Source of the DNA: Brevinematales bacterium
GTDB taxonomy: Bacteria; Spirochaetota; Brevinematia; Brevinematales; GWF1-51-8
Direction of reading: 5' to 3'
Assembly: GCA_020059465.1 (NCBI GenBank)
Contig: JAGVBZ010000021.1
Coordinates: 1-64,000, forward strand
DNA length: 64,000 nucleotides
Shown piece by piece: positions 1 through 64,000 of the stretch. The stretch's first letter is position 1, and each line of letters begins with the position of its first letter. The notes below the pieces were generated by a model. The model was not told the DNA's origin. It saw nothing but the letters and a program-made list of their open reading frames with translations, and did no database searches. A program made the translations under genes and the position numbers.

Positions 1-146
1 AATCCCGACGCCTCATTCTTTTCAGGCTCCTCAATTCCTTCGCTCGAAATACCGTTGATGAAATTATGGAACGAAGTGCCGGAAAAGAACGAGATCATTG
101 AAAAAACTATAACCGCCAGCAGGAGAAGCGTTGCTAAAAACTTCAT
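1..146 (-). CDS. Small membrane or exported protein, N-terminal part only
   Basis: The gene runs off the left edge, so only about 48 residues are seen. It starts at an ATG whose complement lies at 144-146, behind a strong AGGAGGT site. The first 20 residues are a hydrophobic segment (MKFLATLLLLAVIVFSM), either a signal anchor or a transmembrane helix, followed by a polar, Glu-rich stretch. It lies 18 bp after the ATPase subunit I stop and probably belongs to the same transcript. No family is recognised from this fragment. Confidence 0.6.
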   Translation of the reverse strand, partial: MKFLATLLLLAVIVFSMISFFSGTSFHNFINGISSEGIEEPEKNEASG

Positions 147-164
147 GGCGACCTCCTCTGTTAT

Positions 165-2087
165 TTAATCTTTCTTGAAATCTTTTAATGAATGGAAACG
201 TCGTCCGTCCGCGCGGAAAAATTTCATAAAGAATTCGTAGTATTCAAGCCTGAGCGCCTGAATACCGACAACCAACCCTTCAAAGCCGATGATAAACAGG
301 TTTCCGATCAGTATCGCAACCGCCTGCCCGAAGGGATTGTCCGACATATTTGCAATAATAAAGACCGCGCTCATAAGCGCTCCATGGTTGAGCGCAAACG
401 CGCCTACACGGACAAAGGATATGGTATTCGAAAGCATGGATAACGTGGTCTCGAACAGATCGATCGCCCCAAGCCCCGGATTCTGCTTTTCCCCGTGATG
501 GAAAAGTTTATATGAAAGCCATTTATCGAGCCAGATAAAAAGACCGCTCACTATCGGAATATATATGATAAACGGAGGCATTATTCCACCGGTCAACAGG
601 GTATATCCGATATATAAAAGACTCCAGTAGAATACCAGCCCCGCGATACCGTTCGGCGCAAACAGCATCATCCCGTAATCCTTCCGCCGGAAGGAGTTGA
701 TGATCCCTAAAATCGTGCCGAACGAAATCATGGCCACACCGAATACAATGGCCGATATAAGAATAGTATTGATATTATGAATAGGCGAAATCCATAACGG
801 CGGATCGATCAACGGTTTCCCGAATACCTCGCCGTACAATACGCCGAATATCGCCGATGAAATACCGGCCCATACCATAATCGCCGCAAGACTCGCAAGC
901 TGTCCGGTACGCTTCAATAAAAGAAGGATAAAACCGGTGATTGAAAGCACCAGGCCATGTCCGACATCCCCAAACATCGCACCGAACATGATCAGATAAC
1001 TGACCGCCGCGAAGGGCGTCGGATCGAATTCCTTGTAGTTCGGCGTACCGAACATATTTACAAGAAGCTCGAACGGTTTGAGGGGTTTGGGGTTATTCAG
1101 GCGCGTAGGCGGCATAATCCCGTCCCGCATATATAATACAGCCGCATCCTCGTCCAAAAATTCGCATTTATGCTCGGTGATTTCCTCGATTTTATTTTTC
1201 AGTCCGCTGATCATATCTGACGGGATCCATCCGGAGAATAATACGACGGAGTTGGTGGAAACCATCTCACCGCGTAGTTTCGCCATATTCAGATAATATT
1301 CGATACTTGCCTCGATACGGACCACGGTTTCGGAAAGACGGTTTATCAGTTTCTCACGCTGCTTTTCCAGTAAAATTTCCTCATCCAGCGCCATCGAATA
1401 CTCGAAACCGTACTTCATCATTCTGTTCCGGATATTATGCTTGGCGTCTGTGGGAATCCCGTAATCCTGGTAAAAAACATTTTTCAAGATGCTTTCGAGC
1501 TGTTCCCGCGCAGTATTGGGAACAGTAAAAAACACCATATTATTCTGCGAAATCGTTCCGACATTCATGACCACCGACGGAATAGTCGAGACAGCATCCA
1601 TAAAGGTCGTGTACTGTGCCGACGGAATTCCGCCGAAACCCATATAGAAATTATGCACTTCCCCGGTTTTTTCGAGATCGAGGTCGAGATTACCAAAAAA
1701 CCGGTAACTGTCCAGCTTTACCAGATACTCTGTCTGGCGCTTTTTTACACTCTCCATTTCGTGAGTGTACTTTGTTACCTCAAGCTCTATTTCTTTCATA
1801 ACTGATTTTATAGCCATCTCGTTCATATACTCAGTCGCTTTTTTATCCGGTAAGACGGTTGTTCTCCCGAAAAACGATTTTATCGTATTCAGACGGCGGC
1901 GGTAATCCATGAAACGGTTGGTAGTATCTTCAAGAGACTCCTTCTTAAGGGAATATGTCCTGACCTCGGTTCCGGAATGTTTGATTATCTCAAATTCGCC
2001 GAAATCCATCACTTCCTGAGCCACTTCATCGACATGCCGTTTCAGGATCACTACATCAAGTTTTGTCATATTCTGCGGTAAAAACAT
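165..2087 (-). CDS. ntpI: V/A-type ATP synthase subunit I (membrane stator, a-like)
   Basis: Subunit I forms the static half of the ion channel and anchors the peripheral stalks. The 640-residue protein has the family's two-part shape: a soluble, partly coiled-coil N-terminal half (about 1-330) and a C-terminal half with some seven hydrophobic helices. Family-like motifs include FGAMFGDVGHG near residue 370 and SFVRVGAFALNHG near 565. The start chosen has a GGATGGG site; an in-frame ATG six codons later (MTKLDVV) has no such site. It is the last ATPase gene, 15 bp after subunit C. Length and topology fit other bacterial V-type subunits. Confidence 0.96.
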   Translation of the reverse strand: MFLPQNMTKLDVVILKRHVDEVAQEVMDFGEFEIIKHSGTEVRTYSLKKESLEDTTNRFMDYRRRLNTIKSFFGRTTVLPDKKATEYMNEMAIKSVMKEIELEVTKYTHEMESVKKRQTEYLVKLDSYRFFGNLDLDLEKTGEVHNFYMGFGGIPSAQYTTFMDAVSTIPSVVMNVGTISQNNMVFFTVPNTAREQLESILKNVFYQDYGIPTDAKHNIRNRMMKYGFEYSMALDEEILLEKQREKLINRLSETVVRIEASIEYYLNMAKLRGEMVSTNSVVLFSGWIPSDMISGLKNKIEEITEHKCEFLDEDAAVLYMRDGIMPPTRLNNPKPLKPFELLVNMFGTPNYKEFDPTPFAAVSYLIMFGAMFGDVGHGLVLSITGFILLLLKRTGQLASLAAIMVWAGISSAIFGVLYGEVFGKPLIDPPLWISPIHNINTILISAIVFGVAMISFGTILGIINSFRRKDYGMMLFAPNGIAGLVFYWSLLYIGYTLLTGGIMPPFIIYIPIVSGLFIWLDKWLSYKLFHHGEKQNPGLGAIDLFETTLSMLSNTISFVRVGAFALNHGALMSAVFIIANMSDNPFGQAVAILIGNLFIIGFEGLVVGIQALRLEYYEFFMKFFRADGRRFHSLKDFKKD

Positions 2088-2102
2088 CGTCCCATCCTAA
2101 TC

Positions 2103-3098
2103 TTAGTATAACAAGTTTTCGAGAATCTTTCGGTCGATTCCGGCCCGCTTTCCTTCCAATAAAATAATATACTTTCTGACATCCATACTTTTTAAAATAA
2201 TGAACGAGAGAAACACCCCGAACTGGAATGGAATTCCGCCCAGATAACGGTGCGTCCTCTTGATTATCGCTTTATTGAACGCGTTTTCCAGTAATGCGAT
2301 ATCGGTAATCGGCTCCGGAATAATCCCCAAATTCGAAATATTTTCCAAAAAGGCTGCGGGTGTTTCCGAAGAAACTAAATTCTGATACTTGCGCCGCGAC
2401 AGAGTTTTAAATATATTCGGCACAAGCGTCATCGTTTCCTCGACCGATAAAACGTACTCAAAACGGAGACGGTATATCCGCATATAACGGTTTACTTCCA
2501 TCGAAAAAAACAGCAGCCGTTCCACATCGTATCTGTTGGGGCGGGACAATTTCTGCGCATTCCTTTTCAACTGCTGGGCGTATAAATTCTCTAAAGATAT
2601 CTCCCAAAAGAACGTATTCCCCGTTTCATTTACGGTAGGGAATGTTTTTACCGCAAGATCGTAATAATCCGAACGCCTGAGAAACTCCTGATATTCTTCC
2701 AGAGTCCGCAGGTCCCGAACCGTCTCAATCCTCAGCCAATCCCTTTCTGAAAGGGTGTATAAAAAATCAATCGGCCTATGAGTGATCAGCGAGCGAGCGA
2801 CCATTTTTAAATTCTCGATACGGTACGCTTCCAGCCATTTTTCCAGAAATATCGCAGGCTTACCTACAATAAATTTCAGCCCGCTGAGGATATAACTCAC
2901 AATTCCGTTCTTTAATGTTTTCTCGATTTCTAAAAGATCGCCGGTATCGATCTGTTCTTTTTTTAACCGGGTACGGATAAATTCTATTACATCGTTCAGG
3001 CTCGCGCCGATCAAGTATTCCATTTCTTCGTGTTTTAATAAAAAGGACAGCCAGTTTCGCACTTTTGGATTGACTGCCGTAAATTCAAGACCGAACAT
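2103..3098 (-). CDS. ntpC: V/A-type ATP synthase subunit C (central stalk socket, d-like)
   Basis: Subunit C (d in eukaryotes) is the funnel that joins the central stalk to the membrane ring. The 331-residue helical protein has no membrane segment and starts MFGLEFTAVNPKVRNW. Size, position just upstream of the I subunit gene, and the repeated helical layout support the call; the primary sequence of this subunit is poorly conserved in general. It begins directly after the stop of the stalk-protein gene, so the two are translationally coupled. Confidence 0.85.
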   Translation of the reverse strand: MFGLEFTAVNPKVRNWLSFLLKHEEMEYLIGASLNDVIEFIRTRLKKEQIDTGDLLEIEKTLKNGIVSYILSGLKFIVGKPAIFLEKWLEAYRIENLKMVARSLITHRPIDFLYTLSERDWLRIETVRDLRTLEEYQEFLRRSDYYDLAVKTFPTVNETGNTFFWEISLENLYAQQLKRNAQKLSRPNRYDVERLLFFSMEVNRYMRIYRLRFEYVLSVEETMTLVPNIFKTLSRRKYQNLVSSETPAAFLENISNLGIIPEPITDIALLENAFNKAIIKRTHRYLGGIPFQFGVFLSFIILKSMDVRKYIILLEGKRAGIDRKILENLLY

Positions 3099-3410
3099 CT
3101 ATTTCTCCAAAACTGTGCTGATCAGTTTCTCTTTTATATCCTTTCGTTTCTTTTCTATTATCTTGAGTTTCTTATCTTTTTCCTTCTCGACCATTTCATT
3201 CAATTCCTTTTGGCGCTTTTCCACTGCGCTGTTTATTTCATCCCTTCGGGTCTGCATTTCTTTTTCGAAATTTACCTGGTACTCCTCCTCCATCTTTGCC
3301 GCCTTGAATCGCGCTTCATCGATGAGGGCTTTTGCCTTTTTTTCGGTTTCCATACTATTCTGCTGAACTTCGTGTTCGACCTTAATAATCGAATCGATAA
3401 TATTCCTCAT
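3099..3410 (-). CDS. Putative V/A-type ATPase peripheral stalk protein (G/H-like)
   Basis: A 103-residue, highly charged protein that is almost entirely one predicted coiled coil (Lys/Glu-rich from about residue 10 to 100), with no membrane segment. In A/V-type ATPases a small coiled-coil subunit (G in eukaryotes, H or NtpF in prokaryotes) pairs with subunit E to form the outer stalks. Its position between D and C within the operon supports that role. Its start overlaps the stop of the Usp-like gene by one base (TAATG). The call rests on composition, size and context, not on a sequence motif. Confidence 0.7.
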   Translation of the reverse strand: MRNIIDSIIKVEHEVQQNSMETEKKAKALIDEARFKAAKMEEEYQVNFEKEMQTRRDEINSAVEKRQKELNEMVEKEKDKKLKIIEKKRKDIKEKLISTVLEK

Positions 3411-3859
3411 TATTGTTCTCCCGCCACAATCAGGTCAAAATCCGTCTGCGATAAAAGTTTCCGTTCGACGACACCGAACAGGTCGCGGCAATCCTGCGAT
3501 TCCCGACGTTTCGCGATACACACCAACCGGGCGTCCGCGGAATCATTCTTGATATACTCGATTATTTCCGAGAACGGATCGCCTTCGAGAAGGACTTTTT
3601 TTACTGATATCCCAACCCCCTCGGCGATTTTCTCCGCATAATGCAGATACTTTTCCGCATCGCGCTTCAGACTGTCGGAAAACATCGCGGATTCCTCATC
3701 GACAAAAATCTTGTATCTCTGGAGTTTATTGATCGACTCCTGATCCAATACGTTAATCACCACCGCTTCGAGGTCGAAACGTTTAGCGGTTTCAATTCCC
3801 TTCTGTATGGCGCGTTTTGCTTCCGAAGCGCCGCAGATTGGAATATAAATTTTCTGCAT
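3410..3859 (-). CDS. UspA-like protein inside the ATPase operon
   Basis: A 149-residue protein with the alternating strand-helix pattern of the universal stress protein fold: strand 1 KIYIPICGASEAKRA, strand 2 LEAVVINVLD, a long charged helix, LLEGDPFSEIIEYI and a final LIVAGEQ strand. The C-terminal ATP-binding signature of UspA proteins (GxxG, nine residues, then G plus S/T) is not visible; the equivalent stretch reads RRESQDCRDLFGVVERKLL, so it may not bind nucleotide. It sits between D and the stalk-protein gene with 12 bp and one-base-overlap junctions, so it is surely co-expressed. A role as an accessory or regulatory factor of the ATPase is inference. Confidence 0.7.
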   Translation of the reverse strand: MQKIYIPICGASEAKRAIQKGIETAKRFDLEAVVINVLDQESINKLQRYKIFVDEESAMFSDSLKRDAEKYLHYAEKIAEGVGISVKKVLLEGDPFSEIIEYIKNDSADARLVCIAKRRESQDCRDLFGVVERKLLSQTDFDLIVAGEQ

Positions 3860-3871
3860 TCGCGTTCTCCT

Positions 3872-4507
3872 CTATTTTTCCGCCAGATGGGCGTTTTTAA
3901 CACGTTTCATCTGGAAGAATGTCTCGCGTTCACGTTCTTCAAGCGTATCCTGAATATATTTGACAATCTCCTTAAACATCGGGATAAAATTATTTTCCAG
4001 CGCGTTTACGCGCCGCTGGGTCTTCTTGATCTCATATGCCAGTCTCCACGCGGATACCTCGACCTCTGCTACAATCAATAGGAGTCTCATAATTTCGCCG
4101 ATCGCTTTACTCAGCATATCGTAACTCATCGTGGTCGTGCTGATAGAAATCTGCGGCCCCTTCTTTACTTCAAGCTTTCCCTTATTCCTGATGGTCGGAA
4201 CTGCGACCCCCATTACGCTTCGTTCGACAATGTCGAGCGACATTTTGGAACGGATACCCTTTAGCAGACGCTCAATCTCGAATTCGCCGATCTCCAATTC
4301 GAGCATGGAAAGATACTGGTATGCTATTTTGAGCTGCTCGTTCAACTGTTTACGATGATCCTTTATCTTGGAAATCACCTCGAGCAGGTTCATTACCAGC
4401 ACTTCGCGCTTCTGTTCCAAAAGAGCGTGTCCGTCCTGTGAGAATTTCATCTGTCCTTTATATTCGAGCAGATTCGTTTTTGTGGGTGCGACTTCAGAAA
4501 GATTCAT
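3872..4507 (-). CDS. ntpD: V/A-type ATP synthase subunit D (central rotor shaft)
   Basis: Subunit D is the coiled-coil shaft that turns inside the A3B3 head. The 211-residue protein opens with the family-typical APTKTNLLEYKGQMKF region and continues as two long helices (about 20-75 and 130-200), ending in a polar tail. The start follows subunit B by three bases. Length is normal for the family. Confidence 0.95.
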   Translation of the reverse strand: MNLSEVAPTKTNLLEYKGQMKFSQDGHALLEQKREVLVMNLLEVISKIKDHRKQLNEQLKIAYQYLSMLELEIGEFEIERLLKGIRSKMSLDIVERSVMGVAVPTIRNKGKLEVKKGPQISISTTTMSYDMLSKAIGEIMRLLLIVAEVEVSAWRLAYEIKKTQRRVNALENNFIPMFKEIVKYIQDTLEERERETFFQMKRVKNAHLAEK

Positions 4508-4510
4508 CTA

Positions 4511-5914
4511 TTATTCCTCCGTCTCGTCCTTTCCGACATAATGCTCCCTGATCTCCTTCTCAGTCAACCCGGACAATTCGGATGCCGGTAGTATCGAAAG
4601 TATTTCCCATGCCAGATTCATGCTGGTTTCCATCGTACGGTCGTCGCCGAAACCCTGTCCCGCAAAATGGTTCTCAAACTCGTATCCGAATTTCAGGTAA
4701 CGTTTATCTACCTTGCTTAATTCCTCTTCTCCTATAATAGACGCGATCGAACGGATTTCCTTCACACGGGAATACGCAGCGTACATTTGCATAAACAAAT
4801 GCGGATGATCTTTCCGGGTGTATCCCTCGCCGATACTATCCTTCATCAGACGCGACAAAGAAGGTAAAATATCGATAGCGGGGTAAATCCCTTTACCGTG
4901 CAGTTCGCGCGAAAGAACGATTTGACCCTCTGTAATATATCCTGTCAGGTCAGGCACCGGATGCGTGATATCGTCGTTGGGCATTGTCAGAATAGGCACC
5001 TGGGTGATACTCCCGTTGATTCCTTTAACACGTCCCGCACGCTCGTATAGCGTCGAAAGGTCGGAGTACATATATCCGGGGAAACCCTTTCGCGCAGGCA
5101 CTTCGCCGCGCGCGGTTCCAATCTCGCGGAGAGCCTCGCAGTAACTGGTCATATCGGTCATGATCACAAGGACATGCTTGCCCTTCTCATAGGCGAGATA
5201 CTCCGCGGTAGTCAACGCGATGCGCGGAGTGATAATACGTTCGATGGACGGGTCGTCGGCAAGATTGAGGAACATGACCACATTCTTCAATGAGCCGGTA
5301 TCCTCGAAATTGCTGATGAAGAAAGATGCGTCGTCATGCTTGATTCCCATAGCGGCAAATACGACCGCAAAATTTCCGGACTCTTCACCCGGTAAACGCG
5401 CCTGCGCGGCGATCTGGGCGGCCAATTCGTTATGCGGTAGGCCCGCCGCCGAGAAAATGGGAAGTTTCTGCCCACGTACCAGCGTATTCATCACGTCGAT
5501 CGCGGATACCCCAGTCTCGATATACTCACGGGGATATGCGCGGACTACCGGATTAAGCGGCTCGCCGTTTACATTCCGGCGCTCTTCTGGAATTATATCC
5601 GCCAATCCGTCGATAGGCCGGCCCATTCCGCTGAAAACCCTTCCCAGCATCTTTTCTGAAAGCCCGACTTCCAGGGGTTTCCCGGAAAACTTCAGACTGG
5701 TTTTTTCCGGGTTGATCCCGCTCGTTCCTTCAAATACTTGAAGAATCACAAGTTTGTTCGTACTTTCCAGTACTTTTCCGAGCCTGCGGGTATTATCGGA
5801 AAGCGTTATCTCCACAATTTCATCATAGCCGATTCCCTCAATCCCCTCGACCACAGCGATAGGCCCGTTAATCCCGGTCATTCCGCGGTATTGCCGCGTC
5901 ATTTCATATGACAT
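4511..5914 (-). CDS. ntpB: V/A-type ATP synthase subunit B (non-catalytic head subunit)
   Basis: Subunit B alternates with catalytic subunit A in the hexameric head and has a nucleotide-like fold without a Walker A lysine loop. The 467-residue sequence carries strong family motifs: [12 protein letters not shown] near the N-terminus, [10 protein letters not shown], the degenerate P-loop region [30 protein letters not shown] and [20 protein letters not shown]. The region before the C-terminus keeps the usual helical bundle. It lies 19 bp after the HI0074-like gene. Confidence 0.98.
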
Positions 5915-5933
5915 ATATTCCTCATCTTATTTA

Positions 5934-6332
5934 TCACAGTAAATCCCCTTCCGCCTCATTTCCCCATTCCTCATCCAAAACTTCCGCGATACCGGCGAGG
6001 GCTTTCACATAAATCCCTCCGATCCGTTCGAATATTTCCGTACCCTGATCATCGGCCTTTCCGTCACGTATTAATTCCCAATCGTCGATCATTTGCATCG
6101 GCAGTAAATCCTCGGGCAGCAGGTCGATGTGAAAAGCGGCAATAAATCCCTCGCGTACCGAATCGGGTTCAATAGAGTGATGTTTCAGTAGGCTCACGAT
6201 AATATTCCTGAGCATGTCGAAACACACCATAAACCTGTGGAAAACCGCGCCCACCCCGACTTCATTCTCGGCGTGCTCGTGCGCATATTTCAGCATATAA
6301 ACCAGTTCTTTTAACTCTCCGATTTCATTCAT
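5934..6332 (-). CDS. HI0074-like helical protein between ATPase A and B genes
   Basis: A 132-residue, all-helical, acidic protein that is not a standard ATPase subunit. The stretch from about residue 33 to 118 (RFMVCFDMLRNIIVSLLK, then SVREGFIAAF, MIDDWELIRDG, EIFERIGGIYVKAL) follows the pattern of the HI0074 / nucleotidyltransferase substrate-binding family: a core helix rich in aromatic residues, then VREAF, MLEDRNLTSH and EEIYERI. The RN and H positions of that family are not kept, and no MNT/HI0073-type nucleotidyltransferase is nearby. The match was made by eye. Gaps of 18 and 19 bp to A and B make co-expression near certain. Confidence 0.5.
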   Translation of the reverse strand: MNEIGELKELVYMLKYAHEHAENEVGVGAVFHRFMVCFDMLRNIIVSLLKHHSIEPDSVREGFIAAFHIDLLPEDLLPMQMIDDWELIRDGKADDQGTEIFERIGGIYVKALAGIAEVLDEEWGNEAEGDLL

Positions 6333-6350
6333 TTCGGAGTCAACCCCTTT

Positions 6351-8126
6351 TTACTCTTTATATATCTCTTCTATCTCTTCAAACTCGGCCATAATATCTT
6401 TCTCGATTTTATCCAATTCGCTCATATCATCGTTGGGAACCGTCATTTTGATCCGGATGATTTTAGAAATCGATGCCATTTCTTTTATTTCAAAAATCGG
6501 CGCACCCATTTTAACGATTTCGGAGGCGCGTTGGTGAAATTTCAGGATAAGCTCTAAAATCTTCAACTGCTTCTGAGGAGAGGTGTACATGTCGATATCG
6601 TCGTATGCGCTCTGCTGGAGAAAACCGAGCTTGATAATTCTGGCGACCTCGAGAATCAGTCGTTCCGAATCAGGAAGAGCGTCGGGCCCGACCAGTTTCA
6701 CGATCTTCTGCAAATGGTCTTCCTTCTGAAGAATTTCGTACGCGCGCACGCGGATTTCGCGGTATTTTCGGGATACGTTTTTTACCCACCACCCCTCGCA
6801 TGCGTCTGCATACTCGCTGTAGCTCCGCATCCAGTTGATGGACGGATAATGCCTCGCGCTTGCGAGCGATTTATCGAGTTCCCAGAAACATCGTACAAAA
6901 CGCTTAGTGTTCTGCGTGACCGGTTCGGAAAAATCTCCCCCGGGAGGGGATACAGCCGCAATGACAGTGATCGAACCTTTTTTACCGGACAATGTGGTGG
7001 TATATCCGGCCCGTTCATAGAACGCCGCAAGACGCGATCCCAGATAGGCGGGGAACCCTTCTTCGGCGGGCATTTCCTCAAGACGGCCGGACAGTTCACG
7101 AAGAGCTTCCGCCCATCGCGACGAGGAATCAGCCATCAGCGCCACATCGTAACCCATATCCCGGTAGTATTCCGCAAGAGTGATGCCTGTATAAATCGAG
7201 GCCTCGCGCGCAGTCACCGGCATATTCGACGTATTCGCGATCAGAACAGTCCGCTCGATCAGCGGTTTATTTGTACGCGGATCGATCAATTTTGGGAATT
7301 CCTCAAGCACCTCGGTGATCTCGTTTCCACGTTCACCGCATCCGATATAAACAATAATCTGAGCATCCGCCCATTTCGCTAACTGATGCTGGGTGATCGT
7401 CTTTCCGGTACCGAAACCGCCCGGAATAGCGGCAGTCCCGCCCTTCGCCATCGGGAAGAACGTATCCACGATGCGCTGCCCTGTCAGAAGAGGAATAGTC
7501 GGAATCTGGCGTTCCGTCACAGGTCTGGGGACTTTTACCGGCCAGCGATGGTACATCCGAAGCTCGACGTCTTCGCCGAACGGTGTATGCACCGCGCCGA
7601 TAATCTCGTCTACCGTATATTCTCCCTCGGAGATAATTTTCGTGATCTTACCGTTAATCTTCGGGGGCACCAACACCCGGTGCTCTATCAGGGAGGTTTC
7701 CTGAACAGTCCCAATAATCGCGCCCTCAGTCACCGTATCACCCTGTTTTACACACGGCTTGAATTGCCATTTTTTCTTCCGGTCGAGCGAGGGAATATTT
7801 ATACCGCGTCCGATATAGATGCCGCTGATTTTAGCGATATCTTCCAGAGGGCGCTGGATACCGTCGAAAACGTTGCCGATCAAACCGGGGCCAAGTTCCA
7901 CAGATAGAGGAAGTCCCGTACCGTAAATTTTATCGCCGGGCTTAACCCCGCTCGTATCCTCGTAGACCTGAATATTTGCAATATCTCCGCTGATACCCAA
8001 TACCTCGCCGATCAGACGAAATTCCGAAACCTGCACAAGCTCCATCATCTGGACCATGCAATCGAGTTTCGCTTCGATCAGCGGGCCGTTGACACGGTTA
8101 ATAGTCCCGACTATATTCTCTTTCAT
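6351..8126 (-). CDS. ntpA: V/A-type ATP synthase catalytic subunit A
   Basis: Subunit A hydrolyses or makes ATP in the head of the complex. The 591-residue protein has the N-terminal barrel (INRVNGPLIEAK), the V-type insertion (about residues 115-185), the P-loop GGFGTGKT at about 236-243, the catalytic Glu region (GCGERGNE) and SSSRWAEALRE, followed by the C-terminal helices. The P-loop carries G and T where many relatives have P and S or A, which should still be functional. The gene follows subunit E by eight bases. Confidence 0.98.
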   Translation of the reverse strand: MKENIVGTINRVNGPLIEAKLDCMVQMMELVQVSEFRLIGEVLGISGDIANIQVYEDTSGVKPGDKIYGTGLPLSVELGPGLIGNVFDGIQRPLEDIAKISGIYIGRGINIPSLDRKKKWQFKPCVKQGDTVTEGAIIGTVQETSLIEHRVLVPPKINGKITKIISEGEYTVDEIIGAVHTPFGEDVELRMYHRWPVKVPRPVTERQIPTIPLLTGQRIVDTFFPMAKGGTAAIPGGFGTGKTITQHQLAKWADAQIIVYIGCGERGNEITEVLEEFPKLIDPRTNKPLIERTVLIANTSNMPVTAREASIYTGITLAEYYRDMGYDVALMADSSSRWAEALRELSGRLEEMPAEEGFPAYLGSRLAAFYERAGYTTTLSGKKGSITVIAAVSPPGGDFSEPVTQNTKRFVRCFWELDKSLASARHYPSINWMRSYSEYADACEGWWVKNVSRKYREIRVRAYEILQKEDHLQKIVKLVGPDALPDSERLILEVARIIKLGFLQQSAYDDIDMYTSPQKQLKILELILKFHQRASEIVKMGAPIFEIKEMASISKIIRIKMTVPNDDMSELDKIEKDIMAEFEEIEEIYKE

Positions 8127-8134
8127 ATTTTCCT

Positions 8135-8725
8135 CTATTCTTTAGATAATTCTTGCGTGATTAGACGAATGAATTCCGGCTTCAAATCCCTTAAAATAGA
8201 ACCCATTGAACTGTCGATAAAAACGGGTGTGTCGGTCGCGGAACAGATTATCCCCGCGCGGATCATCGCCGGCTCGCCTAAAACAATTTTCGTTTTTACA
8301 CGCGACTGGAGCTTCTCAAAAAGATGGGTATCATCGTTATTTAATGAAATCTGAATTTCCTTTTTTTTCAGAATTTTCGCGGCTTGTTCGATATGTTTCT
8401 GAAGAAATGTAAGATACAGTCCCTCGTCTTTTTTAAGACGGTCGATTATTTCCTGAAATACCTCGGAAATTGTGGACTCGATAATCTGATTGTCTACAAT
8501 ATTGAGAGCCTTCTGCGCGTCCAGTTCCACCTTAGCGAAAAGCTTGCGCTCCTCACGTTCCATCTCTACGACAAAGGCATCACGTTTTTTCTTATAATAA
8601 GCCTCGAGTTCTTCGGTCTTCTGCATTGTGATTTGCGCAGCTTTTACTTTACTATCGTTTAGGATCGATAAAGTACGCTCATCGGATTCTTTGCTAATCT
8701 CATCCAAGATTTCTTTTAATCCCAT
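8135..8725 (-). CDS. ntpE: V/A-type ATP synthase subunit E (peripheral stalk)
   Basis: Subunit E links the head to the membrane stator together with a G/H partner. The 196-residue protein has a long charged N-terminal helix (about 1-90) and a compact C-terminal domain ending in a strand-rich part (GIICSATDTPVFIDSSMGSI), as in this family. It lies between F and A, a usual place in bacterial V-type operons. Confidence 0.92.
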   Translation of the reverse strand: MGLKEILDEISKESDERTLSILNDSKVKAAQITMQKTEELEAYYKKKRDAFVVEMEREERKLFAKVELDAQKALNIVDNQIIESTISEVFQEIIDRLKKDEGLYLTFLQKHIEQAAKILKKKEIQISLNNDDTHLFEKLQSRVKTKIVLGEPAMIRAGIICSATDTPVFIDSSMGSILRDLKPEFIRLITQELSKE

Positions 8726-8744
8726 GAAATTCCTGCCTGATTAA

Positions 8745-9050
8745 TCAGATTCTGATACCGACCGCCTCGCGGATAAAATCGGATAAACTTTTACCGGTTT
8801 CGATATGCCCATTCTTATCGGGAACTTCGACTATGAGAAGATTGGATTTCGAAAAACGGGTTTTATTAATCCATATATAAGCCCATTGCGCGACACGTTC
8901 GGTGACAATCATCAGGCCGTATTCTTTATCTTTTCGGATTTCCTTCACCTGCTCGATCGCATGCTGCTCGTTGTCCACTACCCGTCCTTCAATACCCGCG
9001 AAGGAGAAAAGGAGAACAGTATGTTTATCTCCAATCACCACCGTTTTCAT
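8745..9050 (-). CDS. ntpF: V/A-type ATP synthase subunit F (central stalk)
   Basis: A 101-residue alpha/beta protein resembling the CheY-like F subunit, which binds the rotor shaft D and tunes activity. It opens MKTVVIGDKHTVLLFSFAGI and contains YGLMIVTERVAQW, both typical of F subunits. Seven bases separate it from the K gene. The letter F follows the A/V-ATPase convention; in Enterococcus this subunit is called NtpG, so the symbol is uncertain. Confidence 0.88.
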   Translation of the reverse strand: MKTVVIGDKHTVLLFSFAGIEGRVVDNEQHAIEQVKEIRKDKEYGLMIVTERVAQWAYIWINKTRFSKSNLLIVEVPDKNGHIETGKSLSDFIREAVGIRI

Positions 9051-9057
9051 AAAACCT

Positions 9058-9543
9058 CTATAATTTACCCAGTATCATAATAGCTATAATCAGACCGTAT
9101 ATAGCGATACCTTCCGCCATACCGATGTATAGGATACTTTTACCGAATATACTGGGATCTTCGGAAATAGCGCCCAATGCCGCCGATGCGGACATACCGA
9201 CCGCAATACCCGCGCCGATCGAACCTAAGCCAACCGCGAGACCTGCGGCAAGAAACCCTAATCCAGCCACCGGATCGAGGGGTGCTTTCGCGGGAGCGGG
9301 ATGTGTCGCCACCATATTAGTAGTAGCATGAGCCGCGACTTCCTGCGCACTCACCCGATTGTTAACAGTCGTCAGCATAATAATCGCTAAAACAATCATT
9401 AGAACCATTGATATTCCGGCGCTTCCCGTCAGTAACGCCTTTGCCTTTCCCCCCGGCACTTTTTTCATCAAAATGAAATACACACCCGAAATAATGAGTA
9501 TCACTATAAACAAAGTGGCAATCACCAGGATTATATTCAACAT
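9058..9543 (-). CDS. ntpK: V/A-type ATP synthase proteolipid subunit K (rotor ring)
   Basis: Subunit K forms the ion-carrying membrane ring. The C-terminal half (about 91-161) is a standard hairpin: a Gly/Ala-rich helix (GLGSIGAGIAVGMSASAAL), a short loop (GAISEDPS) and a second helix with the likely ion-binding carboxylate Glu144 in GMAEGIAIYGL. The first 65 residues carry two further hydrophobic helices, then a low-complexity Ala/Pro/His linker (about 66-90). No helix-1 glutamine like that used by known sodium pumps is evident, so the coupling ion cannot be read from sequence. This is the first gene of the operon, behind a clear promoter. Confidence 0.93.
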   Translation of the reverse strand: MLNIILVIATLFIVILIISGVYFILMKKVPGGKAKALLTGSAGISMVLMIVLAIIMLTTVNNRVSAQEVAAHATTNMVATHPAPAKAPLDPVAGLGFLAAGLAVGLGSIGAGIAVGMSASAALGAISEDPSIFGKSILYIGMAEGIAIYGLIIAIMILGKL

Positions 9544-9571
9544 GGTATTCCTCCATTTATTTTATCGATAC

Positions 9572-9600
9572 ATTATAGCAGAAAATATTTTTTATGCAAA
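9572..9600 (-). promoter_or_regulatory. Promoter of the V-type ATPase operon
   Basis: On the minus strand, TTTGCA (complement 9595-9600), a 17 bp spacer and a perfect TATAAT (complement 9572-9577) preceded by TG at the extended -10 position. It lies just upstream of the K gene, whose ribosome site GGAGGA is at 9549-9554. The flanking DNA is very AT-rich. Confidence 0.75.
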
Positions 9601-9684
9601 TAAAATATCTTTTAAACCCTATAAATACTTTTACTTTTTTGTTTTTATGTTATAATTTGAGCATCATATTCTGAGGGATTCCAT

Positions 9685-10062
9685 TTGAAACATGTTCTTA
9701 TAGCCGACGATGAAGAAATGGTTCTCAAGCTCCTCGCCCGTTTTCTTGAACGTTTGAATTATCTGGCTATCGGTTGTCTTAACGGAACTGAAGCGATGGA
9801 ACGTCTTGTCTTAAAAAAAGACGATATAGGATTAGCGATTCTCGATCTGAATCTCCCTGACATTACAGGGATACAATTAGCCATCCATCTCAAGGAAATC
9901 AAACCTTGTTTAAAAATAATCATTTCTACCGGCGATCCAATTACTGCCTCTGAAATCAATAACGCATACGGACACCAGCTTGTCGATAAGGTCTTAAATA
10001 AACCGTTCAGCCTTTCAATATTCGAAAATGTCATTCACGGAATTCTGGGGAAATCGCTATGA
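9685..10062 (+). CDS. Single-domain response regulator (CheY-like receiver)
   Basis: A 125-residue receiver domain with no output domain. Seen: the acidic pair IADDEE near residues 7-10, phospho-acceptor Asp54 in LAILDLNLPD, the Thr/Ser position in IIISTGDP, and the Lys of LNKPF. The reading frame opens with TTG at 9685 behind GAGGG; no better start is present. A TATAAT lies at 9651-9656 with only a weak -35. The gene overlaps the next one by four bases (ATGA), so the pair is co-expressed. Its kinase partner is unknown. Confidence 0.85.
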   Translation: MKHVLIADDEEMVLKLLARFLERLNYLAIGCLNGTEAMERLVLKKDDIGLAILDLNLPDITGIQLAIHLKEIKPCLKIIISTGDPITASEINNAYGHQLVDKVLNKPFSLSIFENVIHGILGKSL

Positions 10063-10823
10063 TCACAGTTATTCTGGTAGAACCGGAAGGGGAAGGTAAC
10101 TTGGGCGCGGTCGCACGCGCGATGATGAACACCGGTGTGAGCAGTCTCATAATCGTAAATCCTAAATGCAACCATCTTTCGGAGGAAGCGCTGAACCATT
10201 CGGTTCATGCCCGTGAAATCCTGCAGAACGCGATTGTTAAACCATCGCTCACCGAAGCGGCCTGCGAAATCGAAATCCGAATCGCTTTCAGCCGCAGGGT
10301 CGGGCAATGGAGAAAGCGCGATTATAGTCTTACCGAGTTGACGGAACACCTGAAGCCGCTGAGGGATAAATCGATCGCGCTGGTTTTCGGGAATGAGAAG
10401 CACGGGCTATCCAACGAGGATATACTCCTCTGCGATCTGTTATGTTATATCCCGTCGGCGCCGGAATTCCCGTCACTCAACCTATCGCAGGCGGTAATGG
10501 TTGCGCTGTATGAACTTTATATCGCATTTCAGGACAGCGACCGGTTCCGCAGGGAAACCGCTCCCCGAAAAGAATTCGACGAAATGATCGGATCTATTAT
10601 CGGTACATTGGACAGCCTCGATTATTTTCATCTCGTCCCCGAATGGCGTCTGGAAAAATACCTCAATAAAATTCTGCACCGGGCGTCTCTGGATCACTAT
10701 GATACCGTGATTATCAAAAATTTATTTCAGCGGCTGACGGGAATGATCACCCGGATGCGAAAAGAATTAAACGGAAAAAAGAGCGATACTGAAATTTCCC
10801 CGCCGCCAAATCTTAATAAATAA
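10059..10823 (+). CDS. SpoU/TrmJ-like RNA 2'-O-methyltransferase
   Basis: This protein should methylate a ribose in tRNA or rRNA using S-adenosylmethionine, through the trefoil-knot SPOUT fold. The three SpoU motifs are visible: motif 1 NLGAVARAMMNTGV (about 14-27), motif 2 LVFGNEKHGLS (about 109-119) and motif 3 IPSAPEFPSLNLSQAV (about 131-146). A C-terminal helical extension to 254 residues matches TrmJ-type enzymes, which modify position 32 of the anticodon loop. The exact target cannot be fixed from sequence. Confidence 0.88.
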   Translation: MITVILVEPEGEGNLGAVARAMMNTGVSSLIIVNPKCNHLSEEALNHSVHAREILQNAIVKPSLTEAACEIEIRIAFSRRVGQWRKRDYSLTELTEHLKPLRDKSIALVFGNEKHGLSNEDILLCDLLCYIPSAPEFPSLNLSQAVMVALYELYIAFQDSDRFRRETAPRKEFDEMIGSIIGTLDSLDYFHLVPEWRLEKYLNKILHRASLDHYDTVIIKNLFQRLTGMITRMRKELNGKKSDTEISPPPNLNK

Positions 10824-10827
10824 ATAC

Positions 10828-10855
10828 TTGACAATAGGAATATTTCTTTTAAGAT
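10828..10855 (+). promoter_or_regulatory. Sigma-70-type promoter before the 494-residue gene
   Basis: A perfect TTGACA at 10828-10833, a 16 bp spacer and TAAGAT at 10850-10855. It begins just after the methyltransferase stop and would give a short leader to the gene starting at 10885. Confidence 0.55.
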
Positions 10856-10884
10856 AGTGTAAGTTGAATACAGATTAAGAGGAT

Positions 10885-12369
10885 ATGATGGGGAAATTGT
10901 ACGATGCATTGCCGGACGGTTTTTTAAAGAAGGTTTTGGAAGGCGAAGATACGGAATTAGTGGAGCGCCTCCTGACCCTTCAGGGTAAATATCGTGATAG
11001 TACAGAAAAGGATGAAAAAGCGGTCTACCGCGAACGTCTTGCATCCACCTTCTGGCAGCTTTATTTGGAAGTCGCGAAAAAAATCAGTCCGAATCTTTCC
11101 GCTCAGAAACGTCTCCTCCTTCGGTACGGCACACTGGATATGCGTTATCTTAGCGCAGACGATCAAAAGCTGATTCTCGGCCGTCCTCTCGAAGAAAAAG
11201 ACGCGGATAATACCGTGTTCTATGTCGACGAATGGCTTCTCGCGGTTGCCGAGGGAAAGGTAAAACCCAGCATGACGGACGAACAGCCAAAGCGGAAGGT
11301 GCAAGCCGCAGGCGGAGGCGAGGATCAGTCAGGCAACCGTTCGAAATATGAGCGTCTTGTCGGTGCATCCGAGGCCGAGCGCCTGAATTATCAAAACCTG
11401 CTTGAAAGACGAAAAATCGTAGAAGAAACGCTTCTCTCCATCGCGAACCTGTCGACTAATCATCCCAATGAGCAATTACTGCAGATGCCCGATATTTATT
11501 CCGACGATCAGCTTGCCAAACTTGAGGAATTGCCCGAGATAAGCCGCGAACTCCGCAGGCTTCAGAAAGAGATGCAGCTTGCCAGAAATAACTATTCCAA
11601 TAAATTCGAAGAAATTAACGAGCTGGAAAAACAGATCTCCGGCGCCTCGGGGGGAGATTCGGCTTCAGTACAAACCTACGAGGTGGATGCCCGTACGATC
11701 GAGAATGAAGCCGGCGCGATCCGTCAGATGGTCAAAATGTGCGTCGGACGGCAGGGGAACCATTTCCCGATCCTTACCTCCGGTTTTATCCCGAAAGAAA
11801 CCCGTGATTATAATTTCAAAACCAACGCATACGAAAAAGTAAACATCGTCGAAAAATTGGATGCGTCGGTGTTTGCGCGAACTTTCCGGCAGGCGTCGAA
11901 CCGTATCCTCCCGTATATCCTTCTCCTGCCGGGTTACGGAAATTTCGGCATTTGCTGGGAACCGTACGATAAATACAACAAAGCCACCAGTAAGGGTAGA
12001 ATTGCAGTGCCGATATTTACCCGCATACCCGATCTGGTCATTCAGATGGCGCTCGCGGACTTCCGATGGCAGACCGCAAAGGAACTGGCGTCCTATCACT
12101 GGATGGACGAGGGTCTGACCGGGAGATATTACGAATACTTTATCAACGAAAAACTGAAGGGCGATATTAAGACTACCTTTATGGAAGATTATATTCTTTG
12201 GCTGTCGAAGGAATCGCAGGGTATTCAGAAACTCCATAAAGACGTGCGATACGTATTCTGGAGATTCATCCCGTTCCCTGATGACCTCAAGGAAAAACTC
12301 AGCCTGAAGGGATTCTATTATAACGAACTTTGGAAAAAGGAACAGACCTTCCGCCTTTCGCAAGAATAG
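10885..12369 (+). CDS. Unrecognised 494-residue cytoplasmic protein with coiled coil
   Basis: No family is recognised. There is no signal peptide or membrane helix. Residues 1-110 are charged and helical; a flexible Gly/Gln stretch follows (about 135-155); a coiled coil runs from about 165 to 255 (many Glu, Lys and Leu, ending ELEKQISGASGG); the C-terminal 220 residues form an aromatic-rich domain (WEPYDKYNK, FRWQTAKELASYHWMDEG, YVFWRFIPFPDDLKEKL). Two adjacent ATG codons (10885 and 10888) follow AAGAGGAT. It has its own promoter and leads into recG, so a nucleic-acid role is possible but unsupported. Confidence 0.7.
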   Translation: MMGKLYDALPDGFLKKVLEGEDTELVERLLTLQGKYRDSTEKDEKAVYRERLASTFWQLYLEVAKKISPNLSAQKRLLLRYGTLDMRYLSADDQKLILGRPLEEKDADNTVFYVDEWLLAVAEGKVKPSMTDEQPKRKVQAAGGGEDQSGNRSKYERLVGASEAERLNYQNLLERRKIVEETLLSIANLSTNHPNEQLLQMPDIYSDDQLAKLEELPEISRELRRLQKEMQLARNNYSNKFEEINELEKQISGASGGDSASVQTYEVDARTIENEAGAIRQMVKMCVGRQGNHFPILTSGFIPKETRDYNFKTNAYEKVNIVEKLDASVFARTFRQASNRILPYILLLPGYGNFGICWEPYDKYNKATSKGRIAVPIFTRIPDLVIQMALADFRWQTAKELASYHWMDEGLTGRYYEYFINEKLKGDIKTTFMEDYILWLSKESQGIQKLHKDVRYVFWRFIPFPDDLKEKLSLKGFYYNELWKKEQTFRLSQE

Positions 12370-12383
12370 TTTCGGATACGATT

Positions 12384-14453
12384 ATGTATTTGAACGAGCT
12401 TTCCCGTTACGACCTGAGAGCGCAGAAATATATCACCTCCCGGCAGAAATCGCTTTTATCCAAACTCGATCTTTTTTCCGTCTCCGACCTGCTTACCTAT
12501 TTTCCGTTCCGTTACGAAGACCGCACTCAGATTGAATCTATCCGCGAAAGCCTGACGAAAAACAAGCCGGTGACAGTGGTGGTCACAGTAACCGGGCATC
12601 AAAGTATTTTCTATAACCGGAAGTCGCACCCAAAAATATCGGTGCAGGATGGCGAATCCCAGGCGTTTCTGATCGGGTTTCATCGCCCCTATCTCCTGCA
12701 GTCTTTGCATATCGGTAAAAAATACTGGCTGACTGCGCACTTTGTCTATAAGTTTAACGAGATTCAGACCAGTTCGTTCGATTTCGAGGAATATATCGAG
12801 GGCGAGGATACCGAAAATTTCGGCGCCATTCTACCCATCTATCAGCTAACCGAAAAGCTTTATATGAAGGAATTGCGAAAACTTTTCCGCAGTACTCTCG
12901 AACTTTACCTTCCTCAAATCGATGACGAACTACCCGAGTACATAATCAAACAGCATAATATATTAGATAAAAAAAGCGCTCTGCAGAACATCCATTTCCC
13001 GGGAAGTATTGCCGAGATGAAACGCGCGAAACTTCGGCTGGCGTTTGAGGAATTCCTTGCGATACAGCTCGCTGTCACCAAGAAGCGGATATTTTTTCAG
13101 ACTGTGCATAAGTCTTACCGTTATGAAAAGCGTGTTCTGCTCAAGCGTTACCTGACCGAATTGGGGTACGAGCCTACCAAGCCGCAACGGCGCGCGTTGG
13201 AAGAAACGATTTCCGATATGGTATCCGAACGTCCGATGCATCGCCTGATACACGGGGATGTCGGGAGCGGTAAGACAACAGTGGCAATCGGCGCAATGAT
13301 ATTCAGCGCGGAAAACGGATACCAGAGCGCGATGATGGTTCCTACAGAAGTACTCGCTGTCCAGCACAGCGAAAAGATGAACAGTCTTACCGCTCCGCTC
13401 GGTTTTCGCACTGCGCTTCTGACAGGATCGCTGAGTGCCGTCGAGAGAAAGGAGATTGTTGAAGCGATAAAAACCGGTGAGGCAGATTTTATTGTCGGAA
13501 CCCATGCCCTTTTTCAGAACGATGTCGAGTTCAATAACCTGAGCTTGATTATAGTCGACGAGCAGCATAAATTCGGTGTCGAACAGCGCATTGCTTTATC
13601 GCAAAAAACCGATAATCCCGACGTTCTAGTCATGACCGCAACCCCCATTCCGCGCACTTTGACGCTTACGCTGTACGGCGATCTGGACGTATCCCTCATT
13701 GACGAACTCCCCAAAAGCAGGCTGCCTATATCGACCAAATGGGTTCCGCATAATAAATACGATGTCATGCTTGATTTTATCGCTAAAGAAATCGACCGCG
13801 GGCGGCAGGCATTTTTTATATATCCCCTTATTGAAGAATCGATGTATCTGGAGAGTAAGGCCGCCAAGGAGATGTTTTTATACCTGCAAAAGTATTATAA
13901 AACATTGAAAATCGGGATGGTGCACGGAAAGATGAAGTCATCCGAAAAAAATGAGATAATGCGCCAATTCCATGAAGGCCGCCTGCATATTCTTGTCTCG
14001 ACCAGCGTAATCGAGGTCGGGATTGATATCCCGAATTCTTCAGTAATTGTAATCGAAAGCGCTGAACGCTTCGGTCTTTCGCAGTTGCACCAGCTTCGGG
14101 GGAGAGTCGGGCGCGGAATACATCAATCATACTGCTTCCTAGTAACAGCGAGCGAAGTCACCGAGGAAACCGCCGCACGAATGAAGATAATGACTGATAC
14201 CAATGACGGATTCCGGATCGCTGAGGAAGACCTGAAACTGCGGGGGCCCGGAGAAATCCTGGGAGTGCGTCAATCGGGGATGCCCGAACTGAAAATAGCC
14301 GATTACCTTCGTGATGAAAAACTCCTGACTACGGCAAGACAGGACGCAAGGATTATTCTGGAGCACGATCCTGAACTTGAAAAACCCGCAAACCTTTCGC
14401 TGAAGAAGGGAATATTAGATTTCCTGCCCGGCGACTACCTGCGTTCCGGATAG
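12384..14453 (+). CDS. recG: ATP-dependent DNA helicase RecG
   Basis: RecG remodels stalled replication forks and Holliday junctions. The 689-residue protein has the N-terminal wedge/OB region (SVSDLLTYFPFRYEDRT), Walker A GDVGSGKTT (about 290), the DEQH box (IIVDEQHKFGVEQR), motif III TATPIPRTL, and helicase C-terminal motifs including QLRGRVGRG. Translation is placed at the ATG at 12384, 15 bp after the previous stop; a TTG at 12330 lies inside the previous gene and would add an unconserved tail. Length is as expected for the family. Confidence 0.96.
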   Translation: MYLNELSRYDLRAQKYITSRQKSLLSKLDLFSVSDLLTYFPFRYEDRTQIESIRESLTKNKPVTVVVTVTGHQSIFYNRKSHPKISVQDGESQAFLIGFHRPYLLQSLHIGKKYWLTAHFVYKFNEIQTSSFDFEEYIEGEDTENFGAILPIYQLTEKLYMKELRKLFRSTLELYLPQIDDELPEYIIKQHNILDKKSALQNIHFPGSIAEMKRAKLRLAFEEFLAIQLAVTKKRIFFQTVHKSYRYEKRVLLKRYLTELGYEPTKPQRRALEETISDMVSERPMHRLIHGDVGSGKTTVAIGAMIFSAENGYQSAMMVPTEVLAVQHSEKMNSLTAPLGFRTALLTGSLSAVERKEIVEAIKTGEADFIVGTHALFQNDVEFNNLSLIIVDEQHKFGVEQRIALSQKTDNPDVLVMTATPIPRTLTLTLYGDLDVSLIDELPKSRLPISTKWVPHNKYDVMLDFIAKEIDRGRQAFFIYPLIEESMYLESKAAKEMFLYLQKYYKTLKIGMVHGKMKSSEKNEIMRQFHEGRLHILVSTSVIEVGIDIPNSSVIVIESAERFGLSQLHQLRGRVGRGIHQSYCFLVTASEVTEETAARMKIMTDTNDGFRIAEEDLKLRGPGEILGVRQSGMPELKIADYLRDEKLLTTARQDARIILEHDPELEKPANLSLKKGILDFLPGDYLRSG

Positions 14454-14473
14454 GAGATAAATCTAAAATATAA

Positions 14474-14499
14474 AAGCCGCTCCTTGATAGGAGCGGCTT
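14474..14499. terminator. Bidirectional terminator between recG and the envelope operon
   Basis: A perfect 11 bp stem (AAGCCGCTCCT, 14474-14484; partner 14489-14499) with a four-base TGAT loop. On the minus strand it is followed by a T-rich tail, so it ends the envelope operon; on the plus strand it follows the recG stop by about 20 bp. Confidence 0.85.
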
Positions 14500-14514
14500 A
14501 TGTTTATCTGAAAA

Positions 14515-15900
14515 TTATTCTGATACTTGGATATTTTCTATCGCCTGAGGTTCGATGATGTCGTTGATGATTTTATCGAGTCTCAATATAACATCTTTCG
14601 CCTGCTGCTTACCAAGAAATACTTCATCAAATTGTTCGTCCATCTTCTGCCGCACTTCCAACCAATAAGGGTTGGCGGGAGCAAACTTCGCGTATGCCAA
14701 CTGAATGATGAAGGGATCGGCTTTAGAACTCTTCATAGCCAAATGAGGCTGAAATTTTATTACTTCCGGCGCCTTCAGATAATGATCGGATTCCACAAGC
14801 GATATTCTCGAAGGAACACCGGTACCGGCTTCAGCATTAAATATCTGGCCTTCATAACTGGTAACAAACTTTAAAAGTTTCCATGCTGCATCTTTATTAG
14901 GAGACTGAGAGGCAATCGCCAGCGAAACAGTCACTACTGTAGAAGCCTTTTTTACCTTATAGGGCAGAACAGCATAGTTCCATCGGAAGTCTTTGACTTT
15001 TTTAAACTTCTGCATCTGCCATCGTCCGTACATACACATCGCGACACGGCCCGACATGAAGGCTTCGCCGCCGCCGAGTTGTCTGGATTGGTCTACACTG
15101 GGAGCTACACCGACAACATTGATAAGGTCGGCTACAAACTGAATAGCCAAAGCGTTTTTATCAACGTTAGCGCCGCGGGAAAATACCCAGTTTCCTTTAT
15201 CGTCGAAGATCATACCGTCATTCTGCATTATCCATGAATTATACCAGTCCGCCCATGTTTCGATAATAAACCCGTACTGGTCAATTTTCTTATCGCCGTT
15301 GACATCAATCGTCAACTTTTTTGCGGCCGCGAGGAAATCGTCCCATGTCCATGTATCGTTCGGATAAGCCACACCTGCCTTATCGAACATATCCATATTA
15401 TAGTACAAAACGAACGATGTCCAGTCCTTCGGTACACCGAATAATGTTCCTTCGAAGGTAAACGCGTTCATCAACTGAGGATAAAAGTCCCCAGCGTTGA
15501 AATCTTCATCTTTGATGTAATCATCTAAGGGGGCTAAGTTACCCTTGCTTGCATATTTGAAAAAGTCCTGTATATGGAGATAGAATACATCAGGATATGT
15601 TCCGCCGGCAAACATCGTTTGAAGTTTATCGGAATAGGAAAGAGAATCGACTGAAATAACTTTTAAACCAATCGGTTCGCCTTTTTCCTTCTGAACTGTC
15701 TGGAAACGCTTTAAAACCGAGTAAACCGCGGTTTTCTCTTCCGGCGTACCCCACATCAGAAAGGTCAGGACAACATCCCCTGTTTCATCCAGTTTATACT
15801 CTTCAGAAACCGAATCATTAGTTCCGCCGCTCCCCTTTCCGTCGCATGCGGTAAAGGTCAGCACGGCGATACATGCGAACATCCAAAAATACTTGGTCAT
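14515..15900 (-). CDS. ABC transporter sugar-binding lipoprotein
   Basis: A periplasmic solute-binding protein of the SBP family 1 (MalE-like) class, 461 residues. It begins with a lipoprotein signal ending FTAC (Cys about residue 19). Family features include FLMWGTPEEKTAVYSVLKRF, a Ca-loop-like DVNGDKKIDQYGF and WTWDDFLAAAKKLT. Start at 15900 has GGAGG five bases upstream; a TTG four codons earlier overlaps that site and is rejected. It is the last gene of the seven-gene envelope operon, after two glycan-binding lipoproteins, which suggests a glucan-derived oligosaccharide as substrate. No permease gene is in the window. Confidence 0.9.
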   Translation of the reverse strand: MTKYFWMFACIAVLTFTACDGKGSGGTNDSVSEEYKLDETGDVVLTFLMWGTPEEKTAVYSVLKRFQTVQKEKGEPIGLKVISVDSLSYSDKLQTMFAGGTYPDVFYLHIQDFFKYASKGNLAPLDDYIKDEDFNAGDFYPQLMNAFTFEGTLFGVPKDWTSFVLYYNMDMFDKAGVAYPNDTWTWDDFLAAAKKLTIDVNGDKKIDQYGFIIETWADWYNSWIMQNDGMIFDDKGNWVFSRGANVDKNALAIQFVADLINVVGVAPSVDQSRQLGGGEAFMSGRVAMCMYGRWQMQKFKKVKDFRWNYAVLPYKVKKASTVVTVSLAIASQSPNKDAAWKLLKFVTSYEGQIFNAEAGTGVPSRISLVESDHYLKAPEVIKFQPHLAMKSSKADPFIIQLAYAKFAPANPYWLEVRQKMDEQFDEVFLGKQQAKDVILRLDKIINDIIEPQAIENIQVSE

Positions 15901-15917
15901 GTATGCCTCCAAAAACT

Positions 15918-16376
15918 TTATTTGTCTAAAACGTAGATAACGGACTTGAAAGAACCATCGGCTAATTCGTACTTATCCGGGTTGTTCTGATCTCCTTTGA
16001 TAAAAATTCCCTGATCAATCGCATACTGATATAGATATCGCCCTGCATTAAGGGGAATAGTAGCTGTCCAAAAACCCGTAGACGGATCCTTCTGCATTGC
16101 TACCTTCGCCCCCTGCGATAACGGCATATCGGGATAAAATGGATTGGACTTTCCTATCGCCCAATTATTAAAATCCCCGATTAGCCACACCTCGCGCGCG
16201 GTGGGGTCGTCAAAATTAAATTTTACCATAATTTCACTTCCGCCGAGCGAACCTAAAACTTTATAGGGATAAACCCTATCCATTACCTCGGCATTGTCAC
16301 AGCCTGAGAAGCAAAACATTAAACCTATTATCAATAAAATTCTATGAGCCTTTACTCTATCTAACCAAAAATTCAT
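15918..16376 (-). CDS. Lipoprotein with CBM48-like glycogen-binding domain (second copy)
   Basis: A 152-residue lipoprotein (lipobox CFSGC near residue 26) whose remainder is one beta-sandwich of the CBM48/AMPK glycogen-binding type: VWLIGDFNNW, a central FWTATIPL strand and NAGRYLYQYAID. Of the three glycan-contacting positions of AMPK beta, the first Trp (FNNW) is kept, but the Lys of the QYKF motif reads Gln (YQYAI) and the second Trp appears to be replaced by Phe (QGIFIKGD). It may bind a different ligand or bind weakly. It is 17 bp before the sugar-binding lipoprotein. Confidence 0.8.
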   Translation of the reverse strand: MNFWLDRVKAHRILLIIGLMFCFSGCDNAEVMDRVYPYKVLGSLGGSEIMVKFNFDDPTAREVWLIGDFNNWAIGKSNPFYPDMPLSQGAKVAMQKDPSTGFWTATIPLNAGRYLYQYAIDQGIFIKGDQNNPDKYELADGSFKSVIYVLDK

Positions 16377-16395
16377 TCACTCCGCCTTATTTTGC

Positions 16396-16896
16396 TTATT
16401 GCGCAGGTTCTTCAGGTTCTTCCTCTTTTGTTTCTTCTTTTGCCCCGCTAGGCATGGTAACCATAACAATCGAGTTGTGCCCACCGAAACCATCATCCAC
16501 ATGCTCGGGAGTATTCGGGTCTTCCTGCCAGTTTGACGTATCAACAATATATTTATATTGATACCTTCCTGGGGGTAGAGGTATAGTGGCCACCCAATAT
16601 CCGGTTTTCGGATCGAGCTTCATCACCACACGTGCGTTCTGCTGAAGGGGTACCGCCGGATAAGCAGGATTGCTTTTACTTTGGGACCAGTTATTAAACG
16701 ACCCTGCTAACCAAACTTCAGTTGCCGAAGGAGCGTCAAATACAAACTTGACAAGCACCTCGCTTTCCTGGATTCCAACAATTTCATATGGGATATAACG
16801 ATCCTTTACAGCATCGAGCACACCGCAAGAGGAAAAAACAAAGTTAACAACTAGTGTGCCTACCAGCGCAAGGAGGATCTTTTTTATATATTTCAT
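16396..16896 (-). CDS. Lipoprotein with CBM48-like glycogen-binding domain (first copy)
   Basis: A 166-residue lipoprotein (lipobox VFSSC near residue 24) followed by one CBM48-type domain: VWLAGSFNNWSQ, YWVATIPLPPGRYQYKYIVD and NWQEDPNTPEH. All three ligand positions known from AMPK beta (Trp, Lys, Trp) have counterparts, so alpha-glucan binding is likely. A Glu/Pro-rich tail (about 150-166) ends the protein. Translation is placed at MKYIKK (16896), which has CGGAGGT at the right distance; an upstream in-frame ATG lacks one. It is paralogous to the next gene and 24 bp after the barrel gene. Confidence 0.82.
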   Translation of the reverse strand: MKYIKKILLALVGTLVVNFVFSSCGVLDAVKDRYIPYEIVGIQESEVLVKFVFDAPSATEVWLAGSFNNWSQSKSNPAYPAVPLQQNARVVMKLDPKTGYWVATIPLPPGRYQYKYIVDTSNWQEDPNTPEHVDDGFGGHNSIVMVTMPSGAKEETKEEEPEEPAQ

Positions 16897-16920
16897 TATT
16901 ACCTCCGTTCTACAAATCAA

Positions 16921-18489
16921 TTAAAACTTTATTGTAGCATTGAAGTTTATTGAAGGATTAGCAACTAATTTCAGCCAATCTGCAGCATAAACTTGTGTTT
17001 CTGAACCAACTGTAACATAGCTTAGTGTTTTGGAAACCATGTTTTCTAAATTGCCTCCGCTGTTATCGTATTCAAAAGTTTCAACATTATACCCAAAGGT
17101 TAATGAGAGAGTTAACGTTTCAAAAGGAGACGAAATGAAACCTACTACTGGTAAAAAATATGATGGTTCGTAGGCTTTTAATCCTGCACTGCTCATGATA
17201 TTGTACATTACAATTCCAGCATATACCCATGAAGTTTCATCAAAGTAATAATCAACTGTGGCTTTAACAACCAAATCTGCTGTAGTATTTGTCCCAATTT
17301 GATAGGATTCATAAGATCCGGCAAGTCTAACATCAATTATATCAAAGAGCGGTATTCTAGCACTTAAAGAAGCACCAAGACCACTGATATCGGATGTTGA
17401 GCTTTTTCCAGAAAAGAAATTAACATTCGCTAAAAGAAAAAGCTGAACAGCACCAAAATCAAGAGCATTATAATCCTTTACCATAATATCCATTCTATAA
17501 TCAGATCCGGGAGTGTACATTCTGTACAGCGCTGCAACTTCCATTTGAGACCCTTCAATAATTTCGGTGCCAATTCCCGCATATATGTCAATTAAACCAT
17601 TTTTCGCAACATTTGTCGCGTATCCGGGCAATCCCGATCCAGTTCGATATATACCCTCGATAAATATATTGACTACTTCCAAATTGATATTTCCAAACAA
17701 ACCAGCAGAGTAAGTTACAAACGCATTATTATATCGTTGAGCAAGTCCGTTAAACATATTTGTTACATTGTATGCAGTACCTTTTACCTGATCATTATTT
17801 GGGTGATTATCAATTTTTAAAAGCACTCCAGCCTTTATTAACCCTAAATCATAAGCAATATCACCCTGTATATGGGAACTTGTCTGCCATTTATTCAAAT
17901 ATGCTGCTATCTCATAACTCAAGTCTCCTTTGCCCCCTAAATATAGACCGGTTAAGCCATAACCCATTTTTAAGAAACGATCATCAACTTTTTCACCTTC
18001 ATAAAAGGCGGGGGTTTTAACAGAGTTATTGAAAGAAAAGTATACGGGTTTATCGTAGCTGTATCTGGAATTTTCCCAAAGCGCCTGATCTATACCTGTA
18101 AACATTGGATCCTGAAATCTAAATCCATACCGATTGACAAACAATGCAATATTTGCAGAATCGGTATTATAAATAAAATTAAATCCCTCAGCAATTAAGT
18201 AATCGTTTCCAGTAGCATACGGATTTATTTTTATCTTCATTTCAGATTTAAACTGTTTATCTTCATATGTTGGATAAAGATCCAGTTTTAAGAAAGAAGT
18301 ACTGGTCAGTAGAGGCTGTCCAGTACCACCAGTATTTACCAACTGATTAGAAATATCCAGTTTCATATTCATTAAAAAGAATCCTTTCCCTTTAAAAAGA
18401 AGCAATGCGCCATGTGAAGTATTTGAAAGCCCCATCATATAAAACACTGCAAATATAACTACAAAAACTATTTTCTTAACAGCATTCAT
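16921..18489 (-). CDS. Putative outer-membrane beta-barrel protein (522 residues)
   Basis: A signal peptide (residues 1 to about 28, ending SHG) precedes about 490 residues of alternating short amphipathic strands rich in Tyr, Asn, Gly and Thr, and the chain ends in Phe (NATIKF), as many outer-membrane barrels do. No lipobox or internal helix is seen. No named family is recognised; a porin-like role in taking up the ligand of the neighbouring glycan-binding lipoproteins is inference. Start has AGGAGG upstream. Confidence 0.7.
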   Translation of the reverse strand: MNAVKKIVFVVIFAVFYMMGLSNTSHGALLLFKGKGFFLMNMKLDISNQLVNTGGTGQPLLTSTSFLKLDLYPTYEDKQFKSEMKIKINPYATGNDYLIAEGFNFIYNTDSANIALFVNRYGFRFQDPMFTGIDQALWENSRYSYDKPVYFSFNNSVKTPAFYEGEKVDDRFLKMGYGLTGLYLGGKGDLSYEIAAYLNKWQTSSHIQGDIAYDLGLIKAGVLLKIDNHPNNDQVKGTAYNVTNMFNGLAQRYNNAFVTYSAGLFGNINLEVVNIFIEGIYRTGSGLPGYATNVAKNGLIDIYAGIGTEIIEGSQMEVAALYRMYTPGSDYRMDIMVKDYNALDFGAVQLFLLANVNFFSGKSSTSDISGLGASLSARIPLFDIIDVRLAGSYESYQIGTNTTADLVVKATVDYYFDETSWVYAGIVMYNIMSSAGLKAYEPSYFLPVVGFISSPFETLTLSLTFGYNVETFEYDNSGGNLENMVSKTLSYVTVGSETQVYAADWLKLVANPSINFNATIKF

Positions 18490-18515
18490 TTGAATCCTCC
18501 TATTTTCCTGTATAA

Positions 18516-20126
18516 TTATATATTATAGTTAAACCTTAACACAATCTTCCGCTCAAACTGCTTGGCGGAATAGGTCGAACCAACTGTGCTGGTCAAGCGG
18601 TCAGAATCACCGCCGTTTCCAAATTCAAGATATATTCCCATATTATTAAGAGGGTAATACTGAATTTGACCGAAGTAGTTCCACCATGTCGATGAACCCG
18701 AAGATGTTAAAATAGCACCACCACTGTTCATTAATAATATACGTGAATAGAGTTTTAACTGCGATGATATATTAGCGACTAATTCTAAACCGCCAGCTTC
18801 AATTCGATAGTGAGGGTCATCATAGAAAGCACGATAAATTTTATATTGCAGATTAATTTTTCCGGTTTCATTCTCAAACTTGAGGTCAAAGAATAATGCG
18901 TCATTATCTTTATTATCATCATATTTATTATTCCCGCCCCACAATTCAATACTACCCGGCTTATATAAGATATAGCTTGCAAAAAACTTTATTCCTTTCT
19001 TAAACTGAACACTCAGCTTTGTATAGTAGTTTAATACCTGCCCAGTGCCATATACTCCTTGGTTATAATCCCAAATATGATATCCCCAAATCCAATCGGA
19101 ATTTGCAACTGTGGATGTAGGGAGGACGGGACTACCAAATTTTGCGGAAGATACATATACCGGGTGAGCATATTTCATATTAAACTCAAAATCAATCATT
19201 TTTAATGGAAATGCATATAAAAATTGAAAAAACTCCTCGAACCAGTTTCCGCCTGTTCCGCCAAATTGTGCATCGGCATCATAATTTCTTCCCTTGTATA
19301 AAATGCTTCCATTAAGGTTAAAATTCCCGGCTAATGTAGGGAATGTTGTTTTTAACTCAAAACGATAGGCAAGGGCATCGATAGCACCTAAAAACGGTTT
19401 ATTTGTAATCGGACCTCGCCACGCTTCATCCAAATGATTAAATTCAAATCCTAAGAAAATATTTATCCCGGCAGGAAGGTTAATATTTGCGTTTGCATCA
19501 TATCCGAATCCCAGTACGGTATTGTTGCTTTTCGCCTGCCACCGTTTCATAGAAAAAGTAAACCCTAACGAACCGGCAAAGAATTTACCGATCTTATACC
19601 CTCCGTCAAAGCGGGTGCCAAGATAATTATCATTTACATCCTTTCCATAAATTACAGTTTTTGTATGCAGACCTTTTAGTAACTGATCACTTTGCTCGAA
19701 GAAAAAAGTTACTGTCTTCTGGTCGGTGTTCTTTTGACCAAAAATACTAAGATAGGGCTGCCCTAACCATGTCCAGTTTTCGTTACGAATCAACGAAAAA
19801 TTTAATTTATTGGGTCTATATGAAAAATGTATCTGTTCATTGCGAATCTGCATATTTGCTACTGAAGAATCAAAGAGATTCATCTTCAAATTTCCCCATC
19901 CCGTCCAACCGTTGTCACTTAATAGATTCATCTTTAATTCATAGTATCCATATTTCGTATCACTATATGGATATATTTTCCATGTTCCATTCGAAACGAC
20001 TGTCCCTGTGGCATCATTATACCACTGAACCCCCCCCTCCATAAATGCGTTCCAAGTAATCCCTGCAAACATTGCTCCTGAGCATAGAAATATCAAAAGC
20101 AATGTAACAAATATCTTTATTTTCAT
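18516..20126 (-). CDS. Putative outer-membrane beta-barrel protein (536 residues)
   Basis: The protein has a signal peptide (to about residue 21, AMFA) and then repeated aromatic-rich strands (GYYELKMNLL, GWTGWGNLKMNL, FNLNGSILYKG), with Trp and Tyr unusually frequent, a feature of carbohydrate-handling porins. The C-terminus (KIVLRFNYNI) is a final amphipathic strand. No exact family is recognised. It sits 21 bp after the PorV-like gene and 26 bp before the other large barrel, from which it differs clearly in sequence. Confidence 0.7.
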   Translation of the reverse strand: MKIKIFVTLLLIFLCSGAMFAGITWNAFMEGGVQWYNDATGTVVSNGTWKIYPYSDTKYGYYELKMNLLSDNGWTGWGNLKMNLFDSSVANMQIRNEQIHFSYRPNKLNFSLIRNENWTWLGQPYLSIFGQKNTDQKTVTFFFEQSDQLLKGLHTKTVIYGKDVNDNYLGTRFDGGYKIGKFFAGSLGFTFSMKRWQAKSNNTVLGFGYDANANINLPAGINIFLGFEFNHLDEAWRGPITNKPFLGAIDALAYRFELKTTFPTLAGNFNLNGSILYKGRNYDADAQFGGTGGNWFEEFFQFLYAFPLKMIDFEFNMKYAHPVYVSSAKFGSPVLPTSTVANSDWIWGYHIWDYNQGVYGTGQVLNYYTKLSVQFKKGIKFFASYILYKPGSIELWGGNNKYDDNKDNDALFFDLKFENETGKINLQYKIYRAFYDDPHYRIEAGGLELVANISSQLKLYSRILLMNSGGAILTSSGSSTWWNYFGQIQYYPLNNMGIYLEFGNGGDSDRLTSTVGSTYSAKQFERKIVLRFNYNI

Positions 20127-20147
20127 TATCTCCTCCTTATAAGTTCA

Positions 20148-21089
20148 TTAGAAGGGTCTGATTGACAAACCGATATGACTATACAATTTCAATCCCGGTA
20201 CTACCCACAATCCAAGATCAATTTTAAAATAATCAGAGTCCGTTAATCCGATGCCTAAAGTTAGAGAACCTTCATTAAATCCCGTATATATTTCAAGATT
20301 ATCCAAATAATCAAATTCAATTCCAAAATAAAGATTTGCAAACGAAAAACTATCCCCAAAAAGGTTGAGGTAATTCACCGCATGCTGAGAACCAAGAACA
20401 TTATAATCCAATGTTATATTTAGGAATTTGGTAATATTGTACTTAAGCCCCAGAAATAGATCCCTTTTCAGTGTGTCACCTACACCGTCTATTAGAGAGA
20501 GACTAGTAGAATAAAGATTTTTTCCATTTACTGCAAAAATAAAATTCTTATCAAAAAACGCCAATTGAAGACCCAAATCAAAAGCAAAACCTAATGCATC
20601 GCTTTTCATTGCAAATCCCGGATATACAGGCACATTCCCAGCATGCAAATCAATTAGCTTTAAACTAAGCCCTAATGAGAGTGATTTTAAAGTACTACTC
20701 CCTAAATCAAACGACGTACCGCCGCCTATATAGATGAAGTTATATGATAAGGTATTAAAATCTCCTGTGGACTTAAAACCTAATGCCGCTTTGAGAAACC
20801 CAAGATTATATCCAGCAGCAAACGCGAACTCATGCATATTATAACCTGCCACATCTTCATACGGCATTCCATAGGCAACCCAAACTTCAAGGTTCTTTTT
20901 TATATCGGATAAGGCGGCGGGATTAAAAAACAAAGATGATATCCCCATCGAATCGGCGGTTACAGCACCACCCTTACCCACTACTTTACCGCCTAAATAG
21001 CGGCTTTCGATTATTTCGCCATATACTCCGTTTATCGCTGTACAAAAAGTTAGAGTAAAACAAACAAAAATGAATTTAAGTTTTTTCAT
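20148..21089 (-). CDS. PorV/UPF0164-like outer-membrane protein
   Basis: A 313-residue exported protein (signal peptide to about residue 24, VYG) with the FadL/PorV/UPF0164 N-terminal hallmark: GGKVVGKGGAVTADSMGISSLFFNPAAL is split here as a Gly-rich plug-like turn followed by FFNPAALSDI. The rest is a barrel pattern ending IGLSIRPF. UPF0164 proteins are expanded in treponemes. In other phyla, PorV-type barrels move hydrophobic compounds or shuttle secreted proteins, but its task here is unknown. Confidence 0.72.
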   Translation of the reverse strand: MKKLKFIFVCFTLTFCTAINGVYGEIIESRYLGGKVVGKGGAVTADSMGISSLFFNPAALSDIKKNLEVWVAYGMPYEDVAGYNMHEFAFAAGYNLGFLKAALGFKSTGDFNTLSYNFIYIGGGTSFDLGSSTLKSLSLGLSLKLIDLHAGNVPVYPGFAMKSDALGFAFDLGLQLAFFDKNFIFAVNGKNLYSTSLSLIDGVGDTLKRDLFLGLKYNITKFLNITLDYNVLGSQHAVNYLNLFGDSFSFANLYFGIEFDYLDNLEIYTGFNEGSLTLGIGLTDSDYFKIDLGLWVVPGLKLYSHIGLSIRPF

Positions 21090-21102
21090 AGTATCCTCCT
21101 TT

Positions 21103-22494
21103 CTAACGGATTACGTTAACAATACCCTTCAGCTTGATTGCATCGCTGGAGGGATTGAATCCGCTTAATACAACTATGTAAGTACCCATTCCTACAACTC
21201 TACCCTGATCATCTGTTCCATTCCATTTTAAGTATTGACTGATATTGTATTTATCAAGAGTATCATCGCCTTCATAAATTGTTGCAACCTTGTTACCGGA
21301 CAAATCGAAAACATAGACCCGCACTGAGTATAAATATCCAAAACTATCCATCACGGTACTATCAATCCCAAAAGTAATCTCACCGCCTTTATCAGGGACA
21401 AGATATGAAGTGCTATTACTAAAATTGTCTTTCACTGAGTTAAACTGGGGAACAATAATACTTAGATAATCGCTTGCCCCGGGAATAGCATAGATCTTTC
21501 CGTTTACATTAGGAGAATAATTTGTATTTACATGACCGTTCGTAAAAACGTTTAATAAGAAATAATTCTCTAAAGCTACACGGGGATTTAAGGGATTTAT
21601 TCCTCCTAAATTATCCGGACAAAAATCATAAACCGGACTTCCGTCATCTGGACCAGTACTTACAGCTGCAAGTTTTATAGTCAGGTTGGAAATATAGACA
21701 GGAGACATACCATTGGTAAAAAGACTCCATTTAACATATCCTAGAACCACTCTTTTTGCGGGATCAATTTCGTCATCACCATTGAAATACATATAGAAGG
21801 TATTGCTTAATGCTGTGATATTCCATGTTGCCGCACCCCCAACAGCTACATTACAAAGCTGCTGCCATGCTACGTTTAACCCACCAGAAGGATCGCTGCT
21901 TACAGTTCGCCAAGCCTGATATCCCCCACCTCCGGTTAATAATGGCTGATCATTTGCACACCAAAATCCTAGATAAAAATCCGTATCCCATTGATATAAA
22001 TTTATATTCCGTTTCCACCCTGTATTCATATCCTGCATCGAACGAGTTCCAACATTGGTAACACGGTCGAGAAGAAATAATATATTATTCCATCTGCCCA
22101 CTGATTGCCCTTGAATTGCATAATAAAACCCATTAGTATCCCATGTGAACCACAATCCAAAAATCTCTCCGGAAGTCTGCGAGTTTGCACTAGACATCTT
22201 TGAATCATCAGATAACTCACATCTGTTCTGAGTTGTTTTGGGAGGATATAGAAATTGCGTAATATTTGATATAGAATTCGTTGAAAATTTCGGATAAGTT
22301 AATACTTTCGCCCCGTTTATAAGTATATCATCCGCATCCCATCCAAAACTTACTCCATCCCAATTGGCTATAACAAGAGATGAGTTCGTAATATAATTCA
22401 ATAAATAACTTTTATCGGCCGCGGATTTTGAATATCCCTGCGATGTCACTGCCAATACTATCGTAAAAAAGAAAAGTATTCTCAATAACTTCAT
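21103..22494 (-). CDS. Secreted protein with C-terminal FlgD-like Ig domain
   Basis: The first gene of the envelope operon, 463 residues. A signal peptide (about 1-22) is followed by a Trp/Tyr-rich beta region (about 80-270: LWFTWDTNGFYYAIQGQ, ILFLLDRV, DTDFYLGFW) that resembles DOMON/CBM9-type sugar-binding sandwiches by eye only. The last 85 residues match FlgD-type Ig domains (VRVYVFDLSGNKVATIY, LKWNGTDDQGRVVGMGTY). Translation is placed at the ATG of MKLLRIL, behind GGAGG; the upstream nine codons are rejected. A surface or periplasmic glycan-binding role is inferred from context. Confidence 0.65.
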   Translation of the reverse strand: MKLLRILFFFTIVLAVTSQGYSKSAADKSYLLNYITNSSLVIANWDGVSFGWDADDILINGAKVLTYPKFSTNSISNITQFLYPPKTTQNRCELSDDSKMSSANSQTSGEIFGLWFTWDTNGFYYAIQGQSVGRWNNILFLLDRVTNVGTRSMQDMNTGWKRNINLYQWDTDFYLGFWCANDQPLLTGGGGYQAWRTVSSDPSGGLNVAWQQLCNVAVGGAATWNITALSNTFYMYFNGDDEIDPAKRVVLGYVKWSLFTNGMSPVYISNLTIKLAAVSTGPDDGSPVYDFCPDNLGGINPLNPRVALENYFLLNVFTNGHVNTNYSPNVNGKIYAIPGASDYLSIIVPQFNSVKDNFSNSTSYLVPDKGGEITFGIDSTVMDSFGYLYSVRVYVFDLSGNKVATIYEGDDTLDKYNISQYLKWNGTDDQGRVVGMGTYIVVLSGFNPSSDAIKLKGIVNVIR

Positions 22495-22528
22495 ATGATA
22501 ACCTCCATCGATTTTCTGCATTTTTCTA

Positions 22529-22556
22529 AGTTTAAAGTACTTTTATGTTTTGTCAA
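22529..22556 (-). promoter_or_regulatory. Promoter of the envelope operon
   Basis: On the minus strand, a perfect TTGACA (complement 22551-22556), 16 bp spacer and TAAACT (complement 22529-22534), about 35 bp upstream of the first gene's ATG at 22494. No operator-like palindrome is evident next to it. Confidence 0.65.
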
Positions 22557-22659
22557 TACTTTTTTCTTTCAAATCCGAAAAATATTTTCTTTCTTTCTAA
22601 CCTTTCGGGAAATATTTCATCAAAAGGATTTTTTCTGAAAAAATTTTATAGAATCACTC

Positions 22660-22687
22660 TAAAGATTACTGAGGATTACGACGATAC
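22660..22687 (+). promoter_or_regulatory. Sigma-28-like flagellin promoter
   Basis: TAAAGATT at 22660-22667 (7 of 8 against TAAAGTTT), 12 bp spacer, and GACGATAC at 22680-22687 (6 of 8 against GCCGATAA). The usual spacer is 11. It would start transcription near 22695 and give a leader of about 137 bases to the first flagellin gene. Confidence 0.55.
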
Positions 22688-22789
22688 TATGAGCAAGGAA
22701 TGTGTGATTTGAACCGGCGGGATTTTTCCCCTTTCTCCCTAACTTAATTTTCGGCACTTTCCTAAAACCCTTTAGCTTTTTTTGAAAAA

Positions 22790-22826
22790 AATCCGGCATG
22801 GACGCCGGGTTCATATATCAAGGAGG
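22790..22826 (+). promoter_or_regulatory. CsrA-type hairpin plus ribosome site in flagellin leader
   Basis: An 8 bp stem (22790-22797 with 22804-22811, one G-U pair) shows AUGGAC in its loop, matching the ANGGA core bound by CsrA/RsmA. A second AAGGA is the ribosome site itself (22820-22826, AAGGAGG). The two GGA cores are 22 bases apart, similar to the two-site arrangement of the Bacillus hag leader. Binding is inferred; no csrA or fliW gene is in the window. Confidence 0.55.
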
Positions 22827-22831
22827 ATTTT

Positions 22832-23692
22832 ATGATCATCAACCACAACCTCAGCGCAATCTTTGCCAACCGTGCGTTGAAAAATGACGGACTCGAGATG
22901 GACAAGAACATCGAAAAACTGTCATCCGGTATGCGTATCAACAAAGCCGGCGACGATGCATCTGGGTTGGCTGTGTCTGAGAAAATGCGTGCTCAGATTC
23001 GCGGCTTATGGCGGGCTGTGAAGAACACTGAGGATGCCATTTCATTCATCCAGACTACCGAGGGTTATCTCCAGGAATCCACCGATATCTTACAACGTCT
23101 TCGTGAACTTTCCGTGCAGGCCGCGAACGGTATCTACGACACTACCGATCGTATGATGATTCAAGTGGAAGTTTCCCAGATGGTTGACGAGTTGGATCGT
23201 ATTGCTTCTCATGCCCAGTTCAATGGTATGAACATGCTGACCGGCCGTTTCGCTCAGCCGAATATCGGAAATACACCTACTGCAAGTATGTGGTTCCACC
23301 TCGGCGCGAACATGGACCAGAGAGAACAGGCGTTTGTCGGCACTATGTCCGCCGCCGCTCTCGGCATGAAAAACCCTGTTAACAACACCATTGTAAGCCT
23401 CAGCACTCCCGAAAACGCGAATATGTCTATCGGTTTGATTGACGTTGCGTTAACCAAAGTGAATAAGCAGAGAGCGGACCTCGGTTCTTACCAGAACCGC
23501 CTCGAATATACCAGTAAAGCTTTGATGATCGGTGCTGAAAACCTGCAGGCTGCCGAATCCCGCATTCGCGATACCAATATGGCTACTGAGATGAGCGATT
23601 TTGTAAAGAATCAGATACTCACTCAGGCCGCGACTGCTATGCTCGCTCAGGCTAATCAGAAGCCTCAGCTTGTTCTGGCTCTTCTGCGGTAG
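22832..23692 (+). CDS. flaB: Flagellin FlaB-type core protein (first copy)
   Basis: Builds the filament core, which in spirochaetes lies in the periplasm. The 286-residue protein keeps both conserved ends: [14 protein letters not shown], then [20 protein letters not shown] (residues 31-50), and the C-terminal [25 protein letters not shown] and [11 protein letters not shown]. The central surface domain of enteric flagellins is missing and replaced by a short stretch (about 140-180), as in FlaB proteins. No signal peptide is present, as expected for type III export. Confidence 0.97.
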
Positions 23693-23735
23693 GGGGTTCC
23701 TCAGGGATAGGTATTAACGATACATCGAACATATA

Positions 23736-23768
23736 AGTAGTTACCCCGCCGCCATCGGGGTAACTACT
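23736..23768 (+). terminator. Strong hairpin terminator after first flagellin gene
   Basis: A 13 bp perfect stem (AGTAGTTACCCCG from 23736, partner ending 23768) with a seven-base loop, followed by GTTTATAAAA. It lies 44 bp after the flagellin stop. Confidence 0.8.
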
Positions 23769-23779
23769 GTTTATAAAAC

Positions 23780-23811
23780 TCCCGATCCTGTATCGGGATA
23801 TATCTGTTTTT
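23780..23811 (+). terminator. Second hairpin with T-run between flagellin genes
   Basis: Stem TCCCGAT (23780-23786) with ATCGGGA (23792-23798) and a five-base loop; a short T-run (CTGTTTTT) comes eight bases later. Together with the preceding hairpin it separates the two flagellin transcripts or sets their ratio. Confidence 0.5.
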
Positions 23812-23899
23812 AACGGTAATAGGCTCGTGATCTTCTACCTTATACTCCATCAAACCGTACCCGCGAGTACGGTACCTAGGGACCCCAACAATCACAGGG

Positions 23900-23920
23900 A
23901 TGGATAACTTTTTTCAAGGA
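23900..23920 (+). promoter_or_regulatory. Possible second CsrA-binding leader (flagellin copy 2)
   Basis: AUGGA at 23900-23904 and AAGGA of the ribosome site at 23916-23920 (AAGGAGGG) repeat the pair of motifs seen in the first flagellin leader, with cores 16 bases apart. No convincing hairpin holds the first motif, so this is weaker than the upstream copy. A separate hairpin (CCGTAC...GTACGG) lies near 23856-23873. Confidence 0.3.
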
Positions 23921-23928
23921 GGGTAGAA

Positions 23929-24816
23929 ATGATCATCAATCACAATATCAGTTCTGTTTTCGCGAACAGACAGTTTAAGATTACCGAGAATAACCTGAAC
24001 TCCGATATTGAGAAGCTGTCATCCGGCATGCGTATCAACAAAGCCGGCGATGACGCTTCAGGTTTAGCGGTATCGGAAAAAATGCGCACTCAGATTAAAG
24101 GGCTTTATCAGGCTATGCGGAACACCGAGGACGCGGTTTCCTTCCTTCAAACTGCTGAAGGATACCTGGAAGAAACTACGCAAGTACTCCAGAGAATACG
24201 CGAACTTTCGGTTCAGGCGGGTAACGGCGTCTATAGTTCGGAGGATCGTTCGCTTATCAATGTGGAGATCAACCAACTGTTAGACGAAATCAACCGGATC
24301 GCCTCGCATGCTCAGTTCAACGGTATGGATATTTTCTTAGGCCGTTTCTCGCAGCCTAACGTGAACACTCCCGCTTCGGCCGGAGCGGCTCCCGTTAAGG
24401 AAGAGGAAGCGGGTTTATGGTTCCATATCGGACCGAATATGAATCAAAAGGTTCAGGTATTTATCGGAACAATGAATGCTGCTGCCCTGGGGCTTGTACA
24501 AGATAAGAATCCCCAGGTTTCGGCGGAATTGCCGGAAACAGCCAATCGTTCCATAGGTATCGTCGACCAGGCTCTTTCCAAAGTCGCTAAGCAGAGAACT
24601 GACCTTGGTTCCTATCAGAACCGTTTCGAGAAGCTTTTCAAAGGACTCTATATCGCTTTTGAAAACACTCAGGCGGCGGAATCCCGTGTCAGAGATACCA
24701 ATATGGCTGAGCAGATGAGTGAATTTGTGAAGAACCAGATCCTAGCGCAGGCTAATGTTTCCATGCTGGCTCAGGCAAATTTAAAGCCTCAGCTGGTGCT
24801 GAGGCTCCTTGGTTAG
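23929..24816 (+). CDS. flaB: Flagellin FlaB-type core protein (second copy)
   Basis: A 295-residue paralogue of the preceding flagellin, with the same N-terminal ([34 protein letters not shown]) and C-terminal ([25 protein letters not shown]) domains. It differs in a longer middle loop with an acidic, Ala/Pro-rich insert ([15 protein letters not shown], about 146-160). Filaments of spirochaetes often mix several FlaB proteins, so co-assembly is likely. No clear promoter of its own was found; read-through or a weak promoter near 23774-23801 is possible. Confidence 0.97.
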
Positions 24817-24909
24817 GGATAGGCTGATACCCTACTACGCTAGGATATAGTCTAAACGAAATCTGATTGTTGAGGGTCCCTAGTTTTGTTTACAGTTTAA
24901 TAATCGTCA

Positions 24910-24969
24910 TTTACCGAAATCCCTTTAGGGATTTTAGTAAAAAATACCCCGCTTCATGCGGGGTATTTT
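24910..24969. terminator. Two tandem hairpins ending flagellin and lspA transcripts
   Basis: First hairpin: AAATCCC (24917-24923) with GGGATTT (24928-24934), extended by TTTAC/GTAAA. Second: a perfect 12 bp stem, 24941-24952 with 24958-24969, loop TTCAT, flanked by A-runs and T-runs on both sides. The second can act in both directions, for the flagellin gene and for the minus-strand lspA gene that stops at 25027. Confidence 0.88.
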
Positions 24970-25026
24970 TATTGTCCGTATCACTAGTGATTAATAATCG
25001 TATTCCCATGTTTTTACTATTTTTTG

Positions 25027-25596
25027 CTAGGATTTCTGCTGATCGGTCTCCGCTGACTTCTCTGATTCAGCCTTGGATTTCCGCGCGGTCTTCTTCTCGA
25101 AGAACAGGAAAAGTACCGCGAGTGTAATACTCCCGCAGACTACGAACGCATCCCCGACATTGAACGTATACCACCGGATCTGCTCGTTCAGCCCCCAGTC
25201 GATAAAGTCCACCACAAACCCGTTATACGCGCGGTCGATAATATTTCCGAACGCCCCGCCGATGATCGCCATCAGCGCGACACGCCCGAACACCTGCGGT
25301 TCGCCGTCCTTGATATACTTTGACAAATTCCGGTAGAAATAAATGACCACTCCCACAGCGATTAACGCGGTAATCACGAGTATGACCGGTTTCCACGCGC
25401 CCTCGACGTTATTGAGCATCCCGAACGTGATACCCGTATTCCGGGTGTATGTCCATCGCCATACCGTACCGAGGAATTCGACCGGCCGGTGGAGCGTCAG
25501 GGTAAGCACGGCGATATACTTCGTAATCAGGTCGAGCGCCGCGACAAAAACCGCAATCGCGGGCATTATAACATTATTCCAGTCGAATTTCTTCAC
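25027..25596 (-). CDS. lspA: Lipoprotein signal peptidase II (copy 1, distal)
   Basis: Cleaves signal peptides of prolipoproteins in the inner membrane. The 189-residue protein has four hydrophobic helices and the two catalytic Asp motifs GNIIDRAYNG and FNVGDAFV, plus the conserved RNTGITFG. A GTG at 25594-25596 behind GGAG gives a start (VKKFDWNN) that lines up with the other copy; the open frame continues 22 codons upstream, but that part overlaps a dispersed repeat. The Lys/Ser-rich tail (about 165-189) is not conserved. Confidence 0.92.
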   Translation of the reverse strand: MKKFDWNNVIMPAIAVFVAALDLITKYIAVLTLTLHRPVEFLGTVWRWTYTRNTGITFGMLNNVEGAWKPVILVITALIAVGVVIYFYRNLSKYIKDGEPQVFGRVALMAIIGGAFGNIIDRAYNGFVVDFIDWGLNEQIRWYTFNVGDAFVVCGSITLAVLFLFFEKKTARKSKAESEKSAETDQQKS

Positions 25597-25635
25597 TGTT
25601 TTTTCTCCTATCCCGAACATCTGCGAACTCTGCAA

Positions 25636-25667
25636 GTCATTACGAGACATTAGCCGAAGCAATCAGT
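25636..25667. repeat. Fragment of dispersed intergenic repeat
   Basis: GTCATTACGAGAC, a short gap, then GAAGCAATC, which resembles the outer arm of an intergenic palindrome common in many bacterial genomes (GTCATTGCGAG...GAAGCAATC). A related full inverted repeat is at 46276-46342. It occupies the gap between the two lspA genes. Confidence 0.45.
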
Positions 25668-25791
25668 TTTATAATTGACCTACTTCCTCGATGCTCTCGT
25701 CATAGTGATAAAATTTCATATCATCCCAATCGATTGATCATCCTGCCGCTTTCATCTGTCATGGCGAGTCAGGCGAATCAGCCTGTTACGG

Positions 25792-26343
25792 CTATTTCTT
25801 ACTTTCGACTTTATCCGTATCGGGCTTGGGTTCCTTCTTCTCGAAGAAGAGGAATAAAATCCCGAGCAGAATACTCCCCACTACAAGAAACGAGTCCCCG
25901 ACATTGAAGATAAAAAATCTCGCCTGATGATTGATGCCCCAGTCGATGAAGTCGATGACCGACCCGTTGATAATCCGGTCGATAATGTTTCCGACCGCCC
26001 CGCCCATAATCATCATCAGTGCGGTACGCCCCCATATCTCGGGTTTCCCGTCCCTGATATATCTCGACAGATTTTTATAGAACAGCACGACCACCGCCAT
26101 CACAACCAGATTGGTCGCAACCAGCATCGCGGGTTTCCATGAAGCGTCAAGTCCGCTGAGGATTCCGAACACTACTCCCGTGTTGCGTATGAACGTCCAC
26201 CGCCAGAAAACCCCGATAAATTCGACGGGCTGATGAGGCGGAAGAGTACTGACCACGATTTGTTTCGTGATCAGGTCGAGCGCCGCCGCAAGCAATGCGA
26301 TCAGCGGGAAAACTATCCATTTCCATTCGAGTTTCTTTTTCAT
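25792..26343 (-). CDS. lspA: Lipoprotein signal peptidase II (copy 2, next to ileS)
   Basis: A 183-residue paralogue of the preceding lspA, with the same layout: helix 1 with LDLITKQIVVS, RNTGVVFG, GNIIDRIINGSVIDFIDW and FNVGDSFLVVG, holding both catalytic Asp residues. It starts 10 bp after the ileS stop, the classic ileS-lspA order. Both copies look intact, so the duplication may be recent or kept for dosage or substrate range, given the many lipoproteins here. Confidence 0.94.
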   Translation of the reverse strand: MKKKLEWKWIVFPLIALLAAALDLITKQIVVSTLPPHQPVEFIGVFWRWTFIRNTGVVFGILSGLDASWKPAMLVATNLVVMAVVVLFYKNLSRYIRDGKPEIWGRTALMMIMGGAVGNIIDRIINGSVIDFIDWGINHQARFFIFNVGDSFLVVGSILLGILFLFFEKKEPKPDTDKVESKK

Positions 26344-26353
26344 ATTTTTTTCC

Positions 26354-29137
26354 TTATACCTCGGCCGGCATCGATTTAACTACCGGGACGCAGCGTTCGC
26401 ATAACTCAGGGTGATCCGCGTCCGCGCCGACATGGGTGGAAAAATTCCAGCAGCGGCCGCATTTCGCGCCGTCCGCCGGCTCTGCCGATACGGCAAAACC
26501 GTTTTCCTCAGTCGTCGGGTTTTTAATTTCATCCGCGATAGAAACCTGCGACACGATAAAAAAGTACCGGAGATGATCCTTGTACTCATCGAGCATTTTC
26601 TTCTGTTCCGCGTTCGCAGCCTTTACAGTAACCTTCGCGTCCATCGGATTCCCGATTGTCCCGGCGAATCGCAGGACTTCGAGAGCCTTCAGCACCGAAT
26701 CGCGCATATTCATTATCTCGTCGAATTTCTTAAATATCTCCGGATTATCCCATTCGGCGGGAGTTTCTATCCATTTCTGGAGATGCACCGATTCCTTCAT
26801 CGTCTCCGGCTCGGAGGCGTAGTGCTTCTGGAACACCTCCTCCATAGTGAACGGCAGTATCGGCGAAAGCATGGTCATCAGCGACTTGAGGATATGCGAC
26901 AGCGCGGTACGTCCCGAACGGCCCTCTGCGGAATCGGCGGGATAGATGTATAACCTGTCCTTCAGGATATCGAGGTAACGGTTGCTCATATCGATGACGC
27001 AGAAGTTATAGATATCGCGGAAGCCCCTGAAGAATTCGAACCCGTCGTAATACTCCCCGACCCGTTTCGTCAGGCCGGATAGGAGAGCGAGCGCGTATTT
27101 ATCGATATCCATCATATCCTTGTACGGCATGGGGTTCGCGCGGTCGAACTTTTTAAGGTTGCCCATCAGATACCGGAACGTGTTCCGCAATTTACGGTAG
27201 GCGTCCACGCTCTTCTGGATCATGGTATCCCCGATACGCATATCATGGGTGGAGTTCTCGGACACGAACCACAGCCGGAGCACATCGGCTCCGAACTTGT
27301 CGTATATCACCTTCGGCGCCACCGAGTTCATCAGACTCTTGTGCATCTGCCTACCCTGCTCGTCGAGAGCCATCCCATGGGTGATGATCGTCTTGAACGG
27401 CGGCTTGCCCTTAAGCGCTACCGACATCCACATGGACGACTGGAACCATCCCCGGTACTGGTCGTTGCCCTCGAGGTAGATATCCGCGGGGCTTTGCAGA
27501 TAATCCCGCTGATCGAGCACCGCGAAATGGCTCACCCCGGAGTCGAACCATACGTCGAGGATATCCTTTTCCTTGTCGAATTCCGTGTGCCCGCATTTGG
27601 GGCATTTATATCCGACGGGCAGAAAGTCCGCGGTCTCATGCTTATACCACGCTTCGATGCCTTCCGCTTTGATAACCGGTATCACTTTCTTGACTATTTC
27701 CTTATCGATGACCGCCTCGCCGCATTTTTTACAGTAAAACGCCGGTATCGGCACGCCCCATTTCCGCTGACGCGACAGGCACCAGTCCGGCCGCCCGTCG
27801 AGCATATTCCTGAAACGCTCCTCGCCCCACTCCGGGAACCATTTGATACTGCTCAGGAAGCCGAGCGCGCTCTTCGACAGTTCATTATCAGACACCTTGA
27901 AGAACCACTGCGGCTTGGAGCGGAATATCACCGGACCTTTACAGCGCCAGCAATGCGGGTAGGAATGCTCCAGATCGTCTTTATTGTAGAGAAGGCCTTG
28001 ATCGTCGAGAAACTTGATGATTTCCTTATTCGCGTCGCCGACCTTCATCCCCGCCCATTCGGGCACATCGTCGGTAAAACGCCCCTGATCGTCGACAGGC
28101 GAGAGCATCGGGAGTTTATACGCGAGTCCCGCGAAATAGTCCTCCATACCGTGGCCGGGCGCCGTATGCACAATACCCGTCCCGGTGTCCATCGTGACAT
28201 GTCCGCCGAATACAACCTTCGATTCTCGGTCGATCCACGCGTGCCGGACATTCAGGCTCTCCAAGTCCTTTTTATTGAGAACGATCTCATTTTCAACATT
28301 ATGCCCATGTATAGCGAAAACCGTTTCGGCGAGTTTGCGCGCGAGGATCAGGTACTCGCCCTCGACTTGATAGGCGGCGTATTCCTCATCCGGATGAAAC
28401 GACAGTCCCGTATTCGCGGGGAGAGTCCACGGCGTAGTCGTCCATATCATCACGAACGCTTTCCCGTCGAGGCCGGCGATCTTATGTTCCTTCACGGGGA
28501 ACTTGACGAATATCGCGGGCGAGGTATGGTCGTGATACTCGACCTCCGCCTCGGCGAGCGCAGTCTGACAGCTCGGGCACCAGAGAATGGGGCGAAGTCC
28601 GCGATAGATATACCCCTTCTCCACCAGAAGGCCGAACGCCTCGACGATAGAGGCTTCGTAATCCTTCGAGAGGGTCAAATAAGGGTTGTCCCATTCGCCG
28701 AACACCCCGAGGCGCTTGAATCCCTCCATCTGGAGCTTGATATACTTATTCGCGTAATCGCGGCATTTCCCGAGTATCTTGAGGGCGGGCATATCCTTCG
28801 CGCCCTCCCCGAGCTGTTCCATCGCTTTCAATTCGATAGGCAGCCCGTGGCAGTCCCATCCCGGAACATACGGAACCTTAAATCCGCGGAGATACTTATA
28901 TTTAATAATAATGTCTTTGAAAATTTTATTGACTGCGTGACCGATATGAATCTCGCCGTTAGCGTACGGCGGTCCGTCATGCAGGATAAACGTCTGCGCA
29001 TCTTTTCGGCTTTCCAATTGACGATTGTAGATACCGGCCTTCTCCCATGCGGCGAGATAGCGCGGTTCGAGATTGGTCAGCCCAGCCTTCATGCTGAACG
29101 GTGTATCGGGCAGATTCACCGTTTTTGAGTACTCCAT
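26354..29137 (-). CDS. ileS: Isoleucyl-tRNA synthetase
   Basis: Charges tRNA-Ile with isoleucine and edits valine. The 927-residue protein has the HIGH motif (HIGH at 64-67), CP1 editing domain features (WTTTPWTLPANTG, GTGIVHTAPGHG), the class Ia core (GWFQSSMWMS) and a C-terminal zinc site (CGRCWNF ... CERC). Its KMSKS loop is unusual: QMHKS near residue 600, where the first Lys is replaced by Gln and the first Ser by His, while the final Lys-Ser is kept. Length is normal. No T-box leader is present. Confidence 0.97.
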   Translation of the reverse strand: MEYSKTVNLPDTPFSMKAGLTNLEPRYLAAWEKAGIYNRQLESRKDAQTFILHDGPPYANGEIHIGHAVNKIFKDIIIKYKYLRGFKVPYVPGWDCHGLPIELKAMEQLGEGAKDMPALKILGKCRDYANKYIKLQMEGFKRLGVFGEWDNPYLTLSKDYEASIVEAFGLLVEKGYIYRGLRPILWCPSCQTALAEAEVEYHDHTSPAIFVKFPVKEHKIAGLDGKAFVMIWTTTPWTLPANTGLSFHPDEEYAAYQVEGEYLILARKLAETVFAIHGHNVENEIVLNKKDLESLNVRHAWIDRESKVVFGGHVTMDTGTGIVHTAPGHGMEDYFAGLAYKLPMLSPVDDQGRFTDDVPEWAGMKVGDANKEIIKFLDDQGLLYNKDDLEHSYPHCWRCKGPVIFRSKPQWFFKVSDNELSKSALGFLSSIKWFPEWGEERFRNMLDGRPDWCLSRQRKWGVPIPAFYCKKCGEAVIDKEIVKKVIPVIKAEGIEAWYKHETADFLPVGYKCPKCGHTEFDKEKDILDVWFDSGVSHFAVLDQRDYLQSPADIYLEGNDQYRGWFQSSMWMSVALKGKPPFKTIITHGMALDEQGRQMHKSLMNSVAPKVIYDKFGADVLRLWFVSENSTHDMRIGDTMIQKSVDAYRKLRNTFRYLMGNLKKFDRANPMPYKDMMDIDKYALALLSGLTKRVGEYYDGFEFFRGFRDIYNFCVIDMSNRYLDILKDRLYIYPADSAEGRSGRTALSHILKSLMTMLSPILPFTMEEVFQKHYASEPETMKESVHLQKWIETPAEWDNPEIFKKFDEIMNMRDSVLKALEVLRFAGTIGNPMDAKVTVKAANAEQKKMLDEYKDHLRYFFIVSQVSIADEIKNPTTEENGFAVSAEPADGAKCGRCWNFSTHVGADADHPELCERCVPVVKSMPAEV

Positions 29138-29189
29138 TCTATAGCTCCTTTGATTAAAGTGCGTCGGTTAAAGGAAAACGCAATCGGTT

Positions 29190-29218
29190 ATTATAGTAGA
29201 AAAAGGGAGAATCGTCAA
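29190..29218 (-). promoter_or_regulatory. Promoter of the ileS-lspA-lspA operon
   Basis: On the minus strand, TTGACG (complement 29213-29218), 17 bp spacer and a perfect TATAAT (complement 29190-29195), about 55 bp upstream of the ileS start. The -35 lies inside a 17 bp direct repeat shared with the hicBA upstream region. Confidence 0.75.
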
Positions 29219-29222
29219 AATA
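29206..29222. repeat. 17 bp direct repeat flanking hicBA, copy 1
   Basis: GGAGAATCGTCAAAATA, identical to 29756-29772. It lies at the downstream side of hicBA and contains the complement of the ileS -35 box. Confidence 0.75.
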
Positions 29223-29274
29223 TAAGCCATGCGAAAAGTAACATTGAAGATAAAAAGATGAGTATCATTGATAA

Positions 29275-29499
29275 TTAACGATGTTTCATAAATTCATCGA
29301 CCGATAGAGCGATATCTTTTGCGATTTGCCTGAGAAGTATCGGTGAAATATCCCTTCCCTTATGGAACGGGAGTGTCGTGAAACGCCCGTCGGGGTGGCG
29401 AAATTGCTTATGAGAACCGCGTTGCCGGACTAATTCGAAACCGAGTTTTTTCAAGATTCTCTCGATTTCCTCAGGTTTAAATACTGGTATACTACCCAT
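29275..29499 (-). CDS. hicA: HicA-type mRNA interferase toxin
   Basis: HicA cleaves RNA and stops translation when not bound by HicB. The 74-residue protein shows the dsRBD-like HicA fold: ILKKLGFELVRQRGSHKQF with the catalytic His in GSH, then TTLPFHKGRDISPILLRQIA. It follows hicB by four bases. Nothing suggests inactivation. Confidence 0.93.
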   Translation of the reverse strand: MGSIPVFKPEEIERILKKLGFELVRQRGSHKQFRHPDGRFTTLPFHKGRDISPILLRQIAKDIALSVDEFMKHR

Positions 29500-29503
29500 A
29501 GTA

Positions 29504-29710
29504 TTATCCTATATGAAGAACCCGAGTACCAACAAACTCCGAATCAACCACCGGCTCCCCGTCCTCAAGAAGCATCTTCACTACTTCCATCAGGTTCTCG
29601 TTCAATTCCTCAATAGTTTCACCCTGAGAATGCGCGCCATGAAAACCCGGAATATGTCCTATATAAAGCCCGGTTTCTTTACAGAATTCGATAACTGCCG
29701 TAAAATCCAT
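29504..29710 (-). CDS. hicB: HicB-type antitoxin
   Basis: Neutralises HicA. The 68-residue protein has the HicB core (VIEFCKETGLYIGHIPGFHG, GETIEELNENLMEVVKMLL) but no C-terminal helix-turn-helix, so it is a short-form HicB. The start chosen is MDFTAVIEF, with GGAGG six bases upstream; an in-frame ATG 15 codons earlier lacks a ribosome site. A near relative survives as a fragment at 29835-29981. Confidence 0.92.
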   Translation of the reverse strand: MDFTAVIEFCKETGLYIGHIPGFHGAHSQGETIEELNENLMEVVKMLLEDGEPVVDSEFVGTRVLHIG

Positions 29711-29726
29711 TTTTACCTCCGGAAAT

Positions 29727-29755
29727 AGTATAGCATATTCAATAGACCGCGACAA
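29727..29755 (-). promoter_or_regulatory. Promoter of hicBA
   Basis: On the minus strand, TTGTCG (complement 29750-29755), 17 bp spacer, TATACT (complement 29727-29732) with TG at the extended -10 position. The repeat copy at 29756-29772 directly abuts its upstream side. Confidence 0.6.
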
Positions 29756-29772
29756 GGAGAATCGTCAAAATA
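29756..29772. repeat. 17 bp direct repeat flanking hicBA, copy 2
   Basis: Identical to 29206-29222; the two copies bracket the hicBA pair (550 bp apart). Both are followed within 25 bases by AAAAGTAACA, so the similarity may have been longer. Confidence 0.75.
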
Positions 29773-29834
29773 AGTGATAAGTAAAAAGTAACAAGTGGAA
29801 AGTAGAATCGTATGTAAAGTTTATCAGTAGAAAG

Positions 29835-29981
29835 TTAATAATATGATTCGACGGCAGGCTTCCCGTCTTCGAGAAGCATTTTTACTGCGTCCGTCAGGTT
29901 CTCGTTCAATTCCTCAATAGTTTCACCCTGAGCCCATGCAGCACTTTGACTTTCCCCCGAATATATATTATACTTACCCAT
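29835..29981 (-). pseudogene. Remnant of a second hicB
   Basis: An open frame whose last 35 residues (AWAQGETIEELNENLTDAVK onward) match the intact HicB (HSQGETIEELNENLMEVVKM), but which lacks the N-terminal strands. No hicA follows. The region before the match is unrelated to HicB. A plus-strand promoter for the gene at 30001 lies inside it. It is best read as decay after a tandem hicB duplication. Confidence 0.7.
29946..29974 (+). promoter_or_regulatory. Promoter of the DUF58 operon
   Basis: TTGACT at 29946-29951, 17 bp spacer, TATACT at 29969-29974; transcription would start about 20 bp before the ATG at 30001. It overlaps the hicB remnant on the other strand. Confidence 0.7.
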
Positions 29982-30000
29982 ATCTATTGGAGTAATACAT

Positions 30001-30273
30001 ATGTACCGCTTCGACGGTATCGACCTTTTAATCACCATCGTAGGTCTGCTTGTACTTTTCTATTTCATCGTGTGGTTGTCGCCGTTCATGATTCTCATCG
30101 TAATACTTGCGGTCATCGGCTACGGCGGATACCTGTTCTACCGTAACGTCAAACTCAAGCGTCAGTTCAACAAATCCGGCGCGAAGTTCGACGAGAAGGG
30201 CCGCCAGATCACCAAGGCCACTATCCTTGAGATGACCGACGACGACGAGCCTGCAAAAACTAAACAGGGTTAG
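30001..30273 (+). CDS. Small two-helix membrane protein
   Basis: A 90-residue protein with two adjacent hydrophobic helices (about 8-26 and 29-47) and a charged cytoplasmic tail (KLKRQFNKSGAKFDEKGRQI, then an acidic end). GGAG lies upstream of the start. It precedes the DUF58 gene by two bases, so the two are co-expressed and may work together at the membrane. No family is recognised. Confidence 0.75.
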   Translation: MYRFDGIDLLITIVGLLVLFYFIVWLSPFMILIVILAVIGYGGYLFYRNVKLKRQFNKSGAKFDEKGRQITKATILEMTDDDEPAKTKQG

Positions 30274-30275
30274 AC

Positions 30276-31169
30276 ATGGAACGCCAGCCTGAAATCCCGA
30301 TCAACCAGATCATCAAACGGGTAAAGAACCTCGAAATCCGCGCGCGCAAATTAGTCGCGGATACGTTGCAGAGCGACTATCACAGCGTATTCAAGGGACG
30401 CGGGATCGAGTTCAACGAAGTGCGCGGGTATAATCCGGGCGATGATGTCCGCGATATCGACTGGAATGTCACCGCGCGCATGAACCAGCCGTTCATCAAG
30501 ACATATATAGAAGACCGCCAGTTGACCGTGATCTTCGCGGTCGATATCAGCGATTCGATGTATTTCGGGAGCCGCAAGGCTAAGCGCCAGGTAATGGCGG
30601 AGGTTGTCGCGCTTCTGGGATTCGCGTCGTTCTATAACAACGACCGCGCGGGGCTTGTCCTGTTCACCTCGGATATCGAGAAGGTCGTCCCGTCCCTCAA
30701 GAACGAATCCCACCTCCTTCGGATTATCCGCGACTGCTGGTACAGCCCGCCCGTACTGAAGGGAACCGGTATCGCGAACTCCCTCCTGAGCATGATGAAC
30801 CTGCTGAAGAAAAAGGCGATCATATTCCTGATGTCCGACTTTCTGGACGCGGGCTACGAGAAGCCTTTGATCGCGCTGAGCAAGAAGCACGAGGTTATCC
30901 CGATTGTGGTGAACGATTTTATGGAGGAGAGGTTGTCGATCCGCGGCGGGGGGAAACTTCCCGTGCTGATCGATGTCGAGGATATCGAGACCGGCGAGAC
31001 CCGCACGATCGACCTCGCGGAACAGCGTTTTTCCGAAATCGGGCGTTACCGGGAGTATTACCGCAAAGTGTTCGCGAAGCTCTCGCTCGATTACGCGGAG
31101 ATCAACGACACGATGGATTATTTTAAAAAAATAGAGCTTTTACTTCGCCGCCGCGCGAAAAAAAGGTAA
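30276..31169 (+). CDS. DUF58 protein with von Willebrand factor A-like fold
   Basis: A 297-residue protein with the DUF58 core: HSVFKGRGIEFNEVRGYNPGDDVRDIDW (seen as FKGRGIEFNEVR then YNPGDDVRDIDWNVTAR), and a metal-site-like DISDSM near residue 91. Members of this family usually work with MoxR-type AAA ATPases in cell-envelope or assembly tasks; no moxR gene is in this window, so the partner is elsewhere or different. It is soluble, and the preceding two-helix protein may anchor it. The DNA is clearly more GC-rich than the PIN gene that follows. Confidence 0.9.
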   Translation: MERQPEIPINQIIKRVKNLEIRARKLVADTLQSDYHSVFKGRGIEFNEVRGYNPGDDVRDIDWNVTARMNQPFIKTYIEDRQLTVIFAVDISDSMYFGSRKAKRQVMAEVVALLGFASFYNNDRAGLVLFTSDIEKVVPSLKNESHLLRIIRDCWYSPPVLKGTGIANSLLSMMNLLKKKAIIFLMSDFLDAGYEKPLIALSKKHEVIPIVVNDFMEERLSIRGGGKLPVLIDVEDIETGETRTIDLAEQRFSEIGRYREYYRKVFAKLSLDYAEINDTMDYFKKIELLLRRRAKKR

Positions 31170-31184
31170 TAAAAGGAGATTTGT

Positions 31185-31667
31185 ATCAAAGCAAAAGTCT
31201 ATCTGGATAGTACTATTCCAAGCTATCTTTTTGATGAACGGGAAGAAATTAGAACCTTTATCGATCTTACTAATTTATGGTGGAAAAGTGAGAGAAAGAA
31301 GTATGATGTTTTTATTTCTCAGGAAACCATCGCCGAATTAAATAACGGGGATTATCCGAGAAAGGATGATATTATCAAATCCATCTTTGATATCTCCGTT
31401 TTAGAGTTTAATAAAGAAGTACTGGAGATTTCAGAGAAATATGTAGAAAATTTTTTAATGCCCAAATCGCTTTTAGGAGATGCTATTCATTTAGCATATG
31501 CGTCTTTTTATCGAATTGATTTTTTACTCACTTGGAATTGTAATCATTTGGCAAACGCGAATAAAAAAAGGCACATTCAGGTATTAAATGACAGACTTGG
31601 GCTTTTTACTCCTGAGATCATTACTCCAATGGAATTATTCGAGGAAGAGGAAATAAATGATGAATGA
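31185..31667 (+). CDS. PIN-domain ribonuclease toxin (VapC-like), non-standard start
   Basis: The 160-residue frame starts KAKVYLDSTIPSYLF after its first codon, has acidic residues at the PIN positions (Asp in YLD, Glu in ISQETIAEL, Asp in LLGDAIHLAYASF) and LTWNCNHLAN, as in VapC-type toxins. No ATG, GTG or TTG exists in frame between the upstream stop at 31170 and the essential first strand. AAAAGGAG (31171-31178) is well placed for the ATC at 31185 (an ATT at 31179 is too near). The start is therefore AUC, or the gene has lost its ATG. Its AT-rich base use differs from the DUF58 gene. Confidence 0.75.
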   Translation: MKAKVYLDSTIPSYLFDEREEIRTFIDLTNLWWKSERKKYDVFISQETIAELNNGDYPRKDDIIKSIFDISVLEFNKEVLEISEKYVENFLMPKSLLGDAIHLAYASFYRIDFLLTWNCNHLANANKKRHIQVLNDRLGLFTPEIITPMELFEEEEINDE

Positions 31668-31827
31668 TTTATTAAAACAAAAAGAAATCACACAGAAAGA
31701 ACTGTCAAAAAAGGCTGGAAACGATATTCGGATATATTTTGATATTCTAAAAAAAACCGCCGCGGAAACCGAAGAAAAGTACCACATGAAGTTTAAGTAT
31801 CAAAAACTCACCAAGGATAAACTATGA
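31657..31827 (+). CDS. Small 56-residue protein, possible partner of the PIN toxin
   Basis: The frame begins MMNDLLKQKEITQ, overlaps the end of the PIN gene by 11 bp and the start of the next gene by four (ATGA). The protein is basic and helical, with a Lys-rich end. An antitoxin role is suggested only by the overlap with a VapC-like gene; VapB-type antitoxins more often lie upstream, and no known DNA-binding motif is seen. Confidence 0.55.
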   Translation: MMNDLLKQKEITQKELSKKAGNDIRIYFDILKKTAAETEEKYHMKFKYQKLTKDKL

Positions 31828-32270
31828 CTATCGATTTTACGGAACAGCAGTATAAGACGTTGTCGAGGGCGCTTTTTCTCGCGTCCATCATGGTAGGCGA
31901 AGTGGACGAACTCGACCCGGAAGCGGATGTCGACGCTGAGGAGTACCAGCAGCTTTTAAGCATGGTCGGCTCACGCGCTCAGGACTTCAATTCTTCCGGC
32001 GACTTCACCCCGGGCGAAAAAGGCAAGGGATATGTCCCTACCCATGCGCTGGAAAATGAGTGTTCAAGCATCATCGAATCATACGACGAGATCGTATTCT
32101 GGGACGAACTGATTCACCGCCTTTCTTCACGCGATATGAATCTGGAGTACGGCACCGAAGCTCTGCAGGCGATGGAAGTCGAGGAGATTATCGAAGCAGA
32201 ATCCCCGTTTATCGACAAATACGCCGAAGAATTTGAAAAGAGCGGCATCGACCGTCTGAAGATCAAGTAA
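31824..32270 (+). CDS. Unrecognised acidic 148-residue protein
   Basis: A soluble, Glu/Asp-rich, mostly helical protein (MTIDFTEQQYKTLSRALFLA, EIVFWDELIHRLSSRD). It has no signal, membrane segment or familiar motif. It overlaps the 56-residue gene (ATGA) and ends before a strong terminator. Base composition is closer to the chromosomal average than that of the PIN gene. Confidence 0.7.
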   Translation: MTIDFTEQQYKTLSRALFLASIMVGEVDELDPEADVDAEEYQQLLSMVGSRAQDFNSSGDFTPGEKGKGYVPTHALENECSSIIESYDEIVFWDELIHRLSSRDMNLEYGTEALQAMEVEEIIEAESPFIDKYAEEFEKSGIDRLKIK

Positions 32271-32297
32271 TTCTACGTCTATCGGATGCTGAAAATA

Positions 32298-32330
32298 CGG
32301 CGGCCTCTTTCGAGACCGCCGCTTTTTTTT
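32298..32330 (+). terminator. Intrinsic terminator
   Basis: CGGCGG (32298-32303) pairs with CCGCCG (32316-32321); CTC/GAG extends the stem inside across one mismatch. A run of eight T follows at once. It ends the DUF58-PIN operon. Confidence 0.9.
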
Positions 32331-33072
32331 ACATTTTTCTCGCGATATAGAAAACGTACCCGAACCATTCTTGGTACTTATCGCATAAATAGTACTCTTT
32401 CCGCTCCATATCATAGTACTTCTTCGCATCGGGGTCGTCCGGATGCCGCCGGATCATTTCCTCGACCCGTCCCTTCAGCGGGTTAAAGTACTCTTCCCAG
32501 TCGGTGAAGGGGAGCGTGAAGTGCGTTATCGACTCATATCCCTCCGCCTCCAGTTTCTTGAGGCAATTCCCGGCCAAATCCATAGCCGGATATTCCGCGT
32601 CCCAGAACTCCCTGATCTCATCGGGCGCGCCGGGTTTCAGCCACGACGCCTCGGAGACCGCAAGATACCCGCCCGGCTTGATGAACCGCCGGAATTCGCA
32701 AATCCCCTCGGCGAACCCCATATTATAGATCGCGCCCTCCGACCAGATCAGGTCGAACGACTCCTCCGGGAAGTCCATCTCCGCCATCGACAATTTCCGT
32801 GCGGTGAACCTTTCCCCGTACCCCCGTATATTAGCGTTCTTTTGCAGTATATCGAGGAACGGCTGATGCAGATCGATCGCGGTAATCCGCGCGGGGCAAA
32901 GCCTCGCGATTTCCAGGGTCTGCCATCCCGGCCCGCATCCCGCGTCCAATATCGCCGAATTCTTGTCGATTCCCTCTATATACGAAAACGCCTTTCTCGT
33001 CGTTTCAATACTTCCCGGCCCCTCGCGGGTTTCCCCGGTATGTATCTCGAAAAATAAGTCCCATCGTTCCAT
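32329..33072 (-). CDS. SAM-dependent methyltransferase (class I)
   Basis: A 247-residue Rossmann-fold methyltransferase: motif I ILDAGCGPGWQTLEIAR (about 39-55), acidic strand ITAIDLHQPF, then SFDLIWSEGAIYNMGF and a GGYLAVSEASWL motif. The substrate cannot be told; the set resembles small-molecule methyltransferases. Its ATG overlaps the rsgA stop by one base (TAATG), so it is co-transcribed with rsgA. Confidence 0.88.
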   Translation of the reverse strand: MERWDLFFEIHTGETREGPGSIETTRKAFSYIEGIDKNSAILDAGCGPGWQTLEIARLCPARITAIDLHQPFLDILQKNANIRGYGERFTARKLSMAEMDFPEESFDLIWSEGAIYNMGFAEGICEFRRFIKPGGYLAVSEASWLKPGAPDEIREFWDAEYPAMDLAGNCLKKLEAEGYESITHFTLPFTDWEEYFNPLKGRVEEMIRRHPDDPDAKKYYDMERKEYYLCDKYQEWFGYVFYIARKM

Positions 33073-34148
33073 TATAGTCCTCCCTTATCACGCTTCTTCA
33101 ACTCGCGCTGAAATCTGCCGATCTTCTTCCACTTCTCCCGGTCCTTCCGCATCAGGTTTTCGTCGGCCAGCCGTTCGAGATACCGGATCTCCCGGCGCTG
33201 TTTAATGTAGTTCTCGTAATGCCCGCGCGCGACCGTCCCGTTCTCCAACGCCTCCCTGACCGCGCACCCGGGTTCCTCCGTATGCGAGCAGTCGCTGAAA
33301 CGGCATTCCCGCGCGGTCTCCACTATATCCGCGAACGATCCTTCGAGCGCGCGTTCGTCCGCCCATAGCTCGATCTCCCGAAGCCCGGGGGTGTCGATCA
33401 CAATCCCGCCGCCCGGAAGGATATACAATTCGCGTGTGGATGTGGTATGCCTCCCCTGAGAGGTCTTTCCATGCACTTCATGGGTCGCGCTGTATTCGCC
33501 GCCCGACAGCCTGTTCAGCAACGTGGACTTCCCTACCCCGGACGAGCCGAAGAATACCGCCGTCCTGCCCGGCGCGATGATCCGTTCGAGGTCGCCGATA
33601 CCGTCCCCGGTCTCCGCGCTCACCGCGAGGACGCGCACTCCGGCCGCGGCGCATTCGGTCTCCGCAAGCAGGGCTTCCCAGTCCTCGCGGACATCCCGCT
33701 TATTCAGCACTACCAACGGTTCCGCGCCGCTGTTCCACGCAAGCGTCAGGTAACGCTCGATCCTGCGGGGATTCCATTCCAGGTCGAACGCCCCGACGAC
33801 GACTGCGATATCCATATTCGCGCAGATCACCTGCTCGTTGAATCCTTTGCCCGGCGATTTGCGGGAGAGTTTCGTACGGCGAGTGAGCACCCCATGCACG
33901 AGCGCGGCATGGGTGCTGGGTTCGCGGGTCAGCACTGCCCAATCCCCGATCACAGGATAATCCCCCGACGCTTCGCATTCCGCGCGCAGATTCCCCGTGA
34001 GCACCGCGTTTTCCTCGCCGTTCTCCCCCGCGATCCTGTAGCTGTTATAGTAGGCGCGGGATATCCGTCCGGGATATGCGCCGGTACGCGCTGATTGATC
34101 GAACGAATCCCTAAAGAAAGGATTCCATCCCAATCGGTCGATAAACAT
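33072..34148 (-). CDS. rsgA: Ribosome small-subunit GTPase RsgA
   Basis: A late-acting 30S assembly GTPase, 358 residues. It has an N-terminal OB-like domain, then the circularly permuted GTPase motifs: G4 NKRD, G5 VSAETGDG, G1 GSSGVGKST (about residue 200) and G3 DTPGLRE. A zinc-binding C-terminal segment follows (CRFSDCSHTEEPGC). The start at 34148 has GGAGGA eight bases upstream; the open frame ten codons longer is not supported. A long leader with small frames precedes it. Confidence 0.95.
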   Translation of the reverse strand: MFIDRLGWNPFFRDSFDQSARTGAYPGRISRAYYNSYRIAGENGEENAVLTGNLRAECEASGDYPVIGDWAVLTREPSTHAALVHGVLTRRTKLSRKSPGKGFNEQVICANMDIAVVVGAFDLEWNPRRIERYLTLAWNSGAEPLVVLNKRDVREDWEALLAETECAAAGVRVLAVSAETGDGIGDLERIIAPGRTAVFFGSSGVGKSTLLNRLSGGEYSATHEVHGKTSQGRHTTSTRELYILPGGGIVIDTPGLREIELWADERALEGSFADIVETARECRFSDCSHTEEPGCAVREALENGTVARGHYENYIKQRREIRYLERLADENLMRKDREKWKKIGRFQRELKKRDKGGL

Positions 34149-34174
34149 GATTCGATTCCTCCATACAGATAACG

Positions 34175-34298
34175 TCACACGGCGGAGGAACCGTCTAAAG
34201 AAGGGAAATGTTTGACAAGCGAAAGAGCCTTCTCAGTACGGTGTCCCCCGTTAAATAACAGCCCCGCGGGCTGCAACTCTGATAATCCGGACACTCAT
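34175..34298 (-). other. Leader of rsgA with small overlapping open frames
   Basis: The rsgA leader (about 170 bases) holds an ATG frame of 15 codons (34251-34298, MSVRIIRVAARGAVI) behind GGAG at a good distance, and an overlapping GTG frame of 39 codons (34175-34294, ending FPSLDGSSAV). A hairpin CAGCCC/GGGCTG (34259-34273) lies over the end of the short frame. It may be a leader-peptide control region, or a small protein with uncertain start. No function is known. Confidence 0.35.
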
Positions 34299-34327
34299 CT
34301 TCTGCTCCTCTGTTTATTTGATGACTG

Positions 34328-34356
34328 ATTGTATCTTCGTCGTGAGATTTTGTCAA
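34328..34356 (-). promoter_or_regulatory. Promoter of the rsgA transcript
   Basis: On the minus strand, a perfect TTGACA (complement 34351-34356), 17 bp spacer and TACAAT (complement 34328-34333), giving a leader of about 170 bases before rsgA. Confidence 0.75.
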
Positions 34357-34374
34357 TTAAATTCCCGGAAATAG

Positions 34375-34575
34375 TTATTTATTCTTTAGGACGTATTCCG
34401 CGAAACGGCGGTAAGTCCTGTCATAGGTCCGCTCGATACCGGGCGGGAAAAAGCACGCGGGAAGCTCGCTGCTCCGGCGATGGTACTCCACACATTCGCA
34501 GCATAGACCCTTTCTTTCGCAGGATGAATAGGTGCATGTGCAGTTTTTCAAGTTACGGCTCATATTGCATTCCAT
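34375..34575 (-). CDS. Cysteine-rich DUF6485-like protein
   Basis: A 66-residue protein with a dense Cys pattern: MECNMSRN, then CTCTYSSCERKGLCCECVEYH and LPACFFP, which fits the small DUF6485 family (function unknown, probable metal binding). GGAAGGAG precedes the ATG at 34575; the frame runs 18 codons further up, without support. It lies just upstream of the rsgA promoter and has its own promoter. Confidence 0.82.
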   Translation of the reverse strand: MECNMSRNLKNCTCTYSSCERKGLCCECVEYHRRSSELPACFFPPGIERTYDRTYRRFAEYVLKNK

Positions 34576-34608
34576 CGGCATACTCCTTCCGAAAAACTCA
34601 GTGAATAG

Positions 34609-34637
34609 ATTATCGACATCTATCATCAATTTATCAA
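34609..34637 (-). promoter_or_regulatory. Promoter of the DUF6485 gene
   Basis: On the minus strand, TTGATA (complement 34632-34637), 17 bp spacer, GATAAT (complement 34609-34614). Each box differs from consensus by one base. Confidence 0.55.
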
Positions 34638-34720
34638 AAAATCACTTCCCGGCATCCGCTAACTCTAATTCCAAGTAATTTTTGTGCCGAAAAGTATTAT
34701 AGTCCATAGAAGGATGAACC

Positions 34721-35137
34721 ATGAAATACATATACCTTATTATCTTTAATCTGATAGCGTTCTATGTGCTCTTCGCGTTCACGTTCAGCCAGGGCGGAAT
34801 TATCGACAACCTCGAGAAGATAGATAAAATCTACCGGATGGAGCACGAGAAGAAAAAGCTGCAGGTCGAGCTAGAAAACATGCGGCTTCAACTGTCACAC
34901 TTAAAACACCTTTCCGAGCCCGACCCGAACCTTCTCGCTCTGAACGGGAAAAAGCTCCCGTCGACCGTGATTTTCCGTTACGACGAGGAGTATGTGAACG
35001 ATCAGATAAAAAATATGTTCCCCGAGACCGACTTCAGTTTCATAAAGTACCGATTGTTTCTGGTCGGCGGGGTGGCGGTACTGATTATCCTGCTCGGAAA
35101 TATTTTCCTGGTCGCCGGAATGAGGCCAGCCGTATGA
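34721..35137 (+). CDS. Membrane protein with coiled coil between two helices
   Basis: A 138-residue protein: N-terminal hydrophobic helix (about 3-22), a charged coiled coil (about 30-65), a short extended part, and a C-terminal hydrophobic helix (about 112-132). The N-terminal half resembles FtsB/DivIC-type division proteins in layout only, and those lack the second helix. It overlaps aroK by four bases (ATGA). A TATTAT at 34695-34700 may be its -10. Confidence 0.65.
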   Translation: MKYIYLIIFNLIAFYVLFAFTFSQGGIIDNLEKIDKIYRMEHEKKKLQVELENMRLQLSHLKHLSEPDPNLLALNGKKLPSTVIFRYDEEYVNDQIKNMFPETDFSFIKYRLFLVGGVAVLIILLGNIFLVAGMRPAV

Positions 35138-35637
35138 ATATCATTCTGATAGGCTACAGGGGCACCGGAAAGACCACGCTCGGCAGGGAACTCGCAAAAG
35201 AACTGGGATACCGTTTCATCGATACCGACGAGGAAGTGGTGCGAGAGAACGGGAAAACGATCCCGGAAATTTTTGCTGAGTACGGCGAACCCCATTTTCG
35301 TGAACTGGAGAGCGCCGCGCTCGCAGGCGTAACATCGGGGGAAAAGTCCGTGATTTCCACCGGCGGCGGAATTATCCTCCGTGAGGAAAACCGCCGGCTG
35401 ATCATGAAACGGGGCTTCCGGGCATACCTGACCGCGTCACCGGAAGTGATCTATCAGCGTATCCACCGGGATTCGAACCGTCCGTCTCTGACCGGAAAGT
35501 CGCCGATGGACGAGATATTGGAACTTTTAGATAATCGCCGCGCGTTCTATGAAGAAGTCGCGGAAATAACATTAGATACCGGGAAAATGCCGCTCGCGGA
35601 GTGCGTACGGCTCATCAGAAATAAAGTCGGATTATAG
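35134..35637 (+). CDS. aroK: Shikimate kinase
   Basis: Phosphorylates shikimate in the aromatic amino-acid pathway. The 167-residue protein has Walker A GYRGTGKTTLG (about 7-17), the shikimate-binding IDTDEEV and FRELE, GGGIILREENRRL, and the lid region DRDSNRPSL-like (HRDSNRPSLTG). Length is normal. It is embedded among genes for membrane and secreted proteins with no other aro gene close by. Confidence 0.95.
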   Translation: MNIILIGYRGTGKTTLGRELAKELGYRFIDTDEEVVRENGKTIPEIFAEYGEPHFRELESAALAGVTSGEKSVISTGGGIILREENRRLIMKRGFRAYLTASPEVIYQRIHRDSNRPSLTGKSPMDEILELLDNRRAFYEEVAEITLDTGKMPLAECVRLIRNKVGL

Positions 35638-35645
35638 GCGGGGGT

Positions 35646-36704
35646 ATGTCGCGAGTCTACTTAGGGGTAAAAATCATTCTATTCGTGCTATTGGTCGTGT
35701 TCCTTGTCAATATAGTCGTCTTTGAATCGCTGCATAAGGGCAAATCGATCGCGGACAGCAACCCGGTATCCGGCGCGGTGATTTCCGTTTATCTCGGTAT
35801 CAAGGGGTTTTTCCTAAACGACCCTTATTTTAACGAAACTCTCTCGCAGGTCACGGAATTCGAGAAAGGCCTGAATAATCTTCTGAAGGAGCGCACATAC
35901 TCGCTGGAAAAGTATGCCTCCGATCAGCGCTTCTACGACCAGATATTTTACTACTGCGTGTCGCGCGAGTTGACAGAAATAAGCGATATCACCCATGAAT
36001 ATTTCGCACGGTATCCCGATTTCAAGGATCTGATAATAATCGATAAAAAGCTAAACGTTGTCTATAAATCGGGTTCGGAGAGCTTTCAAATCGAGTTTTA
36101 TGCGTATACGAACCAGATCATCGCGATGAATTATAAGAACCTGTTCGGTATTATCAAAAAGGGCGAAGACCAGTTCCTCGATTTCGAGTTCGAAGTTATC
36201 GCCCTGTTCGATTTCAGCGTGCTGACCGAGGAGATTAAAAAAAATACTATGCCGGCGTTTGTCTATATCGGCGATACCCTGATCCGGAACGACCGTTTCT
36301 CGATCGAAGAATTCCGTCAGTACAAAGAAATGCTGAAAAAAGAGGACGATATCTACATCGGGTTTAATATCCTGAAAAAGATACCGGTGAGGATCGGCGA
36401 ATTCACTATCGGGTATGCCGGCGTGATCTACCCGTCGCGGAGCTTCGTCAGCTATCTTCTCCTTTTTCTGAAACTGGCGTTATTCTGCGCGCTGGGCGTT
36501 TTTATCTTTTTCATCGACCGCCGGGTCGCCGCCTATCTGAAATCGGAAACAGGACAATTAAAAAGAGAAAATAAAAAAATCACCGTAGATTTACCGGATT
36601 TCCCGAAGCCCGAAGATGAGGAAGGGATTGCGGAGGATGAAAAAACCGATAGAAATCTCGAATGGATCGAGCATTACATCGGGCATTCGGAGCATGAAAA
36701 ATGA
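35646..36704 (+). CDS. Membrane protein with extracytoplasmic sensor-like domain
   Basis: A 352-residue protein with an N-terminal helix (about 8-26), a periplasmic region of about 230 residues whose strand pattern (FPDFKDLIIIDKKLNVVYKSG, written in parts) resembles Cache/PAS-like sensor domains, a second helix (about 275-297) and a charged cytoplasmic tail of 55 residues with no known output domain. It could be a sensor that needs a partner. It is co-transcribed with aroK and overlaps the next gene. Confidence 0.6.
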   Translation: MSRVYLGVKIILFVLLVVFLVNIVVFESLHKGKSIADSNPVSGAVISVYLGIKGFFLNDPYFNETLSQVTEFEKGLNNLLKERTYSLEKYASDQRFYDQIFYYCVSRELTEISDITHEYFARYPDFKDLIIIDKKLNVVYKSGSESFQIEFYAYTNQIIAMNYKNLFGIIKKGEDQFLDFEFEVIALFDFSVLTEEIKKNTMPAFVYIGDTLIRNDRFSIEEFRQYKEMLKKEDDIYIGFNILKKIPVRIGEFTIGYAGVIYPSRSFVSYLLLFLKLALFCALGVFIFFIDRRVAAYLKSETGQLKRENKKITVDLPDFPKPEDEEGIAEDEKTDRNLEWIEHYIGHSEHEK

Positions 36705-37477
36705 CAGCGATACGGTCCATCATATCAGGATTGTTGATATCGGTCTTTTCCATCACGCTGGCTGCGCTGGAGTGGGGCGAGAATAATATTATCAAATTCA
36801 AGCCGGAGACGGATTCGCCTTATGCCCTTTTTCTCGATTATGAAAACATCGACGCGGGCGGCGGATGCATTAAAGCCGCCGACCCTGCCAATTCGTGGGT
36901 CAGGACGTACGACCTCTTCACCGGGACAGATTTCCTGCCCCATAGCGCGTTCCTGAATATCGTAAACTCTTCCACCGATTCATATATCACACTGCTGGTA
37001 CGGGATTCCATAAACGACGAGATACTCGCAAAACAGAACTTCTCGCAAACCGGATTCCTCAGCTTGACTAATATTTTTAAGAAAGAAGTATATCTGATGG
37101 TCGAGTTCCACGGGACTAATCTTCAGCTTTTTTCGTTCGGGCTGAAACGTATTCCTCGTGAAATCATACGCCCCGCGGAATTCGAGGTCGGCCCATACCT
37201 CTGTTTCTACGGCATCACCAACCTGAATATCAATATCAACCTCCGGATACCGTCGTTAATCGATATGATAGTCTACGACGAGTACGGAACTATCGTACAT
37301 TATGTGCAGAAACAGAAGTACCTTCCGCAGGGTCAGTACGAGTTTTATTGGAAGCCGGAAGAGCAAAAAAATAAGAACAACCTGAAATCGGGGTCATATT
37401 TTATCTATATCCGCGCGAAATCCATCGACGGAAAAACCATCGAGTTGTCGAAAAAATTCCTTTTTATTAAGAATTAA
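36701..37477 (+). CDS. Exported protein with FlgD-like C-terminal domain
   Basis: A 258-residue protein with a signal peptide (to about residue 21, ITLA), a beta-rich middle and a C-terminal segment (about 165-258: MIVYDEYGTIVHYV, GQYEFYWKPEEQ, LKSGSYFIYIRAKS) that resembles FlgD-type Ig domains. It overlaps the preceding gene by ATGA. Its stop overlaps the stop of the convergent minus-strand gene, with no terminator between. Confidence 0.65.
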   Translation: MTAIRSIISGLLISVFSITLAALEWGENNIIKFKPETDSPYALFLDYENIDAGGGCIKAADPANSWVRTYDLFTGTDFLPHSAFLNIVNSSTDSYITLLVRDSINDEILAKQNFSQTGFLSLTNIFKKEVYLMVEFHGTNLQLFSFGLKRIPREIIRPAEFEVGPYLCFYGITNLNININLRIPSLIDMIVYDEYGTIVHYVQKQKYLPQGQYEFYWKPEEQKNKNNLKSGSYFIYIRAKSIDGKTIELSKKFLFIKN

Positions 37478-38763
37478 TCCTTCAGCAGGATATACGAAAA
37501 TTTTTCCTCGACAGGATTCTCTATCGCGATCATGACTATATTCTTATCCGCCATACTTTCCGCGACAACCCCCTGGGAATTCCATGCCTCAATCTCGTTG
37601 ATCGACTTATATTTATACTTTGTATCCTTTACAGGATTGTAAAGATATAACGTCTCTATCTTGTCTTTTACCTGATAATAAAGGATATTGCCCTCGATAA
37701 AACGTTCAAATTTATAAGACGGTTTCACACCCGAAAAATCCTTCAATGTCTGGTTGTTTTTAATATTCTTCATCACTCCGCCGGAGTTCCCGAGATAAAA
37801 ATTATAAGTCCCGGTAGAATCGATCAGGAGGCCGTTGAACGGGGTATTATTGACCGACTTGTTGGTAATATTAAGCGAGACAACCCCTTTCTTCCCGGCA
37901 ATATAGATACTGTCGCCGAATATTTCGAATTCCACCAAACCGTCAACAATCCAATCCTTATTGACCGGGGTAAGAAGGTTCTCCTGCCGGAATCCGATGT
38001 TCGGGTCGTCGTTCCGCTTATTGAAATCGACGCTCCAGAAATTTTCCGTATTATTGAGTATCAGAACGTTGCCGAACCATTCGATAGCTTCGATACCGTT
38101 GGCATAGGCGACAAACTCGCCGCGCTCGGTAACATAAACAGCGGCGGATTTCTTAGTGCCGCAACGGAAACTCATTGCAAAATATTTGTCGTCCATCGAA
38201 AAATCGATAGAATAGATATACGCCTTTTCATGATCGAATACGCCGATAAACATGCTTTTTCCGTTTTTGATATTCACTACCCTGTATGCATAGCTGTCTG
38301 TCCTGTTGGTATACACTCCCTCGACAAGGAAATAATCTCCGTTATACGACGGATAAATCGCGTTGATAGCCCCGACATCCATCGCCGAAACGACCTCGTG
38401 CGATACGATATCTGTCTTATAGATAAAGTTGTTATAATAATAGACCAGATAATTCTTTCCGCTCTCGGAGTAAATGCGGGGAGAGAGAAGGATCTTTTCC
38501 TTGATATTCGGCGCGCCCGCCGGTATGGGCGCGATAGCCAGCTTCGGAATCCATCCCCGAAGCCATCCGTTGGAGATCAGGAAGAAATCCCCCTGCTCCT
38601 TCTCGATCTTTACACTCATTCCCACCTGCAGTGTCCCCATCGGAGATTCCACCATAGGGTTTTTATAGATCGGGGCGTTGATCTCGTTTACCGTAGCGTT
38701 CGCCCCCATTACCGCATTAGCGAATACCGCGAGAAAAATAAGGCTACTCAGCAGGCTTCTCAT
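37474..38763 (-). CDS. Exported protein with SH3-like domain and propeller-like repeats
   Basis: A 429-residue protein with a signal peptide (to about residue 20, VMGA), a bacterial SH3-type domain (about 25-75: APIYKNPMVESPMGTLQVG, GWLRGWIPKLAI) and then about 340 residues of repeated four-strand units (for example VYVTERGEFVAYANGIEAIE), fitting a beta-propeller. SH3-like domains often bind peptidoglycan. The start lies 20 bp inside the end of topA, so it depends on topA transcription. Confidence 0.65.
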   Translation of the reverse strand: MRSLLSSLIFLAVFANAVMGANATVNEINAPIYKNPMVESPMGTLQVGMSVKIEKEQGDFFLISNGWLRGWIPKLAIAPIPAGAPNIKEKILLSPRIYSESGKNYLVYYYNNFIYKTDIVSHEVVSAMDVGAINAIYPSYNGDYFLVEGVYTNRTDSYAYRVVNIKNGKSMFIGVFDHEKAYIYSIDFSMDDKYFAMSFRCGTKKSAAVYVTERGEFVAYANGIEAIEWFGNVLILNNTENFWSVDFNKRNDDPNIGFRQENLLTPVNKDWIVDGLVEFEIFGDSIYIAGKKGVVSLNITNKSVNNTPFNGLLIDSTGTYNFYLGNSGGVMKNIKNNQTLKDFSGVKPSYKFERFIEGNILYYQVKDKIETLYLYNPVKDTKYKYKSINEIEAWNSQGVVAESMADKNIVMIAIENPVEEKFSYILLKD

Positions 38764-40870
38764 ATCCGCATCCTTCCTTTAAGCATATTAGTTTTGTTTC
38801 CCCTTTTTCACGTTTATTGAAAAGGACGCTGCCGTCGTTCGGGCAGGATTCCTTCGACGGTTCGAGGAAGGTAGCAAAATCGCAATTCGGGTACACCGAA
38901 CACCCATAGAAGAACTTCCCTCTCCCGCCTTTTTTCTTGACTACCTGACCGGTCTCGCATTTGGGGCATTTCCCCAACGGCAGCGGTTTCGCGTTCCGGC
39001 AATCGGGCCATCCTGAACATGCGAGAAAATACCCGAAACGACCGAGTTTTTTCAGCATTTTTTTACCGCATTTCTCGCAGACATATTCGGTTTCCTCGTC
39101 GAAACTTCCTTTCAGGTTATCTATCTGCTCATACGCTTTATTCAATACGAGAGTAAACGGTTCGTAAAAATGGCGGACGACGCCCTTCCATTCCTTGCCG
39201 CCCTCCTCTACCTCGTCCAGCTCGTCCTCCATTCTTGCGGTAAACCCGACGTTGATCAGTTCGGGGAAATTTTCCACAAGGAGCCGGTTAACCACCCGCC
39301 CGAGTTCGGTCGGGACAAGGCTTTTACCGGATTTCATAATATAATAACGTTTCGTCAGTGTGAAGATTGTCGGGGCGTAGGTAGACGGCCGCCCGATGCC
39401 GAGTTCCTCCATCGTCTTGACCAGAGACGCGTCGGTAAAACGCGGAGGCGGTTCGGTGAACTTCTGATCCTTATCGATCTTCGTCACCGTAAGCTCGTCG
39501 CCCTTCTTGAGGTCGCGGGGAAGCATTTTTTCCTTTTTCGTCTTGGAGAACTGGTACACCGCCTGATATCCCTCGAATACGGTATGCGAATCGGACGCGG
39601 TAAACAGCTTGTCGCCGTTCTCGATCTCGATTGTGTAAGTTTCCGTCTGGGAGGGCGTCATCTGAGAGGCGGTAAACCTGCGCCATATCAAGTTGTAAAG
39701 TTTATATTGATCGGCGGTCAGATAGCTCTTGATTTTATCCGGGTGCAGTTCCACATCGCTCGGTCTGATAGCCTCGTGCGCGTCCTGAGCGGATTTCTTA
39801 TTCGCGTAAACGTTCGGCTTATCGGGAAGAAATCCCGGCTCAAAGCTGCCGGCGATATATTTCCGTACCGCCTCCATCGCAATCGGAGATATGCGGGTCG
39901 AATCGGTACGCATATAGGTAATAAGCCCCGTTCGGGTCTTGCCGAGGTTGATACCTTCGTAAAGTTCCTGCGCGATCATCATCGTGCGGATAGAGGAGTA
40001 GCCCAATGTATTATTCGCGGCCTGCTGAAGCGTACTGGTGATAAACGGCGGCAGGGCCTTCCTGCTCTGCTGGCGTACAGTTATATTGCCGATCACGGAC
40101 TTCCCGGCGAGGATTTCCTTCTCGATCCTGTCGGCGTTCGCCTGATCGGAAATCTCCGCTTTCTTCCCGCCGATTTTAACCAATTCACCGATCAGGGCGT
40201 GCTTTTTCGATTTAAAATGTCCCTTGATCTCCCAGTATTCCACGGGAATGAATTTATCGATCTCGTCCTCGCGCTCGCAGATAATCCGCAGCGCGACCGA
40301 TTGCACCCGTCCCGCAGAGAGCTTGGATTTGACTTTTTTCCATAGCAAGGGACTAAGCTGATACCCGAATAAGCGGTCGATTACGCGCCGCGACTGCTGA
40401 GCGTTCACCAGACGGTTATCGATTTCGATCGGATGATTGATCGCATCAAGGACGGCGGGCTGCGTAATCTCCTCGAACTTGATGCGCCGGATCGGCACTT
40501 CGCGGTTCTTGAGCTTAGACAGCACCTTCTCGTTCATATGATTGCGGATATGGTACGCGATAGCCTCACCCTCGCGGTCGGGGTCGGACGCGAGAATAAT
40601 TTCGGATGCGTTTTTCGCGGCGTCGCGGAGTTCCTTCATCACTTTCGATTTGTCCCGCATCACAATATAGTCGGGCTCAAACGTATCCAGATTGACCCCC
40701 ATCCGTGAACGCGGCAGATCGATCAAGTGCCCGACCGAGGCCTTGACCTCATAGCCGGATCCGAGATATTTCTTTATCGTATCCGCTTTCGACGGCGATT
40801 CCACGATGACTAATTTTTTCAGATGCGCCGTTTTTTTCTTCGCGGCAGTTTTTTTCTTTGTATCGGCCAT
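38744..40870 (-). CDS. topA: DNA topoisomerase I (type IA)
   Basis: Relaxes negative supercoils. The 708-residue protein has the Toprim domain (VIVESPSKADTIKKYLG, ASDPDREGEAIAYHI), the catalytic Tyr near residue 319 in TGLITYMRTDSTR, and three C-terminal zinc ribbons (CEKCGKK...CSGWPDC; CPKC...CSVYPNC; CPNDG...CLKEGC). A Lys/Ala-rich N-terminal tail (residues 1-18, KKKTAAKKKTA) precedes the Toprim domain and may add DNA affinity. It begins behind its own promoter. Confidence 0.97.
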   Translation of the reverse strand: MADTKKKTAAKKKTAHLKKLVIVESPSKADTIKKYLGSGYEVKASVGHLIDLPRSRMGVNLDTFEPDYIVMRDKSKVMKELRDAAKNASEIILASDPDREGEAIAYHIRNHMNEKVLSKLKNREVPIRRIKFEEITQPAVLDAINHPIEIDNRLVNAQQSRRVIDRLFGYQLSPLLWKKVKSKLSAGRVQSVALRIICEREDEIDKFIPVEYWEIKGHFKSKKHALIGELVKIGGKKAEISDQANADRIEKEILAGKSVIGNITVRQQSRKALPPFITSTLQQAANNTLGYSSIRTMMIAQELYEGINLGKTRTGLITYMRTDSTRISPIAMEAVRKYIAGSFEPGFLPDKPNVYANKKSAQDAHEAIRPSDVELHPDKIKSYLTADQYKLYNLIWRRFTASQMTPSQTETYTIEIENGDKLFTASDSHTVFEGYQAVYQFSKTKKEKMLPRDLKKGDELTVTKIDKDQKFTEPPPRFTDASLVKTMEELGIGRPSTYAPTIFTLTKRYYIMKSGKSLVPTELGRVVNRLLVENFPELINVGFTARMEDELDEVEEGGKEWKGVVRHFYEPFTLVLNKAYEQIDNLKGSFDEETEYVCEKCGKKMLKKLGRFGYFLACSGWPDCRNAKPLPLGKCPKCETGQVVKKKGGRGKFFYGCSVYPNCDFATFLEPSKESCPNDGSVLFNKREKGETKLICLKEGCGYEKPAE

Positions 40871-40918
40871 TAATCCGTGCCTCCCGGACGATGTGTTTCT
40901 TCCATATTATTATCCGAT

Positions 40919-40947
40919 ATTTTACTAAATAAAAACCTGAAAATCAA
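40919..40947 (-). promoter_or_regulatory. Promoter of topA
   Basis: On the minus strand, TTGATT (complement 40942-40947), 17 bp spacer, TAAAAT (complement 40919-40924), about 45 bp upstream of topA. Confidence 0.55.
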
Positions 40948-41091
40948 GTTTTATTGAAGGGCGTCTCTAAAAATCGTTCTTTTCGGAATTTTACCTGGAG
41001 ATTTCGGAGTTTTTATGCATCGAGAGGAAATCGCTGGAGATAATTCTTACTCCTATGCTTAGAAACCACTCCCGCCGATACAGGAAAATAC

Positions 41092-41120
41092 AACACCCGC
41101 GGGCAATGCCCGCGGGTGTT
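41092..41120 (-). terminator. Perfect 13 bp hairpin in the gap after ppk
   Basis: AACACCCGCGGGC (41092-41104) pairs with 41108-41120 around the three-base loop AAT. Minus-strand sequence after it is GTATTTTCC, a weak T-run, so it may end the ppx-ppk transcript about 230 bases after the ppk stop. The rest of the gap (40948-41347) shows no open frame or other structure that I can support. Confidence 0.5.
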
Positions 41121-41347
41121 AGGCGAATGAGAAGCGGATTATCTTTCTTAGTTCATTTACGCCGATATATGAGGGGGTATGTTTATCTTATTTTATTAGA
41201 CGGAGATTATAGGAAACGGTTAGAAACACGAGCGAATAATAGTTTAGGATAATATTTTTTATCGAGAAAAAATGCGAAGGGGAACGAGCGATTGAGTTCG
41301 TCAATTCGCATACGGGGTTCGGACATAGATTCCCTAATCAGTACAGC

Positions 41348-43471
41348 TTATAGACCTTTTTCCGGATTGCGTATCGGTTTGAATTCCATCTTCTTCTCCA
41401 TTTCCCGCCGGGCCTTCTCTTCCTTCTTGCCGATAAAGTCTTCGATCTCCTTAAAGCTGTCGCGCACTTTTTTATCAGTGCGTAGAGTGTATACTCCCTC
41501 AGAATTGAGTTCCCATGAATTCGCGGTATCGTTGAATTGAATTTCCAGCACTTTACTCAGCAATGCGCGGCCGTCCTTTGCCTTAATCGGAAACAGAAGT
41601 TCTACCCTGCGGCTGAGATTCCGCATCATCCAGTCCGCGCTGGAAAGGAAATATTCCTCGTCGCCGCCGTTGTAGAAATAATAGACTCTCGCATGCTCGA
41701 GGAACCGTCCGATGATACTGTGTATCGTAATATTTTCGCTGAGACCTTTAAGACCGGGTTTTAGGGCGCAGCCGCCGCGAATGATCAGGTTAATCTTTAC
41801 TCCGGCCATCGATGCTTCATAGAGCGCCTGTACAATTTCCTTATCCAGCAGGGTATTCAGCTTTGCGATAATTCTCGCGTTCATCCGGTTTTTCGCATTC
41901 GCGGTCTCGCGCCGGATCAGCGAGAGAAATTTTTCCCGCATATCGATAGGCGCGACAGCGACATGATTCCATTTATTCGGCAGCGAAAACCCCGTCAACA
42001 GATTGAATAATTGGGATATATCCTCGCCGATCAGCTCGTCGCTCGTAAAAAGGCTGAAATCGGAGTAAAGTTTCGCGGTAGTCTCATTATAGTTTCCGGT
42101 CGCCAGATGGCAGTACCGGCGTATCCCGCTTCGTTCCTTCCGGACGATCAACAGCGCCTTGGTATGGGTTTTCAGGTTTGCAATCCCGTAGATCACATGC
42201 GCGCCAGCATCCTCGAGAGCCCTCGCCGCGCTGATATTCCGTTCCTCGTCACCCCGCGCTTTTAATTCGTCGAGAATGGTAACATATTTCCCGTTAACGG
42301 CGGCTTTGATCAGTCCTTTCAGGATCGCCGATTTAGAACTCGTCCGGTAGAGAGTTAGTTTTATCGCAAGAACATCCGGGTCCTCGGCGGCCTTATCGAT
42401 CATCTCGACTACAGGGTCGTAGGCCTGGTACGGATGAAAGAGTAAAACGTCCTTTTCCCCGATCACTTCAAAAATATCTTTGGATTGGAACTCTGCCGGA
42501 TAGAGCGGCTTAATCTGCGCTTCTTTCAGGTCGTTCCGCGACGATGTCATGTAGATATCCATGCACGACCCCAAATCGAACAGACCGTTGATCTCAAAGA
42601 CCGCGTCGCCGACCACGTCGAAACGCTCAACCAATTCCTTCAGACGGGTTTCGGGAAGCCCTTTCTCATACTCGAATTTGACCACGTCCCGCAGATGCAT
42701 CGTCTTGACCTTTTCCTCGATACGCATCAGGAGGTCGGACGCGGCGTCGGTCTCCACATTAAAATCGGTATCGCGGGAAAGCCGGATAATACTCGTCCAT
42801 TCGACCGTGTATCCGTTATAGAGTTCCCCGACAAATAATTTGATAATGCTTTCGAGCGGGAAATAGGTTTCCTCATTTTCGATTTTAATATACCTTCCCA
42901 GGGCGCTGGACGGAACCTCGACAAATGAGAGATCCGTTACCTCGATCGATTCGGGGATTTTATCGCCGCGCTTCAGACCGGCCGCAATATAAAGTCTCCC
43001 CGAGTTGAGTCTGGGAAATGGATGGGTCGGACCGACGGAAAGCGGGGTCAGCACTTTCTGGATTTTGGTCTGAAATACATGCTTCAGGTAATCCTGATAC
43101 TTCGTAAAATCGGAAGGCTCGGTAACAATATTTACGCCAACCCCGCGAAGTTCGGGCAGGATTCTTTCATCGAACTCTTCATAGAGGCGTTTATAAAAAG
43201 CGCGAACCCGTTTCATAATCCCGACAAGCTGTTCGGCGGGCGATAGACCGTCGGCAGAACTCCCGCCAGTTTCCAGATCGTTCTGTTTATTGATCGCAGC
43301 CACCCGCACCATAAAGAATTCCTCGAGGTTGCGGGTCACAATCGATATAAACTTCAGACGTTCCAGAAGGGGATTGCTTTCCTCGCATGCTTCGTACAGG
43401 ACACGGTTATTAAACTCCAGCCAGCTCCATTCCCGGTTCAGGAAATACTTTGGGTTATTCAAATCGATCAT
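41348..43471 (-). CDS. ppk1: Polyphosphate kinase 1
   Basis: Makes polyphosphate from ATP, reversibly. The 707-residue protein shows N-terminal FLNREWSWLEFNNRVL, the YRTSSKSAI and DELKARGDEERNI motifs, the likely phospho-histidine in LKTHTKALL (about 435) and the second His in FLEHARVYYF. The C-terminal 40 residues are a charged coiled stretch. Its start overlaps the ppx stop by four bases, so synthesis and breakdown enzymes are made together. Confidence 0.96.
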   Translation of the reverse strand: MIDLNNPKYFLNREWSWLEFNNRVLYEACEESNPLLERLKFISIVTRNLEEFFMVRVAAINKQNDLETGGSSADGLSPAEQLVGIMKRVRAFYKRLYEEFDERILPELRGVGVNIVTEPSDFTKYQDYLKHVFQTKIQKVLTPLSVGPTHPFPRLNSGRLYIAAGLKRGDKIPESIEVTDLSFVEVPSSALGRYIKIENEETYFPLESIIKLFVGELYNGYTVEWTSIIRLSRDTDFNVETDAASDLLMRIEEKVKTMHLRDVVKFEYEKGLPETRLKELVERFDVVGDAVFEINGLFDLGSCMDIYMTSSRNDLKEAQIKPLYPAEFQSKDIFEVIGEKDVLLFHPYQAYDPVVEMIDKAAEDPDVLAIKLTLYRTSSKSAILKGLIKAAVNGKYVTILDELKARGDEERNISAARALEDAGAHVIYGIANLKTHTKALLIVRKERSGIRRYCHLATGNYNETTAKLYSDFSLFTSDELIGEDISQLFNLLTGFSLPNKWNHVAVAPIDMREKFLSLIRRETANAKNRMNARIIAKLNTLLDKEIVQALYEASMAGVKINLIIRGGCALKPGLKGLSENITIHSIIGRFLEHARVYYFYNGGDEEYFLSSADWMMRNLSRRVELLFPIKAKDGRALLSKVLEIQFNDTANSWELNSEGVYTLRTDKKVRDSFKEIEDFIGKKEEKARREMEKKMEFKPIRNPEKGL

Positions 43472-45033
43472 ACTTTTATCTCCAAACTAATCGGTACCCC
43501 GAAAAACATTTCAAAAAGATCGCCTTTCGATTTCACCGCGGATTTTACTATATCAAAATATTCAATCTGTCCTATCTTCATTTTGACCTGAATCTCGCAT
43601 TTGGTATCCAGCAGGCTCACGGTGATATCCTCGACGGCCTGATTGTGAATATTATCCAATGCGTCGGCGACACGAAGAATCGCCGCAAGACGGCTGACGA
43701 TGACCCGTTCGTGCATCGGGAGCGCCATATACTCGATATGCGACGGTTTCGGCGTGGCCTTCCGATGGTAACGCGAAATCAGCGATATCAGATTCATCTC
43801 GCTTTTACTCAACCCGAATATCTCGCTGGAAAGAATCAGTACCTGCGAATGCTTATGGTGGCTGCTCGGATTAACGAACGCGCCTATATCATGCAGTATC
43901 CCGGATACCTCGAGAAGCATTCTTTCAATTTCAGGCAGCCCATAGGTGCTTTTAATCTGGTCGAATAAAGAAAGTGCGATTTTTGTCACATGCATCGAGT
44001 GTTCTTCGGCAAAACGATACTTTCGTCCGAGATAGACTGCCGAGGAGATGATGTGGTCACGCAGCTCGTCATCGATAATCCCGTCCTGCTCGTTGTCGTC
44101 ATGGCATGTCAGATAGTCCAAAATCGCCCCGGACATGGGAATATTCGGGAATAAAATATCCTTCGCCTTAGTCAGCGCGAAAAATTTCGCCGTCATGAGA
44201 AGCGCCATCATGGTCGTCCCAGCGACATTCTCGTTGAGCGAATACTTTTTATTGATCTCCTCGATCGTTAAATTCTCCACTTCCTGAAAAAGCGACTTGA
44301 ATCTCGGGGCGCTGATCCGGTAAATATCCTCTACTTCTTTATCGACGCCGATCGACTCGATCAGGCGAATCAAATCGTCGTTCAGCGCGACAAAGCAGTC
44401 GATTCCCTTAATCTCGGGATAGTTTTTCATATTGTTTATAAAATTGATGGTTACCGGACTCAACGCATAATCGAAAAAACGCTCCGGCAGATCGTATGAA
44501 CGGAGAAGACGCAGCGTACCCTGATTATAGGACTGGGTGAACGCGATTTTCCCCTTGACCAGCATCATGATCTGTGTGGATCCTCCCCCGATCGAAATGA
44601 TCAACGTATTTCCCTCGAGGAAACCATAACGGTCTTTAAGGAGTTTGCGCGCGGAATGGTAATAATACTTAATCTCCTGAATAGGTTCAATGATCTCGAT
44701 TCGTATTCCGGTCGCGTTGAATACTCTTTCCATCACCGCATCGGCGTTAGACGCGCCGCGCAGACTGCTTGTCGCGATCGCCTTGTAGTCCTCGATCTGG
44801 TAGGATTTCATCACTTCCAGGTACTGCTTGATCACGTTTATCAGATCGCGGACAGTCTGGTTTGAAACCACTCCCTTGCTGAATGTATCCTTCCCGATCA
44901 GCACGGGAACCCAGAGATGCTCGATAGTCTTGAAGCACCCCTTCCTAATTATTTCTCCGACTGTCATCCGGATTGAATGAGAACCGATATCGATTACAGC
45001 GTATAAGCCCTGTTTCCGTTTTTTCATATTCAT
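43468..45033 (-). CDS. ppx: Ppx/GppA-type exopolyphosphatase with HD domain
   Basis: Degrades polyphosphate or the alarmone pppGpp. The 521-residue protein has the actin-like N-terminal domain (LYAVIDIGSHSIRM) and a C-terminal HD-type domain (LLEVSGILHDIGAFVNPSSH, SLISRYHRKA). The second phosphate loop reads ISIGGGSTQI where most relatives have DIGGGSTE: Asp and Glu are Ser and Gln, so activity may be altered. Start at 45033 is used; an ATG two codons later is equally possible. Confidence 0.9.
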   Translation of the reverse strand: MNMKKRKQGLYAVIDIGSHSIRMTVGEIIRKGCFKTIEHLWVPVLIGKDTFSKGVVSNQTVRDLINVIKQYLEVMKSYQIEDYKAIATSSLRGASNADAVMERVFNATGIRIEIIEPIQEIKYYYHSARKLLKDRYGFLEGNTLIISIGGGSTQIMMLVKGKIAFTQSYNQGTLRLLRSYDLPERFFDYALSPVTINFINNMKNYPEIKGIDCFVALNDDLIRLIESIGVDKEVEDIYRISAPRFKSLFQEVENLTIEEINKKYSLNENVAGTTMMALLMTAKFFALTKAKDILFPNIPMSGAILDYLTCHDDNEQDGIIDDELRDHIISSAVYLGRKYRFAEEHSMHVTKIALSLFDQIKSTYGLPEIERMLLEVSGILHDIGAFVNPSSHHKHSQVLILSSEIFGLSKSEMNLISLISRYHRKATPKPSHIEYMALPMHERVIVSRLAAILRVADALDNIHNQAVEDITVSLLDTKCEIQVKMKIGQIEYFDIVKSAVKSKGDLFEMFFGVPISLEIKV

Positions 45034-45053
45034 CCCAAAGTTGTAATTTGTAT

Positions 45054-45081
45054 ATTATAGCGATAATTCCCTAAATGTCAA
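45054..45081 (-). promoter_or_regulatory. Promoter of the ppx-ppk operon
   Basis: On the minus strand, perfect TTGACA (complement 45076-45081), 16 bp spacer, perfect TATAAT (complement 45054-45059), about 20 bp before the ppx start. It is among the strongest promoters in the window. Confidence 0.85.
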
Positions 45082-45154
45082 GGAATAGATTTTATATACA
45101 TATGTGCGTATTGTTTATTGCAGATGCCGTATATCAGTTCTTCCGGCGGACGCT

Positions 45155-45179
45155 GAAAAAAACCGCCGGTTCACGGCGG
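45155..45179 (-). terminator. Terminator of the SUMF1-like gene
   Basis: Minus-strand stem CCGCCG/CGGCGG (45163-45168 with 45174-45179), five-base loop, followed by a run of seven T. It lies about 55 bases after the stop at 45234. Confidence 0.85.
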
Positions 45180-45233
45180 CAGAAAAACATCTCTCGGTCG
45201 TATTTTCCAGATACGTTATCCCTTATAATACTG

Positions 45234-46169
45234 CTATTTGGGTTTCGGGCCGCCCTTGATGTAGGTCATCGCCAGACGGAAACCGATGTAATAGGAACTA
45301 GAGTACGGAAACGGGTAATTTCTATTCGCGATTCGGAGATGCTCCTTTAGGGAGTTGACGCTTCCTCCGCGTATCACATGCGAGTAGCCCTGCAGAGGGC
45401 CGGCGGGATTCTCATTCGTATAGGAGGTGTACGGGCCGTACCAGTCCCAGCACCATTCCCACACGTTCCCGCTCATATCGTAAATTCCCAGCGAGTTCGG
45501 ATGCTTGAGTCCTACGGGAAACGGCGGATCGATTGTCTGTGAAAAATCATACCAGCCGACCAATTCGGGACGGTCGCTACCGCTGTAGATATACGGCATC
45601 GGATAATTCCCCCCGCGCGCGGCGTATTCCCATTCCGCCTCCGTCGGGAGACGGTATCCGTCTACAGAAAAATCACAGGTCACAATCCACTTTTTTGGAT
45701 CGTATCCCCCCAGGTTATTGGGATCCTTCCTGCTCTTTTCGATTATATAGCAGGGAATCAGCCCTTCCTTCAGGCTTTTCCAATTACAGAACTCGACCGC
45801 ATCGTACCAGTCGATATTGACCACCGGCCTCGTACCCCGCCCCAATCCGTCGTCGGGCGGGAGCGGCTTACCCGTATCGAAGCAGTAACGGTCGTATTCC
45901 TGAAACGTCACCTCGAAGCGCGAAAGATAAAAACTATCCACCAGCGCATAATGCACCGGCTTTTCGTCCGCATCGCCTTTGTTCCATGTGTCGCCCATTT
46001 CGAAAACCCCGCCCTCGATGTAAACCATCGGGTTCGGCTGGTACTCCAATAATACGATGATATTTGTCTCGACATATCCGGTAGGCGCCTCAACCGGAGG
46101 CACGCCGAAAATAGTCTGAAGCCAGATCATCAGTGAGTTGATAAAAACATTGATTCCGGTATAATTCAT
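45234..46169 (-). CDS. SUMF1/FGE-domain protein, probably non-catalytic
   Basis: A 311-residue protein with the formylglycine-generating-enzyme fold: MVYIEGGVFEMGD, SRFEVTFQEYDRY, PVVNIDWYDAVEFCNW, YRLPTEAEWEYAARGG, GIYDMSGNVWEWCWDWYG and HVIRGGSVN. The C-terminal cysteines of true FGE are absent (after IRGGS there is no Cys), so a binding or structural role is more likely. An N-terminal hydrophobic stretch (about 4-20) may be a signal or anchor. The ATG at 46169 has GAGG upstream; a TTG five codons earlier is rejected. Confidence 0.85.
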   Translation of the reverse strand: MNYTGINVFINSLMIWLQTIFGVPPVEAPTGYVETNIIVLLEYQPNPMVYIEGGVFEMGDTWNKGDADEKPVHYALVDSFYLSRFEVTFQEYDRYCFDTGKPLPPDDGLGRGTRPVVNIDWYDAVEFCNWKSLKEGLIPCYIIEKSRKDPNNLGGYDPKKWIVTCDFSVDGYRLPTEAEWEYAARGGNYPMPYIYSGSDRPELVGWYDFSQTIDPPFPVGLKHPNSLGIYDMSGNVWEWCWDWYGPYTSYTNENPAGPLQGYSHVIRGGSVNSLKEHLRIANRNYPFPYSSSYYIGFRLAMTYIKGGPKPK

Positions 46170-46275
46170 AGGTACGCCTCGCAATTATCATATTATTATC
46201 GTAAAAAGCGGGCGGAGAATGAAGAAAAATGACAGGAAACTCGATGAGATAAGTGATCGGGATGACAGGTATTTT

Positions 46276-46342
46276 GTCACTGCGAAAACACAGAACGAAG
46301 TAATCTGTAAAAGACCGCTTCGTCCTGTGTCCTCGTAATGAC
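46276..46342. repeat. Imperfect inverted repeat (dispersed intergenic type)
   Basis: Left arm GTCACTGCGAAAACACAG..., right arm CTGTGTCCTCGTAATGAC: about 28-base arms with several mismatches around a short centre. It resembles the GTCATTGCGAG-type palindromes dispersed in many genomes. A related fragment is at 25636-25667. Confidence 0.55.
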
Positions 46343-46483
46343 ATGGACTGTACATAACCCCGATACCGCGCGATATACTTTTTAGAGCGCGGCAGAAGCT
46401 GTCGCGTATGATGGATTGTGAGATTGATATATCCCCGGTATCCCGCACAGAAGTGAGGGAGATGCGCTCACCGTGACGGAGCC

Positions 46484-46560
46484 GTCATCCTGAGCCTGTC
46501 GTCATCCTGAGCCTGCCGTCATCCTGAGCCTGCCGTCATCCTGAGCCTGTCGAAGGATGC
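46484..46560. repeat. Four tandem 17 bp units, GTCATCCTGAGCCTGYC
   Basis: Units at 46484-46500, 46501-46517, 46518-46534 and 46535-46551, differing only at one T/C position, then GAAGGATG. The unit plus tail equals the widespread intergenic motif GTCATCCTGAGCCTGTCGAAGGATG, here with its first arm amplified. The whole gap 46186-46579 holds only these repeats and no supported gene. Confidence 0.85.
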
Positions 46561-46579
46561 AATTGAATACCTATTAGGG

Positions 46580-47740
46580 CTAATTCTGCTGGGAAACCGC
46601 GTATTCCAGACTAAAGCAGAACACCCTGGGAGGATTGTTTACGGGAATATACACCGTCTTTCCATAATAATCCCTAGCCCATTTTAAGTTGGGGCGGGTT
46701 ACAAGTCCGAGGTATTTGTTGATAAACATGATGACCCCCGTATCGGCATTCACGACATTGATGAACCCGTTATCGTCAATACCGGCAACCACATTAAGAC
46801 CATCCGAGTAATAGATAGGCGAATAGGTGAACGGGTCGTAGGTGCGGCAGAACCAGTTCTGGTTGAGCGCCGCGGAAATATCATATTTTCCGATGCCGGG
46901 ATTATTATATTTTGAGAAACCCGCATATAGTTTCTTATAGATAGGGTTTATCAGCAATGAAGAATACTTCACTTCCATCCCGGTGATATTCTCCTCGGAC
47001 AAAGCCGTCAGATTATTATAGGCGTCAAATACCAGGATCCCTACGCTTCCGCCGACATACAGTTTCTGGTTAAACCCGTAATATATCGCGGAACCGTAAA
47101 TATTCATTAATGTTTCTTTCGATGTGACGCTGAAAAATGTATTGTCGGTCTTTACAATCGTCCCGTCGTAATCGAAAATATAAAAGTTATTATCTCCATA
47201 AAGCACTTTCACTATTTTCGAGAGGTTTACATCGATCGATGTAAAGGAATCGATCTGAAAGGGATTATTATTTATTTTTACCGCAACAATCTTCTGCGCG
47301 CTATGCAGTATTAAAACGGGGTCAAGCGTCGAATTGGTGTATACCAGATAATTCGCGGACGGCAGTATTGGCAGATTCGTCTGCGCAACCAAATCGCCGT
47401 AATCGGTTCCGTACTTCCTGAGTGTGGCCTCGGACGACCCTGAATTGGTAGAAACCACAAACAGGAAGCCGTTCCCAAGAATTTCCGTCGAATAAAGCAG
47501 GACTATATTCTGGTTGCTGATTGTCCTGAACCATTTCAGGTTTCCCGTATCCATCCAAACATTAAATATATTGCCCTTCTCGTCGGCAAAAAACACGGAA
47601 CTTCCTTCCTGAACCACTCCCGCGACCACATCGTAATCCAAATTATACTGCCACACTACCCCTTCATCATATTGAGGGCTGAGGCTGCATGCGGAAAAGC
47701 CCAAAAGCAGAAGCGCGGCAAAAATCACTTTATTTCTCAT
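46580..47740 (-). CDS. Lipoprotein with PQQ-type beta-propeller
   Basis: A 386-residue lipoprotein (lipobox GFSAC, Cys about residue 18) whose body is made of repeated units of the PQQ/BamB kind: GNIFNVWMDTGNLKWFR near residue 55, and GFINVVNADTGVIMF near 325. BamB-like propellers scaffold outer-membrane assembly, but this one lacks neighbouring bam genes, so only the fold can be named. It has its own promoter, which overlaps the iorA promoter. Confidence 0.8.
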   Translation of the reverse strand: MRNKVIFAALLLLGFSACSLSPQYDEGVVWQYNLDYDVVAGVVQEGSSVFFADEKGNIFNVWMDTGNLKWFRTISNQNIVLLYSTEILGNGFLFVVSTNSGSSEATLRKYGTDYGDLVAQTNLPILPSANYLVYTNSTLDPVLILHSAQKIVAVKINNNPFQIDSFTSIDVNLSKIVKVLYGDNNFYIFDYDGTIVKTDNTFFSVTSKETLMNIYGSAIYYGFNQKLYVGGSVGILVFDAYNNLTALSEENITGMEVKYSSLLINPIYKKLYAGFSKYNNPGIGKYDISAALNQNWFCRTYDPFTYSPIYYSDGLNVVAGIDDNGFINVVNADTGVIMFINKYLGLVTRPNLKWARDYYGKTVYIPVNNPPRVFCFSLEYAVSQQN

Positions 47741-47769
47741 CTTTTCTCCTCAATTAAATCAATTTATTA

Positions 47770-47798
47770 TTGGCAGAAAACTCATTCTCCTTTATAAT
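47770..47798 (+). promoter_or_regulatory. Promoter of the iorA operon
   Basis: TTGGCA at 47770-47775, 17 bp spacer, perfect TATAAT at 47793-47798. Transcription would start near 47805. Confidence 0.75.
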
Positions 47799-47823
47799 AT
47801 ATCTCCATACGGCAGAAAGTCAA
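47796..47823 (-). promoter_or_regulatory. Promoter of the PQQ lipoprotein gene
   Basis: On the minus strand, TTGACT (complement 47818-47823), 16 bp spacer, TATATT (complement 47796-47801). Its -10 box overlaps the -10 of the opposite iorA promoter. Confidence 0.65.
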
Positions 47824-47870
47824 GTAATCTATAGATATAACTCAAAAAAGCAGTCGGAGGATGCACCTGA

Positions 47871-49469
47871 ATGAAAGAATTGATGTTGGGAAATGAGGCT
47901 ATCGCACGAGGCGCCTACGAGGCAAATGCTTGGGTCGCCACCGGATATCCCGGAACACCAAGCTCCGAAATTATTGAGACTATCGGTGAAAAATATCCCG
48001 AGATCAGTTCCGAATGGAGCGTCAACGAGAAGGTCGCGCTGGAAATCGCGATCGGTTCCTCCATCGCAGGGATACGTTCGCTCTGTACGATGAAACATGT
48101 CGGTCTTAATGTCGCGGCCGACCCGCTGATGACTGTGGCATATACCGGAGTGGAAGGCGGACTTGTAATCGTGGTCGCCGACGACCCCGGTATGCATTCG
48201 TCGCAGAACGAGCAGGACACCCGGAATTACGCGAAATTTGCAAAAATACCCGCCCTCGAACCGTCGGACAGCGGAGATGCTAAGGAATTTACCGCATTAG
48301 CGTTCGATATTTCGGAAAAGTTCGATACCCCGGTTATTATCCGTACCCTGACCCGCGTCGCCCATACCAAAACCGCGGTTGAAATAAAAAAAGTATCCCG
48401 GAAACTTCCCCCTATGGCGGAAGGAAAAAACGCGAAGAAATATGTAATGATTCCCGCAAACGCCCGCCCCAGGCATACGATAGTTCTGGAGCGCTATCTG
48501 AAACTCCGCGAGTATTCCGAAACCTTCGCCCATCACCAGGCAGAGTACCGGGGGACGGATATCGGAATAGTCACCCACGGTTTCGTATATAATTATGTCC
48601 GGGAGGCGCTGCCCGACGCGAGTGTGTTCAAGGTCGCGATGTACCCTCTTCCTATAAAAAAGATAAAAGAATTTGCGAAAAAAGTGAAAAAGCTTTACGT
48701 TATAGAGGAGTTGGATCCGCTGATCGAGGAGGAACTCCGCGCCGAAGGGCTGCAGTTCACCGGGAAGGAAATCATTCCTTCCGAGGGCGAACTTTCTATC
48801 GACATCATCCGGAAAGCGTTCGGGATAACCGACCGCGAGGTTAAGCCTCATGCCGGACTGCCGCCGCGCCCTCCGCAGTTATGTAAGGGATGCGGGCATA
48901 TTCAGGTGTTCGAGGTGCTGCGGGACCTGAAATGCACGGTACTCGGCGATATCGGGTGCTATACCCTGGGGATGCTTCCGCCGTATAACGCGATGCACAC
49001 CACTGTATGTATGGGCGCGAGTGTCGGCAACGAGATCGGGTTTAAGAAGGCGTCCCAGCTTCATCAGTCCATCGCGAACTCGGTCGCGGTTATCGGAGAT
49101 TCGACGTTTTTCCACTCCGGTATGACGGGGCTTCTCAACGCGGTCTATAACCGTACGCCGATCACCCTTATCATACTGGATAACCGGATCACAGCGATGA
49201 CAGGGCATCAGCCCAGCCCCAACACCGGGTTCGACAACGCATTCCGGCCGAACGAACGAGTGGATATGGAACAGGTAGTGAAGGGTCTGGGGATACGCCG
49301 GGTACGCAGGATCAAGATCGGTCCGCGAACGGTCGATGAATTTAAAAATGCCGTTCTTGAAGAAACCGCGGTGAACGAACCGTCGGTGATTATCGCGGAC
49401 GAGATATGTGTTATCTCCGAACCGAAAATGCGTAAATTGGCAGAACAAATAAAGCAGGAACATAAATGA
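47871..49469 (+). CDS. iorA: Indolepyruvate:ferredoxin oxidoreductase, alpha subunit
   Basis: With IorB it oxidises aryl pyruvates to acyl-CoA and passes electrons to ferredoxin. The 532-residue protein has the pyrimidine-binding N-terminal domain (YPGTPSSEIIETI, EWSVNEKVALEIAIG), and the thiamine-diphosphate domain (LCKGCGHIQVFEVL, LGDIGCYTLG, VIGDSTFFHSGMTGL). It ends soon after EPSVIIADEICVI and lacks the C-terminal 2x[4Fe-4S] ferredoxin domain that most IorA proteins have. The gene overlaps a phosphatase gene by four bases. Confidence 0.95.
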   Translation: MKELMLGNEAIARGAYEANAWVATGYPGTPSSEIIETIGEKYPEISSEWSVNEKVALEIAIGSSIAGIRSLCTMKHVGLNVAADPLMTVAYTGVEGGLVIVVADDPGMHSSQNEQDTRNYAKFAKIPALEPSDSGDAKEFTALAFDISEKFDTPVIIRTLTRVAHTKTAVEIKKVSRKLPPMAEGKNAKKYVMIPANARPRHTIVLERYLKLREYSETFAHHQAEYRGTDIGIVTHGFVYNYVREALPDASVFKVAMYPLPIKKIKEFAKKVKKLYVIEELDPLIEEELRAEGLQFTGKEIIPSEGELSIDIIRKAFGITDREVKPHAGLPPRPPQLCKGCGHIQVFEVLRDLKCTVLGDIGCYTLGMLPPYNAMHTTVCMGASVGNEIGFKKASQLHQSIANSVAVIGDSTFFHSGMTGLLNAVYNRTPITLIILDNRITAMTGHQPSPNTGFDNAFRPNERVDMEQVVKGLGIRRVRRIKIGPRTVDEFKNAVLEETAVNEPSVIIADEICVISEPKMRKLAEQIKQEHK

Positions 49470-50998
49470 ACGTTGAACTCGCCTCATATATTGTCGGGGC
49501 ATCCTTCGGACTTTTTTTATGTGTGCAGTACATTGTCTTCTATTTCATCCTGGTAGCGAATTCCGATGCGAAGAAGAATAAATCGGATGTAGTTTACATA
49601 GCTCTGATCGGGGTCTCCATTATGGCGTACGGGATTCTGGGAAGCATCCAGATGCTGAGTACCGATCCCTACATTACCGCGGTATTCTATCGCCTAAAGC
49701 TTTCCGCCGGGGTCATTCTCCTTTCGTTCTATGTCCTGCTTCTCAGGTATATCCTGATCCTGATTAAAGATATGACATTTGTGGAAACCGACGAGTACAA
49801 GGAATCCACTAAGAAATACCTGCTTCTCATGCTTGGAATTTGCGCGGCGTTCATTGTTCTTATCATTTTTACCGATCTCGTGATCGATCTTGAGACCGCG
49901 ACGTACCGTCTCACCGGTCTGATCTACCCGGCGTTCTTTGTCATTGTAGCGGTAATCGAGTACATCGAATTTTATCGTCTTCTCCGAAAAGAGGAGGGTA
50001 AAATTACCCTGATGAACCGTTTCCGTTTCAAAACTATCCTCTGGACAGGAATCGTCCCGGTCATCTTCGCGCTGGTCGAGATACTGATCCGTATGTTTAT
50101 CAGCCCGGACGTCACTACAAAGTTCGGTTCATTTTTCATGTACGGCATCTTTTTCCTCAGTCTCGGGCTCAGCCTAAACCTGATGTTCGAATACATGAGC
50201 GTGATGACACGTATGTCGGAGAGCAATCGTAAACTGAGCGACCTGAATAAAAGGATTCTTGACGAGGTGCGCACCGCTCAGTCGCTCCAATTCTCCCTGC
50301 TGCCCATCGATAAACAGCGTGAGATTCAGAAACTTCTCGATATGGAAATTTCGTATATGCCAATGCAGAGCGTCGGCGGGGATTACTACGATTTTTACCA
50401 GATCGATAACAATAAACTTCTGATGATACTCGGGGATGCGTCGGGCCACGGAATATACGCGGCTATGATATGGGCGATGCTGAAGGTCGAGGTCGAGGAG
50501 ATTATCGAGGAGAACCAGATCAGCGATCTTGCGCAGGCGTTCACTCTTCTCAACAAGCGTATTACGCGAATACTTGAAAACACCTATTCCTACGCGACCC
50601 TGTTCTCATGTCTTATCAATCTCGACGACCATAATCTTACCTATATTTCCGCGGGGCATACCGATCAGTTCTATTACTCCAAGCAGGATGACAGCGTTGT
50701 TAAAATACGCAACCGTAACCCAATCATAGGTACTTTCAAGAACGCCAAATATTCCGCCGACGGGATATCCAATCATCCGGGCGACGCAATTCTGCTGTTT
50801 ACAGACGGCGTTATCGAGGGGATTAATCCCGAAGGAATGCAGATCGGCGAGAGACGTCTGGAGGACATGTTCCTCGATGCGTGCCAGAACGCCGACAACG
50901 CATCGCTTATCCTGAATAATATGCTCAGTTCAATAGAAGAATTCTGTGAAGGAACAATCCAGCACGACGACCGGACTATGATGGTCATAAAACTATAA
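49466..50998 (+). CDS. Membrane-bound SpoIIE-type PP2C serine phosphatase
   Basis: A 510-residue protein with about six or seven hydrophobic helices in the first 250 residues, a short coiled linker (NRKLSDLNKRILDEVRTAQS) and a SpoIIE-type PP2C domain (about 290-510). Metal-binding motifs are intact: GGDYYDFYQID, GDASGHGIYAAM, FTDGVIEG and HDDRTMMV. It should remove phosphate from Ser/Thr of an anti-sigma antagonist. It lies between iorA (ATGA overlap) and iorB (nine bases), so it is made with the oxidoreductase. The signal it senses is unknown. Confidence 0.92.
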   Translation: MNVELASYIVGASFGLFLCVQYIVFYFILVANSDAKKNKSDVVYIALIGVSIMAYGILGSIQMLSTDPYITAVFYRLKLSAGVILLSFYVLLLRYILILIKDMTFVETDEYKESTKKYLLLMLGICAAFIVLIIFTDLVIDLETATYRLTGLIYPAFFVIVAVIEYIEFYRLLRKEEGKITLMNRFRFKTILWTGIVPVIFALVEILIRMFISPDVTTKFGSFFMYGIFFLSLGLSLNLMFEYMSVMTRMSESNRKLSDLNKRILDEVRTAQSLQFSLLPIDKQREIQKLLDMEISYMPMQSVGGDYYDFYQIDNNKLLMILGDASGHGIYAAMIWAMLKVEVEEIIEENQISDLAQAFTLLNKRITRILENTYSYATLFSCLINLDDHNLTYISAGHTDQFYYSKQDDSVVKIRNRNPIIGTFKNAKYSADGISNHPGDAILLFTDGVIEGINPEGMQIGERRLEDMFLDACQNADNASLILNNMLSSIEEFCEGTIQHDDRTMMVIKL

Positions 50999-51007
50999 GG
51001 ACGAACA

Positions 51008-51604
51008 ATGGAATCGAAAAGCGTAGTACTTTGCGGTGTAGGCGGACAAGGCATTATCCTGGCGTCGGAGATCATCAGCGAAGCGTTATTCCGACACGGA
51101 TATGACGTTAAGAAAAACGAGATTCATGGGATGAGCCAGCGCGGCGGAGCAGTGGTCAGTTTTATACGTTTCGGCGATAAGGTTTTTTCGCCTGTGGTCA
51201 AACTGGGAGAAGCGGATATCGTGATCAGCTTCGAACAGCTCGAGATGCTGCGCAACGTCCATTTTCTGAAAAAGGACGGCCATGCGGTTACTACCGATAT
51301 AAAGATCGACCCGGTACCCGTGATTCTCGGTTCTGCGGAATATCCGGATGATATACCCGGCAAGGTGAAAAATTTCACAAAAAACCTGTGTGTCCTCGAT
51401 GTCGAGCAGGCTGTGCGCGCGGTCGGAAACCTGAAAGCAATCAATGTACTTGTTATCGGATATCTCTCCCACCTTCTTCCGGAGGTAAAAGAGAAAATAT
51501 GGAAAGACGCGATTACCGAGATGGTCAAGCCGGAGTTTCATGAGATGAACCTGAAGGCATTCGAACTCGGAAAACAACTTGCATGCGAGTTCAATCCGCA
51601 GTAA
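51008..51604 (+). CDS. iorB: Indolepyruvate oxidoreductase, beta subunit
   Basis: The 198-residue gamma-type subunit of the POR family, with VVLCGVGGQGIILASEII at the N-terminus, HGMSQRGGAVVSFIR, and EADIVISFEQLEMLRN. It forms the active complex with IorA. Length is normal. It is separated from iorA by the phosphatase gene, which is not the usual order. Confidence 0.94.
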   Translation: MESKSVVLCGVGGQGIILASEIISEALFRHGYDVKKNEIHGMSQRGGAVVSFIRFGDKVFSPVVKLGEADIVISFEQLEMLRNVHFLKKDGHAVTTDIKIDPVPVILGSAEYPDDIPGKVKNFTKNLCVLDVEQAVRAVGNLKAINVLVIGYLSHLLPEVKEKIWKDAITEMVKPEFHEMNLKAFELGKQLACEFNPQ

Positions 51605-51672
51605 CTACGGATAACCGGCCATTCTACAAATTCGGGCATTCAATCTGCGTCATGAAATGTTAAGGATACGGG

Positions 51673-52428
51673 TTAGTAAATCTCTTCCTCTACGAAGTCC
51701 ATCCATTCCTCGAAGTAGAGATAACGGAAACAGTGCGGGCACTGATGCAGTTCGATATCCTCGGGACGGATATCCGATCCGAGGTCGCCCTGAAGGGCGG
51801 TAGGAAGAATAGTGTTACACCCGGAACAAGCGTCGCCCTCGACTAAAACAATCGCCGCTCCGTTTGTCTTATGGAACATGCTGTCGAGATAGTCGATGAA
51901 CTGTATGCCGAACGCCTTGCGCATTTCGCCGGCTTTTTCGATTATTTCGTTCAGTTCGCCGCTATGCTGGTCTTTTATTACATCAATCTCCTTCTGGAAA
52001 TCGGCAATCTTGACCTTATTCTCCTCGATTTTCGCGGAGAGACGTTCGTACTCATTTTTATATTCGAGCTGTTTCGATGTATCGTATTCGATCTGTGCCT
52101 GGATCAGCGACTGCTCCTGCTGCATCTTCTCCATTTCCTTTTCCCAGGATTTGATCTGGCGGACGATCTTAATCTTATCCTTTCCCTCGTCGAGGTTCGC
52201 GATACGGGTGTTTATCTCGTCGCGTTTACCGATTTCCTCGTTGATTTTCTTATTCATCTCCTTTATCGTGAGATCAATATCGCCGAGAGTCTGGATCAAG
52301 TTATTGTTTTCCTTCTCGGATTTGATAAGCCTTGCTTCCTGTTCTTTATAAAGGTCTTTTATTTCCTTTTCGCGGTTGAAAAGATTTTGCATTTCTACGA
52401 GTTTTTTGACTTGTTCAAGAGACGTCAT
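51673..52428 (-). CDS. Coiled-coil protein with C-terminal C4 zinc ribbon
   Basis: A 251-residue protein of the zf-RING_7/DUF164 type: a long antiparallel coiled coil (about 5-175, Lys/Glu-rich) and a C4 zinc ribbon (about 195-240: CSGCNTILP ... CPHCFRYLY). Such proteins are widespread but poorly understood, with suggested links to nucleic-acid transactions. Start is at MTSLEQVKKL, with GGAGG seven bases before; the open frame upstream runs into the tRNA gene and is not coding. Confidence 0.88.
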   Translation of the reverse strand: MTSLEQVKKLVEMQNLFNREKEIKDLYKEQEARLIKSEKENNNLIQTLGDIDLTIKEMNKKINEEIGKRDEINTRIANLDEGKDKIKIVRQIKSWEKEMEKMQQEQSLIQAQIEYDTSKQLEYKNEYERLSAKIEENKVKIADFQKEIDVIKDQHSGELNEIIEKAGEMRKAFGIQFIDYLDSMFHKTNGAAIVLVEGDACSGCNTILPTALQGDLGSDIRPEDIELHQCPHCFRYLYFEEWMDFVEEEIY

Positions 52429-52462
52429 TCGCCGTCCTCCAAATTGTGTTTTGAGATGACAA

Positions 52463-52536
52463 TGGGCCCACCAGGACTTGAACCTGGGACCCACTGATTA
52501 TGAGTCAGTTGCTCTAACCGTCTGAGCTATGGGCCC
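52463..52536 (-). tRNA. tRNA with anticodon CAU (elongator Met or Ile2)
   Basis: A 74-base cloverleaf: perfect 7 bp acceptor stem (GGGCCCA/TGGGCCC), D arm GCTC/GAGC, anticodon arm ACTGA-CTCATAA-TCAGT, T arm CCAGG-TTCAAGT-CCTGG, discriminator A. The 3' CCA is not encoded. Anticodon CAU could be elongator Met or the lysidine-modified Ile2; sequence alone does not settle it. It lies 34 bp upstream of the zinc-ribbon gene on the same strand. Confidence 0.93.
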
Positions 52537-52751
52537 TCGTTAACAGGCGGTTACTCAAATATGCCTGTAATTATATAAGTATCGAATATAAATTATAACT
52601 TATCTACGCAAATTCGTCAAATATTCGCAAAAGGAAATCCCTCTGCCGTACTTGAATTCAATGAACGGCATCAATCCGCCGGAGATACTTTTTTTCCATG
52701 CAGGTCATCTCAGCATTTTCTGCTGTTGTCATCCCAAGAAATGAAATAAAA

Positions 52752-52780
52752 TTGCCTTTTCCATTCAATATAATTATATT
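52752..52780 (+). promoter_or_regulatory. Promoter of the SRPBCC gene
   Basis: TTGCCT at 52752-52757, 17 bp spacer, TATATT at 52775-52780. A second TATAAT begins at 52780 but is too far from the -35. Confidence 0.5.
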
Positions 52781-52849
52781 ATAATAGTATGAATATAGAA
52801 TGCGGAAAGATTTCTTCGGACATATTGATTACTTCATAGGAGGAACAAT

Positions 52850-53356
52850 ATGAAAGACAAACGAGATACCGGGAAACCGGGGGATAAAGGTTTATTTATC
52901 GAACGTGTTTTCGACGCGCCGCGCGAAACGGTATGGGATGCATGGACAAACCCTGAAATCGTGAAAAAATGGTGGGGGCCCAAGTTTTTCTCATCGCCCC
53001 ATATAGAGATCGATTTCCGTGAGGGCGGAAAATATCTTTACTGCATGCGCTCTCCCGACGGTAAGGACTACTGGAGTACCGGGGTCTTTCAGGAAATAAT
53101 CGAGTTTAAGAAACTTGTCCTGACCGATGATTTTGCCGACGAGAAAGGCAATCCCGTTTCCGCGTCATACTACGGTATGAGTGCAGACCTCCCGATGGGC
53201 TTACTGGTCACATTTACATTCGACGACCGGATGGGAAAGACCTATTTTACTCTTGCATATGCGGAGTGGCCCGGGGGAATCGAGATCGAAAACGCACGAC
53301 AGGGATGGAACGAATCGCTGGATAAGCTGGCGGAATATCTTTCATCGATGAATTAA
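52850..53356 (+). CDS. SRPBCC/AHSA1-family protein
   Basis: A 168-residue protein with the helix-grip fold of the AHSA1 (Aha1 C-terminal-like) group: FIERVFDAPRETVWDAWTNP, VKKWWGPKFF, FREGGKYLYCMRSPDG and GWNESLDKLAEYL. These bind hydrophobic small molecules or act as stress-linked factors; the ligand is unknown. It stands alone, behind its own promoter and AGGAGG. Confidence 0.9.
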   Translation: MKDKRDTGKPGDKGLFIERVFDAPRETVWDAWTNPEIVKKWWGPKFFSSPHIEIDFREGGKYLYCMRSPDGKDYWSTGVFQEIIEFKKLVLTDDFADEKGNPVSASYYGMSADLPMGLLVTFTFDDRMGKTYFTLAYAEWPGGIEIENARQGWNESLDKLAEYLSSMN

Positions 53357-53428
53357 TGCCAATCTGAGGGCTGTCGCTTTCCGGTCTTCAACTGATGCAA
53401 AATATGATCCAAAAACTATGGTATGACG

Positions 53429-56113
53429 TCAGGACATTTTTTTAATGCTTTCGCTCAGCTCAGACATGGAAAAAGGTTTCTGCAGACAGGTCAGGTTTTC
53501 CCGATGGGCGAAACGCTCGTTCAATTCGTATTCCGAGTATCCGCTCGCGATCAGCACCTTGACCGACGGGTCGATTTTTCTTAGTTCATTCAACGTTTCT
53601 TCCCCGTCGATATGCGGCATGTTCAGGTCGATTATAAGGAAGTTTATTTTTTCTTTCTTCTCCTGAAAAATCCGGATTGCCTCATACCCGCCGCTCGCTA
53701 ACAGCACGCTGAATCCGAGTTTTTCCAGCATCGGTTTTATGGTCGATCTGACTATCTCTTCGTCGTCGACAACCAGCACCATCCCATTCCCCTTTTTCAA
53801 ATTGGAATCCTCGGCAGGGCGGGTTTTTCCAGCAGTCAGAACCTTATCAACGGACGGGAAAAAAATGCGGAAGGTCGATCCGGCTCCCGGCTCGCTCTGA
53901 ATACTGATTGCGCCGTTGTGCCCGCGTACAATTCCCATCACCGCCGACATCCCGAGTCCCCGCCCTGTGAACTTGGTAGTAAAAAAAGGCTCGAAGATAT
54001 GGCCGATCGTCTCTCTGTCCATACCGATTCCGGTATCAGTTACCTCGATATAGGTATATTTACCCGCGTCAAGCCCCGCGCCAAAGGCAAATTCCGATAA
54101 GGTTTCCTGAGTGCATTGAATCATGCCGTCCGTTATTCTTATTACTCCATGCTTTCCCTCAAGGGCATCGGACGCATTGGTGATAAGATTCATGACAATT
54201 TGGCGGATTTGGGTAGCGTCGCCTTTTATCAGGGAAATATCCTGTTCCAATTCCATATTAAGCACCGCTTTTTTCGAGATGGATGCTTTAAGAAGATTCA
54301 CCATTTCTGAGATCAGGATGCTCAGATCAATATCTTCGATAATAAATTTTCCCTTTCCGGAGTAAGCAAGCATCTGCCTGCAAAGCTCCGCGGCGCGATG
54401 CGAAGCGTTTTCTATTTCCCTGATACTGTCGCGTACCGGATTGAACGGCTCCAGACTGAAAAGCGCAAGTTCGCTATGGCCGAGAATCGCCGTCAGGATA
54501 TTGTTGAAATCGTGGGCGATTCCTCCCGCGAGCACTCCGAGACTTTCCAGCTTTTGAACATGCTGCAGCCGGCGTTCCATTTCCAAACGTTCCGCTTCGG
54601 CCTTCTTTTTTTCGGTGATGTTCCTGATGATCGCGATAAACTTATCGTCCCCGAACGGTACAACCCTGCTCTCAAAATACTGCAGCCCGTTTATATCGAG
54701 CGAATACTCGTACGTGTGCAGAGTGCCGGTCTCCTTCACTTTAAGGATTTTCTCAAGGGTTAATTCTGCCAGTTCGGGGGGGACTATTTCGTAGATATCT
54801 TTCCCGAGAAACTCTTCGGGCGATTTATAAAGTTCTTCTTCACTCTCGGCTTTATAGTCGAGGATAGTACCCTTCTCATTCAGCACAAACATCAGGTCGG
54901 GATTCGCTTCGAGAATAGCTTTGGTTCGCGCTTCACTGTCTCTCAACGCATTTTCCATTTTTTTCCGTTCGGTGATATCGAGAATAATGGTAATTATCCC
55001 GGCCACACGGCCGTCCGAATCCTTGATCGGAATCCGGCGGGTCTCGCACCACATCGTCTTATCTGAGGTGTCGATGCACTGCTCATCGGTAAATTTTTCA
55101 CCGGATTTTAATATATTCTTATAGATAGTTTTGGTATTCTTAGGGATGAAATGAAACACGTCGAAAATATTTTTCCCGGTCAGCTCTTCACTGATCCCCA
55201 TCTCTTTCAGAATGTTTACCAGAGCATCGTTATAGAGTATAATACGGAAATCCCTGTCTACCACATGGAGAAGCACATCCATCGAATTTACAGTGGCCCG
55301 GTAACGCTCTTCGCTCTCCCGCAACGCCTCCGCGGCATTTCTCCGTTCGGTAAGATCTTTCATATATCCGATAACTACCGGCCCGTTTTTAAATTCAATC
55401 TGGGAAACACTCATTTCCAACGGAATCGGTGTGCCGTCGATCCGAAAACCCATCAGTTCGTACACGGTCGGAGCGGGTTTTCCCTGCCGTCTGAGTTCTG
55501 CATATTTCAAAACCGTTTCTATTGATTCGGGGGCGACTAGATCAATATATCTCTTTCCCGCCAAATAATTTTCTTCAGCGCCGATCATGACATCCAAGGC
55601 TTTATTGGTATACTCGATAATCCCGTTGCGGGAGATCACAATCGGGACTGGAGAGAATTCGATAAACTTCCTGAATCGTTCCTCGCTTTCGAATAACGCA
55701 TGTTCCGCCTTCTTCCGTTCCTGAATGTTTTCCCATTCGCGGATGGTGCGGCTGATAATTTTATCGATCACCTTAAACGTGCTTTCCGATTTTACGACAT
55801 AATCGATCACGCCGGCCTTCATCGCGCGAACCGCAAGTTCTTCATCCCCATATGCTGTCATAATTATAACCGGCCATCGCGATCCCGCATTCAGTTCCGA
55901 AACGACGTCAAGCGCCTTTTCGTCGGGCAGATTCATATCGAGCAGAACAAGATCGAACCCGATATTTTTCGATACCGCTTCGCGAAATTCTTTCGCGGTT
56001 TTCAGCGGGATTAGTTTCATATTGCCGGGCGCTGCCTTCAGAGTCCTCGAAATCGCCTCGACATGCGCTTCCTCGTCCTCTACCACCAGAATAGTTAAAA
56101 GTCTTTCAGTCAT
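53429..56113 (-). CDS. Hybrid histidine kinase: receiver, three PAS, kinase, receiver
   Basis: An 894-residue soluble signalling protein. Domains in order: N-terminal receiver (about 5-125, Asp59 in LVLLDMNLPD), three PAS domains (about 145-260, 270-385, 395-510), HisKA with phospho-His near 533 (GVLAGGIAHDFNN), HATPase (NLITNASDAL, DTGIGMD, GRGLGMSAV) and a C-terminal receiver (about 770-890, Asp near 827 in FLIIDLNMPHIDG). The N-terminal receiver suggests control by another kinase, perhaps the MASE1 kinase upstream. It follows the CheY-like gene by 12 bp. Confidence 0.93.
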   Translation of the reverse strand: MTERLLTILVVEDEEAHVEAISRTLKAAPGNMKLIPLKTAKEFREAVSKNIGFDLVLLDMNLPDEKALDVVSELNAGSRWPVIIMTAYGDEELAVRAMKAGVIDYVVKSESTFKVIDKIISRTIREWENIQERKKAEHALFESEERFRKFIEFSPVPIVISRNGIIEYTNKALDVMIGAEENYLAGKRYIDLVAPESIETVLKYAELRRQGKPAPTVYELMGFRIDGTPIPLEMSVSQIEFKNGPVVIGYMKDLTERRNAAEALRESEERYRATVNSMDVLLHVVDRDFRIILYNDALVNILKEMGISEELTGKNIFDVFHFIPKNTKTIYKNILKSGEKFTDEQCIDTSDKTMWCETRRIPIKDSDGRVAGIITIILDITERKKMENALRDSEARTKAILEANPDLMFVLNEKGTILDYKAESEEELYKSPEEFLGKDIYEIVPPELAELTLEKILKVKETGTLHTYEYSLDINGLQYFESRVVPFGDDKFIAIIRNITEKKKAEAERLEMERRLQHVQKLESLGVLAGGIAHDFNNILTAILGHSELALFSLEPFNPVRDSIREIENASHRAAELCRQMLAYSGKGKFIIEDIDLSILISEMVNLLKASISKKAVLNMELEQDISLIKGDATQIRQIVMNLITNASDALEGKHGVIRITDGMIQCTQETLSEFAFGAGLDAGKYTYIEVTDTGIGMDRETIGHIFEPFFTTKFTGRGLGMSAVMGIVRGHNGAISIQSEPGAGSTFRIFFPSVDKVLTAGKTRPAEDSNLKKGNGMVLVVDDEEIVRSTIKPMLEKLGFSVLLASGGYEAIRIFQEKKEKINFLIIDLNMPHIDGEETLNELRKIDPSVKVLIASGYSEYELNERFAHRENLTCLQKPFSMSELSESIKKMS

Positions 56114-56125
56114 GCCTTCCCTCTT

Positions 56126-56566
56126 TTAATGAGGATATTTATTCCACATCAGCCAATAGTACCCGAATGTATCCAATAAATCGCTAAATTTATATGAATC
56201 GAGCGGTTTTACAAGATAGCTGCTGGCCCGGTATGAATACGCTTTTATTATATCCGATTCCGCTCCGGAAGTCGTCAGGATTACTACAGGCAAGTTATAA
56301 AAACCCGGTTCGTTCTTAATTCGTCTGATCACCTCCAGCCCGTCGACCTTCGGAAGACGAAGGTCAAGCAGGATCAGATCGGGACGAGGGCTGGTTTTCG
56401 GGTCTGCGTATCTGCTCTGATGAAACAGATAATCCAACGCTGCCTGCCCGTCCGAAACATGGTACACTCGATTTGCTACCGGAGATTTATCAAAACATCG
56501 TTTCGCAATTTCCGCATGTGCGGAATCGTCCTCTACATGCAGAATTATAATCGGTTCAGCTTTCAT
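56126..56566 (-). CDS. Response regulator of the Rcp1/CheY type
   Basis: A 146-residue single receiver domain with IILHVEDDSAHAEIAKRCF, Asp68 in PDLILLDLRLPKVDG, and Lys in YLVKPLDSYKF. The long loop before the phospho-site (FHQSRYADPKTSPRPD) is typical of phytochrome-linked Rcp1 regulators. Start is at MKAEPIII, overlapping the kinase stop by 11 bases; the longer frame lacks support. It probably moves phosphate between the two kinases of the operon. Confidence 0.9.
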   Translation of the reverse strand: MKAEPIIILHVEDDSAHAEIAKRCFDKSPVANRVYHVSDGQAALDYLFHQSRYADPKTSPRPDLILLDLRLPKVDGLEVIRRIKNEPGFYNLPVVILTTSGAESDIIKAYSYRASSYLVKPLDSYKFSDLLDTFGYYWLMWNKYPH

Positions 56567-58595
56567 CGGCTTTTCCCTCTTTATTATCAATCCTGTTTCC
56601 CGCCAAGGTAAAATAAAACGTCGTACCATACCCTATGCCGGCGGATTCAAACCAGATATCGCCGCCTTGAACTTCTATTATCCTTTTTACGAGCGCAAGG
56701 CCGATGCCTGTTCCTTCCGAAGCGGGATCCAGCTTTTCAAATAATCCGAATAACTTGTCCCCGTGACGGGAATCAATACCCATACCGTTGTCCTTAACAA
56801 ACAGAACAATTCTATTCTCCTCTTCTCTCACCCCAATTTCAATACGCGGATTCTTCTGTTCCCCCATAAATTTTATCGCGTTCTCGATCAGGTTTTGAAA
56901 TACCTGGGTATATCGTCTGGGATCCCCAGATAGAATGACCGGAATACTCGTGACATCGATGTGTATGTTTTTTTGACTTATCAATCCAGCGAGCAGGTCC
57001 ATGGCGTTCTGTACAATTTTCTGAAGCGATTCCTCATGCGTTTCGGCGTCCATTCTGCCCACCCGTGATAATTCCAATAATTCGTCCAGAAGCCGCCCCA
57101 TTTTATCCGCTGCATTCCCGATATAACCGACATCCTTTTCCAATGCCTTTTTATTATTATTTTCATAATCTTCCAATAAGTATCCCAAAAATGCCTTAAT
57201 AGTCACCAGCGGACTCTTCAGATCGTGGGAAACAGTATATATAAACCGGGTCAATTCCTCGTTTTTCTGTTTCAGTTCCTCCTCCCGTTTCTTCTGCTGC
57301 GTAATATCTCTCGCTACGGCATAGATGGCATCCCCGAACGGGAAAGAGTTCCATTCAATCCACCGGTAGGAACCGTCCTTACGCCGGTACCGGTTGATGT
57401 GATTCAATACAGTTGTCTGCCCGGAGAGACGCGACATTGCATCCGACGTGCTCCGGACATCATCGGGATGAACGAAGCTCATGAATTTCTTTCCTACCAG
57501 TTCGCTTACCGGATATCCCAGAGTATTTTCCCATTCCGGGTTCAGTTTACGGAAATATCCGCGCATATCCGCGATACAGAGAAGATCGAGGGCAGAATTG
57601 AAATACCTGTCCAATTCATCACTTTTTTGTATCAGCTTCTCCTGAGCATCTTTGCGCTCACGGGTGATCGCCCCGATTATGAGGAGTGTCAGACTGAACC
57701 CGGTAGTCATGTATGCCAGCCCGATTAACGGATAATTCGGGTTGAAAAGGTTGGTATCTCCGAATAAAATCCCAGAGATCGCGATTATGACTACCAGAAA
57801 AAACAAGGTCATCGATTCCCTGGCCGAGAAACGAATCGCAACCCATGACATCGGCACAATAAGAAGATAAGCAAGTCCCTGCACCGGAAAACCTTCCCCC
57901 GCCGGGAAAAATGACAGCAGCACTGCTATCGCGATAGTAAAAACTGAAATCGCCATATATTTCAGGAGTTCGCCCGCAGACATCCTCTTCCTTTCAAAAA
58001 ACCATCCTGCAAGTACGGGAGAAAAAAGGAGCGAACCTGTTGTGATAGCCATGACGAATTTCAGCCAATCCAGGGGTATACTTTCCGGCTGAATGAGACC
58101 GAGAGTCCATTTAAAAAATTCCGCGCCGGTCGCTGATAAAAGAGCAATCATGATAACGCCGAATAATAAAAAGATAAAAGTATCGTGCAGATTACGAAAT
58201 GGGTTGATCGCCGACGTATTTCTCCGGCAGAGATAAGCCGCTAAAATCGGTCCGGCGGTATTCATGACAGCGATACCGGACGCCAAATCTACCGGCCCGC
58301 CCAACGAGACGGTATTGGCAAGTATTGTTCCTGCGGCTATTCCCGGCGCAACCCGCCATCCCCGGATGAGCGCGAATACAAACGCGACTGCCGCCGCGGG
58401 CCAAATCGGCATCGGTATGACGCCGCCCGTTTTGAAAAGCATCCAGTTGATATGAGATACGCCCCAGTACAAACCTGCGACGATTAGATTTTCAATAATT
58501 AACAGAAAAAGCGAAATATCTTTTCCTTCAGGATCAAATACTGAAGAAAGAAAAGAATTGAATCCGGTACCCCCTCCCGAATCATTTTTATCCAT
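56556..58595 (-). CDS. MASE1-PAS histidine kinase
   Basis: A 679-residue membrane kinase. A MASE1-type sensor with eight or so hydrophobic helices fills residues 25-320 (IWPAAAVAFVFALIRGWRVAPG is the typical entry, seen as WPAAAVAFVF and GWRVAPGIAAG). Then come a PAS domain (about 335-435), HisKA with His near 456 (YTVSHDLKSPL) and HATPase (NLIENAIKFM, VKDNGMGID, GTGIGLALV). It is the first gene of the three-gene phosphorelay, behind a good promoter. Confidence 0.93.
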   Translation of the reverse strand: MDKNDSGGGTGFNSFLSSVFDPEGKDISLFLLIIENLIVAGLYWGVSHINWMLFKTGGVIPMPIWPAAAVAFVFALIRGWRVAPGIAAGTILANTVSLGGPVDLASGIAVMNTAGPILAAYLCRRNTSAINPFRNLHDTFIFLLFGVIMIALLSATGAEFFKWTLGLIQPESIPLDWLKFVMAITTGSLLFSPVLAGWFFERKRMSAGELLKYMAISVFTIAIAVLLSFFPAGEGFPVQGLAYLLIVPMSWVAIRFSARESMTLFFLVVIIAISGILFGDTNLFNPNYPLIGLAYMTTGFSLTLLIIGAITRERKDAQEKLIQKSDELDRYFNSALDLLCIADMRGYFRKLNPEWENTLGYPVSELVGKKFMSFVHPDDVRSTSDAMSRLSGQTTVLNHINRYRRKDGSYRWIEWNSFPFGDAIYAVARDITQQKKREEELKQKNEELTRFIYTVSHDLKSPLVTIKAFLGYLLEDYENNNKKALEKDVGYIGNAADKMGRLLDELLELSRVGRMDAETHEESLQKIVQNAMDLLAGLISQKNIHIDVTSIPVILSGDPRRYTQVFQNLIENAIKFMGEQKNPRIEIGVREEENRIVLFVKDNGMGIDSRHGDKLFGLFEKLDPASEGTGIGLALVKRIIEVQGGDIWFESAGIGYGTTFYFTLAGNRIDNKEGKADES

Positions 58596-58647
58596 TCAGC
58601 CCCCAAAAAATGCCAAAAATCCTCTTTCTTACCCGACGCTTATTATA

Positions 58648-58675
58648 ATTATACACCCGGATTGAGGTAAGTCAA
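58648..58675 (-). promoter_or_regulatory. Promoter of the phosphorelay operon
   Basis: On the minus strand, TTGACT (complement 58670-58675), 16 bp spacer, perfect TATAAT (complement 58648-58653), about 50 bp upstream of the MASE1 kinase start. Confidence 0.75.
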
Positions 58676-58741
58676 GGTTTTCAGAAAATGTTTTTATAAA
58701 AATTGGCGGCTTCATTATCGGGTGCTGAACAATTATCGGCC

Positions 58742-60253
58742 TTACATAATAAAATTCATTACCCTGTCCAATATCCGGTACTGAAGCGCCTCGCTGATAT
58801 GCATATCGCGCACCCCCTCGCTTCCGTCGAGATCGGCAATAGTCCTGGCGATCTTCAGTATCTTATCGTACACCCGGATACTCAGCAGAAATTTTTCCAT
58901 CGCCAGCCTCATCAGCGATTCCGACGGAGCGTCCAGCCTGCAGAACTCCTCCACCAGCCTGTGGGTCATCTCCGAGTTGGTTCGGATACCCAGATGTTTG
59001 TAGCGTTCCCTCTGAATTCTGCGGGCTATCTCCACACGCGAACGGATAGAATTCGAACTTTCGGGGTGAATGTCGGCGCGCAGTTTTTCATATTTTATCC
59101 GCGAGACCTGCACCTGAATATCGATACGTTCGAGGAGCGGCCCGGAAAGTTTTTTCATGACCGTTTTCATCTCCGACGGCTCCCAACGGTCGAGGTCGGC
59201 GTTTGTTTTCGACGGGTTCAGGGCCGCGACCAGCATAAACTTCGCGGGAAACTCGACAGAACCCTCCGCGCGCGATATCCGAATCTTGTGTTCCTCGAGC
59301 GGTTCGCGAAGCACCTGCAGGACATTCCCCGGAAATTCCTGAAACTCGTCGAGAAACAACACCCCGTTATGGGACAGGCTGACCTCGCCGGGTTTGGGGA
59401 AACGCCCGCCTCCGATGATGGAGATATCCGACGCGGTATGATGGGGCGCCCGGAACGGCCGGGTACACACGAGCCAGTTCTCGCTGTCGGTCTTTCCCGC
59501 CACACTGTAGACCATCGTCGTCTCGATCGACTCTTCCATATCCATATCCGGCAGTATAGTCGGGATACGTTTAGCAAGCATGGTTTTACCGGTGCCGGGC
59601 GGGCCGATCATGATGATATTATGCCCTCCGGCGGCCGCGATCTCCACCCCGCGTTTCGCCGCCTCCTGCCCGCGAATATCGTTCATATCCAATCCGCCGG
59701 GCCTGTCGCCGCCGCCCTCCTGAACGGGGTGTCCGAACGGGGGAATCGTCTCCTTTCCGGTCAGGAAATCTACCGCGTGCTTCAGGCTTTTTACCGGATA
59801 AATCTCAAGCCCCTCAAGTACCGCCATCTCCCGCGCGTTCTCCGCCGGACAAAGTATCTTCATCACCCCCGCCTGTCTCGCTTTGAGCGCGACCGGGAGC
59901 GACCCCGGAACCCTGCGCAGTTCCCCGTCGAGCGAAAGTTCTCCGATTATTATAAACGACCCGACCTCGCCCAAATCCATCCCGTCGCTCAGGATCCCGA
60001 GCGCGATCGGCAGATCGAAGAGCGTCCCCATCTTGGGTATCGCGGCCGGTGCGAGATTGACCACTATCCGCTTACCCGGAAAATGGAACCCCGAGTTCAC
60101 GATCGCCGATTCGACGCGCTTCATCGATTCCTTTACCGCCTGCCCCGGAAGCCCCACCATATCGAACGATTTTATCTTCGCGGAAATATCCACTTCGATT
60201 TCAATGATGATGCTTTCCATCCCGATGAACGTGCCGGATAATAACCGTGTCAT
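58742..60253 (-). CDS. comM: ComM/YifB-type magnesium-chelatase-like AAA ATPase
   Basis: A 503-residue member of the YifB/ComM family, linked in other bacteria to branch migration during transformation. Seen: N-terminal Lon-like part (FDMVGLPGQAVKESMKRV, VVNLAPAAIPKMG), AAA core with Walker A GPPGTGKTMLA, the RAPHHTAS motif, Walker B GVLFLDEFQEF and SGPLLERIDI. The Cys-rich loop usually found before that last motif (CPCGYYGD ... C.C) is replaced by a Cys-free stretch (LNPSKTNADLDRWEPSEMK). Start has GGGAGG upstream. Overall length is normal. Confidence 0.94.
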   Translation of the reverse strand: MTRLLSGTFIGMESIIIEIEVDISAKIKSFDMVGLPGQAVKESMKRVESAIVNSGFHFPGKRIVVNLAPAAIPKMGTLFDLPIALGILSDGMDLGEVGSFIIIGELSLDGELRRVPGSLPVALKARQAGVMKILCPAENAREMAVLEGLEIYPVKSLKHAVDFLTGKETIPPFGHPVQEGGGDRPGGLDMNDIRGQEAAKRGVEIAAAGGHNIIMIGPPGTGKTMLAKRIPTILPDMDMEESIETTMVYSVAGKTDSENWLVCTRPFRAPHHTASDISIIGGGRFPKPGEVSLSHNGVLFLDEFQEFPGNVLQVLREPLEEHKIRISRAEGSVEFPAKFMLVAALNPSKTNADLDRWEPSEMKTVMKKLSGPLLERIDIQVQVSRIKYEKLRADIHPESSNSIRSRVEIARRIQRERYKHLGIRTNSEMTHRLVEEFCRLDAPSESLMRLAMEKFLLSIRVYDKILKIARTIADLDGSEGVRDMHISEALQYRILDRVMNFIM

Positions 60254-60394
60254 TTGATGCCTCCCTGTCTTTACCGTCCATAATCGGGAAAACGTGTTAA
60301 TCGGTGTTATATTATTATGTGCAATTGTTAAACCGCGCTTCTTATATTGGTCTTCGGATTTCCCTATTTAATTCAGGAACTTTATCGAAATTGG

Positions 60395-60423
60395 TTGATA
60401 TTATTTATTTTTTGTATTACAAT
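60395..60423 (+). promoter_or_regulatory. Promoter of the STAS operon
   Basis: TTGATA at 60395-60400, 17 bp spacer, TACAAT at 60418-60423, about 30 bp before the STAS gene start. Each box differs from consensus by one base. Confidence 0.65.
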
Positions 60424-60452
60424 GAATAAATTCAGTAATTCGGAGGATATTG

Positions 60453-60779
60453 ATGAAGTATGAATCTTCAGAGTATAAAGGTAAGGCATTATTAAAGATC
60501 AAGGAAAATCTGGTAACCGACCCCGCCGCGCGCGAATTTAAAGAGGTTCTGACGAACCTGATCGACGAAGGAAAGAAAGAAATCATTATCGATTTTTCCG
60601 ACGTCGCGTTTATCGGAAGCAGCGGTATCGGCAAGCTTCTCCTTGCATATAAAAGATTGGACGATCTCGGAGGAAAAATCTTTATCGTCAGCCTGAACAA
60701 GGATATTAAAGAACTCTTTATCACTTTCCGTTTAAACGAGTTTTTCCCTATCTATGACACTCTCGAGGGTATGGAGTAA
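60453..60779 (+). CDS. STAS-domain anti-anti-sigma factor
   Basis: A 108-residue single STAS domain of the SpoIIAA/RsbV type: IIIDFSDVAFIGSSGIGKLL holds the likely phosphorylated Ser (56 or 57), followed by GGKIFIVSLNKDIKELF. When unphosphorylated such proteins bind an anti-sigma kinase. The ATG at 60453 is six bases after GGAGG; a TTG one codon earlier is too close. It precedes a phosphatase-kinase fusion, its probable partner. Confidence 0.92.
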   Translation: MKYESSEYKGKALLKIKENLVTDPAAREFKEVLTNLIDEGKKEIIIDFSDVAFIGSSGIGKLLLAYKRLDDLGGKIFIVSLNKDIKELFITFRLNEFFPIYDTLEGME

Positions 60780-60831
60780 GTAGTTTTCGGGCTGGGTCTA
60801 AAAGGGGGGAGAAATTGAAGGCGGGAGTGAA

Positions 60832-63270
60832 ATGGCTTCTCACATAATAGTCGGAGTAATCGCTCTTTTTGTTGGGGCGGCTCTCTCTACTGTAATTACA
60901 TTTCTAATCCTTAGAAAAAAACTTCACTCCGTTCCAAAAGATTATAGTAATGCGGTAACCTCGATATCGAATTATTATTCTTCTCTGCCCTCGATGCTCA
61001 ATACCACGAAAACCATTTCCTTTCTGACCGATACTTTAAGGGAACTCCCGTCCGTCGTAGACGTAAAACTGTTACGGTACGATTCGCAAAAGGTGACGCT
61101 TTATCCGGAGAATACCGCCGTCGAACAGAATAAAATCCGTTCTGCTATCGAGCGTTTTCTCTCCTATCCCGACGACGAACAATTCGATATCGAGAGCGAT
61201 AATCCGCTGTTCGCGCTGTATGCAGGAGACAACTCCCATCCGGGCGAGCTTTCCGGTGAAGTCCATATCATTTCAATATCGCTGATGAATTCTATTTTCT
61301 GTCTGGTTGTATTTTTCCGTAAAAAGAACATATTCCCCATCTCGTCGCAAGCTATCGGTTTTGTTAAAACTCAGATCATTGTCTCACTATACCTGAATTA
61401 TTTCTCCATGCAGCATAAGCAGGACTACGAATTCCTCGACAACGTGTATTATAAAGGCCCTGTCGCAATGGGTATCACAGACCTCGACGGTAAGCTGATT
61501 TCAATGAATACTAAGTTCTCCGAATTGTTCCCGGACAGTATCAATAATATGAAGGAAATCATCGAGAGCGATGTTTTTCAGAGTATTCTACAGGGGAACC
61601 GGTTCGAGAAAGATATCGTGCACAATAAGAAGAACCTGAAAATACAGGGTTTCCCCAGCTTCGGTAACGAAGGGAATGTCAAGGGTTTCGTGTTCACTAT
61701 TATCGACGAATCGATCCAGTACCTGCTGTATAAAAAACTCGAGGTCTCGGAAAACCGTTACCGTATGCTGATAAAAAAACTCCCCGTCGGCCTCGTCATT
61801 ATGAATAAAAAGGGCGTTATTTACTTTGTCAACGACAACTTCCTTTTCTCCCTCGGTTACGCGGAATTCAATAAGGTTCAGGGACGTGAAATCGACGAAT
61901 TCTTCGACCTGAGTAAGGACGATTACAAGAAGATGTCTCTGGAGATCGAAAAGAAAGAGTCTCTCTATATAAAAATAAAGACGATCGCGGATTACGGGGA
62001 ACGGGTATTTTCCGCCAACCTCCGCAAAATATTCCTCGGCGAGGAAGAGTATATCGAGGCGGTATTCCAGGATGTTTCGCTGGAGAACGCGCTGTATTCC
62101 CAGCTCTCCGAGAAGAACAAACTGCTGGAGGAGGAGCTAAAGACCGCGCGTATTGTGCAGGAGCATATCCTCGCAATTCCGACATTATATACCGCAGGCG
62201 TCCGTTTTCATAACTTCTATAAACCCTCGTCCCAACTCGGGGGCGATTTCTACGATATTATCCCGATCGACGAAGTGCATGTGGGGATTATTATCGCCGA
62301 TGTGTCGGGGCACGGCGTATCCTCGTCGCTTATCACTGCGATGCTGAAAATACTCGTCGAATTCGCGCCTAAAGACCCTCATAAGATACACGAGATGATG
62401 CATTATCTGAACACGGGGCTGGTCAAGGTTATGCCCGAAGACCATTTTATTACCCTGTTCTACGGCATCATCGATACGCATAGCCACAAATTGGAATATA
62501 TCAACTGCGGGCACCCGTTCCCGCTGATCTACGACGACGTATCGAAGGAAATCACCGCCTTATCGCAGGGCGTCAGCTATCCCCTCGGCAGCTTTAAAAA
62601 CCTTTCGCTCGAGGACGCAGTTCAGCGCATCGACCTTCCGACAAATTGTAAGATGCTTTTTTATACTGACGGGCTTCTCAACTTTAAACGGGAAAGAATT
62701 TCGCTCAGCATCGAGCATCTGAAGGGCATATTCAACGACAGCATCGGGGTGCAGACCCGTGAAATCCTTCCCCATATCTATCTTAATGTCGTGAAAAACT
62801 CGACCCAGTTCACCGACGACGATGTCAGTATGCTTCTGATCCTGCTGAATAAGGAATGGCAGTATAAAAAACTCCTTTCGATCCCCAGTAACGTTATGGA
62901 AATCGATATCGCAATCGTGAGAGTGATGTTCGAGATAGAACGGCATCTCCGTCTCGGCGACGACGACAAATGGAAAATATATACCGCGCTCTACGAGGCG
63001 ATGATCAACGCTGTCGAGCATGGAAATACCTATAACGTCCAGAAACGGGTCACCCTGCTGTATAGGCTTGTCAACAACCTCGCCGTATTCAAGGTACGCG
63101 ACGAAGGATTGGGATTTGTCGTAAAGGACGTCCCCAATCCGCTGGCAAAAGAGAATATGCTCAAACCCTCCGGACGCGGGGTGTTTATGATCCGTAAAAT
63201 GATGGATAAAGTGAAATATAATAAGACAGGCAACGAACTCACCATGTTTATCCGAATCCGGGGCGAATAA
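60832..63270 (+). CDS. Fusion of PAS, SpoIIE-type phosphatase and RsbW-like kinase
   Basis: An 812-residue membrane-anchored protein. One N-terminal helix (about 5-27), a GAF-like region (about 50-190), two PAS domains (about 205-290, 305-415), a coiled linker, a SpoIIE/PP2C domain (about 440-660: GGDFYDIIPID, ADVSGHGVSSSL, YTDGLL, DDVSMLLIL) and a HATPase of the SpoIIAB/RsbW class (about 675-810: LYEAMINAVEHGN, VRDEGLGF, GRGVFMIRKMMD). Both enzymes of a partner switch are thus in one chain. It follows the STAS gene and overlaps rsmH by one base. Confidence 0.92.
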   Translation: MASHIIVGVIALFVGAALSTVITFLILRKKLHSVPKDYSNAVTSISNYYSSLPSMLNTTKTISFLTDTLRELPSVVDVKLLRYDSQKVTLYPENTAVEQNKIRSAIERFLSYPDDEQFDIESDNPLFALYAGDNSHPGELSGEVHIISISLMNSIFCLVVFFRKKNIFPISSQAIGFVKTQIIVSLYLNYFSMQHKQDYEFLDNVYYKGPVAMGITDLDGKLISMNTKFSELFPDSINNMKEIIESDVFQSILQGNRFEKDIVHNKKNLKIQGFPSFGNEGNVKGFVFTIIDESIQYLLYKKLEVSENRYRMLIKKLPVGLVIMNKKGVIYFVNDNFLFSLGYAEFNKVQGREIDEFFDLSKDDYKKMSLEIEKKESLYIKIKTIADYGERVFSANLRKIFLGEEEYIEAVFQDVSLENALYSQLSEKNKLLEEELKTARIVQEHILAIPTLYTAGVRFHNFYKPSSQLGGDFYDIIPIDEVHVGIIIADVSGHGVSSSLITAMLKILVEFAPKDPHKIHEMMHYLNTGLVKVMPEDHFITLFYGIIDTHSHKLEYINCGHPFPLIYDDVSKEITALSQGVSYPLGSFKNLSLEDAVQRIDLPTNCKMLFYTDGLLNFKRERISLSIEHLKGIFNDSIGVQTREILPHIYLNVVKNSTQFTDDDVSMLLILLNKEWQYKKLLSIPSNVMEIDIAIVRVMFEIERHLRLGDDDKWKIYTALYEAMINAVEHGNTYNVQKRVTLLYRLVNNLAVFKVRDEGLGFVVKDVPNPLAKENMLKPSGRGVFMIRKMMDKVKYNKTGNELTMFIRIRGE

Positions 63271-64000
63271 TGGCCGATACTCCGGGCTATGTCCACACGC
63301 CGGTCATGCTGAACGAGGTTCTCGAGACCGCGCGCCTTACATCCGGTTCGGCGGTGATCGACTGCACGTGCGGCGAAGGCGGACATTCCCGTGAATTCGC
63401 CCGGCGTATCCCCGGCGGTTCCCTCCTGTGTATCGACCGCGACCCGCGTATCCTCGAAATAGCGCGAACCCGGCTCTCGGATCACCCAAACATTACCTTC
63501 GCTAACGGCGTATTCGATCGTATCGACGAGATTGTGCAGGAGCAGAATTTCCCGCCCCCCGATTTTATTCTCGCCGATCTGGGCATATCGATGTTCCATC
63601 TCAAGGAGGCGGGCATCGGGATCAGCTATACCGATAAGGAATCTCTCGATATGCGGCTAAGCCCGGATGAAAATATCTCCGCCGAGAGAGTGATAAATAC
63701 TTTCAAAGAACAGGAAATTGCCGATATTATTTATAAATATGGCGAGGAATTCGAGTCCCGGAAGATCGCACGTGAAATCTACCGGAACAGGCCGTTTCAC
63801 AACGCGGCGGATTTGGCGGACCTGATCCGCCGGGTCAAACGTCACACTAAAGGCAGAATCCATCCGGCGACCCAGACATTTCAGGCGCTGAGGATTTTTG
63901 TCAACAGGGAACTCGATGTGCTGGAATTGTTCCTGCCCAAGGCGCTGGAAGTCCTGAAGCCGGGCGGAAGAATCGTGATACTGAGTTTTCATTCGCTGGA
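63270..64000 (+). CDS. rsmH: 16S rRNA (cytosine-1402-N4)-methyltransferase, partial
   Basis: The gene runs off the right edge; about 243 residues are present. RsmH motifs are clear: HTPVMLNEVLE, DCTCGEGGHSRE, CIDRDPRILEIA, FILADLGISMFHL, LDMRLSPD, RIHPATQTFQALRI and GGRIVILSFHSL. It is usually the first gene of the division and cell-wall cluster, which may continue beyond the window. The ATG overlaps the previous stop (TAATG). The first Gly of the usual DCTLGEGGHS-type loop is kept, with Cys in place of Leu/Val. Confidence 0.95.
   Translation, partial: MADTPGYVHTPVMLNEVLETARLTSGSAVIDCTCGEGGHSREFARRIPGGSLLCIDRDPRILEIARTRLSDHPNITFANGVFDRIDEIVQEQNFPPPDFILADLGISMFHLKEAGIGISYTDKESLDMRLSPDENISAERVINTFKEQEIADIIYKYGEEFESRKIAREIYRNRPFHNAADLADLIRRVKRHTKGRIHPATQTFQALRIFVNRELDVLELFLPKALEVLKPGGRIVILSFHSL

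Follow-up and report, generated by a model that had tools for sequence, protein, structure and literature searches.

A conserved seven-gene spirochaete operon that may serve outer-membrane uptake of alpha-glucans

An envelope operon of seven genes, conserved at its core in several spirochaete families, probably encodes an outer-membrane uptake apparatus for alpha-glucan (maltodextrin, starch or glycogen fragments), a reading in which binding and transport are inferred and to which a probability of about 0.62 is assigned. To our knowledge, the passage of oligo- and polysaccharides across the spirochaete outer membrane is poorly known. The DNA analyzed, a stretch of 64 kb referred to here as the window, belongs to a 3.19-Mb MAG (G000) from the same genus as ‘Spirochaetes bacterium GWF1_51_8’. 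The features of the operon, all on the minus strand, are the following:

22529–22556, minus strand: putative promoter, TTGACA-16-TAAACT (10/12 match; spacing of 16 nt also kept in G002 and G003).
21103–22494, minus strand: g1, secreted protein with a conserved N-terminal beta-rich region and a C-terminal FlgD-like/CHU_C-like tail (profile searches, orthologues, hhalign).
21163–21324, minus strand: FlgD-like/T9SS-CTD-like tail of g1, residues 391–444 (profile match).
20148–21089, minus strand: g2, PorV-like outer-membrane protein (weak NF033709 match, hhalign).
18516–20126, minus strand: g3, predicted beta-barrel A (hhalign to G019/G029, co-occurrence, amphipathic strands, low-confidence AF2 model).
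16921–18489, minus strand: g4, predicted beta-barrel B, of genus-specific sequence but placed as the other barrels are (amphipathic strands).
16396–16896, minus strand: g5, CBM48/AMPK-type lipoprotein with glycan-binding residues retained (Pfam, residue alignment, lipobox).
15918–16376, minus strand: g6, diverged CBM48 lipoprotein paralogue (Pfam, residue alignment).
14515–15900, minus strand: g7, CUT1-type sugar-binding lipoprotein (Pfam, solved relatives, co-occurrence).
14474–14499, minus strand: bidirectional intrinsic terminator, common to the operon and the convergent recG (hairpin, present in congeners).

A check of the open reading frames reproduced, on the minus strand, the seven genes and the 13–26 bp gaps of the original prediction; from g1 to g7 these gaps, as read from the sequence, are 13, 21, 26, 24, 19 and 17 bp. 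The single promoter also proposed there cannot be told from chance by scanning the window alone, which yields as many sites as shuffled sequence (31 found, 31.8 expected), but its hexamers and spacing (TTGACA-N16-TAAACT) are kept upstream of g1 in three species (G000, G002 and G003). The single terminator reappears as a hairpin with a T-run at the end of the operon in 4 of 4 congeneric genomes, with differing stem sequences. Conservation of the promoter in three species and of the end hairpin in four thus supports g1–g7 as one transcription unit. Two flagellin genes (22832–24816) are divergent from the operon, an adjacency that is kept within the genus and not in other families, and two lspA-like genes for lipoprotein signal peptidases (25027–25662 and 25792–26343) stand side by side next to ileS, a pair also seen in G002 (L026:39-1304).

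Each of the four genomes of the genus contains the operon, one copy being cut off by a contig end, and the proteins of three congeneric operons, one of them on MIBE01000053.1 of Spirochaetes bacterium GWF1_51_8, are mostly 60–90% identical. Outside the genus, a core order consisting of a FlgD-tailed secreted protein, a PorV-like protein, barrel A, one or more further barrels and a CBM48 module recurs in four other spirochaete families. In family f5, which belongs to the same class (G014, G015 and G016, partly G013 and G017), the g1-PorV-g3 order is kept at about 25–32% identity, and in G014 and G015 two large barrel-like proteins come after g3, and after them a CBM48 lipoprotein that shares 45% identity with g5. 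Overall, the f5 core shows about 27–46% identity to the genus operon, its flanks are unrelated, and the G014 and G015 clusters are without g6, g7 or flagellins. Three other families are represented by G019, by G029, and by G041 and G051. There a g1-like protein is followed in turn by a PorV-like protein, barrel A and a fusion protein of 664–698 amino acids, in which an N-terminal CBM48 is joined to a barrel-like region; another barrel follows where the contig extends, and G051 has a CBM48 lipoprotein in addition to the fusion. In a survey of 393 Spirochaetota genomes the g1 and g3 markers were each found in 12, with 11 genomes common to both, in which the two genes are adjacent wherever the contig permits (hypergeometric P for co-occurrence about 2e-19, a value that ignores relatedness, the independent lineages numbering about five). 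Within the order to which the window belongs, the survey found neither marker in any other family. Co-occurrence of the gene set is thus conserved across related Spirochaetota genomes. The proposal that all seven proteins form one system holds for the core, which recurs in other families, but not for g6 and the SBP g7, which by these comparisons are additions of this genus outside the conserved core.

The nature of the substrate is indicated by the genes linked to the homologous clusters of distant relatives. In G019 and G029 the cluster runs on into a secreted protein of ~3300 amino acids, in G019 with a second PorV-like gene in between. The G019 protein contains a GH13 catalytic domain (amylase) and a Glucodextran_C match, and the same motifs were judged by eye in its G029 counterpart. 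Downstream of this gene, G019 also encodes a protein of ~1000 amino acids that matches CBM20 weakly and has a Por_Secre_tail/CHU_C-like (T9SS-like) end. Beside the g1-like gene of G019 are a TrmB-family regulator and a pulA-type pullulanase-like GH13. Inside the operon itself no GH13 enzyme was found in this genus or in f5. Together with the contact residues of g5 described below, the linked GH13 amylase, pullulanase and TrmB regulator support alpha-glucan handling by the operon, the role proposed originally. In domain make-up, the ~3300-amino-acid secreted proteins (L097/L068 and L098/L069; G019:C34:13317-23216 and G029:C130:11304-21122) combine GH13 with CBM-like, FN3 and repeated DOMON-like domains.

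Both g5 and g6 contain lipoboxes and pass the Pfam cut-offs (g5, AMPK1_CBM, 43.0 bits against 26.8; g6, CBM_48, 23.2 bits against 22.4), which agrees with their description as two CBM48 lipoproteins, but on residue alignment they are not equivalent. Of W100, K126, W133 and N150, the main glycan contacts of AMPK-beta CBM48, all four are kept by g5 in every species aligned, f5 counterparts included, whereas each of the three g6 sequences aligned keeps only W100 and has lost the other three. The full set of canonical glycan-binding residues is thus, in these alignments, retained only in g5. The host genome encodes 16 CBM48-like (AMPK1_CBM-like) domains in varied contexts, including peptidase-like and TPR proteins, so that finding the domain says little by itself about glucan binding. 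On contigs C3, C16–C18, C22, C25, C29 and C31 of G000, for example, CBM48 lipoproteins occur as tandem pairs or following a GH13 enzyme, one TPR protein carries the domain three times, and a peptidase-like lipoprotein has it as well. That many of these domains are non-enzymatic, and that flagellin genes adjoin the operon, would fit a function in envelope maintenance or in the handling of the cell's own glycans (e.g., a flagellar or periplasmic-glucan role), with CBM48 as a structural E-set domain. Such a function is very unlikely, however, in view of the alpha-glucan enzymes linked in G019 and G029 and of the absence of flagellin adjacency in f5, G019, G029, G041 and G051; a functional meaning of this adjacency was rejected because it is not conserved outside the genus.

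The fusion proteins also bear on the side of the outer membrane at which the CBM48 acts. In the original prediction both CBM48 lipoproteins were exposed at the surface, where they would hold glycogen or starch while the barrels pass fragments, an arrangement to which the lipoboxes of g5 and g6, the intact CBM48 of g5 and the large extracellular amylases of distant relatives can be fitted. We nevertheless regard it as improbable, as most binding residues are lost in g6 and the fusions place the CBM48 between the signal peptide and the barrel. Ordinary outer-membrane protein barrels have a periplasmic N-terminus, and by this topology the CBM48 is more probably located at the periplasmic face than at the surface. 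The tie between CBM48 and barrels that the prediction had drawn is upheld, CBM48 being linked to predicted barrels and, in three families, fused with one.

That g3 and g4 are outer-membrane beta-barrels is predicted from several features of their sequences. The amphipathic-strand excess (z) is 2.8 for g2, 3.4 for g3 and 4.0 for g4, against at most 1.5 for cytosolic controls and −1.2 for the SBP; the mature parts of g2–g4 contain no cysteine, the last residue of g2 and of g4 is F, and aromatic C-termini are found in most members of the barrel set. The two large barrels proposed at the outset are thus favored by strand pattern, although the AF2 models, built from few sequences, are of low confidence (pLDDT 31 for g3, with about 20 strands in the model, and 28 for g4). 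By hhalign, g3 is related to barrel A of G019 and G029 (97.5%), whereas profile comparison of g4 with the barrels of other families gave no significant match. Pfam searches with g2–g4 returned no convincing match, and nothing useful came from profile searches of the PDB with these three proteins and the N-terminus of g1; neither g3 nor g4 matched the LamB family in Pfam or PDB, and none of the seven operon proteins matched TonB_dep_Rec or Plug at E<=1.

The first two genes of the operon recall type IX secretion (T9SS). In the window, the FlgD_ig tail of g1 is weak and below the Pfam cut-off, but orthologues exceed the cut-offs for FlgD_ig (G019 and f5) or CHU_C (G041; 29.8 bits, cut-off 27). 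The g1 protein is homologous to 375-amino-acid proteins of G019 and G029 (hhalign 99.2%), and its profile matches 144 of 393 Spirochaetota genomes, mostly via the tail. FlgD-like-tailed proteins, at times followed by a PorV-like protein, are widespread in Spirochaetota (e.g., L070:9545-14014). A Glucodextran_C-like fold was also considered for g1 and not established (hhalign against the amylase DOMON-like repeats, E 0.002 and probability of only 14%). A profile search relates g2, already described as PorV-like, to the PorV family NF033709 with an E-value of 6.6e-6, although its 25.9 bits are under the curated cut-off of 90; its f5 orthologue reaches 1.2e-9, and hhalign with the PorV-like proteins of G019 and G029 gives 98.9%. 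Orthologue tails above the cut-offs next to a PorV-like protein suggest a T9SS-like anchoring of g1. In the 2016 TXSScan survey, T9SS was found only in Bacteroidetes (PMC4793230). Such anchoring could be the purpose of the operon, g2 receiving g1-type tails and fixing proteins on the surface as in type IX secretion, with glycan binding being incidental or for attachment. This possibility would explain the tails of the g1 orthologues, the family match of g2, the tailed ~1000-amino-acid protein linked in G019 and the wide occurrence of the g1 model. It is unlikely, however, to account for the operon, since T9SS includes neither such barrels nor a CBM48 fusion or an SBP, and the genes linked in relatives are alpha-glucan enzymes; the T9SS channel SprA had no match in the nine system genomes, a result that is not decisive because no control genome matched either.

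In the preferred reading, uptake through the outer membrane continues at the inner membrane with g7. The description of g7 as an ABC sugar-binding lipoprotein is borne out by its SBP_bac_1 match (123.9 bits, Pfam cut-off 26) and by its nearest solved relatives, which are oligosaccharide SBPs. These relatives bind diverse sugars, which weighs against the alpha-glucan reading. SBP relatives of g7 are also present in families without the rest of the operon, and recruitment of g7 into the operon would therefore be a feature of this genus. For the permease, expected to be encoded elsewhere, the genome offers one plausible candidate. It encodes four SBP_bac_8 proteins (on contigs C13, C29 and C23, and g7), of which the C13 SBP has its own MalFGK-type genes alongside and the C29 SBP adjacent permeases, and among the CUT1-like permease pairs found in the genome only G000:C27:16237-18952 is without an adjacent SBP. 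The C23 SBP was set aside as partner of the C27 pair, being a 72% paralogue of the C29 SBP, and a C6 permease pair was rejected as partner of g7 for its phosphate-type neighborhood. In 18 of the 19 genomes compared, a g7 orthologue and an orthologue of the C27 permease are either both present or both missing (Fisher P 0.004), the exception being an incomplete MAG. This elimination and co-occurrence make the C27 pair the candidate partner of g7. C27-type permeases adjoin CBM48-GH13 enzymes in G029 and G051, and in G019 the g7 orthologue and a CBM48-GH13 gene overlap. In G029 the g1-like gene is immediately preceded by a gene for a Peripla_BP_4 sugar-binding-like lipoprotein (L069:9660-10646), with an SBP fold unlike that of g7.

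In the resulting model, extracellular cleavage of large glucans would fall to enzymes encoded elsewhere, and g3 and g4 would form outer-membrane channels admitting maltodextrins. The g1 protein may act as a secreted accessory or glycan-contacting protein, with its tail held by g2. Oligosaccharide would be caught beside the barrels, most likely at the periplasmic face, by g5 as the counterpart of the fused CBM48 of relatives, and g7 would hand the sugar to the MalFG-type permease, putatively the C27 pair. The diverged copy g6 is probably structural or binds something else. A more far-reaching version, which we consider doubtful, would see here a novel kind of outer-membrane polysaccharide importer, independent of TonB, whose PorV-like and CTD-tailed secreted proteins join CBM48-equipped barrels as a gate or adaptor. 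Such an importer would do the work of SusCD in these Spirochaetota. The conserved set, the CBM48-barrel fusion, the linked amylases and the candidate ABC permease provide a concrete and testable uptake model, through which the PorV-like and CTD-like proteins of Spirochaetota become tied to glycan use.

The operon appears to be an undescribed variant of glycan uptake operons, and no description of such a spirochaete system was found in the open literature searched, in line with the original prediction. It recalls type IX secretion in that a protein with PorV-family similarity below the cut-off is encoded next to one with a CHU_C/FlgD_ig-type tail, and differs in that SprA is without a match (in a search without positive control) and in that the relatives' genes are linked to alpha-glucan use. 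AMPK-beta/CBM48 modules are resembled by g5 in family match and W/K/W/N contacts, but the module is here a free-standing bacterial lipoprotein or, in relatives, part of a predicted outer-membrane barrel protein. The Sus system (SusCDEFG) of Bacteroidota, an envelope operon for starch, combines alpha-glucan-binding lipoproteins, outer-membrane barrels and GH13 enzymes. Glucan-binding-type lipoproteins and predicted outer-membrane barrels likewise occur together here, with secreted GH13 enzymes in relatives, whereas neither SusD nor a match to a TonB-dependent receptor was found, and the operon instead encodes an SBP of ABC type and a protein resembling PorV. The predicted lack of SusC and SusD is confirmed insofar as the operon has no TonB-receptor match and SusD (PF07980) is absent from 8 of 9 system genomes, including that of the window, with a positive Bacteroides control; the SusD/RagB match of G019 lies on a separate contig (L159, G019:C315:3850-4323) and could be contamination. 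Enterobacterial maltodextrin uptake proceeds through maltoporin and MalE-MalFGK. The pathway proposed here likewise has a sugar-binding protein of SBP_bac_1 fold, together with a predicted outer-membrane channel and a candidate CUT1 permease; in it, by contrast, the barrels do not match LamB, permease and SBP are encoded apart, and a CBM48 module, a PorV-like and a FlgD-tailed protein are present that have no counterpart there.
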